Source: Diphasiastrum complanatum (Eukaryota; Streptophyta; Lycopodiopsida; Lycopodiales; Lycopodiaceae). Taken from it: DNA of 64,000 nucleotides. A program made the position numbers and the translations under genes. The stretch spans positions 40,728,130 through 40,792,129 of the forward strand of contig CM055110.1 in assembly GCA_029204225.1 (NCBI GenBank), read 5' to 3'. Every line of letters begins with the position of its first letter. The first letter of the stretch is position 1. The notes under the pieces are model-generated. The model ran no database searches. It was not told where the DNA came from and saw only the letters and a program-made list of their open reading frames with translations. Of the stretch, positions 1-64,000 are shown piece after piece.

Positions 1-1765
1 TTCCTAGTCGCTCACTCTCGAACATCTAAAAATCGATGTTTAGGGATTGGATATTGCACTTGAAGAAAGCCTCTCTTTATCAATTGATTAGTCACAAGGA
101 AATGAGAGTACCAATTCTTTGGAGAATGGAAAGATAAATTTTACAGCACTTGTTGAAAATTGAAGAAACTACTAGGTACATGGCTTAGAGTACTCTAGAA
201 AATCATTTCGATGTTGCGGTTAAATCTTCCCATAGGACTAGGTATTCCCTATGTCGATACATCATATTTGAACATCGAGATACTGATTAGTTCAAAATTG
301 ATATATCGATAAAGGACTATATCTATCCTAGGAGTCATACATCTAGGTGAAATCATGAGATCCCCAGAGCCTCTTATTTTTTCCATTATAAATTATCATC
401 GTTCTCGAGATATTCGAATTCTAATCTTTTTTTTTTAGAGAGTGAAGTGTGTTTTGAGAAAGTGAGAAAGTATCATTAGAGGAGAGATATTCCATGCATC
501 ACAAAATTCCAAACTAGCATTGGGGAAGATGTTCCACCTGAACCTTCCACTAGGAACTGACATTCCTTACACTAATACATCCCATTTGAACATCATCCTG
601 TTAGTCGGGTTGACATCATGTATCGTTAGCAAATAGTATCTCTCTTGGGAGCAGCAAGACTCGAGGAGATAATGGAATCAATCGAGCCTTGCATTTTACC
701 CGTCATAGACCTGAGAAGAACAAGAGATGTCATAATCTTGTCCTGATGCAAACGTAGACATTTCAGTATCATACCAACTAGAGAGAATCTCAAGTACCAC
801 TACAATTTGCTATCTAAAACAGGTTGGAGAGCTGTATGACGGACCTCGATTTTATACCATCTTTTGGTGATGTTTGTCAAGTGATTCGAGGGGGAATTAT
901 GAGCCATTATTTCTATTCTTCTGAGATATATCACTACCTATATCCTGGTGACATCTTGATTAGATTGCAACATTGTGGAGATTGTAGTTACTTTGAAGTC
1001 CACGAACTTACTGTTGATGGATTCTGACACCTTACTGATGCTTTATCCACTCGCTATATAGAAGTGACACAACTCTCGCTAGAAGTTCCAATACAATCAC
1101 CAGGTTCAGCCAATAGTACGAATGCTTGAAATAACTCTGGGAGAGATCTTCGATGAGTAAGATCGGAGAGTAGCTCATGAGTTCCATAGGCAAGTAAGAT
1201 GGGAATGAGATTGAGAATGATTGTATACCCCTTCATTAATTATATCTCTAAAGGATTGGAAACCCTCTATTAACTGTGAAGGTACAGTTTGGTTGATAAA
1301 ACATGTCTGGGATCGCTAGTCTAGAATCGGGTTTGAGACATGTGCAGCCATCCTCGTAGCAGCACGATACTAGAAGTGATGCACCCTATTAAGTTATTCC
1401 CTCTCCTATGTTGATCCCACGGTGAGGAAAATGCCTAACATCATGAGAAATAGAAATTTTTTAGTAGTTGAGTGACAAGATTCTCATTGAGATATGTGAG
1501 TAACATATTTGGATTTTAGAAGAATCTGTCAAATAAAAATGTGTTTATGTACTGGATCATAGTGAGATTATTCACTTATGTGCACAATTAATCTTGTATG
1601 AATCTATTGTGTATTCCTAGTTACTAGGGTAATTTGGTGCACTTAACCTAGTCGGTGAACATAGACATATGATCAAGTATTGTTTTATCTTTGTGTGGAA
1701 GATTTATGGATCAACTTATAAATGATTTGGATGAGGATCTAAATGTGGTGTCATACTAGTATAAT
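1..1765. other. Unassigned intergenic DNA
   Basis: I recognise no gene here. The longest frames are only 60-67 codons (for example 824-1027 on the plus strand) and match no family I know. The plus-strand frame after position 824 continues in sense past its stop for some codons, which hints at an old coding relic, but nothing identifies it. Confidence 0.5.
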
Positions 1766-1777
1766 TCAATTCTGCAC

Positions 1778-2869
1778 CTATACATTTAAGATTTTTGAGT
1801 CATTGGCAATTAATTTGAGTAGTTGATTAATTGATTTCTTGACTCCATCATAAGGTGCAATAGAAGAGAAAGAGTCCTTGGAGCTACACATATGTGAAGA
1901 GGCTCCACTATCAATATACCATAGGCCGTCCTTCTTGAAAGGAGTAGATGAGAAACTAGAGACCAAAAGAGATCCTTCTCCATCACTTGCAATAGTGTCT
2001 TCCTTCTCATCGGTAATGTTGGTTTGCGTGAGTTGATTCTTCTTCTTGAAGCAATTGGTGGCATAATGACCTTTCTTGCCACAATAAAAGCACTTGATCT
2101 TCTTCTTCTTGAGCTTGGATGATGAAGCATTAGAGGAATCATCTTCCTCCTCATCTTTGTCTTTGGATTTGACTTTGTCCTTGCTTGAGGATTGTTGATG
2201 TTGGTTCTTGCTCCTCCCTTTGTGCTTATTCTTGGCAAAGAGAGCTTTGCCATCATTATGAGTGAGAGAAATCTTGTCCATCCTCAAGAGCTTGTACTCT
2301 TGTCTTGATTCTTCCGAAATTAGCACACTTTGGAGAGCCTCCAAACTAGGTAGCTCCTCCTTCATGGCATAGGATTGGACAAGGTTATCAAATTCACTTC
2401 TCAAGCCATTGAGAATGACTTGAACTAGCTCATTTTGATTGATGGAATCACCAATACAAGCAAGTTCTCTATGAATATCTTTTACTCTCAAAACATAACC
2501 AGATGCACTCTCATTACTCTTTTGGCTACTTTGAAAGATTTGATTCCTAAGAGTGAGAAGCCTAGAGGTATTCTTAGCCTCATAGATAGTGGTGAGACAA
2601 TCCCAAGCTTCTTTGGTTGTTGTACAAGTACCTATCTCCCTCAATATCTCATTAGAGACATTCATCTTAATGTAGTGGAGAGCCATCCTAGCTCTCTTTT
2701 TGTATTTTTGAACCTCTTGAAGAACTTGTGGTTCTTCTTCAAGGGCAAGAACTATGTCCATCACGTCTTGAAGGATCAAGATGGACTCCATCCTCATTTT
2801 CCAAATTGAATAGTTTGAAGTGGACAATCTTTCACTTGGTTCCAACAAGGATGAACCCATTGAAGTCAT
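1778..2869 (-). pseudogene. copia gag plus truncated aspartic protease (element E)
   Basis: The frame starts at the ATG at 2869 and runs open for about 363 codons to a TAA at 1778. The first ~200 residues are a copia gag core (retrotran_gag/UBN2 type) with the W-K-M-R-M-E-S motif near residue 23. A lysine-rich stretch follows, then a zinc knuckle CFYCGKKGHYATNC (CX2CX4HX4C) that binds RNA during packaging. After it comes the protease signature W-Y-I-D-S-G-A-S-S-H-M with the catalytic Asp. The frame ends soon after the active site, so the protease lacks its C-terminal half and the flap. The gag part is undamaged, so it could still make a capsid-like protein if transcribed from the LTR at 3609-4362. 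An Asn-Asp-Ser near the stop resembles the usual V-A-N-D-G stretch of copia proteases. Confidence 0.85.
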
Positions 2870-3596
2870 TTGAAGTGAAAAAAACTCAAATGATGAACAA
2901 TAAATGTTGCTACACACTCTCAATAGGATCCAATAATAGAGTACTATCTTCTCCTATGAAAGATCTTGCAACTATTTGCAAATTGATTCTCACTAGCTAC
3001 ACAAATCTCTCTAAAACAAGATCTATTTCACATCAAATGATGGAGTATAGGCAAAGTTAGGATCAAACACTCTTAGCACGTGTGAAGTACTCTAAGAAAT
3101 ACAATGATATTGCATGAAACAAAATGGCTAAGATCTCAAAACAGTGCCTAGATCACATATAGATGAGATTGGCAAGCATACAACTGTGATTTTGGATCAC
3201 CTAGGCAATCTCTTGACCAAACCAAATGTGTCCACCCAGGTCTAGGTGCCCTACCTAACCCTCTTCAAAAGCTTATAACTTTTGATTGGCTCAACCAAAT
3301 GGAATGAAACTGATCGCATCAAAAACTAGACAAAAATACTTCAAAACAAGCTATCAAGCAAGATAAATCGATCAAGCATGAGAGAGAACTTCCAAACCGA
3401 ATTTGGATGTTCCTCACATGTGTTTGAGCACCTGATTCCGTACAGTACCAGGTCAGACACAATCAATGTCCTCTTGATCTCTTTTGATCCAAAATTGAAC
3501 AAGATAGCTAGGAAAATGGGCCTTGACAATTTCTAGCTCAAGATTGATGAAAAGTTTTTACTTAGATGGATCAAAATGCATGGTAACCTTAGGTAG

Positions 3597-3608
3597 GCTC
3601 TGATACCA
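3597..3608 (-). promoter_or_regulatory. Primer-binding site of element E
   Basis: The complement reads TGGTATCAGAGC directly inside the LTR boundary. This is the plant copia site that pairs with the 3' end of initiator methionine tRNA to prime minus-strand DNA. Confidence 0.9.
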
Positions 3609-4362
3609 TGTTGAATTTCACACGTGTGGATTGTCCACAACATGTACTTGTGATCTCCTAAGGTGTGTAGATGCACCAAGATTAAGATTAGATTGAGATT
3701 CAAGATCAATCTTAGATCCTATGGCAAAAACACACTACTACATGCATTCAAACACTTCCAACTCTCACTCACATGTGTGGGAAGTATTTAAAAAATAATC
3801 TAAGTAAAAACAAGCTGCTCTCCTTGGGTAGAGAGAGAAAAAGCATCATCAGCTCTCAGGTAGAGAGAGAAAGCTAGAAATCCAATAACTCACAAAATCC
3901 ATAAAATCACCAAATCCATAAAATCACCAAATCAATTAGCTTCAAAATGAGGAGTACAATGATACTGGTAGATCCACGAGCTACCACTATGCCTAACTAT
4001 GATTGGACCATACTTTGTCACCTCTTGATCCTATTGGACCATTGATCCATGCACCTCTTAATTCTATTGGACTATATTCAAGCACACCTCAATTTCCTAT
4101 TGGACCTCACAAGGTTCCACCTCTAAATCCTATTGGACCTCTTGAAATTCATCCAACAAAAGCATTACACTTGTCTACACTCTAATTGGCACGTGTTTAG
4201 CCTCTTACTCTATTTTGGCTCAGTAGTGGCATTACAAGTGGAAATGCATAATTTGCCATCTATGTCAAATTTATTCTTATCAACATCCTACACCTAGATG
4301 CTTGATGTAAAAAACATAAGACCCCTATATCTAACATAGATAATCTTCTTCAATTCTTCACA
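3609..4362 (-). repeat. 5' LTR of element E
   Basis: This LTR is 754 bp with TG...CA ends on its own strand and abuts the primer site. It contains CACACGTGTG at 3619-3628 and four CTATTGGAC units at exactly 33-bp spacing (4031, 4064, 4097, 4130). An 18-bp direct duplication (ATCCATAAAATCACCAA type) lies around 3898-3932. It aligns by eye over nearly its full length with 53973-54709. Confidence 0.85.
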
Positions 4363-4787
4363 CGTACCTGCAGCTTTTGTCTCCTTGGGTCTGTGGTTGA
4401 TCCTTCCTCACCCTCCTTATCCTCCCCTTATGGCCATCTGCACTTTTTTTTTTCAACTACAGTTTTGTGTTTTTTTGCATTCTTGATGTAAATCCACATT
4501 CTTTTTGCTGTGGATCCAGATCCATAGGGGTCAGAATGGCTCTCGGAATGGACCAATCTACTATGCTAGCTATTCAGATGTCTAATTTGCATTTTTTTTT
4601 TTGAGCTATAGTTTTTGGTTTTTTTTGTTGCATTCTTCATGTAGAACTACATCTTTAGTTGTGGATCTAGATCCAAACGGGTTGGAATTGCTTTTGGCTA
4701 CCGACTAATGAATCAGTTTCATTGTATGTAGATGAATAAAGTGTCTTACAATCCCATGCGCCCCATGACCTAGAAGAAATTTTTGAC
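4363..4787. other. Unassigned T-rich DNA
   Basis: The stretch contains several poly-T runs and short CAGAATGG-like inverted pieces that resemble 24470-24580. No gene is seen. Confidence 0.4.
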
Positions 4788-5036
4788 ATGGCTATTTTAG
4801 AATACATGGGAGCACTCCCACAACGTCTTATTTTGGAATTTCTTAAGCCATTATCGCCATTAGCAATCGTAAGCAGGGTCGCGCACTTGACCAGCCTAGA
4901 AAAACAAGCATATAAAGGGCTATGTGAGAAGTATCATAACATATTTCCTTGGGATTATGATGATTTGAAAGGAATACTCCCATCCCTAGTTACTCATAGC
5001 ATACCACTCCTTAAGGGAAGTAAACTTGTACAATAG
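4788..5036 (+). pseudogene. Ty3/gypsy pol fragment (start of RT region)
   Basis: This 82-codon frame has the motif order seen just before the reverse transcriptase of Ty3/gypsy elements: a Tyr-rich helix, then F-x-W-x-Y-D-D-L-K-G-I-x-P, then T-H-S-I-P-L and a lysine-containing turn ending V-Q. In intact elements this leads into the RT palm. Here it stops at TAG and no YVDD box or other pol domain follows, so it is a short relic. No LTR could be linked to it. The identification rests on one motif block. Confidence 0.6.
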
Positions 5037-7260
5037 AGGCTCTATTTCGAGGTCTTTGTCATAAGTTTTGAGCTTTACAAAAACACTTATCTAAATTTAT
5101 TGATTGGGTGGCTGTTAAGCAAGTTTTGTTAGCAGTTTGTCTTTAATGTAATGTAGCTATATAATCTCATATTTTAAATTTAGCAAAACTCCAAAACCCC
5201 CACTTGTGATGAGCTCAAGTAGATCAATTATTTATTTCCTGAATACATCTATCAGATGAGTGAGAATAGTCAAGGAATGCATGCTAGGTTAGTTGGGTGG
5301 GATCTTACAAGGTCGGTACAGATCTCGGAATGCATGCTGTTGTTTCAAACAGTATAGGATTTTCTATTCCGATGTGTATTCTGATCTCTATTAAATTTTG
5401 AGCTTTTCAGAAACAGGTCTCTAAATTTATTGATTAATTTGTTTAGATAAGGTGACTTTTAGCAAGTTGCCTCTAGTTTTGGTTGTCCCCATCAATGCTC
5501 ACGCTCTCTTTTTTGCAAGTTAGTTGGTTTTTTAAAATTTCTTAGTTCAACCGCTTTTTTTTTTCTCAAACCTCCAGGTTCCTACAACTTTCAAAGTTGG
5601 TCGATTTTCATTGAAATTAGAAAAGTAAACTTGCAAGTTGATTATTAAAATTCTCTTAAAAGGTCGATCAAGCACAATTTAAAACTTGGTACAAACTTCG
5701 AATAGTCTATAACCCTCAATAACAAACTTAAATTTGAAATACCTTAAGCTAAGTTTGCCAAATGAGACTTAAAGAGTAATGCTACTTACTATAACATGTA
5801 TATCTACTACCTTAAAGTCAGTATAAAACATAGGTAGTTCAATGAATCTAGACAACATGAGGAGAGTGGTGCCTGATCCTACAGAAACACATTTCCACTA
5901 AAAAATATTGCAGCTCTATGTTTTGGTTGTGTAATCAAGTGAAGCACAATGTCACCCCCTTGTTACATCTTCAAGATTGGCTATGTAATCAACTGAAACA
6001 TTGTGCCTTTAGGAACTAGGATCCACATCCATGAGCTTAACTATAGCTTGCTCAAAAGAAACTTATACCCCTTCGAGTACAAGGCAATGCATGTCAAAAG
6101 TATAAGTGCCATAATGGTAATTGAGATGATGTAAAGCATGACAAGAGAGATGTAGTATTGTACCACAAAGGCCTTGCCATGTCATATTGGTGTATTTTAA
6201 CTTTTTTCGAAGATTAAAAGAATGTAGAAAAATAGCTTGATGGTTTTCTACAAATGTTTTATTGACTATGATGATAGGATTTTTTTAATTAATCCAACAA
6301 TTTCAGTATCATGGCAAGACTTCATGACACAATATAATTTAGGCGGTTATCTTTGAGCACTGGTCCCCATAATGTAATGTAGCTGCATAATGTAGCTCTA
6401 TAATGTAACGTAGATCTCTGAGTTGGGTGGGAATGTTCATATAGCAAGGGTCGGAACAGACCTCGGAATAGGTGGATCTCTTTCAGATAGTATACCACCA
6501 CCTATTTCGATGTATGTTCCAAGGATAAACATTAGCAAATTGTGCCGTAACAATGCAAAGTTTTTTTAATCTCATTATAGGACATTGAAGCCTCACTTAA
6601 TTTGATTTTTACCAGACCTAGAGTTCCTATTTGTGATTGTTGTCCATAGATTATAAGTTTCTAGTTTCAGAACTAGTTGGATAGCTACCCTTTAGTGCCT
6701 CAAATCATTTAGGTTTTCAGCCTACATTTAGCTTCTCTTTAAAGAAGACACCATAAGATGTTACATTCAAGAGCCCCAAATAGTAACCTACCCCAAAAAT
6801 TGTAACCCTTGTCTCATTCCAACAATACTTAGGAATGAATTCACACAATTGAAATGGGACTAGACTAAATTGAAATAGGATCAAGGTCGAATGCAAGTAA
6901 TTAAAATTCTCAATCCTAGGAAGGTGTGTAGCCCTTACTTTTCTCATGTTAAAGACGAGGTTCTAATCTTTCCTTGAATGGAAAAACATGCACACCACGT
7001 GGAGGGAATATGAGGTGACATTATGAAATAGGACATAACCGCAAGGTTTGGGAATTATAATCATCACATTCGACTCTAATGAAGGATTTAGGGTATGAAA
7101 AGAGACAGATTTATAGTTATTGAGTCAAAGCTACGGGGGCAATACCAATATATAGATTCATTACCATTTTTAATTAACAATAAACCATAAACTTTAAACA
7201 ACAATAAGGGACTCTAAACTCCCCTAAAATTGTGCGAAAAAAAAATGAAGAACTAAACCA
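5037..7260. other. Unassigned DNA with two copies of a foldback-like motif
   Basis: No gene is visible. Two similar segments, near 5278-5390 and 6418-6510, share GAGTTGGGTGGGA-like starts followed by GGTCGG-ACAGA-CTCGGAAT and an inverted ATTCCGATGTG or ATTTCGATGTATG. They look like diverged copies of a small palindromic element. The rest is AT-rich with no clear structure. Confidence 0.4.
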
Positions 7261-8070
7261 TGAGAAAAAATTAGGGCGTGCAATAGATTCTTGGAATATT
7301 AATGATGACATGAATCCATTGAGGATACAAAGGGGGTTCACTGGCTCTGGAATTAAGTTGTCTGTGCCGATTGGGTATTTCTTCTAGATATGATGCCACC
7401 GAAGGGGCCGATGGTGTGCAGGTTTTGGCATTATTGAACTTGATAGTTCACCACATCGAAGAGAGAAAAATGTTGTGGCTACTTCAAACTTCATAAATCT
7501 AAAACACAACATGAGTATCATTAGGATTTAAGCAAGTGTCAATGTAATTTGATAGAAGAAGGTCTTCTCATATTGAGTTTAAAGTAGCAGCATCCTTTTC
7601 TCTCTTCGATGCTATGAACTGATAAACTCAAGGACTGCCAAGTGCTTACACACCGTGGTCTTCTTCGGTGTCGTCATAGAAGAGACACCCCCTCATTACA
7701 TACGAGTCACTTGTAGGGCCAATGAGTGTAATCCTTAGTGGGGTTTAATTTGAATCATAATTAGTATTCCAACCATTAATAAATACACCCTTCATTTTTT
7801 TCTCATAGTTTTGACATTTTTATTTTTCCACAATTTTATGGAAGCTGCAAACTCCATTTTTTATGAACTTGAAATGGTCGAGAACGGACAATATATGTAT
7901 TGATATTGACGTTGTAGCTATAAATCAATATACATAAAAGTCTTGCAATGAATGTAAAAGTAAAAAATGAATGCATGTGAATATAATTATTAGTAATGAT
8001 AAATCATTCTTGTCAATTTCGTCGTTCTTGTCATTACAAAAGTCTTGACATCATGTCATAATACTAGCCC

Positions 8071-8149
<79 letters not shown>

Positions 8150-8231
8150 TACTTTTTTTTTCTATTTTTGAGACTCTCATTGGTTGCTTGTAGTATTTTT
8201 CTCTCTTATTCGAATTCCCTTGCCCATTATG
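7261..8231 (+). other. 5' flank of the transposase_24-like gene, shared with 57360-58100
   Basis: This flank is alignable by eye with the reverse complement of 57360-58100. Shared landmarks are TATTGAGTCAAAGCTACG, CACCACATCGAAGAGAGAAAA, AGCAGCATCCTTTTCT, GACTCAAGGACTGCCAAG, TGTAGGGCCAATGAG and the microsatellite after ACTAGCCCATGAG. It is therefore part of the repeated unit and may hold its promoter and 5' untranslated region. Confidence 0.65.
8073..8146 (+). repeat. (GA)n microsatellite
   Basis: An uninterrupted GA dinucleotide tract lies about 85 bp upstream of the ATG at 8232. The homologous copy on the other strand has a longer tract at 57446-57585 in the same place. Confidence 0.98.
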
Positions 8232-8952
8232 TCAGGCGATGCATCCCCTAGCCAGAGGTCAGGCCATAGTTTCGGATCATCCTGCTTTTTCTCTATGAGT
8301 GAGAATGATCCTCAGCTACCTTGATCAGTTGCCTTCCTCGCAGCAAGATAAGCTGTTAGAATGACTGAGGGCTCGACGAGTGGCTCATAACTCTAGCAAA
8401 ATAGTTGGGTATACATCATCCTCCAAGGAGATTCAGGTGACACCTTGTGTAGACCACACACATACTTCCCCTTCCCGTGAAGGTCACTCCGGCAAGGGTC
8501 CCTCCCTCACCCATGGCGTTACTTCCTCTCGACAGTCTCGGGACAAGAGGAGCTACCTCGGTGTCCCCTGTTGTGGAGGATGTGGCGATGACGATGATCC
8601 ACCTAATGTGGTCATGAGTCTTGTACGTCCGTGTAAGGAGGCAACATGTAGGGCACACGATACTGTGACTCCTCCATCTCTCACACCTGCGATTCTTGGA
8701 ACGCCCTCTTTCACCCCTCACATTTTCCCTACTTCTAGACCAACTGCCCTTGAGTACACCTATCTTTTCGACTATACTCTGTGGGGTCACACTTTACCAT
8801 GGGTTCAAGCCACTCCCCTCCAGTGCCCCCTAGATATTCTCCCCTCGGTACTCTCCCCCTGGCTATTCTCCCACCACAGCCTCAGTATTCTCTCGTCAGT
8901 GGGATGCTCCCATACTTGAGGCCACCCCCATAGACTCCCAGGGCCACATCTC

Positions 8953-10302
8953 TGTTGGAGTTTAATCTTCTCCTACTCATCCCTTTGCCCTCCTTCTACT
9001 CTCCAGAATTCCATTTCTCTGAGTTAGTCTACAAAAATACACACAAAGTCGAATCAGGCAGAACCGCAAAGCCATTGCCAGGGCACCGTTAAATCAACAT
9101 TTATGGAAAAGCACGACTTAAACTGCAAACCGCAAACCGCAACAAACCGCAATCCACAAGGAGTTGTTAAAATCTATAGGTTACTATCTACGAGCACTTG
9201 AAGAATCTTCAATGGCAACGGAACGTAAAATCTTGTCGACCACCACAAGTGACCTTCTTATGATCTCCTACGATGGAAGCCATGACCAGAGTCAACTCTC
9301 CTCAACTGTTTGAAAACGTAAGCAACTGACTTTCGGTTATCAACGAAGTCGACCAGCGACAACGATTTGCGGGTTGTTGTGATATCAGCCCAACGAAGTT
9401 GACCCATCTCATCGTTTAGCTCTGTAAGTTATCACTTACGGTTACCAACGAAGGAAGCAAACAATGACCTGCTAAACGAACGACCAGCAGTTGTTCAAAC
9501 GACTGTGGACATACTACGGCCATCACGACCTACATCCTTGCACTACAATGCATACGGAGGATACGTTACTTTGTACTTCACCTCCTTCACGACGCTCTAA
9601 TAATGGATCTATGAATCTTGTTTAAACGACTGTTAATCATCTTGTAAGCTGTAATTACAATAAATTAAAAGACTCTAACAGCTATATACATGTATCTGAG
9701 CGAAGAGAAGGAGAGAGATATAGAGTAGTGAGTTGAACAATCTGTAGATACACAAAGTGATCAAACGACCAAAAGGTCTTAAGTAGCTAACTCCTTAGAT
9801 AGTGATTTATACACAGAGAAAGAGAGAGAGCTAGAATTGTAGCCATTGTTTCAAAATCTATAAGTAGGAATACGTGCTTATTAGCGCTACTATATTGTGT
9901 TCTGATTCTCTCATTTACACAAATTTGCTACTGTTCAATTATTACGTTCTTGATGGAATGCAATTGTCGCTCTCACTCTCTTGCACACATAACACGATTA
10001 TCAAAGACAGAGGATCACATGGCTGTCCAAGACGCCTAATGCTTCGCAATCCTACTATTACGGCAGTCTCAGACTCCTACTCTGATAACCCAAAAGGACA
10101 ACAAGCTTTTGATTTCGTTCCCTAGTCAATCCACATTTCTGAAATCGTAGTTACTACTGTGTTCACAATTGTTTTTCTTACTGTTGATAGAGACATCGTT
10201 TACATCGTAATCGTCTCTCGTGTTCTGCTTCCATCACGGCTCCGCTGCAGTTGCAATCAATCGTAGACCGCGTAGACCACCATTTCACATCATACACCAG
10301 CA
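8953..10302 (+). repeat. 5' LTR of element G
   Basis: This LTR is 1350 bp, begins TGTTGGAG and ends ACCAGCA, three bases before the primer site. It aligns end to end with 13071-14445. Confidence 0.93.
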
Positions 10303-10306
10303 GAAG

Positions 10307-10318
10307 TGGTATCAGAGC
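10307..10318 (+). promoter_or_regulatory. Primer-binding site of element G
   Basis: TGGTATCAGAGC lies four bases after the LTR end. It is complementary to the initiator methionine tRNA 3' end. Confidence 0.9.
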
Positions 10319-10396
10319 TTTGATTAGTGGATTACTAGAGTCCAAAATCTTTTTCCAAAAGTTATTCTATGTTGTTTGTGCACACATTTTGATCAC

Positions 10397-13052
10397 TATG
10401 GAAGGCACCTCAGAGATCTGCTTGATCAATAAATTCAACGGAGATGACTTCCACATGTGGAAGTTCAAAATGAGGATGATCCTGATTGAAAAGGAGTTAT
10501 GGGGATATGTAAACAATTCTATAGCTAGACCGGCAAACTCGAACAGGTCCCAACTTGGGATGCCAATGATGGCAAGGCTCTTGCCATTGTATCTCTAAAC
10601 CTTAAAGACACTCAAATTGCTCATGTATCCAACTGCACTACTTCCAAAGAAGCATGAGATACACTCACTAGCATCTACGAGACCTCAGATGTCTCGACTC
10701 ACCTCTTCTTGAGGAAGAAGGTACTAACACTCAAAATGAGTGAAAGCACCTCAGTCAGTGATGATCTGAACGAGTTCAAACAATTGTTGAACCAACTAGA
10801 TGCAATAGGTTCCCCTATCTCAAAAGAAGACTCTACCATGTCTCTTCTTGCCAGTCTTTCATCCTCCTACAATAATTTAGTATTTCTTCTGAGAATACTC
10901 CTGCGTTGTCTCTCTAAAAATTGACAGCAAGCTTGTTGCAAGAAGAAGTCAGGAGGAAAAGCTTTTCCACATCTACGAGTACCAATTTTATGGCACTCTA
11001 TTCAACTAAGCAACAATCCAAGAAGAATAAAGGCTTCAAGAATAAGAAGACAAAGACAGAACAGCCAGCAGCATAGTCACTCATCTTCCAAGTCCAAACT
11101 ATTTTGCAGATATTGCAAAAGGACCAACCATGACATCAAGGATTGTCACATCCTCAAGTACAATAAAGCAAAGAAGAAGATGCAACAACACCAAGAAGGC
11201 AACTCTGACACAGTCAAAGGATCTCAAGATGAAGAGAAGACGTTGATGGTACAAGATCAATCCAACGGTATCTCGATCCAGGTGCTTCTCAGCACATGAC
11301 GCCATGCAAGGACCTCTTCTCTACACTCACAGCTACAGAATCAAAGTACATTTTTTTTGGTGACTCCAGTTCACATCAAGTTGAAGGCCAAGGGTCTATT
11401 CAACTATAGTTATATGATGGCATCACTAGGTAGCTTAATGGAGTAATTTATGTACCCAAATTAACAAAGAACCTTTTATTTATTAGCAAGATCACAGATC
11501 AGGGCTATAGAGCTTTGTTCACTGCCAACCGATGTACTATTTTAGATGAGAACTCAAAGAAAATCATCTCTGTTTGTAGAGAAGGAAATTTGTACATACT
11601 GAGTCCCGATGTTGCACTTTCTGTGAGTTGTTCAGATGCTAATTTATGGCATCAAAGACCTCCATGTCTCAAAATGATCACAACAAACATGATCATATAA
11701 TGTGCACTTCATGTGATCATCAACATTACTTATGCTAATATAATTGCTATCACCATAGCTAATCAGACTATCTATGAAAATTGTCTACTAGGGAAACAAC
11801 CTAGGACGAGATTTCCTAGAGGACAAGCCAAAAAGGTGAAGTCCATCTTGTCACTGATACACAGTGACTTATGTGGTCCTATGAGCGTACCTTCATTAGG
11901 TCAAGCTCTATATTTTATCACATTCATTGATGATCACTCCCGATTTTTCAAAGTTATGTTCATAAAGAACAAGTCAGAAGCATTTCGTTTCTTCAAAGAC
12001 TTTAAACAATACGCTGAGAATCAAACTGGTCAGAAAATCAAGCCCCTACAGTCTGATTCAGGGGGAGAGTTCTTGTCAAACGAGATGAAGGACTACCTAT
12101 TTTCATGTGGCGTGTAGCACCAGTTTACTACAAGCTGCACGATCCATGATAGTAAATAAGCATTTGCCTCAAACCTTTTGGGCAGAAGCTATCTCTACGG
12201 CTTGCTATCTACAAAATTACTCTAGCACTAAAGTAGTTGATTCCAAGACACCGTTTGAAGCCTACTACGGTTACAAACTAAGTTTGAAACACCTGCATGT
12301 TTTCAGATGTCTCTACTATGCACAAGTGCCATCTGATCTAAGGAAGAAGCTACACTCAGTAATGTGCAAGTACCTTTATTAGTCTATCATAGGTTCTCTC
12401 ATGTACTCTATGATTTGCACATGACCTGATTTAGCATATGCTATAAGCACACTATTGCAATTCATGTCCAATCCAGGCCTACAACACTGGAAAGCTCTAC
12501 AACGAGTTCTGAAGTACATTCAAGCTTCAAAGTACTATGCCTTGAGTTATAACGGAAATATAAAAGCTGCACTCTCTTTGATTACTTATTCAGAGTCAGA
12601 TTGGGAAAGAGACGTGGATACCAGAAAATCCACATCAAGCTACATTTGTTTTCTCATAGAAGGACCCATCTCATGGAATAGTAGAAAGCACAAATGCATT
12701 TCTCTGTCCTCCACATAATCTGAATATGTCATAGCTACGTCAACAGTGAAAGAGATTTTATGGCTTAGAAGACTACTACAGGATTTGAGATTTCCACAGT
12801 TTGGTCCAACTATACTCCAGTGCGACAATCAGAGTTGTATAGCTTTGTCGTTAAACTGACGAACTCACACAAGGACCAAACATATAGAGGTTCAACTTCA
12901 TTCTCTCAGAGAGAAGGTTTAGAACAAAAACATTGCACTAAGTTACTGTCACACAAACACTATGTTGGCCGACATTCTAACAAAACCATCAAGGGATAAA
13001 CATTCTACTCTAGTAGAATTGTTAAATTTCAACTTGAGTCCAGATTCATAGC
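10397..13052 (+). pseudogene. Decayed copia gag-pol of element G, RT missing
   Basis: The gag starts at the ATG at 10398 with the K-F-N-G-D-D-F-H-M-W-K-F-K-M core of UBN2-type copia gag and soon shifts frame. A zinc-knuckle remnant lies near 11100-11150 and protease/GAG-pre-integrase traces near 11280-11700. The integrase core (11800-12115) keeps the catalytic D-L-C-G-P, F-I-D-D-H-S-R and D-S-G-G-E-F blocks. After a stop the frame resumes with the post-core F-W-A-E-A-I segment (12150-12370). It then jumps straight to the end of RT and RNase H (12380-13050), with D-x-D-W, C-I-S-L-S-S-T, and A-D-I-L-T-K-P near 12970. The RT palm with its YVDD box is absent. Several stops and frameshifts make it non-coding today. 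Confidence 0.85.
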
Positions 13053-13061
13053 AGCAAGCTT

Positions 13062-13070
13062 AAGGAAAAG
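13062..13070 (+). promoter_or_regulatory. Polypurine tract of element G
   Basis: AAGGAAAAG sits directly before the 3' LTR start, where plus-strand DNA synthesis would be primed. Confidence 0.75.
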
Positions 13071-14445
13071 TGTTGGAGTTTAATCTTCTCCTACTCATCC
13101 CTTCGCCCTCCTTCTACTCTCAAGAATTCCATCTATCTGAATCAGTCTGCAAAAATACACGCAAAGTTGAATCAGGCAGAACCGCAAAGCCATTGCTAGA
13201 TTACGGTCTGACCGAAGAGCACCATTAAATCAATGTTTACGGAGAAGCATGACTCAAACCGCAAACTGCAAGAAATCGCAAACCGCAACAAACCACAAAC
13301 CACAAGGAGTCGTTAAAATCCGTAGGTTACGATCTACGAGCACTTGCAAAATCTACAATGGCAACGGAACGTAAATTCCTGTCGACCACCGCAAGTGACC
13401 TTCTTACTATCTCCTACGATGGAAGCCATGAACAGAGTCAACTCTCCTCAACTTTCTGAAAACATAAGCAACCGACTTATAATTATCAACGGAGTCGACC
13501 AATGACAACGATTTGCGAGTTCCTATGATATCAGCCCAACAAAGTTGACCCATTTCATCATTTAGCTCCGTAAGTTATCACTTACGGTTACCAATGAAGG
13601 AAGCAAATGATCACCTGCTGAATGAACGACTAGCAGTTGTTCAAACGACTACGGACAGACTACGACCATCACAGCCTACATCCTTGTACTACGATGCATA
13701 CGGAGGATACATTACTCTGTACTTCACCTCCTTCACGACACTCCAATAACGGATCTACGGATCTTGTTTAAATGGTTGTTAATCATCTTGTATACTATAA
13801 TTACAATAAATCAAAAGACTCTGACAGCTATATATATGTATCTGAGCGAAGAGGAGCAATATAGAGAGTAGTGAGTTGAACAATCTGTAGATACACAGAG
13901 TGATCAAACGACCAAAAGGTCTTAAGTAACTAGCTCCTTAGAGTTAGTGATTTATACACATAGAAAGATAAAGAGCTAAAACTGTAGCGATTGTTTCAGA
14001 ATTTGTAAGTAGGAATATGCGCTTATCAACGCTACTGTATTGTGTTCCGATTCTCTCATTTACACAAATTTGCTACTGGTCAATTATTATGTTCTTGATT
14101 GAATGCAATTGTTTCTCTCACTCTCTTACACACAAATATGGTTATCAGAGACAGAGGATCACAAGGCTGTCCAGGATGCGTAATGCTTTGCAATCCTACT
14201 ATTACGGTAGTCTCCGACTCTACTCTGATAACCCAAAAGGACAACAAGCTTTTGATTCTGTTTCATAGTCAATCCACGTTCTTGAAATCACAGTTATTAC
14301 TGTGTTCACAATTGTTTTTCTTACTGTTGGTAGAGACATCGTTTATATCGTAATCGTCTCTCGTGTTATGCTTCTGTCACGGCTCTGCTGCAGTCGCAAT
14401 CAATCGTAGACCACGCAGACCACCATTTCACATCATACACCAACA
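13071..14445 (+). repeat. 3' LTR of element G
   Basis: This LTR is 1375 bp, with TGTTGGAG at the start and ACCAACA at the end, followed by the ATCTC duplication. It is diverged from the 5' LTR by many substitutions and small indels. Confidence 0.93.
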
Positions 14446-14952
14446 ATCTCCACCAGCTACCATCTAGCCGTCGTATGACATAGACATGAATGGTCACAAC
14501 ATAAAGGATGCCCGTGGTAAGAGGGTCATCACGTGCATGAGGGAGCTTATGTATATATATTTTTCCCGAGACATATTTTATGACTGGAGCGATGTTAGTG
14601 ATGATTGCAAGAATTATGTCATTGATCAGCTGTGTAGTGACTTCCCAGTACCATCCGAGGAAATGGAGTTTGCACGGAAATGGATGAGGAGCCGCGTGGG
14701 ATCTGCAATGAGCCTCCACAAATCGAAGATCTCTGATGCAGTGAGATCTGGTAGTGGTAGGCCCTCATACGTGGAGAAAGTCAACTGGAAGTATGCGAAG
14801 AAAATCGAGATAATCTAGATCGCTTCAAGTAGTAGCGAGAGGCAGCTAGAGTTTGACTACTAACCACGGGCCCGACTTCTCACTTGGGCAATGGTGGTGA
14901 GGGATATTTTTGAGCCCACTTTATAAGTCTACCCTAAACCATTAAGTGGAAT

Positions 14953-15319
14953 TTGCATTAGAGAAGTTCTAAATCCAAAAAAGACCCTTTGTAAAGATTC
15001 TTTTTATATTTTTTCACAATTTTTTCTTACACATGGACCAATCAAAACACTCAAATTTGAAATCTACGTAACGTAACTTTTTGAGTCCACACTAAAAATG
15101 ACATAACTTTTTAGTGGTAAGTCCGAATTTAGCAAAGTTTAGTGCATTGGAAAGCGCTCAACAAGAGCTTTCCAATGATATGTTAGATGACATATTTTGA
15201 GCTATGATTAAAAAGTTATGGCAAGTCAAAAGTATTAGTGTTATAATATTTTAATAATATAAACTACATCTTGCAGAATTCTTAAAGGGTCTTTTTGGAG
15301 CTCAAAACTCCTCTAATGA
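14953..15319. repeat. Small inverted-repeat (MITE-like) element
   Basis: The left end CATTAGAGAAGTTCTAAATC plus AAAAAAGACCCTTTGTAAAG reappears inverted at 15268-15319 (AAAGGGTCTTTTTGGAG ... CTCCTCTAATG). A perfect-arm hairpin around 15147-15178 (CATTGGAAAG / CTTTCCAATG) lies inside. No coding capacity is seen. I could not find a convincing target duplication. It interrupts the transposase_24-like gene. A related left end is present at 43498. Confidence 0.7.
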
Positions 15320-15681
15320 CTATTGATTTTCTTTTTGGGAGTTTTTGTTTGACACCTTAGAATAAAATGCTCTTTTTATATTATCAAAATCTGCAATGTT
15401 TGTGCAATGATCTGCTATGGGGTCTCCTTCGCATGACTAGTATATGTATGCATATGGCAACAGTACATAGGCAATACTCGAGTTATTGGAGAGGCAGGGC
15501 ATGCAGATAAACTCGGATGCTGCTCCTCAGGTACGACATCAAATACATTTTATGTTCTTTAAAGTCGCTATTCTCTCCCACTCCCAATACATTTATTAGA
15601 AGACTAATTCATGTTTGATGCATGTGAACAACAAGCCCCATCTGACGAACATGATGTGGATGGATCAGATAGATCTAGCTA

Positions 15682-16130
15682 GTGTTTTAGCTCTATAGCT
15701 AGCCTTTCCATGTTTACAGACACTTATGTACATGTTTTTAGATCTATCATTTTGATTCGTACATTTGTCAAGGTCATAGTGATGTAACTAGTTTATATGT
15801 ATTCTTGAACCCTGACTAGTTATGTAATTGAATTGTATTTGGCCCTAAGCCATGTAGGAATATTTAATTTGTTTGTTTTAAAGTGTAATTACTCACATGT
15901 ATTGACTCACACAACATGTAATTTTAGTATTTGCGATTATTATGGTGTAATGTAATTTATTTATCTATGGTTGAATGTAAGGAATGACTTATTTATCTAT
16001 GGTTGAATGTAAGGAATGACCCTAAACTCTAAACTCATTTATTTGAATTTATTTCTTGCACTCATTAATTCTATAGGGTTGTATTTTCTAAAACTATCTT
16101 GTGTTGGTTGCAGCAATTATCCCATACGTA
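15682..16130. other. AT-rich intergenic DNA with a 32-bp tandem duplication
   Basis: A 32-bp unit beginning TTATTTATCTATGG occurs at 15957-15988 and again at 15989-16020 without change. I see no gene. Confidence 0.7.
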
Positions 16131-16135
16131 TTCTT

Positions 16136-16782
16136 TGTGAAAATTGTCAACATTTCCTTGTCTAGTTTTAGGCCAAAATTGCTAAAAATGGCACATAGTT
16201 TAGGATCTGACTTTTCACACGTGTGAAACAGGTCTAGATATTTTTAGTAAGTGTATTTTTTCAGTATGAAGAAGTGTCAAACTTCAAGACCTTCGAAATG
16301 AGTCCATTTTCATGTATTTTGGACATATATGCCAATTTTACCTATATAGGGCATATTTTAGGTAAGGAGGGTCTAGAGAGAGGAGAGAGAGTCATCTCTC
16401 TCAGCTATATATAGCAGGTAGGCCGTGGAGAAACAGGTTGGAGCAGATCCATTGTATTCATTTGCTTAATGAGAGATTTTTCTATTGGGTTCTCCTTCCA
16501 TTGTTGGCATTGTGTAGTGATTGAGTTCAAGCTTTGTGTGTATGATCTTAGGTGCTTTCCAAAAGTGGTAGGCTGATGTATTATGGACTGTATAATGCTA
16601 TTTTGGGCCGCACTTGATGTTTATGGAAGTTTCCATTTGTGATAAATGCTTTTTGATCAAGTTCTTTGCATTCTAGGTAGCATAGAATGTGTTGCCAATT
16701 CCTAGCTTATGTAGTTTGGAGTGCAAGCATTCAAGCCAATGATCTTGGAGTTTAGATCCACTTAGGATATGTATTTTTCACA
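16136..16782 (+). repeat. 5' LTR of element A
   Basis: This LTR is 647 bp with TGTGAAAATT at the start and TTTTTCACA at the end. CACACGTGTG occurs at 16216-16225. A TATATATA-type sequence near 16383-16391, after an AG-rich stretch, is a plausible promoter TATA box. Confidence 0.95.
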
Positions 16783-16794
16783 TGGTATCAGAGC
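16783..16794 (+). promoter_or_regulatory. Primer-binding site of element A
   Basis: TGGTATCAGAGC follows the LTR with no spacer and matches initiator methionine tRNA. Confidence 0.93.
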
Positions 16795-17954
16795 TGGTTG
16801 GCTTCTATTTACAGTAAGTATTCCATTTTTGGTGATATTTGGATGTTTGATCAAGTTCTAGCATGATTTTGCATTGCTTTGTTGATCAAATCTTACTAAC
16901 CTTTGTTTTGTGAGTTGAACTTGTGGATCAAAAGCATATTTCAGGTCTATTGAAGATCAGAGGCTGAAAAGAAACTATTTTGGATCAGATCATAACACCT
17001 AATCATTTGTGATTGTGAGGCTTGTGCATATTCAATACTAACAATGTTCTTTTCAATCCTATTGTTGACAATCTCCATTCTTGGATGAACACTCTCCTTA
17101 AGTGGATGAAACTTCTCCTTAAGTGGATGACAAATGCTCTTTTGAGTGAGTTGTAATTCTCCTAAAGGCTGAGCAAAGCTCCCATTTGGATGAAAGATCC
17201 CCTTTTTTGGGTGAACATATTGTAAGCTCCATTGTGAAGAGCATATTGTAAAGATTGTCATCAATTTTGGCATAAATTTTGGTGTACTTTGTTGAGCATG
17301 TAAGTAACTCTCCTTATGTAATTTGATTGGAGCATTTGCTGGAAGGTGTTAACCATTATGCAAGTGTGTTTTCAGGTTCTTAACAGGTTGAGGAACATTC
17401 TCATGTGAAGTGATCTTAGATCTACATCTAAACACCAAGATTTGACAAGATAGTGAAGCTAGTCTTGTGATTCACTAAGTGTGCTCATTCATTCACCTCT
17501 AAATCTTGTATTTATCACTTGCTGGAGTTTATAAACTTTTAGAAGTGTGGTTTACATGTGGTTTTACAGGTTGAATCAATATCTTAGTGTGTTGATCATA
17601 TGTTGATCAAGTTTGTTCATTACTAGGTAATCTTGGCATCCTAGTTTTGGGTATTTTCTAAGAATGCAAGTAACTCTTCACACCATAACTTGATTTGGTC
17701 ACTTGCTGGAAAGTTTGAGAGCTTAAGCAAGAGTGTGTTCAGGTTGGTTTGATTTTGTAATCCATTCTTAGTGTGTGCAAAGTGTTGCATGTGTTTCAAT
17801 CTTCCTTTCTATGCTTGGAAACCATCTAGGTTCAAGATAGAAGTGTTTTAGGGTCCTAAATCTTCATAGATCTCTTTATCTATCATTTGTTGAGAGAAAA
17901 GTGAGTGCTAAGTGCTTTAGGACAAAACCTAAAAGTTGAAGAAACATTAGAATC
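16795..17954 (+). other. Untranslated leader of element A
   Basis: This leader of about 1.16 kb has no long sense frame. It contains imperfect internal repeats. Segments built on ACTTGCTGGA ... GTGTG ... CAGGTT recur near 17330, 17515 and 17700, and CTCCTTAAGTGGATGA occurs twice near 17095-17130. It may act as packaging or dimerisation RNA (inference). Confidence 0.6.
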
Positions 17955-20900
17955 ATGGCTTCCAATGGTGGGATCATGCTAGAGTCTAGTGAAAGGTTGA
18001 GTTCATCAAACTACTCTACTTGGAAAGTGAGGATGGAGTCCTTACTTGAGTTGAATGAACTCATGGACATAGTTGCAGAAATTGAAGAGAGACCTCTCAC
18101 ACTTCAAGAGCAACAAAGGTTTGATAAGAAGGCCAAAAGGGCTCTTCATATCATTAAAATGAATGTTACAAATGAACTTCTCAAGGAAGTTGGAAAGTGT
18201 CAAAGTGCAAGTGAGGCATGGAATGCCTTAAAGAAGCTCTTTGAATCAAAGTCCACATCTAGGGTATTGACCCTAAGGAGACAAATATTTTCTAGTAGGC
18301 AAAGAGAGGGTGAAAGTGCTCATGCATTTATCTTGAGAGTTAAGTCCCTAAGTGATGATTTAGCATGCATTGATGAGAACATAAAAGATGGTGAAATAGT
18401 CCAAGTTATGTTGAATGGTTTGCTAAATGAACATGCTAACCTTGTGCAAAGTTTTGCCATTCAAAGAGTCTTGCCAAGTGTGGTTGACTTGCAAGAAATC
18501 TTATTGGCTGAAGAACATAGGTTGCAATCAAAGCTTGATGGTGCATCCTTGCAAGGTGGAGGTGAAGAGGCTTTCTTCACAAAAGGCAAATTCAAGGGCA
18601 AAGGTAAAGGCAAAGGGAAATGGTCCAAAGGTGGTAACTTTGATCATGATGATCACTCTTCCTCTTCCTCTTCTACTAAGAACAATAAGTCAAAGTTCAA
18701 GTGCTTTTATTGTGGGATAAAAGGACATTTTGCAAATGAATGCCATAAGAAACAAAATGCTAGATCTAGGTTGAGATCTAATGTACTTCTTGGAGATGAT
18801 AATTGTTGTGCTAACTTGGCAAGCTTTGGTGAATCTATGGTCAATTTTTTGGATCCATTGGATCTTGAAGATGCACTAGTGTTACCTACTAGTCATATGG
18901 AGTCATGTGGAGCTAAATTAGCATCATGTTTGTACTCTTCTACTCATGGACTTCCAAGGCTTGGTGGTTCTTCAATGGTGCTAGATGGCAAGTGCAAAAA
19001 TGGAAAAGGTAAGGAAGGAGCTAACTTCATCAATGGAGTTGATGAAGATTCTTCTTTGGAAGTGATTGTTGCTAATGACTTGTTTGTTCATATGGAAAAA
19101 GATGGAGATGCTAAGTGTCATTCTTTGCAAGAAGATGGTTGTTCTTCTAATTCTTTTCATATTGATGTATGTAATCATGTGGGAAAAGATGATGGTGCTT
19201 TGAGCATGCTTGAAGGAAATGGTTCTTTTACATCTTTTTGTGATAAAGTCATTTGTGCAACAAGTGGTGTCACATTTCTTCATAAAAAGAGTAGATCAAA
19301 GGTTTCTATCATGAGACTTGGTGAGGGAGATCACAAGTCAAAAGGAAGAGAAGTATGTGAAGTGTTCAAAGTAGGATGTACTTTGAATGATGTTTTTATG
19401 AACGATAGTGAGGAAGAATCATTATCATATGACTCATTACCTAAATCATTGAGTAGAAGTTCATGTTTGAAAAGAGAGAGTACTTCAATCACTCTTATGT
19501 TGAAGGTACTAAGGATTCTTTTCTTGGCTTCTAATATTCAAGAGTCTTCTACTTCTTATGGTGCAACTATCAAGAGGGAGGTTTCTAACTTTTGTGGTGC
19601 TAGCATTAAGAGGGAGTCTTGTGAAGGAAAGGGCAATGGAAGAGTGGTTCTTGGGAAGACCCAAAGCATGGATCTAACATCTCTTCATCAACTCAAAGCA
19701 TTCTATGATTGTGGTGGATTGTTCATTCATGGTCAAGATGGCAAAAGGTTGGTTGAAGAAGACTACATGGAGCAACTCAAGTGGCAACTTCTTCAAGGCA
19801 AGGGAGATATCATTGGTGAGCTTATTGAGGTTTGTTATGAACTCAAGAGGGCTGTTTTGATTAGGTTTGATACTCATCTTCACCTACTCTACTTCATGTT
19901 AAATGGAAATGTTGGAATCTATCTTTTGGTTTATGATGGTGGCATTGTTTTCACTAACTATAGTGAAGGGTCAAATTTGAGCATTGATGAGATCTTGTGG
20001 GATCTTAATCATGTGTTTGAGAGGGAGTATCTTCAGAGTTTCAGATCTGAAGATGTTCACATATGCAAGATCTTTGATGTCTTATTGGAAGATCAAGAGG
20101 TTGATCTTGGATTGCTTCATCAACACCAAGAGACAAGTGGCAATTCGAAGCTAGTGAAAAGCATCAAAGAAGAGACAAATGGTCAAGGCATTTTGGATCT
20201 GTTTTTACAGGTTCTTGAAGGTTCAAGTAAGGTCTTTGGAGCTTCAAGGAAGTGTCTTCTTACTCTACCTCACTTGCCTAATCTCATGTATGAACATTGT
20301 TATGTCAATGTGTTGAAATTGTCAAATTTCAATAAAACTAGTTCCATAGTTTTGCATCCTTTGGATCTTGGAGATGGAATAGTTATCATTGCTGGTTTGT
20401 ATGATCAAGTACATGAATTCATTCAGATCTTGAAAGGTATTGAAGTGGTCAATATGTTTTCTTTTGAACAAAGTTCAAGATCTAGTATTCTAGTGTTGGC
20501 AAATTGGCAACTTGTTGACATTGTAGGATCAAGCGTTGTGTGCAAATCTTGTGGAGGTACTTCAAGTATTTCAAGTTCAGGTTTTGGTCATTCAAATGGA
20601 GTAGGGAACACATCTTTTTGGCATTCATTCACTCAAAGGCTTTCATGGATTGAAGATCTACAAAGGCAAGGTGGTGATGGAAGTTCATTCATGGAGATAC
20701 ATGTTGCATTCACTATATGTATAGTGAAATGTGGAGGAGGCATGCAAACACTTGTTGATCACTTTCATTTACAACTTGTTTGCTGCTATTTTACAGAGAA
20801 ACCAGAGATGGATACATGGAGGAATTCATTAATTGAGATTCTATGTTCTTTTACATGTACCATTTTTATGATTCTATGTAAAATTGATGTAAGAAATAGT

Positions 20901-21047
20901 GAAGCATCCTATATGGACACTATTATCTATATCAATTATGTTGTGTCCTATTTTGTACATATTAGGATCCTTGAGAAGAGATCTATTCTGATGATGGAGA
21001 TCATTCTTAAGTTGGAACAAAGTAGTGTTGTAAAACTAGCAAGTTAA
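17955..21047 (+). CDS. gag fused to a long unknown polypeptide (element A)
   Basis: The frame is 1030 codons from the ATG at 17955 to TAA. Residues ~10-195 form a copia gag core: an S-S-x-R-L-S-S-S-N-Y-x-x-W-K-V-R-M-E-S start, then the usual helices ending L-A-E-E-H-R. Residues ~205-245 are a Lys/Gly-rich and then Ser-rich basic tail. The zinc knuckle CFYCGIKGHFANEC is at about 249-262 (CX2CX4HX4C). From ~265 to 1030 I recognise nothing: no D-S-G-A protease, no integrase D-D-E and no YVDD. This part is rich in Ser, Leu, Val, Cys and Asp, and its C-terminal ~100 residues are hydrophobic. At about 765 codons with no stop in a recent insertion, chance openness is unlikely but not excluded. Normal copia gag is about 250-350 residues. 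The downstream part may be a tether, a captured protein or relaxed filler. Confidence 0.85.
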   Translation: MASNGGIMLESSERLSSSNYSTWKVRMESLLELNELMDIVAEIEERPLTLQEQQRFDKKAKRALHIIKMNVTNELLKEVGKCQSASEAWNALKKLFESKSTSRVLTLRRQIFSSRQREGESAHAFILRVKSLSDDLACIDENIKDGEIVQVMLNGLLNEHANLVQSFAIQRVLPSVVDLQEILLAEEHRLQSKLDGASLQGGGEEAFFTKGKFKGKGKGKGKWSKGGNFDHDDHSSSSSSTKNNKSKFKCFYCGIKGHFANECHKKQNARSRLRSNVLLGDDNCCANLASFGESMVNFLDPLDLEDALVLPTSHMESCGAKLASCLYSSTHGLPRLGGSSMVLDGKCKNGKGKEGANFINGVDEDSSLEVIVANDLFVHMEKDGDAKCHSLQEDGCSSNSFHIDVCNHVGKDDGALSMLEGNGSFTSFCDKVICATSGVTFLHKKSRSKVSIMRLGEGDHKSKGREVCEVFKVGCTLNDVFMNDSEEESLSYDSLPKSLSRSSCLKRESTSITLMLKVLRILFLASNIQESSTSYGATIKREVSNFCGASIKRESCEGKGNGRVVLGKTQSMDLTSLHQLKAFYDCGGLFIHGQDGKRLVEEDYMEQLKWQLLQGKGDIIGELIEVCYELKRAVLIRFDTHLHLLYFMLNGNVGIYLLVYDGGIVFTNYSEGSNLSIDEILWDLNHVFEREYLQSFRSEDVHICKIFDVLLEDQEVDLGLLHQHQETSGNSKLVKSIKEETNGQGILDLFLQVLEGSSKVFGASRKCLLTLPHLPNLMYEHCYVNVLKLSNFNKTSSIVLHPLDLGDGIVIIAGLYDQVHEFIQILKGIEVVNMFSFEQSSRSSILVLANWQLVDIVGSSVVCKSCGGTSSISSSGFGHSNGVGNTSFWHSFTQRLSWIEDLQRQGGDGSSFMEIHVAFTICIVKCGGGMQTLVDHFHLQLVCCYFTEKPEMDTWRNSLIEILCSFTCTIFMILCKIDVRNSEASYMDTIIYINYVVSYFVHIRILEKRSILMMEIILKLEQSSVVKLAS

Positions 21048-21050
21048 GTT

Positions 21051-21060
21051 GAAGAGGGAG
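21051..21060 (+). promoter_or_regulatory. Polypurine tract of element A
   Basis: GAAGAGGGAG lies between the stop codon and the 3' LTR. Confidence 0.85.
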
Positions 21061-21707
21061 TGTGAAAATTGTCAACATTTCCTTGTCTAGTTTTAGGCCA
21101 AAATTGCTAAAAATGGCACATAGTTTAGGATCTGACTTTTCACACGTGTGAAACAGGTCTAGATATTTTTAGTAAGTGTATTTTTTCAGTATGAAGAAGT
21201 GTCAAACTTCAAGACCTTCGAAATGAGTCCATTTTCATGTATTTTGGACATATATGCCAATTTTACCTATATAGGGCATATTTTAGGTAAGGAGGGTCTA
21301 GAGAGAGGAGAGAGAGTCATCTCTCTCAGCTATATATAGCAAGTAGGCCGTGGAGAAACAGGTTGGAGCAGATCCATTGTATTCATTTGCTTAATGAGAG
21401 ATTTTTCTATTGGGTTCTCCTTCCATTGTTGGCATTGTGTAGTGATTGAGTTCAAGCTTTGTGTGTATGATCTTAGGTGCTTTCCAAAAGTGGTAGGCTG
21501 ATGTATTATGGACTGTATAATGCTATTTTGGGCCGCACTTGATGTTTATGGAAGTTTCCATTTGTGATAAATGCTTTTTGATCAAGTTCTTTGCATTCTA
21601 GGTAGCATAGAATGTGTTGCCAATTCCTAGCTTATGTAGTTTGGAGTGCAAGCATTCAAGCCAATGATCTTGGAGTTTAGATCCACTTAGGATCTGTATT
21701 TTTCACA
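21061..21707 (+). repeat. 3' LTR of element A
   Basis: This LTR is 647 bp and nearly identical to 16136-16782. CACACGTGTG recurs at 21141-21150. It is followed by the TTCTT duplication. Confidence 0.95.
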
Positions 21708-21712
21708 TTCTT

Positions 21713-23756
21713 AATGTCTCCGTTAGCTGATGCCATGCCCCGAGGTGTCAATGTCGAACCTCTTCACTAAAAAGGGCTTCCAACAGAGATGAATTTGAGA
21801 GCCGAGTCTGAGAGCACGAGAATTATTAGTGCTAGACTGAGATGTATATTTTGTGAGCCCCATGGTAATTCCCTAGACATGGAAAATCATGTGGGAGCTA
21901 GTAACTTAGACTCTCTCAACTTAAATTATGTTTTTAATAAAGAGACCTCCTATTATCATGTAAGAGGTGGAACCCAAATCTTTATGAAATGGGATTCACT
22001 CAATTGTAAGAATTGGAATCCAAATCATGTTAGAATTAGATTCACCAGCTCGTGGGTATACATAGAGGCCTCAACCACAAGTTTCCAAGCATGTGATACT
22101 ATACTAAAATGTTGTTGCATTGTTAATTGAAGATCCTTCTATTTGCATTTCCATCTATGCTCCATTTTCATGGATTAAGTTTGAGTACTGATGTATGAAT
22201 GTGTTTTGTTGTTGATTCTTCCTCCTTTAAAGTTTGGTTTTGTGATTAAGATCAGGTAGACGTGTAGGGCCTTGTGGTAGATCAATATCATTCATGGGTA
22301 AGGTGAATTTCCACTGTTGCTTGCATATGGCCATATCTATCTAACCTCACTTTTTAGTGCCATGCCAACAAGTTTGACCAAAATTCTTTTAACTTAAAGA
22401 AGAAAAAAAAATGAGATTTGAATGATACTCAATATATAGATATATAACATATATCCGTCTTAAAGAGTTGCTAGATTGACCTAGTATTTATATACTACTC
22501 ATTGTTACACCTTTACAGCTTATTGTTTTTGAAACTCTATCTTTCCACAATAGTTTATTTTTATTTTGTGCTTCTTAATTTTATGTTATGTTGCATCAAC
22601 GCTTTGATTCTGAGATCTGCAAAAAAAAGACCTGAACTAAGTAGATCTTCAACTAGGTCTACTGATCATAATTTGTTGTCTATCAACACATTGAGTTCCA
22701 TTTTCTATCAACAGTAGTTGCATATCCACAAGTGAATAAAGAAATTTATGTATCACAAAAATATGATGACCACAATTTGTATACTCACAAGCATCGACTT
22801 CTTATTTGATGTCAACTAGTCAAATAATAAAGTGCAATTGCATACATGAGTAACTTAGGATTTAGGGTTTGGCATTTAGAGTTTAGGGTTCAGGGTCTAT
22901 TGTTTAGGATTAGTGTTTTGCAGTTTAAGAGTTCACTTCCTCCTCTTGATTCCCAACTCGTAGCCAAAATTTTAATGCCCATCTTGTATTCATCCATCCA
23001 TAACTCAGATTTGATTTCAACATTTAGTGAGGGACTCAAAATAACCCTCGAAAATTTGAGACTAACGGACTATTTTTGAAAGGCACAAATTTCACAAATG
23101 GCTCCAAACACTACTCGGGAAAGCTTGGGAACACCGACATTGTCTAGGAATGGAACCGAGATATTTCTAAAAAAAATGACGTAAAAAATATAATGCAGGT
23201 TGTTGACTTCTGCAAAACCGACAAAATTTTGATTTTGTGAAAAATTGTATGTTTACTCAAATATATGTAGATTCTAAATTGTTGGTTTATGAATAAATAC
23301 GATGCATGTCCTCAAGAATTGTTGGGAAGGTCTACCTTGCAGGTGCTCAACATTTTGAGCAATTTATTAAATAAATTATATTTGTAAACCTATTGATATG
23401 TGCCTAATTTCTAACCTTATATAGCATTGTACCATGGAAATTATTTTTGGAGCGAGCTAGGTTGATGCCCAAGAAAAGTAGTTGGATGACAACATCAATG
23501 TTTGAAAACTGTTAAATTCTTTTATTATGATGAATAAGATTCAGTAGATAAAAAATAGTTTCATTTAATGCACTGTACATGTTCTCTAACAAGGCTAGGG
23601 ACTATAATAACCGATAGTTTTTTTATAGTTGTATGATGTTAGAATGCAACATTTTTGAGTTGAAGGTTTTAGAAGGCATAATTTTTCAAAAGCCGACATC
23701 CATTGAAAGATGTGGGCTATCAAAGGGAAACTGAGGGATATGTGAGATTTCTGGAT
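21713..23756. other. Unassigned AT-rich DNA
   Basis: A 113-codon frame at 21789-22130 (plus) and shorter ones match nothing I know. A degenerate telomere-like patch (TTTAGGGTT and relatives) lies at about 22857-22930. I see no gene. Confidence 0.45.
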
Positions 23757-24264
23757 TTAGTGAGAGCCTCCAAATAGACCTTGGACAGACCTCAGAATAC
23801 TAAAGCTAAATTGGGAGTTATACCGACGCCCAGACATATTCTCACAAATTTTGAAATCTCTCTCGCTTCCTGCACGACCTTTTCGTAAATGGAAATGGAG
23901 TTGCCGATGGTATCGAGGGACATAATTGCCTTTGTCTACTCCTTTGTTTGTTTCATCCCTCCTCTCCCTCTTTATCCTCCCCTCACTCTTGATTGTTGCT
24001 CTTGCTCTTGCTTTTGCACTTCTTGCTTCCTCCTCTTGCTCTTGATCCTCTCCTTGCTCCTCTTGCTTGTGCTTCTTTTGTTCTCCTTGTAGTAAATTCA
24101 AACGGTAAGAAATGGTGCTCTCAAGAACACCAAAACTCTTTTTTTGTTTGTCATTGGATTCTAACTAATCCCATTGTGTTGGCATGTTTGTGTAGGTGAC
24201 AAAAGGAAATATCGAAGATGGAAGTTGGAGCTTTTGTGAGTGTTGGATGCTATGTAATCTCTCT
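23757..24264. other. Low-complexity CT/AG-rich DNA
   Basis: Frames here on both strands are compositionally biased: Leu/Ser-Cys-rich on the plus strand and Glu/Arg/Lys-rich on the minus strand. They are probably products of the skewed composition, and I do not call a gene. Confidence 0.5.
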
Positions 24265-24275
24265 CCCCCCCCCCC

Positions 24276-24351
<76 letters not shown>
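24265..24351 (+). repeat. Poly-C followed by (CT)n microsatellite
   Basis: About 22 C residues run directly into about 33 CT repeats. The junction suggests slippage-driven growth of a pyrimidine tract. Confidence 0.97.
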
Positions 24352-24353
<2 letters not shown>

Positions 24354-25228
24354 TTGATCTCTATATCATACTCTTTTTTGGAGCATTGTGATTAAAGCTT
24401 TGGTTCTGCTGCAAGTTTTTTAGACTCCAATTTTTTTTTGTAGGTTTTGATTAAAGCATAGGTGGCGTGGAATTTACGGACGACTATGAAAAGATATACA
24501 AGGGTTAGAATGGTTGTCAGAATGGGGTGATCTACTAGATTTGGTATAGCGGCGCCTATTCTGAAGGCTATTCTGATGGCCCATTCATCTGTGCATATCT
24601 AAGCATTGCATCAGATCTCAATCAGTTTTGTAGATCCATATTTTTTGTATTCTAGAGTTTTTTGTAGATCTATGCATGTTTGTTGTACTTTGTGTAGATT
24701 TAACTTTTGTTTTAATAGATTTGCTTCTTTTAAATTTCTTTTGCATAGTTTAGATTTGCTTGTAAGAATATTTTTTGTATTTTTCAAATAAGAACTGCAG
24801 TTGTTCTATTTTGCAAGTTTGTTTGTTGTTTCTATGGCCGATCACCATCCGAGCAGCTAAGGCACAGATTTTGTGACAGAACCAGGTAAAGACATGGTTG
24901 CATTAGGGCCATTTTGGGTCTCAAAAAGGGCCTCTTCACTAATTATAATTAGTGTTAATGATGACATGTGTAGCAATAAGAGAGCGACAATTGAGATGGA
25001 ATGGTCCATATGACATGGCACATCCAATGGTGTACAATGGATCTTTAAATTCTAACTCACCCACTAACCCTCCTCTAACTCTACTTCCTCAACTCACATT
25101 AATGAAAGTATTGCAATGGTACAATTACTATATTTTCAAACACTTCAAATAATTTATTTTTCAACTTAGAGTGAGAAAAAAGGGGGCCCATTATTTCTTT
25201 GGGCCTCATTTTTAAAGACAAATTCAAA

Positions 25229-25530
25229 AAATTTGAGAGGGAGGGGGGCTTGAAGATGCACACTCCAGATCGGTGGCCCGGTTCAGTGCACAACATGCCT
25301 ACGCGCCACACCTCCCTCCTCTATATACCTAGGGGAGGGAAGTAGGGGTTTTAGGGGTGCGAGTGGCGGCCTCCAGGCTAGTGTGCCCCAAAATGGACCA
25401 GCGGCCCAGAGTGGAGGAGAAGATGGGGAGGGGGGCACGTGGGTGCATGGCCCCCCTCCTTATGTACATAAGTTAAAGGAGGAGGGGGAGGGGGGCTTGT
25501 CATTTTCAAGCCCCACTCCCTCTCAAATTT
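25229..25530. repeat. G-rich inverted-repeat element
   Basis: The arm at 25229-25258 (AAATTTGAGAGGGAGGGGGG then CTTGAAGATG) is matched inverted by 25501-25530 with few differences. The loop of about 240 bp is strongly G-rich with several GGGGAGG runs and a CTATATA at 25320. Size and structure fit a MITE-like element. No target duplication was identified. Confidence 0.6.
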
Positions 25531-25890
25531 TTCTCAAAAAAAGCGCTGGAAATTGCGCATCTTGTTGGAGTGTAAATCAACTATTCTTAGGCCTTATAAA
25601 CATTGTAAAGTTTATCTCTAAGTTTAGAATGCATACTAGCCAAAATTGCCAATTAAACTCAACATGATAAATCTCAAACTAGTTGATAAGTTACAAAGAG
25701 TGTATTCTTGTGGTCAAGGGTGATAAATAAAAGAAGTTACTGTGATGGTGCACTTCTATCCCAAGAAAAAGCTTGGACCATATCCAATTAGGGGCTTCCT
25801 TATAAAACCAAGTCTATATAATTTGAAATTATAAACCTCAAGTTTTTAATAATGGAACAAATCTTACATGGGATAAGCAATCGCTGGTAG

Positions 25891-26523
25891 TCATTGTGGA
25901 TCGACGTCGATGTTGCCTCCTTCTTCAGGGCGATGCATGGCAAAGGCTAATGAAAGACCTCCCATGGCTCTCTTGCTTGATGTTGGTGCTTTTCTTGGAT
26001 TCAAAACCACAACCACAACCCATAATCTCACATATAATGCTCTCCAATGTGGCACTCTTTACTCTTCTGTTGAGGCTCTCAAGTATAGCTCTTCGCCCTG
26101 ATAGCTCTGAAGTCCATGAGTAACTGCAAATTAAGCCACAGGCAGGGTACAGTTCATCATGATTAATGTGATAGTGGAAGCACATATCATATCCAGCAAA
26201 ATGGTGATGGGTTGAGGTGAATCTCTTATGATTAGAAAACCAAAGGCTGCTCATGTGTTCTACTTCTCTCCAAGGAGGAACGCCCATGCCTTGTGAAAGG
26301 ATACTGCGGAAGCCTGACACATGCATTGTATAAAACCTCAACTTATGTCCAAAACCCACAAAGGGTGAAGGTACTTGTTGCAAAAAATGTGTGTACGCCT
26401 CACTTGTATGTGCAATTTCAAAATGATCCCGAAAGTTTGTGTCCACAATCAACCTTTCTGTCACCCATGAGTTGTTTTTTGGTAATTGATGAAAAGCAAC
26501 GTCGATGTATTTGTAGGTGTGTT
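25891..26523 (-). pseudogene. DUF506 (PDDEXK-like) pseudogene, exon-2 copy
   Basis: This copy is closely similar to exon 2 of the gene at 40613-41641, starting at the same splice acceptor (ATAG then AACACACC at 26523). It keeps E/K-Y-I-D-V, R-L-I-V-D, F-E-I-A, P-S-P-F-V-G and G-V-P-P-W-R blocks. Exon 1 is missing; intron sequence is retained to about 26565 and is followed by unrelated DNA. The middle (near 26300-26340) is read in a shifted frame through compensating indels. A deletion of about 48 bp near 26010-26025 shifts the C-terminus out of frame. The family is a predicted nuclease-fold of unknown function found in land plants. This copy should not make a working protein. Confidence 0.85.
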
Positions 26524-26640
26524 CTATAGTTTTGACAACAACATAGATCAAGACTTGGGTCAATTTTTCATGAGACTCACACAACAACAAATAACTACCT
26601 TTGGCCACGCCACGTGATGCCTTAGTCAATTTCAATGAAA

Positions 26641-26880
26641 TATTGTGGTTGTGGCAGCGCGTGGCTCTGCCACAAAAAAACTTCCGCTGACACCATAGAA
26701 CCGGAAATTTGGGGTCGTCGTCCTGCCATTTTCCAAAAATAAGTCGGCATGGCTAAACCACGCGTGGCTCTGCCACGCTCTCATTTCCGGCCGACTCCCT
26801 ACCGGCCAATCAATCCCCAGAGGTCATTAATTTCAAAAAAAAAAATTAGGCATGGCAGTGCCATGTAAAGAGAGTTGTAA
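26641..26880. repeat. GC-rich palindromic patch
   Basis: The segment CGCGTGGCTCTGCCAC occurs at about 26658-26673 and again at about 26761-26776. GCCACGCGTGGC-like and GGCATGGCAGTGCCATG palindromes sit beside them, with CCGGAAAT and ATTTCCGG in inverted positions (about 26701 and 26791). It could be one or two small foldback elements. Confidence 0.45.
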
Positions 26881-26898
26881 ATAGATCAAGCTAAATTT

Positions 26899-26907
26899 GA
26901 GGAGGAG
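26899..26907 (+). promoter_or_regulatory. Polypurine tract before LTR fragment
   Basis: GAGGAGGAG abuts the LTR start at 26908, so this LTR was a 3' LTR of a plus-strand element whose interior is almost wholly lost. Confidence 0.7.
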
Positions 26908-27528
26908 TGTGAAGAATTGCCAAAAATTGGCAAATCTAGCTTGATCAAAAACCATGTAGAACATTGTAAATATTTTGTATAATTGAGCTCCACACATGTA
27001 AGGACAAGATGCCATGTGGCAACCCACTCCTAATGTAGGTTAGGTCAAGTCCATAGGGTTGGTCATGTCATTTTGGTAGTGATTCCTAGTTTATAGGACC
27101 TAAATCCTAGATTTAAGGTGAAAAATTGACCAACTAGCTATCTACCAAGCATGACTATAGGAAATAGACTAGGGTTTCATTTTAGGGCAAGAAGAGTGAG
27201 TTAACATCCTTATTACATGCTAGAAATCCACCTAACTTCAAGAAGGAAGTCGAATTTGCTATGTATTCCAAGCTCCCATAGTGAGAAGATAGAAAAGTTT
27301 TGGACCTCATTGGCAATCTCAAGCTAGTTCACTATGTACATTGAGTTTTTGTGATCCAAATGAAACCAAATCAATTTCTAGTTGTTTCTCAGGTTGAAGC
27401 CATACTAAAGCCTGTAGTACACATGTGTGGGCTCGGATTTCAATGTTGATCAATGCTTTTGATTGTTAATGCTTGTTGTTTGTCAAATTGCCAATCTAGA
27501 TCAACTTTTTTGTGTCTAGTTTTAGAAG
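26908..27528 (+). repeat. Truncated LTR of the D family
   Basis: This LTR is alignable with 35934-36606 from TGTGAAGAATT through GTGTCTAGTTTT. The last ~75 bp of the family LTR are missing and the sequence passes directly into minus-strand pol DNA of element C. Confidence 0.85.
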
Positions 27529-27664
27529 TGTCTAAAAAATCCAGCTACAAACAAGGAACTTTTGAGACTCCAATAGAGAATGATGTCCATGAAGGATCTT
27601 TCACCACCTCTTAAAGGATCCCTTACAAGATGTTCCAAATGTGTCATGTAGCACACTTCAAAAA

Positions 27665-28174
27665 CTATACATCATGCCAAGCCATGGATTCCAAGGCATT
27701 TTGTGCACTTGAAGATACATCAATTAAACTATTAAGTGCATGCACAATGTTGCCAAAGACAACTTGCCTTGCTTGATCTACACGATTGAGCCTTGATGGC
27801 TCCATCTTGATACTCATGGTTCTTCTTGGAGTCCTCGGCTCTTGAGATTGCTCCTCCACTTGACTTGACTCCAAACCATCAATGAATCGAATAAGGTGTT
27901 GATCCAAAGGTGCTTCTTCCAGTTTACAAATCTTCCACTCTTGAAAGATCACATTTCCACCATTGGCAAATTCTTTGGTGGAAAACAAGTAGATTCTACA
28001 ATCTCTACTTGAAGAGCAAAACAATACCATTATTTCTATCATTGAAATAGGATAATCTTTGGTCCTTACATTGGAATGATCATGCACAAAACATGTGGAT
28101 CCAAATATTTCCAATACAAATGATGTTTCATCTTCTATGACTCTATTCAAACTATTACAAAAATAGTTATCCAA
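27665..28174 (-). pseudogene. copia integrase C-terminal / pre-RT remnant (element C)
   Basis: The frame includes F-G-S-T-C-F-V-H-D-H, then a degraded G-Y-S-S block, then T-K-E-F-A and N-V-I-F-Q-E. This matches the copia segment (F-G-C-x-x-F-V-H, G-Y-S, R-D-V-x-F-x-E) that follows the integrase core. A hydrophilic linker follows and ends at TAG with no RT. Family homology is clear, but indels have altered the middle. An overlapping frame at 28147-28422 probably belongs to the same decayed region. Confidence 0.7.
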
Positions 28175-28442
28175 TGAAATGCTTTATCAACAACAGATGT
28201 AGCATCTAATTTCATTGTCTTGTCATAAAGAGTACTAAACACCATAGATCTTAAAGGTAAGAAACAAGTCACCTCATGTCTACTAATACTTTCCAAAAAG
28301 TATTCAAAGATAGTAGACTCTCCAATGCTCACCACCCTTGCAAGATGCACACTTGAATGGACAATTTGCATGCAATTTGATGACTCGACCATGGTCATTG
28401 AGGACTCCCTTGGAACTCTCATGCTTTGAGGTTGATCCTCAA

Positions 28443-29429
28443 GATCTTCCTTGTTACATACCTATGTAACTAGCAGTACTTCAGTCCATTTAGTGTTGGG
28501 GGCTAAATGGCAAAGTATCCTTAGGATTAAGGGTATGTGCCCTTGGATAAGGGCAGACAAGCGACTATACCTTAGTTGGAGGTATGGAGTCACGTTACCC
28601 TTGGATAAGGGGTACCCTTAGTATTAAGAGTAGGTGCCTTAGATTAAGGTACTAGTGTCCTTGGTTAAGGGCAGGTAGGTGTCTATGCCTTGGATGGAGG
28701 AATGGAACCTAGAGAGGTGTTAGAAAGTCATTGGATGACTATTTTTCTAAACCTTGGGCCTCAACCTTGAACCATATCACTTTATTGGTCTAGGACCAAA
28801 GTATACTTGCACAACTTGGGCAATGGGACCTAGTAGGAGGGCGCCCTTCTAAAGTGTCCATTGAGTTCCCAACTCCCACAAGAAAGGCATTCAAAGAGTC
28901 ATAGGTTATGGAAGGAGTCTCTTGACATTCCATAAGCCTATGGAGGCTCTTGGAAATTCTTTAACTCCCCTAGGCTTCTATCTCTCTCATTGGATGAGCA
29001 TGGAACTCCATAGTGCATTGGAGGGGTCCATGGGCCATCTATATGAGAGTAGTAGGGCACCCATTGGGAGGGGGAGATCTCTCTTAATTGCTTTGCTTAT
29101 GCTCTAGTGTTGCTATTAGTGTGTAGAGTGCTTTCTTGTGGTAGTATGATTGAGGACTGGATCTTGCTTATGGTATGGGACATAAGTAGGGTTTGGATCT
29201 TGAGTATGCTATGGAGTGTTGTGGTATGCTTGTGATTTGTTTATGGTTAGCAAGGGGGTGCTAGATAGGTCTTGCTTGGAGCTTGGATCTAGCTATGGTT
29301 GGGTGGTGAATACTTGAGGCCAGCTTGTTATCTATCTTTGTGTTTAAAGAGTAGGGACACAGGAGGACATTTGGGGGTCTACCTTGGATTTGGAGGACTT
29401 CCTCACCTCTACTTGTAAAATTCCTCCTT
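28443..29429. other. Unassigned insert in element C, with degenerate CCTTGGATAAGGG repeats
   Basis: This ~1-kb stretch separates the protease and integrase-end remnants of element C. From about 28495 (TGTTGGGGGCTAAATGGC) it carries several related pieces such as CCCTTGGATAAGGGCAG, CCCTTGGATAAGGGGTA and CCTTGGTTAAGGGCAG (28540-28680). The TGTTGGGGG start resembles a plant LTR end, so it may be a solo LTR, but I could not fix the other end or a target duplication. Confidence 0.4.
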
Positions 29430-30685
29430 TTAATGCCCCTCCTCAATGCAAGCAGGATCACACTTTGCCAAGATCTCCTCTTGAGTGATCTCCTCCTTTG
29501 CCAAGCTCATCCTCTCAAAAGCAACACTAGCTTCCAACTTAAACAATCTTCCATGCTTAAGTCTCTTTGCAATGCAAACATCATTTTTCAAGATGAAACA
29601 AACACCATGCTTAAAGTGGACATCCAACCCACTTTCTAAGAGTAAACCAACACCAAGAATATTCTTGGTGATTGATGGTACATAAAGGACATTTTCTAGA
29701 TCCATGCATTTTGAGGATTCTATGGTGCCAACACCATCTATCTTACACTATTCATCATTTGCAGTAAAGACAAAAAATTTAGCATCATTTAAAGAGTGTA
29801 AGGTTGAGAAAAAGTCCTTTTCCCAAGACATGTGGGAGCTAGCCCCACTATCAATCCACCAAGTGTCTCTTGAATTGTTATTGTTTGTTGGTGAGGATGT
29901 AGATGCCATCAAGAATACATCAACTTCATCGTCCTCCTCCTCCTTTGCAAGGTTTCCTTGTTTGTACTCCTCCACTTGTGCTCTTAGCCTCTTAAAGCAT
30001 TTAGATGCATAATGCCCCTTCTTTCCACAAAATAAGCATTTCTGCTTTGACTCGCCCTTTGAGCTTGATGCATCATCCTCTTCTTTGGCCTCCTTTGGAT
30101 GCTTCTTCTTTCCATTGGTCTTCTTTTTGCCCTTGAATGAGAAATTGGCTTTCTCATCACCATCCTGCAAAGACAAGGAACTCATCCTAGATTTTGCATG
30201 GAGCATCCTACACTCTTCAGCCACTAATACACTGTGAAGTTTTTCTATATTTAAGGACAATTTGTACAAGCTCTCCATCATGAATCTTCTTTCCAATGGA
30301 AGCCAACTCCCTATTTAAAGACTTGATTCTGAGTGCATAATCATGTGCACTCTCCTCACTTCTCCTCATGCTTTGGAAAATCTGATTTCTAAGCATGAGC
30401 ACTCTTGAAGTCTTACTCCCAAGTCTCTTTAGCACTAGTACAAGTTGATACTTCTCTCAACAAATCATTGCTCACATTCATCTTCACACAATGAAGTGCA
30501 AGCCTAGATCTCTTCTTGTATCTAGCTAACTCCTGTGCACCTAGAGGTTCATCTTCATCCTGAATCAAGAACTCACAAAGGTCTTGGAGCACCAACATTG
30601 ACTCCATCCTAGCCTTTCAAATAGCATAATTTGTAGAATTCAATCTCTCACTAGCTTCTAGAAGGTATGCTCCAGCAGATCCCAT
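29430..30685 (-). pseudogene. copia gag-protease remnant (element C)
   Basis: The start ATG is at 30685, homologous to that at 37378 of element D. The gag core is broken early by TGA in place of the Trp of Y-A-I-W-K, and again by frameshifts near 30430 and 30240. The tail retains the zinc knuckle CLFCGKKGHYASKC (around 30045-30000) and W-W-I-D-S-G-A-S-S-H-M (around 29860). Further on, the protease C-terminal L-E-N-V-L-Y-V-P-S-I-T-K-N-I-L-G-V-G block is at 29700-29640. Stop codons near 29740 and elsewhere complete the loss. Intact relatives here are 32270-34759 (a related family) and 37378-38154. Confidence 0.85.
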
Positions 30686-30697
30686 CTTACTAGTGAC

Positions 30698-31512
30698 TGT
30701 GAGAAATTGGCAAAAATCTAGCTTGGTATTTTTTATGATAGAAGTTTGTAAGTGAATTTCACATGTGTGGAGGATGTTCCCACGTGTGGAGAATCGTAAA
30801 GTAAATCAAAATGTTTGATATAGGAGTCTCATAGAATTTCATTGTCAAGCATTTAGGTGTAGGATGTTGATAGGGTCAAATTTGGCATAGATGGCAGATT
30901 ATCCATTTCCACTTGTAATGCCAATATTGAGCCAAAATAGAGCCAAACTTGTTCCAATTAGGGTGTAGACAAGTGTCATGCTTTTGTTTGATGAAGCTTA
31001 AGAGGTCCAATAGGATTTAGAGGTGGAACCTTGTGAGGTCCAATAGAAAATTGAGGTGTGCTTGAATATAGTCCAATAGAATTTAGAGGTGCATGGATCA
31101 ATGGTCCAATAGGATTAAGAGGTGGCAAAGTGTGATCCAATCATAGTTAAGCATAGTGGTAGCTCATGAATCTATTAGTATCATTGTACTCCTCCTTTTG
31201 GATCTAATTGATTTTGAGATTGAGTGGATTTTGAGTGTCATTGAATTTCTAGCTTTCTCTCGAGAGCTCATGATGGTTTTTCTCTCTCTACCCGAGGAGA
31301 GCAGCTTGTTTTTTACTTAGAATACTTTTGGAACACTTCCCACATGTGTGAGTGAGAGTTGCAAGTGATTGAATGCATGTAGTAGTGTGTTTTTTGCCAT
31401 AGAATCAAAGATAGATCTTGAATCTCAATCTAGTCTTGATCTTGGTGCATCTACACACCTTAGGAGATCACAAGTACATGTAGTGGACAATCCACACGTG
31501 TGAAATTCAACA
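30698..31512 (+). repeat. 5' LTR of element B
   Basis: This LTR is 815 bp, TGTGAGAAATT to AATTCAACA. It contains CACACGTGTG at 31493-31502 and GTCCAATAG at 31005, 31038, 31071 and 31104, exactly 33 bp apart. Its first ~45 bp resemble the D-family LTR tip, while the rest resembles the E/F LTRs. Confidence 0.95.
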
Positions 31513-31524
31513 TGGTATCAGAGC
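31513..31524 (+). promoter_or_regulatory. Primer-binding site of element B
   Basis: TGGTATCAGAGC follows the 5' LTR without a gap. Confidence 0.93.
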
Positions 31525-32269
31525 CTACCTAAGGTTACCATGCATTTTGATCCATCTAAGTGAAAAATTTTCATCAATCTTGAGCTAGAAATTGTCAAGG
31601 CCCATTTTCCTAGCTATCTTGTTCAATTTTGGATCAAAAGAGATCAAAAGGACATTGATTGGGTCTGACCTGGTACTGTACGGAATCAGGTGCTCAGACA
31701 CGTGTGAGGAACATCCAATTTCAGTTTGGGAGTTCTCTTTCATGTTTGATCCAAAAATCTTGCTTGATAGCTTGTTTTGAAGCTATTTTTGTCTAGTTTC
31801 TGATGCAATCAGTTTCATTCCATTTGGTTGAGCCAATCAAAAGTTATAAGCTTCTGAAGAGGGTTAGGTAGGGCACCTAGACCTGGGTGGACACATTTGG
31901 TTTGGTCAAAAGATTTCTTGTTTGATCCAAAATCACAGTTGAATGCTTACCAATCTCATCTATATGTAATCTAGGCACTGTTTTGAGATCTTAGCCATTT
32001 TGTTTCATGCAATATCATTGTATTTGAGTCAAATTTGGTTTCTTAGTGTATTTCACACGTGCTAAGAGTGTTTGATCCTAACTTTGCCCATACTCCATCA
32101 TTTGATGTGAAGTAGATCTAGTTTTGGAGAGATTGAGATAGCTAGTGAGAATCATCTCACAATTTGTTGCAAGATCTTGCATAGGAGATGGTAGCACACC
32201 ATTATTGGATCCTATAGTGAGAGAGAAGCAACATTTTTTGTTCATCACTTTTATTTATCTCCACTTTAC

Positions 32270-34759
32270 ATGACTTCAATGAGTTCATACTTGTTGCAAC
32301 CAAGTGAGAGATTGTCTACTTCCAATTATTCAATATGGAAGTTGAGGATGGAGTCCATCTTGATACTCCAAGATGTGATGGACATTGTACTTGGGATTGA
32401 TGAGGAGCCTCAAGTCCTTCAAGAAGTACAAAAATACAAGAAGAGAGCTAGGATGGCTCTCCACTACATTAAGATGAATGTCTCTAATGAGATATTGAGG
32501 GAGATTGGTGATTGTTCTACATCCAAGGAAGCTTGGGATTGTCTCAAGTCCATCTATGAGGCTAAGAACACCTCTAGGCTCCTCACTCTTAGAAATCAAA
32601 TATTCCAAAGTAGTCAAAAGAGTGATGAGAGTGCATCTAATTATGTTTTGAGAGTCAAGGATATTCATAGGGAGCTTGCATGTATTGGTGACTCAATCAA
32701 TCAAAGTGAGCTAGTCCAAGTCATTCTCAATGGCTTGAGAGATGAATATGACAACCTTGTCCAATCCTATGCTATTAAGGAGGAGCTACCAGGTTTGGAG
32801 GCCCTTCAAAGTGTGCTTATTTCTGAATAATCAAGACAAGAGTACAAACTCTTGAGGATGGACAAGCTATCACTCAATCATGATGATGGCAAAGTTCTAT
32901 TTGCCAAGAACAAAGAGAGGAGTAAGAAGCAACACCATCACTTCTCTAATGACAAAGCTAAAGACCAAGATGGAGAGGAGGAGGATACCTCTCATGCTTC
33001 TAATTCAAATCTCAAGAAGAAGATGATCAAGTGCTTTTATTGTGGCAAGAAAGGCCATTATGCCACCAATTGCTTCAAGAAGAAGAATCAACTCAATCAA
33101 GCCAACATCACAAATGAGAAAGAAGACTATATTGCAAGTGATGGAGAAGGCTCTCTTATGGCATCAAGCTTCTCCTCTTCCACCTTCAACAAGGATGACT
33201 CATGGTATATTGATAGTGGAGCATCTTCACATATGTGTGGCTCCAAGCACTTTTTTTCATCTATTATGCCTTATGATGGAGTCAAGAAGACCATATACTT
33301 TGCAAGTAAGCATGAGTGCAATATTGAAGGAGTAGGGATTATTCCATTGAAGCTTGCATCTTCTAAAGATCTCTTTCTCAACAATGTTCTTTTTGTCCCA
33401 AATCTTACAAAGAACATCTTAAGTGTTGGCCAACTTCTTGATAGTAGCTTTGATGTCAATTTCAATATTGACAATTGTGTGATTAAGAAGGATGGTGAGA
33501 TCCTTGCATATGGATCAAGATTTGAAGGCATCTACAAATTGGATCCAAGTGAGAGTGCAAACTCTCTTGATGTTTCTTATATTTCCAATATTTTAAAGGA
33601 GGAGGATTACACAAGATGCACATATCTTCTCTCTTCAAGTATTATGGTGTATGATTATTCCTTATTATTCAAAGCATATGTTGAGAAGAAATTCTCATTG
33701 AAGATCAAAGCTTTGAGGAGTATTGGAGCTCTTGAAGGAATAGCACCATATGAAGTTTTATTCAAGATGAAGCCTAAGGTTGATCACCTTAGTGAACTTG
33801 GTAGTGCTTGCTTTGCACATATTCCCTTGGAAACAAGAAGGAAGGATGATCCAAGCTCATGGATCATGATTGGATACTCATCCATCAAGGAGGCCTTTAG
33901 TGTCTATACACTCTCTATTTCAAATGTGATGGTGAATAGAGATGTCATATTGCATGAAGATTCAATCTTGGAAGTGGCCGAGATCAAGGCTTCTCAAGAA
34001 GCATCACAAGTTATCCTTTTTGAAGGTATTCAAGTTATGATGGGGCCAATGTGTGAGGAGGAGTTTCTTCTTCATATGATTTCAAGAAGATCTTCAAGAT
34101 GCATGGCCGAGTCTTTATGGCTCACCTTACATGGCAAAGAGGGGCATCTTTCATGTTGTATCTACTACAACACATTCATATATGCTTCTCTTCCTTTACT
34201 TGAAATGCTATCTTGCTTCATTGAATTTTTTGGATCTCAAAGTTCAAGAAAAGCTATACTAGTTTTGTATGATGCTTATGGTATGGACATGTTTCTTGTC
34301 ATTATTGACTTAGATGTGTTTCCAATACTTTTTGAAAGCAAGATATTGTATTGTCAAAAGTATGCTCTTGGTTCTAGTAAGAACAAGATTGAGCTTGGTA
34401 CTCACTTTTTTGAAAATCATGTTTTCACATGTTTTGAGGCAAATTGTAAACTCCTCTTGAGATTAAGTGAAGCATCCAAAGTGGACACTTACATCCTTGA
34501 GAGATTAACTAGCCTAAAAAAGATCAAGATAGTCTTTGATATCAAGATTAGATCCATCATGGATATAGTTCATTGTATGTGGACTAGTCAAGCTAGAAAG
34601 CATAATCTTGATAATCATCATTGTTTCACATCTATGATCTTGATCTCCATGATCCTTATGAGGCTTGGAAGCCTCAGATTTCTCTATTTATGGTGCATCC
34701 ATCATGCAAGTGGAACTTTCAAGGCAAAGATCATCATCAAGCATGGAGGAAGCCCATGA
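32270..34759 (+). pseudogene. gag-protease polyprotein with an unknown C-terminus, one nonsense codon (element B)
   Basis: The frame is 829 codons and is open except for TAA at 32828-32830. Element E has GAA at the equivalent codon, so one base change explains it. Residues 1-190 are the gag core and the zinc knuckle CFYCGKKGHYATNC follows (about 33030-33075). The protease has W-Y-I-D-S-G-A-S-S-H-M and later L-T-K-N-I-L-S-V-G-Q-L. A shortened integrase-end scrap follows (P-Y-E-V-L-F, then H-I-P, G-Y-S-S, N-R-D-V-I-L-H-E). The last ~270 codons (33980-34759) lie where RT should be but show no RT or RNase H motif. They are hydrophobic, rich in Leu, Ile, Phe and Cys, and unknown to me. Proteins translated separately from either side of the stop could still be made. 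Confidence 0.85.
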
Positions 34760-34959
34760 TAATAGTGGCATATTGGTGGAGCACTCTTCAAAGGCATTGG
34801 CAAGAGATCTCTACCAAAGAGATCTTATCATGGATATGGTGAGGGTGCTGCTATGATGGATCCCTTGGCTGAACTTCACTTCTTATGCATACCAAAGGAT
34901 CCACTCAAAAATATTTACAAACTTCTCAAGTGGTCTAGTACCTTTCCAAGCTATTTTTT

Positions 34960-34968
34960 GAGGAGGAG
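34960..34968 (+). promoter_or_regulatory. Polypurine tract of element B
   Basis: GAGGAGGAG directly precedes the 3' LTR. It is the same tract as before the D-family LTR at 26908. Confidence 0.85.
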
Positions 34969-35789
34969 TGTGAGAAATTGGCAAAAATCTAGCTTGGTAT
35001 TTTTTATGATAGAAGTTTGTAAGTGAATCTCACATGTGTGGAGGATGTTCCCACGTGTGGAGAATCGTAAAGTAAATCAAAATTTTTGATATAGGGGTCT
35101 CATAGAATTTCATAGTCAAGCATTTAGGTGTAGGATGTTGATAGGGTCAAATTTGGCATAGATGGCAAATTATCCATTTCCACTTGTAATGCCAATATTG
35201 AGCCAAAATAGAGCCAAACTTGTGCCAATTAGAGTGTAGACAAGTGTCATGCTTTTGTTTGATGAAGCTTAAGAGGTCCAATAGGATTTAGAGGTGGAAC
35301 CTTGTGAGGTCCAATAGAAAATTGAGGTGTGCTTGAATATAGTCCAATAGAATTTAGAGGTGCATGGATCAATGGTCCAATAGGATTAAGAGGTGGCAAA
35401 GTGTGATCCAATCATAGTTAAGCATAGTGGTAGCTCATGAATCTATTAGTATCATTGTACTCCTCCTTTTGGATATAATTGATTTTGAGATTGAGTGGAT
35501 TTTGAGTGTCATTGAATTTCTAGCTTTCTCTCTCTACCCGAGAGCTCATGATGGTTTTTCTCTCTCTACCTGAGGAGAGCAACTTGTTTTTTACTTAGAA
35601 TACTTTTGGAACACTTCCCACACGTGTGAGTGAGAGTTGGAAGTGATTGAATGCATGTAGTAGTGTGTTTTTGCCATAGAATCAAAGATAGATCTTGAAT
35701 CTCAATCTAGTCTTGATCTTGGTGCATCTACACACTTTAGGAGATCACAAGTACATGTAGTGGACAATCCACACGTGTGAAATTCAACA
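34969..35789 (+). repeat. 3' LTR of element B
   Basis: This LTR is 821 bp and about 98% alike to the 5' LTR by eye. It is followed by the GTGAC duplication. Confidence 0.95.
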
Positions 35790-35933
35790 GTGACTTCTAC
35801 AAACAAGAAATAGATTTGATTGACTTGAAACTCACAAAGGTCTCACACTTTGTAGTGTTTCACTCAAATTTGATTTCTAATCCAATAAATGGACTTATAA
35901 TCACAGTTCTGTCACTCCCTCACAAAGCTGGAA

Positions 35934-36606
35934 TGTGAAGAATTACCAAAAATTGGCAAATCTAGCTTGATCAAAAACCATGTAGAATAGTGTAAATTGT
36001 GTACACCAGTGGGTCCCACACATGTGAGGCCATGATGCTACATGGGAAACCCATCCTAATGTAGGTTAGGTCAAGTCAAGAGAGTTGGTCATGTCTATTT
36101 GGTGGTCATCCCTACTTTATAGGACCTACACCTAAGTTTAAGGTGAAAATTTTCTAGGAAATAGACTAGGGTTTCATTTTAGGTCAAGGAGAGTGAGTTA
36201 ACTTCCTTATTACATGCTGGAAATCCACCTAACTTCAAGAAGGAAGTCGAATTTGCTATGTATTCCCTCTCTCCATAGTGAGAAGATAGAAAATTTTTGG
36301 AGCTCATTGGCAATCTCAAGCTAGTTCACTATGTACATTGAGTTTTTGTGATCCAAATGAGACCAAATCAATTTCTACTTGTTTCTCAGGTTGAAGGCCG
36401 TACTACAGCCTGTAGTACACACGTGTGGGCTCGGATTTCAATGTTTATCAATGCTTTTGATTGTTAATGCTTGTTGTTTGTCAAATTGCCAATCTAGATC
36501 AACTTTTTTGTGTCTAGTTTTTTGATAGATTGTTAAGCAAGCATCCAATCACTCTTGTGGATCTTTTGTAGATCCATTTATGGTCCTAAAGTACAGTACT
36601 TTCACA
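35934..36606 (+). repeat. 5' LTR of element D
   Basis: This LTR is 673 bp, TGTGAAGAATT to CTTTCACA. CACACGTGTG is at 36418-36427. The left neighbour is the reversed leader of element C. Confidence 0.88.
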
Positions 36607-36770
36607 TGGTATCAGATCCAAGTACAAGAGCATAAGCCATTGATCTAATGCAAATCCATTTTTAGCAAGTTTTGGTGCTAAAAACTAGTGGTATCAGAGC
36701 CAAGTACAAGAGCATAAGCCATTGATCTAATGCAAATCCATTTTTAGCAAGTTTTGGTGCTAAAAACTAG
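36607..36770 (+). repeat. 82-bp tandem duplication containing the primer-binding site
   Basis: TGGTATCAGATCCAAGTAC at 36607 and TGGTATCAGAGCCAAGTAC at 36689 start two nearly identical 82-bp units ending CTAAAAACTAG. The first copy, next to the LTR, has an A-to-G-type mismatch in the primer site (GATC against GAGC). The second copy is a perfect match but is displaced 82 bp inward. Confidence 0.93.
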
Positions 36771-37377
36771 TCTTGAGAGGGCAAGCTATAATCTTGATTT
36801 TGGTGAGGAGATTTGATCCCAAACTTGGTGGAGATCCTAGGATAATCTACCAAGATCATTTGCCATTGATTAGATTTGAATTTGTTTCATGGAATCTAAT
36901 TAATCTAGGCTGAGTTCAAGTCCTATTAAGGTTAAAAACAGGTCTTGAAAGTACACCAAGAAGGAAGAAAGAGATTAAGTCATTTTTTTGTCCAAAAATA
37001 GCCAAATTTGGCAAGATTTGATTGTAAGTAGATTTCACATCATCTTATCTTCATTCCAACTTTGTGAGGGAGTGCTAGAACTGAGATTATAATTCCATTT
37101 GTTGGATTAGAAATCTAATTTGAGTGAAAAACTACAAGAGAGAGACCTTAGTGAGTTTCTAGAGACAATCAAATCCATTTCTTGGCAAGATTTGTTTGAA
37201 AGTAGTTTTCACTTCATCTTATCTTCATTCCAGCTTTGTGAGGGAGTGATAGAACTGTGATTATAAGTCCATTTGTTGGATTAGAAATCAAATTTGAGTG
37301 AAACACTGCAAGTGTGAGACCTTTGTGAGTTTCAAGTCAATCAAATCTATTTCTTGTTTGTAGAAGTCACTAGTAAG
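36771..37377 (+). other. Leader of element D with an imperfect ~175-bp tandem repeat
   Basis: Segments beginning GGCAAGATTTG and containing CATCTTATCTTCATTCCA, TTTGTGAGGGAGTG and TTGGATTAGAAATC occur at about 37009-37160 and again at about 37184-37330. No coding frame is seen. Confidence 0.75.
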
Positions 37378-38154
37378 ATGGGATCTGCTGGAGCATACCT
37401 TCTAGAAGCTAGTGAGAGGTTGAATTCTACAAATTATGCTATTTGGAAGGTTAGAATGGAGTCACTCTTAGTGCTCCAAGACCTTTATGAGTTCTTGATT
37501 GAAGATGAAGATGAACCTCTAGGTGCACAGGAGTTAGCTAGATACAAGAAGAGATCTAGGCTTGCACTTCATTGTGTGAAGATGAATGTGAGCAATGATT
37601 TTTTGAGAGAAGTATCAGCTTGTAATAATGCTAAAGAGGCTTGGGAGTCTTTAAAATCAATCTATGAGTCTAGCAACACTTCTAGAGTTCTTATGATTAG
37701 AAATCAAATTTTGCAAAGCATGAGGAGAAGTGAGGAGAGTGCACAGGATTATGTACTCAGAATCAAGTCTCTAAATAGGGAGTTGGCTTCCATTGGAGAG
37801 AAGATTCATGATGGAGAGCTTGTACAAATTGTCCTTAATGGTCTAGGAGATGACTTTGCAAATTTGGTCCAAAGTTTTGCCATCCAAGACACTTTGCCAA
37901 CTATAGAAAAACTTCACAGTGTATTAGTGGCTGAAGAGTGTAGGATGCTCCATGCAAAATCTAGGATGAGTTCCTTGTCGTTGTGGGATGGTGATGAGAA
38001 AGCCAATTTCTCATTCAAGGGCAAAAAGAAGACCAATGGAAAGAAGAAGCATCCAAAGGAGGCCAAAGAAGAGGATGATGCATCAAGCTCAAAGGACAAG
38101 TCAAAGCAAAAATGCTTCTTTTGTGGAGAGAAGGGGCATTGGATTTCTGCGTGA
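37378..38154 (+). pseudogene. copia gag, truncated in the zinc knuckle (element D)
   Basis: The ATG at 37378 follows a purine-rich AGTAAG context and matches the start of gag in element C. The frame is fully open for 258 codons. It includes the gag core (E-R-L-N-S-T-N-Y-A-I-W-K-V-R-M-E-S near residue 12 onward), a helical region ending V-L-V-A-E-E-C-R, a basic Lys-rich tail and the first part of the knuckle, C-F-F-C-G-E-K-G-H. There the element sequence ends. The next residues W-I-S-A and the stop come from unrelated DNA, so the fourth metal ligand (Cys) is missing. The capsid portion is intact. Confidence 0.85.
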
Positions 38155-39862
38155 CTTAGCTGCACCTTCTTCCATTGAATGATCATATCTTCAATTACCT
38201 CCATCTTTACTAAATTAGCCATCCCTACTATCACAGAGAATTCAGGTACTAGATGCATGCATTCTTGGAACTGAAAACCCGAAATAATCATGATTTTATA
38301 TCTATGCAAGCACCTTTGAAATACAGGCTTTACAGAAGCAGGGAGAAAGACCAATGATTATTTAGCAGGGAGTAAACAGTTTCAAGGAGGTAATTGCTCC
38401 CTCTCTACTCAGCCTCACATCCAAACTTACTACCAAAGAGTTAGCACAACTGCACAGCCAATCCATGTTCCCAAAACATGCAACTACACGGGAGGATAAA
38501 ACCTCTGATCCTCCCGGAAATCCTGGTTTCTTTTTTCACTAAGAGTTCATATCACATGAAAAATTGATTTAAAACCAATCTTTCAATGAACAGAAGCTCA
38601 AAAACAGGATTCAGGCATAACAGACTCATGCAATTTACGGTAATCCAAGAGTAAGCATAATCAAGCTGTTAGACAAGCATGTGACTAACTTTGGGAAACT
38701 TTTTGGGTTCGAACCTTTTTTATTTGAATGTAAGTAACGTAACTTTTTTTATGGATTTTTTCATAAAGCATATCCAAGTTTTGTTCTGGAATGTAGTTAT
38801 AGTGCAACATATTCTATTACAACCATGAAAGAAATAGATTTTTTTATATTTTATGATTGTATTTGATAGTTGGATTTTATAGTTCATTGATCAATTTCAA
38901 GTTTCTTTTAGGTGCAACATGGATGAGTAAATGCTATATTTATCAAGTTTTTTTGTAGTTAATTATCCGTGCATCACCAACAAGTTGAATTGGGCCACAC
39001 TTTATTAAGTGAATATACGCTTCTAAAATTGTGATTAATTATCACATTGTATGAACATAGAAAACATAGAAAACTTACAACTTGAGAATTTCAAAGCTTA
39101 TTTAATTCCATTTAAAAATTCTTTGTAACAATATTTCAAGAGTTTTGAAACATATTCACTTACCTATTAATATAATTCCACCTAAATTGATTTGAATAAT
39201 GGTTTTTTAATTATTGATATTACAAATTCTATGACTTTATTTAAATAGTGTTGGGTGCCATCTCGAATAATTGTTGTTTGGAGTTGTATTTAATAAGTGG
39301 AAAATGCTCATGGGCTTTGAACACCATTATTCAAATTCATATTATGCTGCCTACCTCGACATGAATACACTCACGCTTACATGGGATCAAATGTCAATTA
39401 CGCCAGGTAGCAAGTGTGAGTAGGATCGCTATCGAGCAAAGTGGTCATGACCACCTATCTCTTGATGCAGAGCGGCATAGTAAGTGATGAAGACACACTA
39501 TGGCGGTCGATAGCAAGCCTGCTCATGCCTGTCATTACCTAGTACATAATTGGCTGTCTTTCTTCCATGCATTCCATGCATGCCAAGAGACAAGGTGATC
39601 TATAATATACGTCATAGGAATCATTGCATCATAACGATGTAAAATTTGTAATAAAAATTACAAATATTGCATTCTAGAGACTTAAAAGAATACTTTTGAG
39701 AAAATTCATTTTAATTCTCAAACTCATGCAAGAGTGATTAACACCTAGCTTTAACAACAAAAGCTAAAATCAAAAGAATAAAAATAATTGGACACATACT
39801 CCATCCATTTTCTGCATCCAGCTTGCTATGTTCGTGCTCTCTCTCGCTCGCTCGCTCGCTAT

Positions 39863-39863
<1 letters not shown>

Positions 39864-39931
<68 letters not shown>
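39864..39931 (+). repeat. (CT)n microsatellite
   Basis: About 34 CT units follow a short CTCG/GCTC repeat. The orthologous position in the second copy is 51691-51811, which is longer. Confidence 0.97.
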
Positions 39932-39935
<4 letters not shown>

Positions 39936-40148
39936 TGTTCTTTAAAGTTAGCAAGTATACTGGAGCCCAGACATTCTTACTAATTTCATCACTGAAAAGG
40001 TAAAAGAGTTTGTTACTGATTTGACCTATTCGTAGTTAATTTCTTTCCTCCTGATGACTACTCATATAATGTATGCATGTAATTTTTGAAGATTTCTTGT
40101 TCAGTACCTGCTTTATTTATGAAAATTAGGTAGCTTTCATCTAATTTC

Positions 40149-40305
<157 letters not shown>

Positions 40306-40612
40306 AACCATCAGATTGTTGTTTTTGGGACTGTATTGGTGGTAAAAGGGTATCTTACCCATCTTCATCCTCAAAATCTATAAGTTATTACATAGAACCA
40401 AAAACTACAACTAGCTCCATTCATATTGTAGTTCAGATTTTCATTCAATCTCTTTAGTTTTTTCTGCAGAAGGCTCTGGGACTCATCTGAGTACTGATTA
40501 AAATAAGATAATCCACATCACTGGCGTAGTAGGAAAACTTGGCCTATGATCAAGTAGATAATAAGTGCAGAAACTACAATACTCAATTTGTAGCCTTCTA
40601 TAATTCAATAAA

Positions 40613-41641
40613 ATGGTATTGGATTTTGAATCCGCCCGACAGTCAACCTACTCAGAGCATGATATAAATGTCGATGTCCTCGAAACAATGGCATTTGTGA
40701 TGGATTTAGAGCCCCACCTGTTTAGAACTACCCATATACAATGTTCCGTTGCAGATAGGAAGTTAGCCATCGTGAGAGTGCTATGTATTGCGGGCTATGA
40801 TGCTGGCATTTGCAGATCAAAATGGAGGGGCTTCAATATGAAAGGTCACTTTCATCTCATCTCATTTCCGTCTCGTGAGTTTGATTGCACATAACTTAGT
40901 ATTCAATCTTGTGAGTTTCTTGAAAAATTGAACCAAGTCTTGGTCTATGTTGTTGTCAAAATTACAGAACACACCTACGAATACATCGATGTTGCTTTTC
41001 ATCAATTACAAAAAAACAACTCATGGGTGACAAAGAGGTTGATCGTGGACACGGAGTTTCGAGATCATTTTGAAATTGCACGTGCAAGTGAGGAGTACAC
41101 ACATTTGTTGCAACAATTACCTTCACCCTTTGTGGGTTTTGGACATGAGTTGTCAGGTTTTATACAATGCATGTGTCAAGCTGCCGCAATATCCTTTCAC
41201 AAAATAGGCATGGGTGTTCCTCCTTGGAGAGAAGTAGAACACCTGAGCAGCCTTTGGTTTTCTAATTATAAGAGATTCATCTCAACCCATCACCATTTTG
41301 CTGGATATGATATGTGCTTCCACTATCACATTAATCGTGATGAACTGTACCCTGCCTATGGCTTAATTTGTAGTTACTCATGGACTTCAGAGCTACCAAG
41401 GCGAAGACCTATATTTGAGAGCCTCAACAGAAGAGTAAAGAGTGCCACATTGGAGAGTATTATATGTGAGATTATGGGTTGTGGTTGTAGGTTTTATGAA
41501 GTGAAGAACGAATGGCAACCACCTCCGGTGAGTCCAGAAAAAGCACCAACATCAAGCAAGAGAGCCATGGGAGGTCTTTCATTAGCCTTTGCCATGCATC
41601 ACTATGAAGAAGGAGGCAATGACGACGTCGATCCACAATGA
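40613..41641 (+). CDS. DUF506 / PDDEXK-like family protein (two exons)
   Basis: Exon 1 is 40613-40874 and exon 2 is 40968-41641. The inferred 93-bp intron begins GTGAGT and ends TTACAG. Removing it joins the frames in phase and brings the two family blocks together, giving about 311 aa. Blocks in order: V-L-C-I-A-G-Y-D-A-G-I-C-R-S-K-W (~60-75), E-Y-I-D-V (~92-96), R-L-I-V-D-T-E-F-R (~111-119), F-E-I-A-R (~122-126), P-S-P-F-V-G, then G-V-P-P-W-R-E-V-E-H with a downstream W. This is the plant DUF506 pattern, a predicted PDDEXK-fold of unknown biochemical role. The start is the first ATG of the frame, after ATAAA. No transit or signal peptide is obvious. It is the best candidate for a working host gene here. 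Pseudogene copies lie at 25891-26523 and 52371-52574. If the intron is not removed, the protein would stop at 94 codons. Confidence 0.8.
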
Positions 41642-42240
41642 CAACCAGCAGCCTTGGCTTGGGAAGGAATGACCAACTTGCTTCAGCTACTTTTGACTTG
41701 GCTGATCATGTTTATATATGACATGCATATTTTGCTGGTATACAAAGTTTTTCAAGAGAATAAATTGTTTTTATGTATGCTAACTTTGTCACATAGGCAG
41801 CGGACAGAGCGACATCACAGAGCAGTGAGAAAGGTGTTTTGGGGCGTTTTCATTACCATTCTATTAAGTGGCGTGCGAGTGATCTAGTGATAGGTACATT
41901 TGCCATTTGGGTATCATAGGGCCAAATTTGGGGCAATTTTTGGCTAGTGAAACCTACTACAGGGTGGTACAATGAGGCATTATCACTTCATAATCATTAT
42001 TGCTTACTTATGATAGGGTAACAAGGTGTTTGGAAGCGGTAAATGCCATATGGGAGCGAATGGTAGCAAATTGTTGTGGAGAAATCTAGTTTTGGCAACG
42101 GAAGTGTAGTTTGGAGGCGTGACTACTCATCATTGGCAACAATTTTGAGAGGGCAGGCAATCGTAGGTGAGAGGTAGACACGATATGCCGGTTATAGGTG
42201 AAAAATTCATGTGATCAGGTTCAACTCTTGGAGTTCGAAC
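41642..42240. other. 3' flank of the DUF506 gene, nothing else seen
   Basis: Short frames only. An AATAAA-like sequence at about 41759 (GAATAAATTG) could serve the DUF506 transcript as a polyadenylation signal. Confidence 0.4.
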
Positions 42241-42245
42241 CAACC

Positions 42246-42927
42246 TGTAAAAATTACAACAAATAAGGATCCTAAAACACTTGAAATGATGAGGGAAACA
42301 ATAGATTATGATTTCATAAGATTAGCACAAGTTGAACCATCAAAATCCATCAAAAATCTATGCTTGAACCTCACTAAATGGCCCAAATCCTTGAAGAAGG
42401 CTTCACATGTGTGAAAGTACGGCCTCCCACAGTCTGAGTACTGTACACCAGACCTACATTCAATCCTATAATCATTAGTAATCACAAGTACTCAAACAAT
42501 TATGAACATAGAGAGCAATTGCACCATTATGAGAGAAAAAACATGAAATTGCTTGATTGATTTTGGTGAGATATCATCACCTATATATACATGATCCATC
42601 ACGGTTTTGGGCAGGTATGAGTAGCCCTAAACCTATCCCTAATACTAATTTTGGTGGATCTTTCATCCCTACCAAGTTAGGGTTGGAATCTTGGAGATCC
42701 CTCAACAATGCAAAAATTACCAAAAATAGCTCCTATTTTTTTTCCCTTGTATCTAAGCATAATTTGGACTCATTCCAAAGGTTCTAACACTTAGGTCTAC
42801 TTGAGAACATCCTTATGAATGGAATCCTATGCTAGTTGGCACGTGTGACAAGCCACATCATGACCATCTAACTATTTACAAGTCATATGACCAAAACTAG
42901 TCAAGCTAGAATTGTGAATTTTTAACA
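42246..42927 (-). repeat. Solo LTR of the H family
   Basis: This 682-bp LTR has TG...CA ends and a perfect 5-bp duplication CAACC (42241-42245 and 42928-42932). It shares sequence and order with the LTR at 55820-56490, for example the CTTCACAYGTGTGAAAGTA then GGCCT block, GGCACGTGTGACA and the terminal TTTAACA. No PBS or PPT lies next to it, so it is the product of LTR-LTR recombination. Orientation is inferred from the H copy, whose PPT is on its right. Confidence 0.9.
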
Positions 42928-42932
42928 CAACC

Positions 42933-43497
42933 AACATCAAGTGACATTTTGGGAGAACGCTCTCACATGCATGATCGGCAGTGGCATTGTCAAGTCAGGT
43001 GATAGCTGCATTGACACACGCATTTGCGACTAGAAGTATCTCTTTTGAAGGGAAATATGGGCTAGCTTGGAGGTACATACATTTTGGCGGTCACAGGTGA
43101 TGGAAGTGCGAGGTGGCACTAGTTAGAAGCCATTGGGCCAAATAGCAGACTTGCATTTGATGAGTTGTGTGTGGGACATGCAGAGGTTGAAGAATGGATC
43201 AGTAATCACACTTTGGAGACACTTGGTGAGTTGTGAGTGTCATGATTTTTTGTTTTTGCAGTCGGTAAGTCAATTTTGATCAAGTCAAAGTAGTTGTGAA
43301 GCAATGTATCAGGTTTGTCATCTGGAGATAAACTTCAACTGCCTATTGTGGGTAAGTCAAGTCAATTTGTCATATCATGAGTGCATTAGGGATGTAGATT
43401 CCAGTGATAATAGAGTGTAGATCATTTGGTTTGGGCCATGGAACATTTCACAGGTTCACTTGGAGGGATACTGGCATGCACAGTTATGTGAGAGACT
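42933..43497. other. Unassigned DNA
   Basis: I recognise no gene. This may be the continuation of whatever the solo LTR inserted into. Confidence 0.35.
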
Positions 43498-43625
43498 CAT
43501 TAGAGGAGTTCTCAATATCAAAAAGACCCTTTGTAAGGATACTTTTATTCTTTTCTTTAGTTTCGACCGTCACCAGGCCCAATCAAAATGCACAGATTTG
43601 AAATCTACATAACATAGTTGAAATT
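43498..43625. repeat. Inverted-repeat element end related to 14953
   Basis: CATTAGAGGAGTTCTC followed by CAAAAAGACCCTTTGTAAGGAT and AATCAAAA-GCAC...TTTGAAATCTAC matches the left ~120 bp of the element at 14953-15319. I found no matching right end nearby. Confidence 0.6.
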
Positions 43626-43928
43626 AACTAAAAAATAAAAATGCAATATAGAAAACTTTGAAATTTGTGTCCGGGCAGCATGGACGTATCCCATTGGTTT
43701 TTTTTTCTTGCCCGACACATGCTAATCTGTCCGACGTCAATATCTCAAGTTAAATTTACTTTACTATGTTGGTTAGTATAATGAAATTTTCTAACTATAC
43801 TAGTTACAGTTATAGAAATATAGTATGTACAGTTACATAGAATATGGTATACGCAGTAACTGTGACTATGTTGTCATTCACATTAGATTAAATGTGATAC
43901 GAAAAATTAAAATCAAGTAACATATCAG

Positions 43929-45378
43929 AGAGCTCCCAAGCTTTGAAAATAGCAATTGCGAGGAGACCCATATCTACAATCGATTCTGTGATTCTTTACA
44001 ATGAGAAAGATGAGGCTGATAACTGGAAGCCAACAAAATATACGAAGAACTCATGTGTATTGCTGCATCCATCATCAAAGGGCAATTTTCGACAAAAGAA
44101 AAGAGCAAAAATGACTTACAAATCTTATTGGAAAGCAAAGATTTTGGAGTTTAAGACTACCCCGGGAGGTCAATCGATATCAGAAGTCTTATTGTAGCAT
44201 GTATATATGCATTCAGAAATCAAAGTACATGATATCAATCCTCATGATCATCAAAAATGTAATTGTAAGTATATCAAAACATATGCACTCTACAACAATC
44301 ATAGGTGATTTTCTTTATTGATGCTCTTCAAATTATGATTTAAATGCTTCAACATTGTTTTTTTCTTTCAGATTTATATCCATCATGCATAAGTGAATGG
44401 GAGCCCGCACAATCACTTGCAAGAATATTAGACGTGATTCACTCTGATGTTGGAAAGCTACAATACAAAGGAAGAAGTCCAAAGGATCTTGCAGATTGGG
44501 GTATCTATTTTTATGAATCTTTATATACGCCACAAACAGATGGAGGTTTTGGCAAGCTCGAAGCAATTCCATTGCCTAGTTTTCAAAGTGATGAGTGGCC
44601 TACTCCTGACAGCATTGTTTCTGAATCCTTGAGATGCAAGCTACTCATTGATATTAAAAATGCTATGAAGATAAGCACAGGCTCCAAAATTATTCACCTA
44701 AGTTGGTTTATCTCATTGCATACATTTGTTGATTTTTTCTCGAGTGCTAGTGTTCGTAGGACACCAACTTTATTTGTTTGCAAGGATTTATCAGATGAGA
44801 CTTTGTCAGATCTCATGGATCAAGGCTGGGATAGTAAAACAAATAATGACATAGAATGCAGGATTAAAAAGTACTCAATGATCTTTTATTATCATATCAA
44901 AAAGCAAATGCTCAGTCTCACATTTAGCTACTAGAGATACAAGAAAATTGAAGGTACATGGCTACCACTGGATCGAGACTTTGAACTAAATGGTCACACA
45001 AACCGAATGGAGATAAGCATTATCTACAATGAGGAATATTTGACTATGGTTGAGGTGGAAGAGCACTGGAAGCTTGATTTTATCATAAAAGAGCTCATGC
45101 TATTACAAACCAATCTACCAACATATTTTAGATTTATCATCAACGGAAGACTCGTAAGTACTTTATGTTTATTGCCATTTCAAAATAGAACAAAATAATA
45201 GAAAATGTCATCATTTACAATTGCACATTCACTAATATTTGCCATGTCACAGATGCGAGAAAGACAGGAGCTGATAACGTGCTGCAAAGATCTACCTACA
45301 ACAATCACCATTATGGGAGAACAATGGTTTCAAATAAACTTTAGTAAAAATCTATGTATACACCCTTTCATTCAATAA
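43929..45378 (+). pseudogene. Unknown multi-exon gene, upstream member of the 43.9-49.5 kb cluster
   Basis: Inferred exons are 43929-44168, 44372-45153 and 45253-45378. The junctions GAG|GTCAAT...TTTCAG, CTC|GTAAGT...TCACAG keep one frame, giving about 382 codons to TAA at 45376. The first donor is the weakest call, and the true 5' end may lie further upstream because no ATG opens exon 1. One TAG (44932-44934) interrupts exon 2, yet the same frame stays open for 73 codons on each stretch around it. The product is hydrophilic to mixed, with W-E-P-A, W-G-I-Y-F-Y-E and several Trp/Phe-rich stretches. It has no signal peptide and no domain I recognise. It is convergent with the histone-fold gene (45523-47258), whose stop lies 145 bp away. 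It may be a decayed gene of a mobile element or an unknown plant gene. Confidence 0.5.
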
Positions 45379-45522
45379 ATGAAAGCCCAAGTTTGGCATC
45401 TATACATGTATTTTGTGCTTCCAAATTCATAAATTGGAGTAGCATTTGATATATCAATGTATATTTTTCTATAAAGTCTATACATGTATTTTTGTTCTAT
45501 GCTATCTATATTTTTTTTTATC

Positions 45523-47258
45523 TTAATTTAGTACAACTACATCATCCTTTGCACCATCATTAATAACGGGAGGCTGAAGCCTTGTCCGAGCCAGTATACT
45601 CAGGATAATTTCTTGTCTAAATCTGTACACCTGGCTTGATGTGTACTCAGGTTGTGTAAACTGCAAAATAGAACATTCATGTATTAGTAATGGCCAATAA
45701 CATCACCACAATAGAAAACTAATCATGATTCCAAAATAAGAATAAATAGAATTTATTACCTTAGAAATATCAACATCTTGTTGAAGGATGAACCACTCAA
45801 AAAACAGCTTGGCATTGTACAATGTGTACCACCCACAACTGAATGAATCATTTTGCTGGGGTGATTGCAAAATAATTCAGCACACAAGAAATCAATTATG
45901 AAACAGAATGAATTAGATTGAAAATATTTTATTAGAATATTGATTTCAAAATGCTATTAAGAAAGAAGAGTTTACCTCCAAGCTGACGATCTGCCAGTCT
46001 ACGGAATGGGGAACGTTTGTAGGAATATATTTACTTAGATATGGAATGAATATATCTACATCCTTATGCGTATTTCTCGCCGAATTCATCTTGACACAAG
46101 AACATTTAATAATATTATTCACAAATCGCTTAATAGAGATCAGGTTTAAACTCCAGTGGTCACTGCAAAATAAGATTGAAAGTACTTTAGTGATAATTCT
46201 GAGAACTATTTAAATTGAAAATGTCAATGTTAATGCATAAAACAAGAAGAAGCACTTAATATATCTTACTTGGTATGATAAGGAATGTCCAGATACTTTG
46301 TTGCTGGTGTGAATCCACTTGTCAGACACTGTGACAATGTGTCATTATTCTCCTTGAAGGCCTGGAGCAGAAAGTTACTCAGCACCAGCAACTCGTTTGA
46401 TGAATCTCTTGCAATGTCAAATTGCAAGAGTGTCAGCCCGGACTCTATCACAGGATCACTAATAGAAGCCCGTCTGTCTTTGAGATCCAGACAATCTAGA
46501 ACTTTAAAATTAATACTAAAATCAAGTTCTTCTAGTCTAAAACAAAAAGGAATACCAATTGTATCTATAGCATCCGGTATGTCTTTCTCAAATTTAAGAT
46601 AATCATCCGAATCTATATATGTATAGAAATTGGGAGGAGGAGGAGGAGGTGGAAGTGTAGTATCTACAGCAATATTAGGAGTATCCAGAATAGAGGTAGC
46701 TATATTTACAGCATTATCAACAGCAACATTATCTACAATGGATTCTGGGATAGGCTTCACTTTCTTAGGAGCACGCTTGGGGGCTGTCTGCTTCCTAGGA
46801 CGCTTCGTAGGAAAATGAGTCCTATCTACAAGAGTTGGTCTAGGAGCAGCAGGCTGAGATACATGTAACCTACAGTACCTATCCCTCATTCTGATCAAAA
46901 GCTGAAAATCCTTGGGCATTATGGTAACCCTCTTGGTATGGATGGCAAGCAAAAAAGAATTCTAAAAAAAAAGACTAATATAATCTTCAACAGCCTCCTG
47001 AAGGCACTGAAGAGCACTCGGCGTGAATCTAACGTGCTGTCCGAGATCATTTCTTGTTATGTTCTGGACAACACGATAGAATGGAGCTCTTGGGATCAAC
47101 ATAGCTATTGACCTCTGATACTTGCGTATATCAGAGAGCCACCTGCTGCGGTTGCACGTTCTAGGTCTAGCAGGGGGTGTGATGGCAACCGCAGGAGATG
47201 AGGATGAGCCAGGAGAGAAGAAGTCTCTCCTTGTCTGCTTTCTCCTATCCATGGGCAT
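45523..47258 (-). pseudogene. CENH3-like histone fold fused to a Ulp1-like (C48) cysteine protease domain
   Basis: Inferred exons are 47258-46270, 46162-45976, 45855-45760 and 45660-45523. All introns are GT-AG with pyrimidine-rich acceptors and all junctions are in phase, giving 469 codons. Residues 1-40 are a basic tail without the H3 ARTKQT motif. Residues ~41-128 follow histone H3: D-I-R-K-Y-Q (44-48), L-I-P-R-A-P-F (54-60, the CENH3 rather than H3.1 form), R-F-T, L-Q-E-A-V-E-D-Y (86-93), then A-I-H-T-K-R-V-T-I-M-P-K-D-F-Q-L (105-120). Codon 99 is TAG where H3 has Glu. A Lys/Pro linker has eight prolines in a row. Residues ~230-469 resemble Ulp1/SENP proteases: H332-W333, Gln393 and Cys399-Gly with the family's six-residue Gln-Cys spacing. 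The triad Asp is unclear (possibly Asn356). Such proteases cut SUMO-like conjugates and occur in plant DNA transposons. Only the stop argues against function. Confidence 0.7.
46962..46964 (-). other. In-frame TAG in the histone fold
   Basis: Codon 99 is TAG in the run CTTTTTTTTTAGAATTC. Alignment to histone H3 needs no gap on either side and places it at the Glu of L-F-E-D. A single G-to-T change from GAG would produce it. The T-run also resembles a splice acceptor, but no upstream donor would keep the aligned fold. Confidence 0.85.
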
Positions 47259-48083
47259 GAACTATGTGATAGCGGACTTGTGCGTAAAAGTTAGGATGAG
47301 AAGGAAGGGATGAGAAAGAACTCGCAGAGGACCGCTATGTACGGACAGAATATACGGTATATCGGACCTATGCGAGCCGATTATCAGAGAGAACGATTAG
47401 ATTTGAGAAAAGATGCAAAGTGCGATATGGGATGACACGTAGGAAGAAGTATCGGACCTGTGCGCATGGAAGGTAGTAGAAGGAATTTTGATCGTGAAGG
47501 ATGCGCACAAATGCGATATGCGAAACGAAAAAAAAAGTGAAAAAAATTCATCGAAATTTGTGATTTTATATCGGGGTTCGCACGTGCGAAAGAACGTCCT
47601 GTCACACATGTGAGAGTTGTACGGACAAATGCGAGTGCGACACGTGTCACTTTGTCACACTACACATGTGGGATTTGTATGACCGAATGCGAGAGCGACA
47701 CGTGTTTATAAGCACTCGAATGAACACGCGATACATGTCTAGGTGTCATTTCACACGTGTGCAGGTGTCATCTCACACGTGCCTGCACCTGTTGTCGAAT
47801 TGAAAGTAGATACGTGTCATAAGTCCGTTGACCACACGTGCAAAAATTTAGTATAAATGGCACGGAAACCGAATAATTTTTTATCTTTTGCTTTCTCAAA
47901 ATTAGAGACATATCGCTTTTGTGCGCGCTCATTTCTGTCCGTTTGCTTGCAAGTATACCTACTCATGCACAAGTGCGATATTCTGTATCTATTTGCCGTA
48001 CATATCCATCTTCTGCGTCATTTTGATTGTTAATTTTGGTTCAGTTCTCCCACGCGCACAAGTGCGATATTCACGCTACTGCC
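47259..48083. promoter_or_regulatory. Divergent intergenic region with six CACGTG boxes and a TATA box
   Basis: CACGTG occurs at 47581, 47641, 47699, 47754, 47776 and 47835. The first four are 55-60 bp apart, inside imperfect tandem units that also share CACACATGTG/CTACACATGTG, ACG/GAC-AATGCGAG and GCGACACGTG. TATAAA at 47852 fits the plus-strand gene starting at 48084. TGCGATAT recurs at 47421, 47512, 47974 and 48063. CACGTG is the plant G-box bound by bZIP and bHLH factors, and a role here is inference. Confidence 0.7.
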
Positions 48084-49472
48084 ATGGTCTCTTCCTCATC
48101 ATCCTCACGAGAATCATGCTTGAGTTCATTTTTGAGTGAATTTGCGATTACTGAAAATCTGGACTACTTCCACAGCCTATTCAGGCCTTATCTACATGTT
48201 TTCAGGACTGCACAACCAAATTCTCACGTATTTTATGAACATTATGTCAGATTCAGAGATATACTTAGCAAACCCATTTTCTCCATAGGTCAACTCCAGT
48301 ACATGCATTATACTGATCTTGATCATTTCTTCCCGACTTTTAGACATAGACTGGATAGAATGTTCACCAAATTGTTTGATCTTTTCAAAAGTAGTTCTAT
48401 GTGTCCGTATTGCAACAAGAAATGTCGATTGGTTGAATATCAGAGTGGTTTCGTACTTTTTCTTTTAGTTGAAATCCCAGATGATGATGAGTTTCCTATT
48501 GCTAGCCCTCCTTTTGCACCCTCCTCTATTCAGTCAGCCATTAAGGATATCAGTCACTTTCTTATCGACACTCTTGATAAAGAAAGTGACTTCATTGATT
48601 TAAATACTGATGTTCTCCGGGATTCTTTCATTGGCCAAAATACATTTGATGATGAATCCAAATCTATGGAAAATTCGAAAAGTCTTTTCAATTTGTCTGT
48701 ATATTATATTAATGACGATGTACATTTTATTACTGCTTATTTATGTAAATTTTTTTACTATCGTGAGGACGAGGTTCTATGCTTATTATCCGGCACAATT
48801 TTCAAATTCTCCGACTTTGTAAACTTGGAGACAGATGACCTTGTTGCTGGTATTGATTTTGATGATGAGGAGGGTCTCTTGACCGGTGAAGAATGCCACC
48901 ATAGAATTTAACGGGAAATGAAATCATTTTTTTTTATACTTTTGATCAGTTCCCAACAATTACAAATTTTTCAATATAATTGGACTGTTTCCTTTTTTAT
49001 TGACCAGTTTGACATTACTCTGTCAATTTTAAGAAAACTATCAAAACAAAATTACATGAATGGAAATTCTAGCAATAGGATTTCAGTAACTCTTAAACTG
49101 ATCCAAATAAGATTTCACTGCTCGGATAAAGAGTACTTGTCATCACTCATTCTATTTGGTCATTTCATATTATTTGATGGTTTCCAACTCAATTTTGACG
49201 AGTATCTTGCACAAACGTTAACTTGATCCATATCTAATGATTAGCAGAAATATACTAGACAAGTAACCCATTCCAGATTTGAACTAAACTTGAAATTCAA
49301 TAATAACAATAATAAATTCAATTTTAAATTTGTCACTGGGAAGAACAATGCTTCCAAAGTTTTTCAGTCACCATCAAACATAGTACCAGAAAAATTTATT
49401 TATTTTGAACTGGGTACCATCTTGGAAGAGATAATCCATGAGGAACAAGTATGTAATATTAAGAAACGTTAA
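48084..49472 (+). pseudogene. Unknown gene with CxxCxxxC motif, divergent from the histone-fold gene
   Basis: The ATG at 48084 has a good context (CTGCCATGG) and lies about 230 bp after a TATA box. The first frame is open for 275 codons to TAA at 48909-48911. The same frame then runs open to TGA at 49224, and again after a TAG from about 49245 to TAA at 49470, which suggests an ancestral product of about 460 codons broken by stops. The N-terminus is Ser-rich, and C-P-Y-C-N-K-K-C at ~107-114 may bind zinc. Asp/Glu-rich stretches follow (D-D-D-E, D-D-E-E-G). I recognise no family. A 275-residue protein could still be made. The shared promoter region suggests co-expression with the histone-fold gene. 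Confidence 0.5.
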
Positions 49473-50165
49473 TGAACATTAACAACTATTAAATCTCAAA
49501 AAAATTTCAAACAAAAATTGCCAAAGTTTTTGAGAGTTGCAAGTACATTTATATCTTAATATTGACTCTGACTTTTATTTCTGTATGAGATTTTGATATT
49601 TACATAATGGATTCTTTGTGATAATTACGCCCAGTTTTTGGGCTTTTTGAAAAGCATAAAATGTCACTGAATTTTTTTTAGAATTTTTATATAATTTTGA
49701 ACCACAATCCAAACGTGCGTCAGACTGCGTGTCAATCCGCGTCATACTGTGCGCGTCAGACTGCCATGTGGTAGTTTCTCATTGGTCCAAAAAAAACCAC
49801 AGTGCTGATTATGCTTTGTAAATGGCATGTGGAAAAGTCAAAGACTCCATTACGCAATGGAAGGAGCCGGGCACAGGCCATTCTGCCCGGTTCGGCTTTC
49901 CAAAAAAATTTAGGCTCGGACCCTCCAGGCCTTGCCCAATTTTTTTTGGAAATCCTTACCGGGGAGAATGGCCTGTGCCCGACTCCTTCCATAATACGTA
50001 ATTACTTGAATTTGAAATCGTAGGCTACACATGTCCCTTTAAGACTAAGGGCTGAGAGGCCAAAAAACCCTTAAAACACAAAGGGTTTCGAAGAAGGAGA
50101 AAACATAAAGGGGTCATGAGAGAAGAGGCCATGACTGCCCACGCCATAACAGGGTCACGCTTACC
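49473..50165. other. Intergenic DNA with a GCGTCAGACTG-type tandem repeat
   Basis: At about 49716-49765, related units (GCGTCAGACTGCG, TCAATCCGCGTCATACTG, GCGCGTCAGACTGCC) follow one another. No gene is seen. The foldback at 49858 is listed separately. Confidence 0.5.
49858..49991. repeat. 134-bp foldback element
   Basis: The left arm TGGAAGGAGCCGGGCACAGG continues CCATTCTGCCCGG and TTTCCAAAAAAATTT. The right arm is its inverted copy ending CCTTCCA. Pairing covers about 50 bp per arm with a short loop. Flanks GCAA and TAATACG give no clear duplication. It could fold as a long hairpin if transcribed. Confidence 0.85.
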
Positions 50166-52565
<2,400 letters not shown>

Positions 52566-53054
52566 AGTTTATGATTGTATTTGATAGTTGGATTTTATAC
52601 TTCATTGATCAATTTGAAGTTTCTTTTAGGTGCAACATGGATGAGTAAATGCTATATTTATCAAGTTTTTTTGTAGATAATTATCCGTGCATCACCAACA
52701 AGTTGAATTAGGCCAAACACTTTATTGAGTGAATATACGCTTCTAAAATTGTGATTAATTATCACATTGTATGAACATAGAAAAGATAGAAAACTTACAA
52801 CTTGAGAATTTCAAAGCTTATTCCATTCCATTTAAAAATTCTTTGTAACAATATTTCAGAAGTTTTGAAACATATTCACTTACTTATTAATATAATTCCA
52901 CCTAAATTGATTTGAATAATGGTTTTTTAATTATTGATATTACAAATTGTATGACTTTAATTAAATAGTATTGGGTGCCATCTCGAATAATTGTTGTTTG
53001 GAGTTGTGTGATGAAGACACACTATGGCGGTCGATAGCGAGCCTGCTCATGCCT
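52566..53054 (+). repeat. Third, partial copy of the same segment
   Basis: This copy is homologous to 38848-39295 and then, after a deletion of about 180 bp, to 39484-39530. It directly follows copy 2 and ends where the copia fragment F begins. Confidence 0.85.
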
Positions 53055-53056
53055 GT

Positions 53057-53214
53057 ACTTCTTGAAGGACTTGAGGCTCCTCCTCAATCCCAAGTACAAT
53101 GTCCATCACATCTTGGAGTATCAAGGTGGACTCCATCCTCAACTTCCATATTGAATAATTGGAAGTAGACAATCTCTCACTTGGTTGCAACAAGTATGAA
53201 CTCATTGAAGTCAT
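53057..53214 (-). pseudogene. copia gag N-terminal fragment (element F)
   Basis: From the ATG at 53214 the frame encodes the S-E-R-L-S-T-S-N-Y-S-I-W-K gag start shared with elements B and E, and then the element ends. Only about 53 codons remain, so it has no function. Confidence 0.82.
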
Positions 53215-53972
53215 GTAAAGTGGAGATAAATAAAAGTGATGAACAATAAATGTTGTTACACACTTTCAATAGGATCCAATAATTGAGTACTATCTCCTCC
53301 TATAAAAGATCTTGCAACTATTTGTGAATTGATTCTCACTAGCTACACAAATCTCTCTAAAACAAGATCTATTTCACATCAAATGATAAAGTATAGGCAA
53401 AGTTAGGATCTAACATTCTTAGCACGTGTGAAATACACTAAGAAACCAAATTTGACTCAAATACAATGATATTGCATGAAACAAAATGGCTAAGATCTCA
53501 AAACAGTGCCTAGATCACATATAGATGAGATTGGCAAGCATACAACTGTGATTTTGGATCAACCAAGCAATCTCTTGACCAAACCAAATGTGTCCACCCA
53601 GGTCTAGGTGCCCTACCTAACCCTCTTCAAAAGCTTATAACTTTTGATTGGCTCAACCAAATGGAATGAAACTGATTGCAACAGAAACTAGACAAAAATA
53701 GCTTCAAAACAAGCTATCAAGCAAGATAAATGAATCAAACATGAGAGAGAACTTCCAAACTGAAATTGGATGTTCCTCACACGTGTCTGAGCACCTGATT
53801 CCGTACAGTACCAGGTGAGACCCAATCAATGTCCTTTTGATCTCTTTTGATCCAAGATTGAACAAGATAGCTAGGAAAATCGGCCTTGACAACTTCTAGC
53901 TCAAGATTGATGAAATTTTTTTTACTTAGATGGAACAAAATGCATGGTAACCTTAAGTAAGCTCTGATACCA

Positions 53973-54709
53973 TGTTGAATTTCACACGTGTGGACTGTCC
54001 ACTATATGTACTTGTGATCTCCTAAGGTGTGTAGATGCACCAAGATCAAGACTAGATTGAGATTCAAGATCAATCTTGAATCCTATGGCAAAAACACACT
54101 ACTACATGCATTCAATCACTTCCAACTCTCACTCACACGTGTGGGAAGTATTCACAAAATAATCTAAGTAAAAACAAGCTGCTCTCCTTGGGTAGAGAGA
54201 GAAAATGCATCATGAGCTCTCGGGTAGAGAGAGAAAGCTAGAAATCCAATAACTCACAAAATCCATGAAATCACCAAATCAATTGCATTCAAAATGAGGA
54301 GTACAATGATACTAGTAGGTCCACGAGATACCACTATGCTTAACTATGATTGGACCATATTTTGTCACCTCTTGATCCTATTGGATCATTGATCCATGCA
54401 CCTCTTAATTCTATTGGACTATATTCAAGCACACCTCAATTTCCTATTGGACCTCGCAAGGTTCCACCTCTAAATCCTATTGGACCTCTTGGAATTCATC
54501 AAACAAAAACTTTACACTTGTCTACACTCTAATTGGCACGTGTTTAGCCTCTTACTCTATTTTGGCTCAATAGTGGCATTACAAGTGGGAATGCATAATT
54601 TGCCATCTATGCCAAATTTATTCCTATCAACATCCTACACCTAGATGCTTGATATAAAAAACATAAGACCCCTATATCTGACATAGATAATCTTTTTCAA
54701 TTCTTCACA
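53973..54709 (-). repeat. 5' LTR of element F
   Basis: This LTR is 737 bp with TG...CA ends. It has CACACGTGTG at 53983-53992 and CTATTGGA units at 54378, 54411, 54444 and 54477, again 33 bp apart. Confidence 0.88.
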
Positions 54710-55819
54710 ATGCGGACGTCAATAATTTGATACGATTTAAATTTTACGGGATGTCTATACTTGGGTGCAGACTTTGAATTCTAATGGGTACTAGCACATC
54801 AAAATCCAATGGTTGCTCATTTTTCGATTTTCTGTTTAATCTAGCCCATTTTTGGCCACTCTTTTTTGCAAGTTTGGAGGTGTTATTGCATTGTAGAGGT
54901 GTGGTCTAGTTGTTTGTATTAGACTATGTAAGTGTTGTATTGGCCATGAGTTTTTGGTTTTAGTAATTTTTCATTTTATTTTGTTTATGCAGTGGTATGA
55001 GTGCCAGGTCTCAAGCATGTATAGTTAATGAGTCAAGACATGTATCTCATAACAAGGTTTGTTTTGCCATGCAGTGAAATCGCCAAAAGGTGGATGTACT
55101 GATGTACTATTTTCTTCTCTTTAAATATATATAGTTCAAACCACTACAACATTTCAGAGGATTTCTAACCCTATTACTGAGGCTCTTATGAAGAACTAAA
55201 AAAAAAAACATCACAAACCTCCGTATACACCATGAAGTAAGCCTTGGAACGAGATCCTAGTTAATTACCTCGGTAATCGAGACTTCTTGATCTCATTTCT
55301 GTCTTTTTTGTAGATACCAAAGGATACCAAGGGTCATCCCTTGGTATATCCCTGTCAAAATGGAACCCTATGCTGATGATTATTCCGAGGGTTACAAAAT
55401 CAAAAAAAAAAATTAGGGCAAAATAAGTTGGCTCCATTCTGGTCTAAAAATGGACTCCATTCGAGCCAATGAGTCCTTTGCACCACTTGTTATGAAGTTG
55501 GTAAGCAAAGTCATTTGTTCATAATTGTTAATAAAAAAATTTACAAAATTTATTTGAGTTACATTCCAAGCACTTAAAAAATGATAGAGGAAACTTAACT
55601 TCAACGAATATATATTCATACATAAATGTTCTAAGTAGAGAGATATGTTACAAATTGGATTATTGAAATACCTAATTATTATTAGATCCAGTTGAGTCGT
55701 CCTCGTCTAGGCCATTGACGTTGCAATCGGACTCATATGACTGCGATGCATGGGATTGAGACTGTGATACTTGCATCCAATGAAGATGATTCAGTTATAT
55801 GAGAAATGTGATGAGAGTG
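54710..55819. other. Unassigned DNA
   Basis: AT-rich, with only short frames. I see no gene or repeat structure. Confidence 0.4.
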
Positions 55820-56490
55820 TGTTAAAAATGTAGCAAAATAATCTCATTTGATTCTAGAAATGATGGAGAAAGCACCTACTTAAGATCCAAACAAGATCTA
55901 AAATCTAGATTACTAATCAATGCATTTATTCCTAGCTTATCTTGGCTTGAACTCCATGAATCAGCTCCAAAACTCTTCACACGTGTGAAAGTATGGCCTA
56001 CTGCTGCCTGTGTACTGTACCTGCAACTCCAAACTCATTCAATCATCACAAAAACTCCTATGCCAATAGCCAATCAAATCATAGACTCAAACTAGTCATG
56101 AAGGAAAATCTTGATTTTGTTCATAATTGGATGGAAATCCCATCACATATTTATACATGTAGAGTTTGGACAGTGAGCATATTAGGGCTTCTATGTATTC
56201 ATCATAACCTAACCCTAACATCTAACCTAAATATCCACTTGATCCACCCTATTTAGGGTCAATGCCTCGAGATCCAAAAACAATGAAAAAAATACTATTT
56301 TTAGCTCCTACTTTTTCTCTACCCTATCTATGCACTCTTTGGACATATCCCAAAGGTACCATTCCAAAGCTAGATTAATGATCTGACTTAGCATAAGGTA
56401 TCATATGCTTTTGGCACGTGTGACATCCCACAACATGGCATTGTCATTTACAAGTGGTAATTGTGCAAACTAGCTTGTGTAAATTTAACA
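55820..56490 (-). repeat. 3' LTR of copia element H
   Basis: This LTR is 671 bp with TG...CA ends. On the minus strand it follows a polypurine tract (GATGAGGAG) and the RNase H end at 56504-56640. CACACGTGTG is at 55978-55987. It is the same family as the solo LTR at 42246-42927. Confidence 0.85.
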
Positions 56491-56503
56491 CTCCTCATCA
56501 CAA

Positions 56504-56640
56504 CTAGTTTGAAGATAACATAGACCTGCCTATCAACCCTAGGGCTAATCTTAACTTTACAAATGCAGCTCTTTGAAGTGATTTAGTAATGATATCAGCA
56601 ATACATTTACTACTTGTCACATGCTCAATAGGCAAAGAGG
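56504..56640 (-). pseudogene. copia RNase H C-terminal fragment (element H)
   Basis: About 45 codons are open to a TAG at 56504. They show the end of copia pol: E-H-V, then A-D-I-I-T-K-S-L, then F-x-K-L-R-x-x-L-G-L. In intact elements this follows the last RNase H catalytic residues. The rest of the element is missing, since at 56641 the sequence changes to the second transposase_24-like copy. Confidence 0.82.
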
Positions 56641-58140
<1,500 letters not shown>

Positions 58141-58208
58141 ATGTTGGTGTCACCCTCGTAGCTTTGACTCAATACCTACAAAAGCTTGGACTATGATACA
58201 GGAACCAC

Positions 58209-58239
<31 letters not shown>

Positions 58240-58410
58240 TGAATAAGTTAAGATCCTACAAATTAAAGTAGCATGAACTGGTAAGCATGAAACATAAATC
58301 AAGATACTACGAATTAGGGTAGCATGAACTAGTAAGCATGAAACATAAACGAATGGCATCATACTTACACGCACACGCACACGCACACACCCTAAACCCT
58401 AAACCTAAAC
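58209..58410 (+). repeat. (CA)n tract, ACGCAC tract and telomere-like repeats
   Basis: A CA tract lies at about 58209-58239. A 45-bp near-repeat (AAGATCCTACAAATTA and CAAGATACTACGAATTAGGG types, each followed by GTAGCATGAACT) spans 58245-58350. ACGCACACGCACACGC follows at 58369-58386, and then CCCTAAACCCTAAACCTAAA at 58390-58409. Confidence 0.88.
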
Positions 58411-60624
58411 ACACACAGAGAAAAAAAAAGAGAACATAGTAGAGTTATCACGTCCATGGCCAGTAAGTAGGATTCAGTATACTCCTAGTCTTGGATACAC
58501 GGTACTCCGGTAAATCAAGCTGTTAGTTATGCCACGTCATACGGATGTGACCCAAAACTAACTAATATCCTTGTGAGGCCCAGAACACACTAAATGGAGT
58601 TTAGACAAGATATGAGACAATGTATGCATGTGTAGAGTATCAATAGAAATTCTATGGATAGTTGGTCCATGCTTAGGACTCTATTTTAGGTGAATCTATG
58701 TATAGGGAGCTTAAGGCTATGCATGGCTATGTGCCCAGGTTGCTTTTGGCTCTATACCCACCCTACTCCTCATTGTGGTCATTGGTTCATTTCCAGGGTT
58801 TCACTCTACCTTCATGCTTCCTATTCCTTGGCTTGGGGATGAAGCTTCTATAGTTGATTGGTTGCTTCTACTTGGTTGGGTGGTTGCTCCATAGTGTGTT
58901 TTCCATTGTGTTTTGTCTTGTAAGCAAGATCTTAGGGAGCTTCCCTTATAGTGGTATCCAAGCAAGGCTTACGAAGATTGGAGAACTCGAAGGCAAGCTC
59001 TACATGGGAAAGGAAGATCGAAGTAGTTGGTATTACATCTCGGTTTCAGCCCAGGTATATGATAGAAATGAAATTGTTTCAATTTTTTTCTACAGTAATT
59101 AATTTTAAAATATTTACTAATGATGATGACAATGATGATTGTTCAATCATCATTGTCATCAAATCATGACATGTTCAAAATTGCTTGCAAATTTATTGAA
59201 CAAGAGAGGAGAAATACTCAATGTAAATGTGTGACATGTTCAAAATTGCATGCAAATTCATGGAACAAGAGAGAGGAGAAATACTCAATGTAAATGTATT
59301 GATTGTATTATAACAAAATACAAAGTGTCCACTATTCATCATCAGCTTGTGTGTCAGCTTCTATGGCAGTATTGTCATGAAAAAATTCTCTGCTAGAGTA
59401 TGCATCTAATAGATGTGCATTATCCTTATTTTCACTAAGTTCAATATAAGTAGAGTACAATGAATAATGAGAGCTCCTTAAAAGAACATTCCCATCAGTA
59501 AAACCTAGAATGTTCAAAACATAAGATCTTTTAACGAAAATGATCTTATTTGTCTTAACAAATTTATGTCCTCGTAGATAAAATGATAAAGCTTTAACTG
59601 CCATTATCAGAGTCTCCCCAGCTGGGCTCAACTTTGAATGAGCAATACAGGTCTCATTCTTTAGAAAATGCCTAAGATAGTAAAAAAAAAATACTTATTT
59701 GCTCTGGCAAGCCAATTAGAAGTGGTCCAGGCCAAAAATTTTGATTATCAAAAACCACCCAGCATTGCAACACGATAATATAATCTGGTGATTGGCAGCT
59801 GGTTGTGGACTTTATCGGATGACAACATTTGGATTGAATGCCAAAGAAGGTAGGCAATCATCCCAACTGGTAGTAATATTTTCTAGCCTATATATTTTGG
59901 CATTCTGAATCCATCTGTCAGGTCGACGAAAGTTAATTAGGATTGTAGGATGCTCGGCGAAGGTTTCCAAAATGGTAAGTTTATGAGCATTCGTCTAACT
60001 CAAAAATAGGTATCATCTTTGGAAAGGAACCTTCGCCCAACTCAGTATAGAGAAATCTGAGGTGGATGTATGATCTGAAATCTCAATGAAGGTTTCTAAG
60101 ACCATATGTGCAAAATATGACCCAAAAAGTGATTTTCTAAGTCATTTTCCGTCAAAAATTATGTTTTAAAAATTCTTTCCTTTCTCTTTTTCCATTCTAA
60201 TGACTTTTTTGACTTTTCCTCATCATTTTTCATTTTCTTTTTTTTTTTTTTGTCTTTTTCTTTAAAAAAAAAATCACTCAAGTAATAAAACACAAGAAAA
60301 TTGTAGAACAATCAAAATAAAAATGACAAGGTATTGGATCACTTTGATTGAACTGGCTGATATGGCTGCCAAAACTTGCATAGTCGACTGTCATTCACCG
60401 GAGTGTCAAATCTTTTTCCGTCCAAATGTTCTAAATGACCGCTCCATAGCTCAATATTTCTTTCACTCTATACGGTCCTTCACCTGTGAACTTCTATTTG
60501 CCTTTAATCAATTTCATCTTATACATTAGTGCTAGATTTCCTTCCTTCATATCTTTTTTGTGTAATGGGCGACTGTGCCATGCCTTGCGACGGGCTTTCT
60601 CTGCTGCTAATGCATGAACTGCCA
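58411..60624. other. Unassigned DNA, possible minus-strand relic
   Basis: A 99-codon minus frame (59631-59332) has a faint resemblance to Ty3/gypsy RNase H (a helix, Y-L-R-G-H), but it lies downstream of the integrase fragment, the wrong side for gypsy order, so I leave it unassigned. A direct repeat (GTGACATGTTCAAAATTGC ... GAGGAGAAATACTCAATG) occurs at about 59166-59226 and 59230-59294. Confidence 0.4.
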
Positions 60625-61033
60625 TCAATATGGTCTACCAAAGTTTTTGTAAAGTCTCATGAGGCATCTAGCATCATCCAATCGTTCTGTTGCTGCTATG
60701 CATAGAGATGGTATCAAAAATACAATTGGCATAACTACATCTTGTCCATAAACAAGCTGAAATGGTGTTTGATTCACACTACCTTTGTAAGCGGTTCTAA
60801 ATGTCCATAAAGCCAGATAAAGCTTATGTTCCCAATCAGAATGACTTGCTTCTACCGTTTTTGTCATAATGTTGCAGAGAATCTTGTTGGAAGATTCAGG
60901 TTGGCCATTACCCCTCGGATAATACGGAGTACTAAACTGATGAATAACAAAAAAGTCTTCCATTAGACACTTTATCGTTTCATTCACAAAATGTGTTCTG
61001 TGATCACTAACGATCTCGATAGTGTTAAAATTT
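60625..61033 (-). pseudogene. Ty3/gypsy integrase C-terminal fragment
   Basis: The open frame shows the end of the integrase core: S-D-H-R-T-H-F, then Y-Y-P-R-G-N-G-Q-P-E-S with the catalytic Glu, then W-E-x-x-L-x-x-A-L-W-x-F-R-T and T-P-F-Q-L-V-Y-G. These are standard Ty3/gypsy blocks. The N-terminal zinc finger and first catalytic Asp would lie at higher coordinates but are cut off by the LTR at 61034. No RT is linked to it. It is a dead fragment. Confidence 0.85.
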
Positions 61034-61505
61034 TGTTAGGATCTAGTGCAGTATGCAGATCACATCAATCAATCACCATAGACACTCCTCACAAGCTCTA
61101 AAAGATGGCATGACAAAAGCTATTAGATTACAAAGAAACATTGTACATATAGAGTATTTATAAACTGCATGAAAAGGTAGGTGTCCTAAAATTGTCCTAC
61201 CACTTGTCAAACTAAGGTCGGGCCCAATATGGCCAAATTCAACCGACAAACTTGGGACATGCACCCAAGTATAGCATACACTGTATATAACTTTGTACAA
61301 GCTAATTTTTCCTATGTGTGGCTACTCGGCTAACCCAAGTAGTCGGCTACAGGATCAACGCCCGACTAATGTGACAATATTGGGTCACGTCCTGAACAAC
61401 CAAAAAACTGTAAATCCTAATTAACTGAAGATATGTATAATTAATTACAATACTACATTTTGATCTTACAATAAAAACATATCAGATCAAATCTGATTCT
61501 TAACA
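61034..61505 (-). repeat. 3' LTR of a minus-strand LTR element
   Basis: This 472-bp LTR has TGTTAGG...TTAACA ends. On the minus strand it is preceded by the polypurine tract CTTAAGGGAGAG (complement of 61506-61517), typical of copia. It inserted into the gypsy integrase fragment. The second LTR lies outside the window. Confidence 0.8.
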
Positions 61506-64000
61506 CTCTCCCTTAAGCTCAAATGTAGTATGAGTAAAAAAATATATTGCAGCGACATCTAGAGTGTCAAAAAGATGTTATGCATATCCATGCTACCCTG
61601 TACTTGACTCACACTCAGGCACACCATCAAACCACGAGGTTTGGCGCACAAAGTATCATGCAAACACAATGCTCATTTAGAGAGTCTACAATAGTCTCAA
61701 CCAACTGACTCGTCCCCAATCCGACTTGAACACAAGTGGACCACATGAGCGACATGGCTCAAACTGAGGAAATCCCACTGCCACCATGAGACTTACTTCT
61801 TCCATCTAGCTAGGCTGTCATCCTATTAGGCACTTACAAGCACAAACTTGTAAAACTGACATAAATGAGCGACTGAGGCTCAACCTGAGGAAATCTTACT
61901 GCCACCATAAGACTATACCCTCATCGGATAAACAGCTAGTAGACATAACGACAAGTCAATGAGCATAAAATGACTACTTTGTTTCACTGTAGCAAATGCA
62001 CAACCACATACGACTCCGACTCAGATTTAGACCTCTTGTTACAAGATAACATGCAAGCCCACACACACTTATGCAAACTAACACGAATGATAACTGCTAC
62101 ACCACTGTTCTCCAAATCAGGTCTCCAACCATGGCCCGCACCTGTAACCAAGATGTCCTCACGTCCAAGCATATCACATAGATGTCCTCATACATCATCC
62201 AAGATCAACCATCTCGAACCAATGAGCGCTCCAAGCCTCATCCCTGATGTATCTCCCAAACAAAGCTATGCTCCAAACCGCTTTGCCCTGACATCCTACC
62301 CAATAAGCCTTGGAAGTCGATCTCCATCCATTCCCCATGCTCCAAGCACAAGAGTCTACGAGAGACTCAATGAATGAATGTACACAAACCTCACCATAGG
62401 CTATATCTGAGTAGCTCACCTATCTCCCAGAGATACTGATGATGATTTGCCTCTCCTACACCTCATGCAGGCTCAACTTCCCATGCTTGACATTGCCAAC
62501 TTTGATTTGACTAGTATATAGGCCTCCCACCAAGGAGTCTATCTCACTAACATTGTATCCATCATAGCATCCAAGCTAAATCAAATGCAAACTAGATCCA
62601 CTATTGTGATGAATAACTCACCCACGATCCATAGCATATCAGGTAGGATAGCTCTAGAACTTTGTACCCTATACTATATGATCACCAAATATCCATTACC
62701 TGTTGATAGTTGCCCAAGAATCTATCCACCTATAGTGCAACTAGACAAAAGCTACATCATGCTTATCAAATAATGATAAATAGAAACAATATGTGATGCC
62801 AACCTGGAGATCACTGTGCTTATAACCATGCAACTCACCTGATCACTCACCAAAGTATCAATTGTCACTCCCTGAACAATCATCTCCATCCCTATCGACT
62901 CACAACCATGGGCATGCTGGATCCACATCACCCCGTAATCCACTTCATGCTCTCAGGATATGTATCACCACTAGGTACACTCAAAGCCACCTACCTCCAA
63001 GTAGGCTTGACTCATCCCTAGGTCACCACATGATGCACCAGTTGAAGAACATCGTCCATACATCAAATGACATATCATACCTGAGCAACTATAGCATCTC
63101 CCTGATTGCCACCCCAAAGGACTCGTCATCCACATACTATGCCCACCTGATGTCTTCGATCCTGGTCACCATCATGCTAGACAAGCCAAATTCCAAAGCA
63201 TCATCTTCTCCACCTAGCTCCTAGCATCTACTTGCTCTCCTTGGCTATGTGCCACCCGACACCATGCCAATGCAAGCATGTCCCTGAGTCGTCGCTCATG
63301 AGATCCTAAGACCACTGTCTCCCTGATAGTACTAAGGTATATGGCTCTGAGTGACTTCCTCTAGGCTTATCCCTGATCTCACCAACTGAGAATCTGCACG
63401 ATGGAAATTCCAACACCTATGCCAACCCTAGACTCCTTCAAATACATCCAAATGCATGAAAGCTATAAGTAGCTTATCCATGCCCGTGATGGTAGATGCC
63501 TCTCCATCGATGCCAATGCCAATGACTGGTCCACTGCTGTAATGCCAACCTGTACTCCCAAATGAGCACATCATGAAGTCCTCGCCATCAGTGTCCCCTC
63601 TAGTAGATCGCTAACAAAACACCCACCATGGTGTTTGTCTTCCGATCGCACCCTGTGAAATCTCCATCAGCTCTCCAACCTAGAGCTGGCTCTCAAAGCT
63701 TCACGCTTTGTCCATTTGTGTTTGCAGTCTTATGATTCCATCATTAATTCCACATGTAAGTCATGTCCATGCCAAAGACTCAAGTCCAATATGAAATAGC
63801 TGCTCCCCGATGATCAGCCCATCTCATCCTGTAGTGCTATCTCTACCAAGTATCCCAATGCCATCCCTGATCACAAAGATCTGAGCATCTACACTGTAGT
63901 GTCCACCTGTATTCTCCCAAGCTAGCTCCAAGCTGTTCCTGTGAATGGTTCCAAACCACTCCTGAGACACTGAATGTGATATCCACATCCCTCCCCACCT
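61506..64000 (-). mobile_element. Interior of the LTR element, non-coding as far as seen
   Basis: The stretch is C-rich on the plus strand. The longest frames are 120-135 codons (62862-63224 and 61970-62377, plus), with no gag, protease, integrase, RT or RNase H motif on either strand. GAGCGACATGGCTCAAACTGAG and GAGCGACTGAGGCTCAACCTGAG, each followed by GAAATC and ACTGCCACCAT, form a direct repeat near 61746 and 61867. This fits a large non-autonomous (LARD-like) element or a badly decayed one. It runs off the window end. Confidence 0.5.

Follow-up and report, generated by a model that had tools for sequence, protein, structure and literature searches.

Few proteins are as conserved as the histones, which are also the substrate of transposon silencing. 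The nearest structural parallel to the locus described here comes from Dothideomycete fungi, whose hAT elements carry H3-like genes, as exemplified by H3L of Pyrenophora tritici-repentis (PMC3538342); in the Pseudocercospora clade, an H3-like gene is likewise found in hAT elements (PMC6710886). According to its authors, H3L has an altered tail and fits fully neither H3 nor CenH3, and they raise altered chromatin as a possibility (PMC3538342). The fungal cases are described either as having expanded recently, with 26 near-identical copies, or as remnants that have mutated (PMC3538342, PMC6710886). The nearest functional parallel is provided by the Vandal MULEs of Arabidopsis, whose VANC proteins are anti-silencing factors and in which some anti-silencing proteins, in the context of Kaonashi/KIU and VANC, carry a Ulp1 domain (PMC13317346, PMC5735166).

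The locus studied here lies in a 64,000-nucleotide stretch of Diphasiastrum complanatum DNA, analyzed as a whole and referred to as the window, and belongs to a multi-copy DNA transposon bounded by terminal inverted repeats (TIRs), of which it is a truncated copy with a stop. Like the fungal elements, this transposon combines TIRs with an H3-like gene and many copies. It differs from them in its plant host, in giving no hAT match, in showing no 8-bp duplication at one tested site, and in its four-gene set across diverged subfamilies, the selection on its histone fold and the C48 fusion in one subfamily, S1. With the Vandals it shares the organization of a multi-gene plant DNA transposon and an accessory gene that encodes a Ulp1-like domain. 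Vandals, however, are non-TIR MULEs, whereas the elements of subfamilies S1 and S2 are bounded by TIRs and gave no match to a MULE transposase, and the review on Kaonashi/KIU and VANC contains no mention of a histone. Within the open-licence literature searched, we found no transposon-borne histone–C48 fusion.

The locus is a truncated copy of a TIR DNA transposon

The preliminary description of this DNA had proposed a single gene (gene H) in which a CENH3-like histone fold and a Ulp1-like protease share one spliced frame. Much of this reading was borne out on the minus strand from 47258 to 45523: three GT-AG introns join four exons in phase, about 90 residues of H3-type fold match PF00125 over its cut-off (residues 28-125), and the motifs LIPRAPF, EDY, PKDFQL, H-W and Q-x5-C-G are all present (Table 1). 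The profile search that it had called for placed both domains of the spliced translation over the curated Pfam cut-offs, with X at the stop, for PF00125 at E=2e-25 (89.9 bits against a cut-off of 26.4) and for PF02902 at E=3.9e-6 (27.3 bits against 20.7). The pairing of the two domains in one frame is real, but the description had overlooked an in-frame TAG, the single interruption of the spliced frame, which falls between EDYISLFF and NSFLLAIH in helix 2 of the histone fold, at the position of Glu105 in H3. The introns are all located downstream of the fold, so that none of them splices the TAG out, and the window copy of gene H is therefore broken. A structure prediction from single sequences gave a mean pLDDT of 42.8 for the window histone and 30.7 for orfC.

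Table 1. Features of the element copy and gene H, in window positions
Feature	Positions	Strand	Remarks
Truncated S1 transposon copy	43498..48897	-	blastn against S1a
TIR, element end, CATTAGAGGAGTTCTCAATATCAAAAAGACCCTTT	43498..43532	+	
orfC upstream exon region	43898..44197	+	exon limits approximate
orfC large exon	44371..45153	+	in-frame TAG 44932-44934; that codon open in S1a
Gene H (histone-C48)	45523..47258	-	ATG at 47258, stop codon 45525-45523
Exon 4 of gene H	45523..45660	-	
PF02902 match	45613..46304	-	residues 319-440, spans exons 1-4; coordinates converted by hand
Intron 3 of gene H	45661..45759	-	GT-AG, 99 nt
Exon 3 of gene H	45760..45855	-	C48: Q-x5-C-G
Intron 2 of gene H	45856..45975	-	GT-AG, 120 nt
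Exon 2 of gene H	45976..46162	-	C48: DHW
Intron 1 of gene H	46163..46269	-	GT-AG, 107 nt
Exon 1 of gene H	46270..47258	-	H3-tail-like start, histone fold, linker
Histone fold, PF00125 match	46884..47177	-	residues 28-125; profile match, coordinates converted by hand
In-frame TAG in histone fold	46962..46964	-	
Spacer between divergent gene H and orfB	47259..48083	.	basis: position only
orfB first exon	48084..48911	+	cut by element break; S1a homology stops at 48897
Same-family fragment, orfB last exon region	59163..59681	+	separate, opposite orientation

What had been described as a single fused gene turned out to be part of a larger unit. The window copy corresponds to positions 3295-8681 of S1a, an S1 element of 8681 bp on C7, at 94.5% identity by blastn, and has no counterpart to its first 3294 bp, which form the transposase side. 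Dispersed copies with differing flanks are bounded by TIRs, as in a TIR DNA transposon: those of S1 are 35 bp long and both were found in S1a and in a further element, S1b, while S2 elements end in the related sequence CATTAGGGCCC, with both ends present in L013, 6404 bp apart. High copy number and TIRs together rule out a unique host fusion gene. The alternative suggestion in the preliminary description, a mobile element carrying a nucleosome module, is supported by the TIRs, the many copies, a linked transposase-like gene and selection on the fold. Within the element, genes H and orfB are transcribed divergently, and the spacer that separates them is likely their common promoter region.

Target site duplications are a feature of most TIR transposon superfamilies and measure 9-11 bp in MULEs. 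The flanks of S1b match an empty site in a gag sequence at window positions 37819-38118 with no gap and no repeated base, and hence there is no target duplication at the S1b site; none was seen by eye in the flanks of S1a. L013 allows no clean test of duplication, as one of its flanks is an inverted copy of the other.

The window contains other mobile sequences. Further ends of the same transposon family lie at 24901-25032 (S2-type left end, 88%) and 14956-15075 (S1-type right end, 77%), and Copia-like gag frames are present. Direct repeats at 38312-40806 and 50163-52564, about 91-95% identical and spaced 11.7-11.9 kb apart, flank the element fragment, and parts of them (38847-39287 and 50709-51124) recur at 52565-53007. 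An LTR element was considered because these repeats lie on both sides of the gene; by eye, their ends show no TG...CA, and the end of the transposon falls between them, at 43498. At 49857-49992, a 59-bp foldback, 88% complementary and with an 18-bp loop, resembles a small hairpin element.

Copies and gene set in the genome

In the genome searches only the best candidates were scored, so that the counts below represent minimum values and linkage is stronger than it appears. A PF00125 search of the 1.74-Gb genome returned 153 matches, of which 150 were scored, from 6325 candidates. Thirteen places score at E about 1e-45, and the two of these that were read (L001 and L002) are canonical H3. Well over a hundred matches are diverged histones (1.6e-28 to 3.7e-24), about 35 of them in open frames of at least 300 aa. 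Three further matches, short ones with E about 1e-20, include one exon of a canonical H3 gene that has introns (L059). With exon 1 of S1a as the query, at least 122 copies, the window included, were scored from 9915 candidates; by hand count, 24 of these 122 have no internal stop.

Twenty 10-kb stretches around histone matches, mostly picked for long open frames, together with four more, reveal the mobile element. S1 and S2 have four genes in common, namely D (a putative transposase), orfB, orfC and the histone gene H, with about 27-56% protein identity between the subfamilies and differing relative orientations. The gene set of two diverged subfamilies thus includes an H3-type histone. At least 120 copies of gene D were scored from 13805 candidates, many of them free of stops. 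Gene D gave no Pfam match over cut-off, no PDB match and no IMG/VR match, and its pieces matched neither the hAT nor the MULE models of Pfam; together with the S1b site, which has no duplication, this sets the element apart from both hAT elements and MULEs, Vandals included. Its motifs KLDEAEIVKG, ADLKTLKC...CIYC and HFCTMHGEL give the impression of a zinc-bound DDE-type core. We infer that D is the transposase from its linkage, copy number and association with TIRs rather than from a profile match.

For linkage, the 120 positions of D were compared with 227 non-canonical histone positions, canonical H3 and the three short exons being excluded. Thirty of the 120 D matches have a histone within 10 kb, where 0.31 would be expected, and in 25 of these 30 pairs the spacing is 2.99-3.78 kb. 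The predicted place was read for five of ten D copies with no listed histone; histone sequence was found there in four, as one unbroken match in L061, while L062 showed no similarity. The spacing and the recovered histones indicate that the histone is a usual neighbor of gene D.

Individual stretches show rearranged or additional histone genes. At L055 (C17:8897200-8898200, minus strand), a deletion joins a coiled-coil-like part of D in frame to the histone fold, yielding an open frame of 391 aa. The 10-kb stretch of L028 contains two diverged histone ORFs, one of a third type, S3 (4900-5241), and one S1-like (7929-8201), with an S1 terminal repeat between them at 5998-6019. A further long-branched type, S5, is found at L060 (C13:7457800-7458500), with AQHAKRVTLMSHD.

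The histone and the C48 domain

The element histones have an H3-like tail start. S2 genes start with MARTKQTARDPR, the H3 amino terminus with D replacing K9; across the 13 S2 copies read, K4 is present in all, and the K9 position is D in 11 and G in two. Only in L009 do tail and fold share one open frame: an indel splits them in L010, L012, L018, L019 and L024, and the remaining copies have stops in the tail or between tail and fold. The S1 tail begins with MDRRKQTRRD and has the K4 equivalent in 25 of 26 copies and D at the K9 position in 25 of 26. In S4, the tails begin with MARTKQTAR (L054, with a stop ahead of the fold) and MARTKQTVR (L057), each followed by L, and L056 has no visible tail. 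The single S3 copy (L028) begins with MARTESTARA and has lost K4 as well as K9; no tail was seen in the S5 copy. Overall, K9 is replaced in all four subfamilies with a visible tail and K4 is kept in three of the four, while canonical H3 of the same genome reads ARTKQTARKST. By eye, the element histones show no K27-like stretch.

In the fold, seven of the 23 tabulated positions (R69, R83, H113, K115, R116, T118 and D123) are invariant in all eight element folds compared; these positions bear on DNA contact or the tetramer. R63 is replaced by P in seven of the eight, as in plant CENH3 (two sequences). CENH3 is marked by an extended loop 1 and by W84. S1 has one extra residue in loop 1 but F at position 84, and S2 has no extra residue and V84. 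The S4 folds have W84 and DSMLC...RVTLM, as in plant CENH3. The window fold lies over the PF00125 cut-off, and for the close copy S1a the best 60 of 177 PDB matches are all H3. A tree of 12 rows separates the element folds from H3, CENP-A and CENH3 by one branch (91/87).

The CENH3 label of the preliminary description is therefore only partly apt: the CENH3-type motifs and P63 are present, but the best PDB matches are H3 and S1 has F84. Similarity to plant CENH3 and CENP-A lies in the H3 fold, P63, the divergent tail and, in S4, W84; the linker and C48 domain behind the S1 fold are unlike either protein. The CENH3 reading of gene H appears weak. An Arabidopsis CENH3 query placed the 13 canonical-type H3 places on top and diverged histones below, and revealed no host CENH3 among the 150 scored matches.

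The C48 part was sought in eight stretches, six of which have all splice anchors; L026 has no C48 part, and L028 gives only a 43-residue match at 46%. In common with Ulp1/SENP (C48) peptidases, the domain has an H-W, kept in all six S1 copies read, and a Q-x5-C-G segment, kept in four (in L016 the C is replaced by Y; L025 is missing the segment and shows AA at one splice acceptor). Stops interrupt the C48 part of L014 and L016. Unlike in these peptidases, the catalytic Asp position, as aligned to SENP8 by eye, is occupied by C or G in all six copies, which leaves the His-Asp-Cys (and Gln) set incomplete and makes peptidase activity doubtful. Similarity to solved members is weak, the best PDB match of the S1a C48 exons being SENP8 at E=0.64. 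Taken together, the S1 domain looks degenerate. The S2 histone gene stops right after the fold, and so the C48 part is a feature of the S1 branch. A genome profile search for C48 gave three matches among 150 scored, none of them a listed S1 exon-1 copy because exons were scored separately.

Changes in the C48 exons are few. In exon 2 of the six copies, pN/pS is 0.28 for shared variants (8 synonymous, 9 nonsynonymous) and 0.62 for singletons (6 and 15); in exon 3, the counts are 1 and 0 for shared variants and 7 and 8 for singletons. Between the two S1 clades, divergence in the C48 part is no higher in the introns than in the exons.

Selection and possible roles of the element histone

Selection was assessed in 26 S1 copies (27 were gathered; L047 was dropped for a frameshifted patch) by comparing variants shared by at least three copies with singletons, which are mostly post-insertion changes; two-copy variants were left out. 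The tests assume independent sites. The copies were the best-ranked ones by protein score, a choice that should lower the singleton ratios as well. In the S1 fold, pN/pS is 0.228 for shared variants (29 synonymous, 24 nonsynonymous or stop) and 0.684 for singletons (23 and 57; p=0.0036). The corresponding values are 0.358 and 0.919 in the linker (p=0.0017), 0.31 and 0.81 in the whole of exon 1 (p=9e-6), and 0.387 and 0.678 in the N tail, where changes are few. For S2, variants in at least two copies were counted as shared: across all 14 copies the fold gives 0.355 against 1.036 (p=0.13), and with four near-duplicates removed 0.148 against 0.921 (p=0.042). Methylation-driven decay was also considered; singleton C-to-T changes in exon 1 show no CG or CHG excess.

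The lower pN/pS of shared variants means that the histone was selected as a protein: purifying selection acted on its fold as the element multiplied. We are thus highly confident that this is a selected histone gene of a transposon. Selection of this kind suggests that the element uses its own H3 to shape or escape host chromatin control. In the mechanism that we propose, element-encoded H3 would pair with host H4 in nucleosomes. With the K4 context kept in three of four subfamilies, K9 lost and no K27-like stretch seen by eye, such nucleosomes could not receive H3K9 methylation, and element copies or their promoters would escape heterochromatic silencing, so that the element stays expressed. 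The role of C48 would be accessory, as a binder of SUMO or of a partner or as a weak protease. Considered as a whole, this account seems to us evenly poised between right and wrong; the anti-silencing step, taken by itself, is a serious possibility but somewhat less likely than not. We propose more tentatively still that the elements represent an undescribed superfamily of plant DNA transposons, with CATTAG-type TIRs and no target duplication, that may long have kept a selfish H3 whose K4 is retained and whose K9 is replaced, giving nucleosomes that host K9 silencing could not mark, one branch having a C48 domain in addition.

Some observations count against this account. K4 is lost together with K9 in the one S3 copy, which speaks against anti-silencing, and a histone-using element is harder to reconcile with the single S2 copy in 13 that is open from tail to fold, or with the fold stop that the window copy shares with five others of 26 S1 copies. 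The comparison of C48 introns with exons between the S1 clades likewise counts against it. At that codon, the 26 copies have TAG in 6, GAG in 12, GAA in 5, AAG in 2 and AAA in 1, so 20 are open. The six TAG-bearing copies are scattered on the tree and do not form one clade, and S1 copies may therefore have moved without an intact histone of their own; the shared TAG may reflect a broken gene that spread in trans, conversion among the copies or the same change arising more than once.

The main rival to an anti-silencing histone is a chromatin tether, in which the histone, with C48 where present, steers the integration machinery to certain chromatin, for example that of centromeres. Such targeting would fit the CENH3-like W84 and DSMLC...RVTLM of S4 and the P63 of seven folds in eight, but the S1 fold scores best with H3, and 88 diverged histone matches on 13 chromosomes of known length form no clear single cluster (KS p=0.06; 5, 5, 15, 3, 4, 18, 11, 10, 9 and 8 by chromosome tenth); we regard a tether as unlikely. 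The same residues of S4, and P63 in most other folds, would also be compatible with a rogue CENH3 or H3 that competes with host histones at the kinetochore or for supply and so favors the transmission of element-bearing chromosomes. The Arabidopsis query found no host CENH3 gene among the 150 scored matches, and we assign this reading the slimmest chance of those considered.

A different division of labor would make C48 the active part and the histone fold its address, as in the histone-targeting deSUMOylase suggested in the preliminary description. The PF02902 score, the conserved H-W, the Q-x5-C-G of four copies and the lower shared pN/pS of exon 2 (six copies, few changes) point in this direction; against it stand the replaced Asp in all six copies, the stops in L014 and L016, the poor SENP8 match, the stop within the window fold and the S2 gene, which ends before any C48 part. 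The deSUMOylase reading is consequently weak, and a histone-directed SUMO protease improbable. Finally, a captured H3 gene could have been copied along as a functionless neutral passenger, as in most transduplications, and the many broken copies (24 of 122 S1 exon-1 copies free of internal stops, one S2 copy in 13 open from tail to fold) point this way. It is nevertheless disfavored, and very improbable, given that shared variants bear the mark of purifying selection in S1 and, less strongly, in S2, and given the retention of the histone across subfamilies whose other genes are 27-56% identical.

If the account of an H3 that evades K9-based silencing is correct, a selected transposon histone that is devoid of the silencing residue and mostly keeps K4 would be a counter-move in a chromatin arms race, and the element histone would offer a natural test of the role of K9 in silencing. 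Even without anti-silencing, it is unusual for one genome to hold a family of transposon-borne H3 genes with first-look candidates in the thousands, and counts of "histone" or "CENH3-like" genes in such genomes can be mostly transposon.

The 80-bp left end of S1 is identical at all 40 places scored, from 1280 candidates, although the interiors of S1 copies are several per cent apart. This contrast suggests that a burst occurred recently, perhaps among non-autonomous relatives of shorter length.
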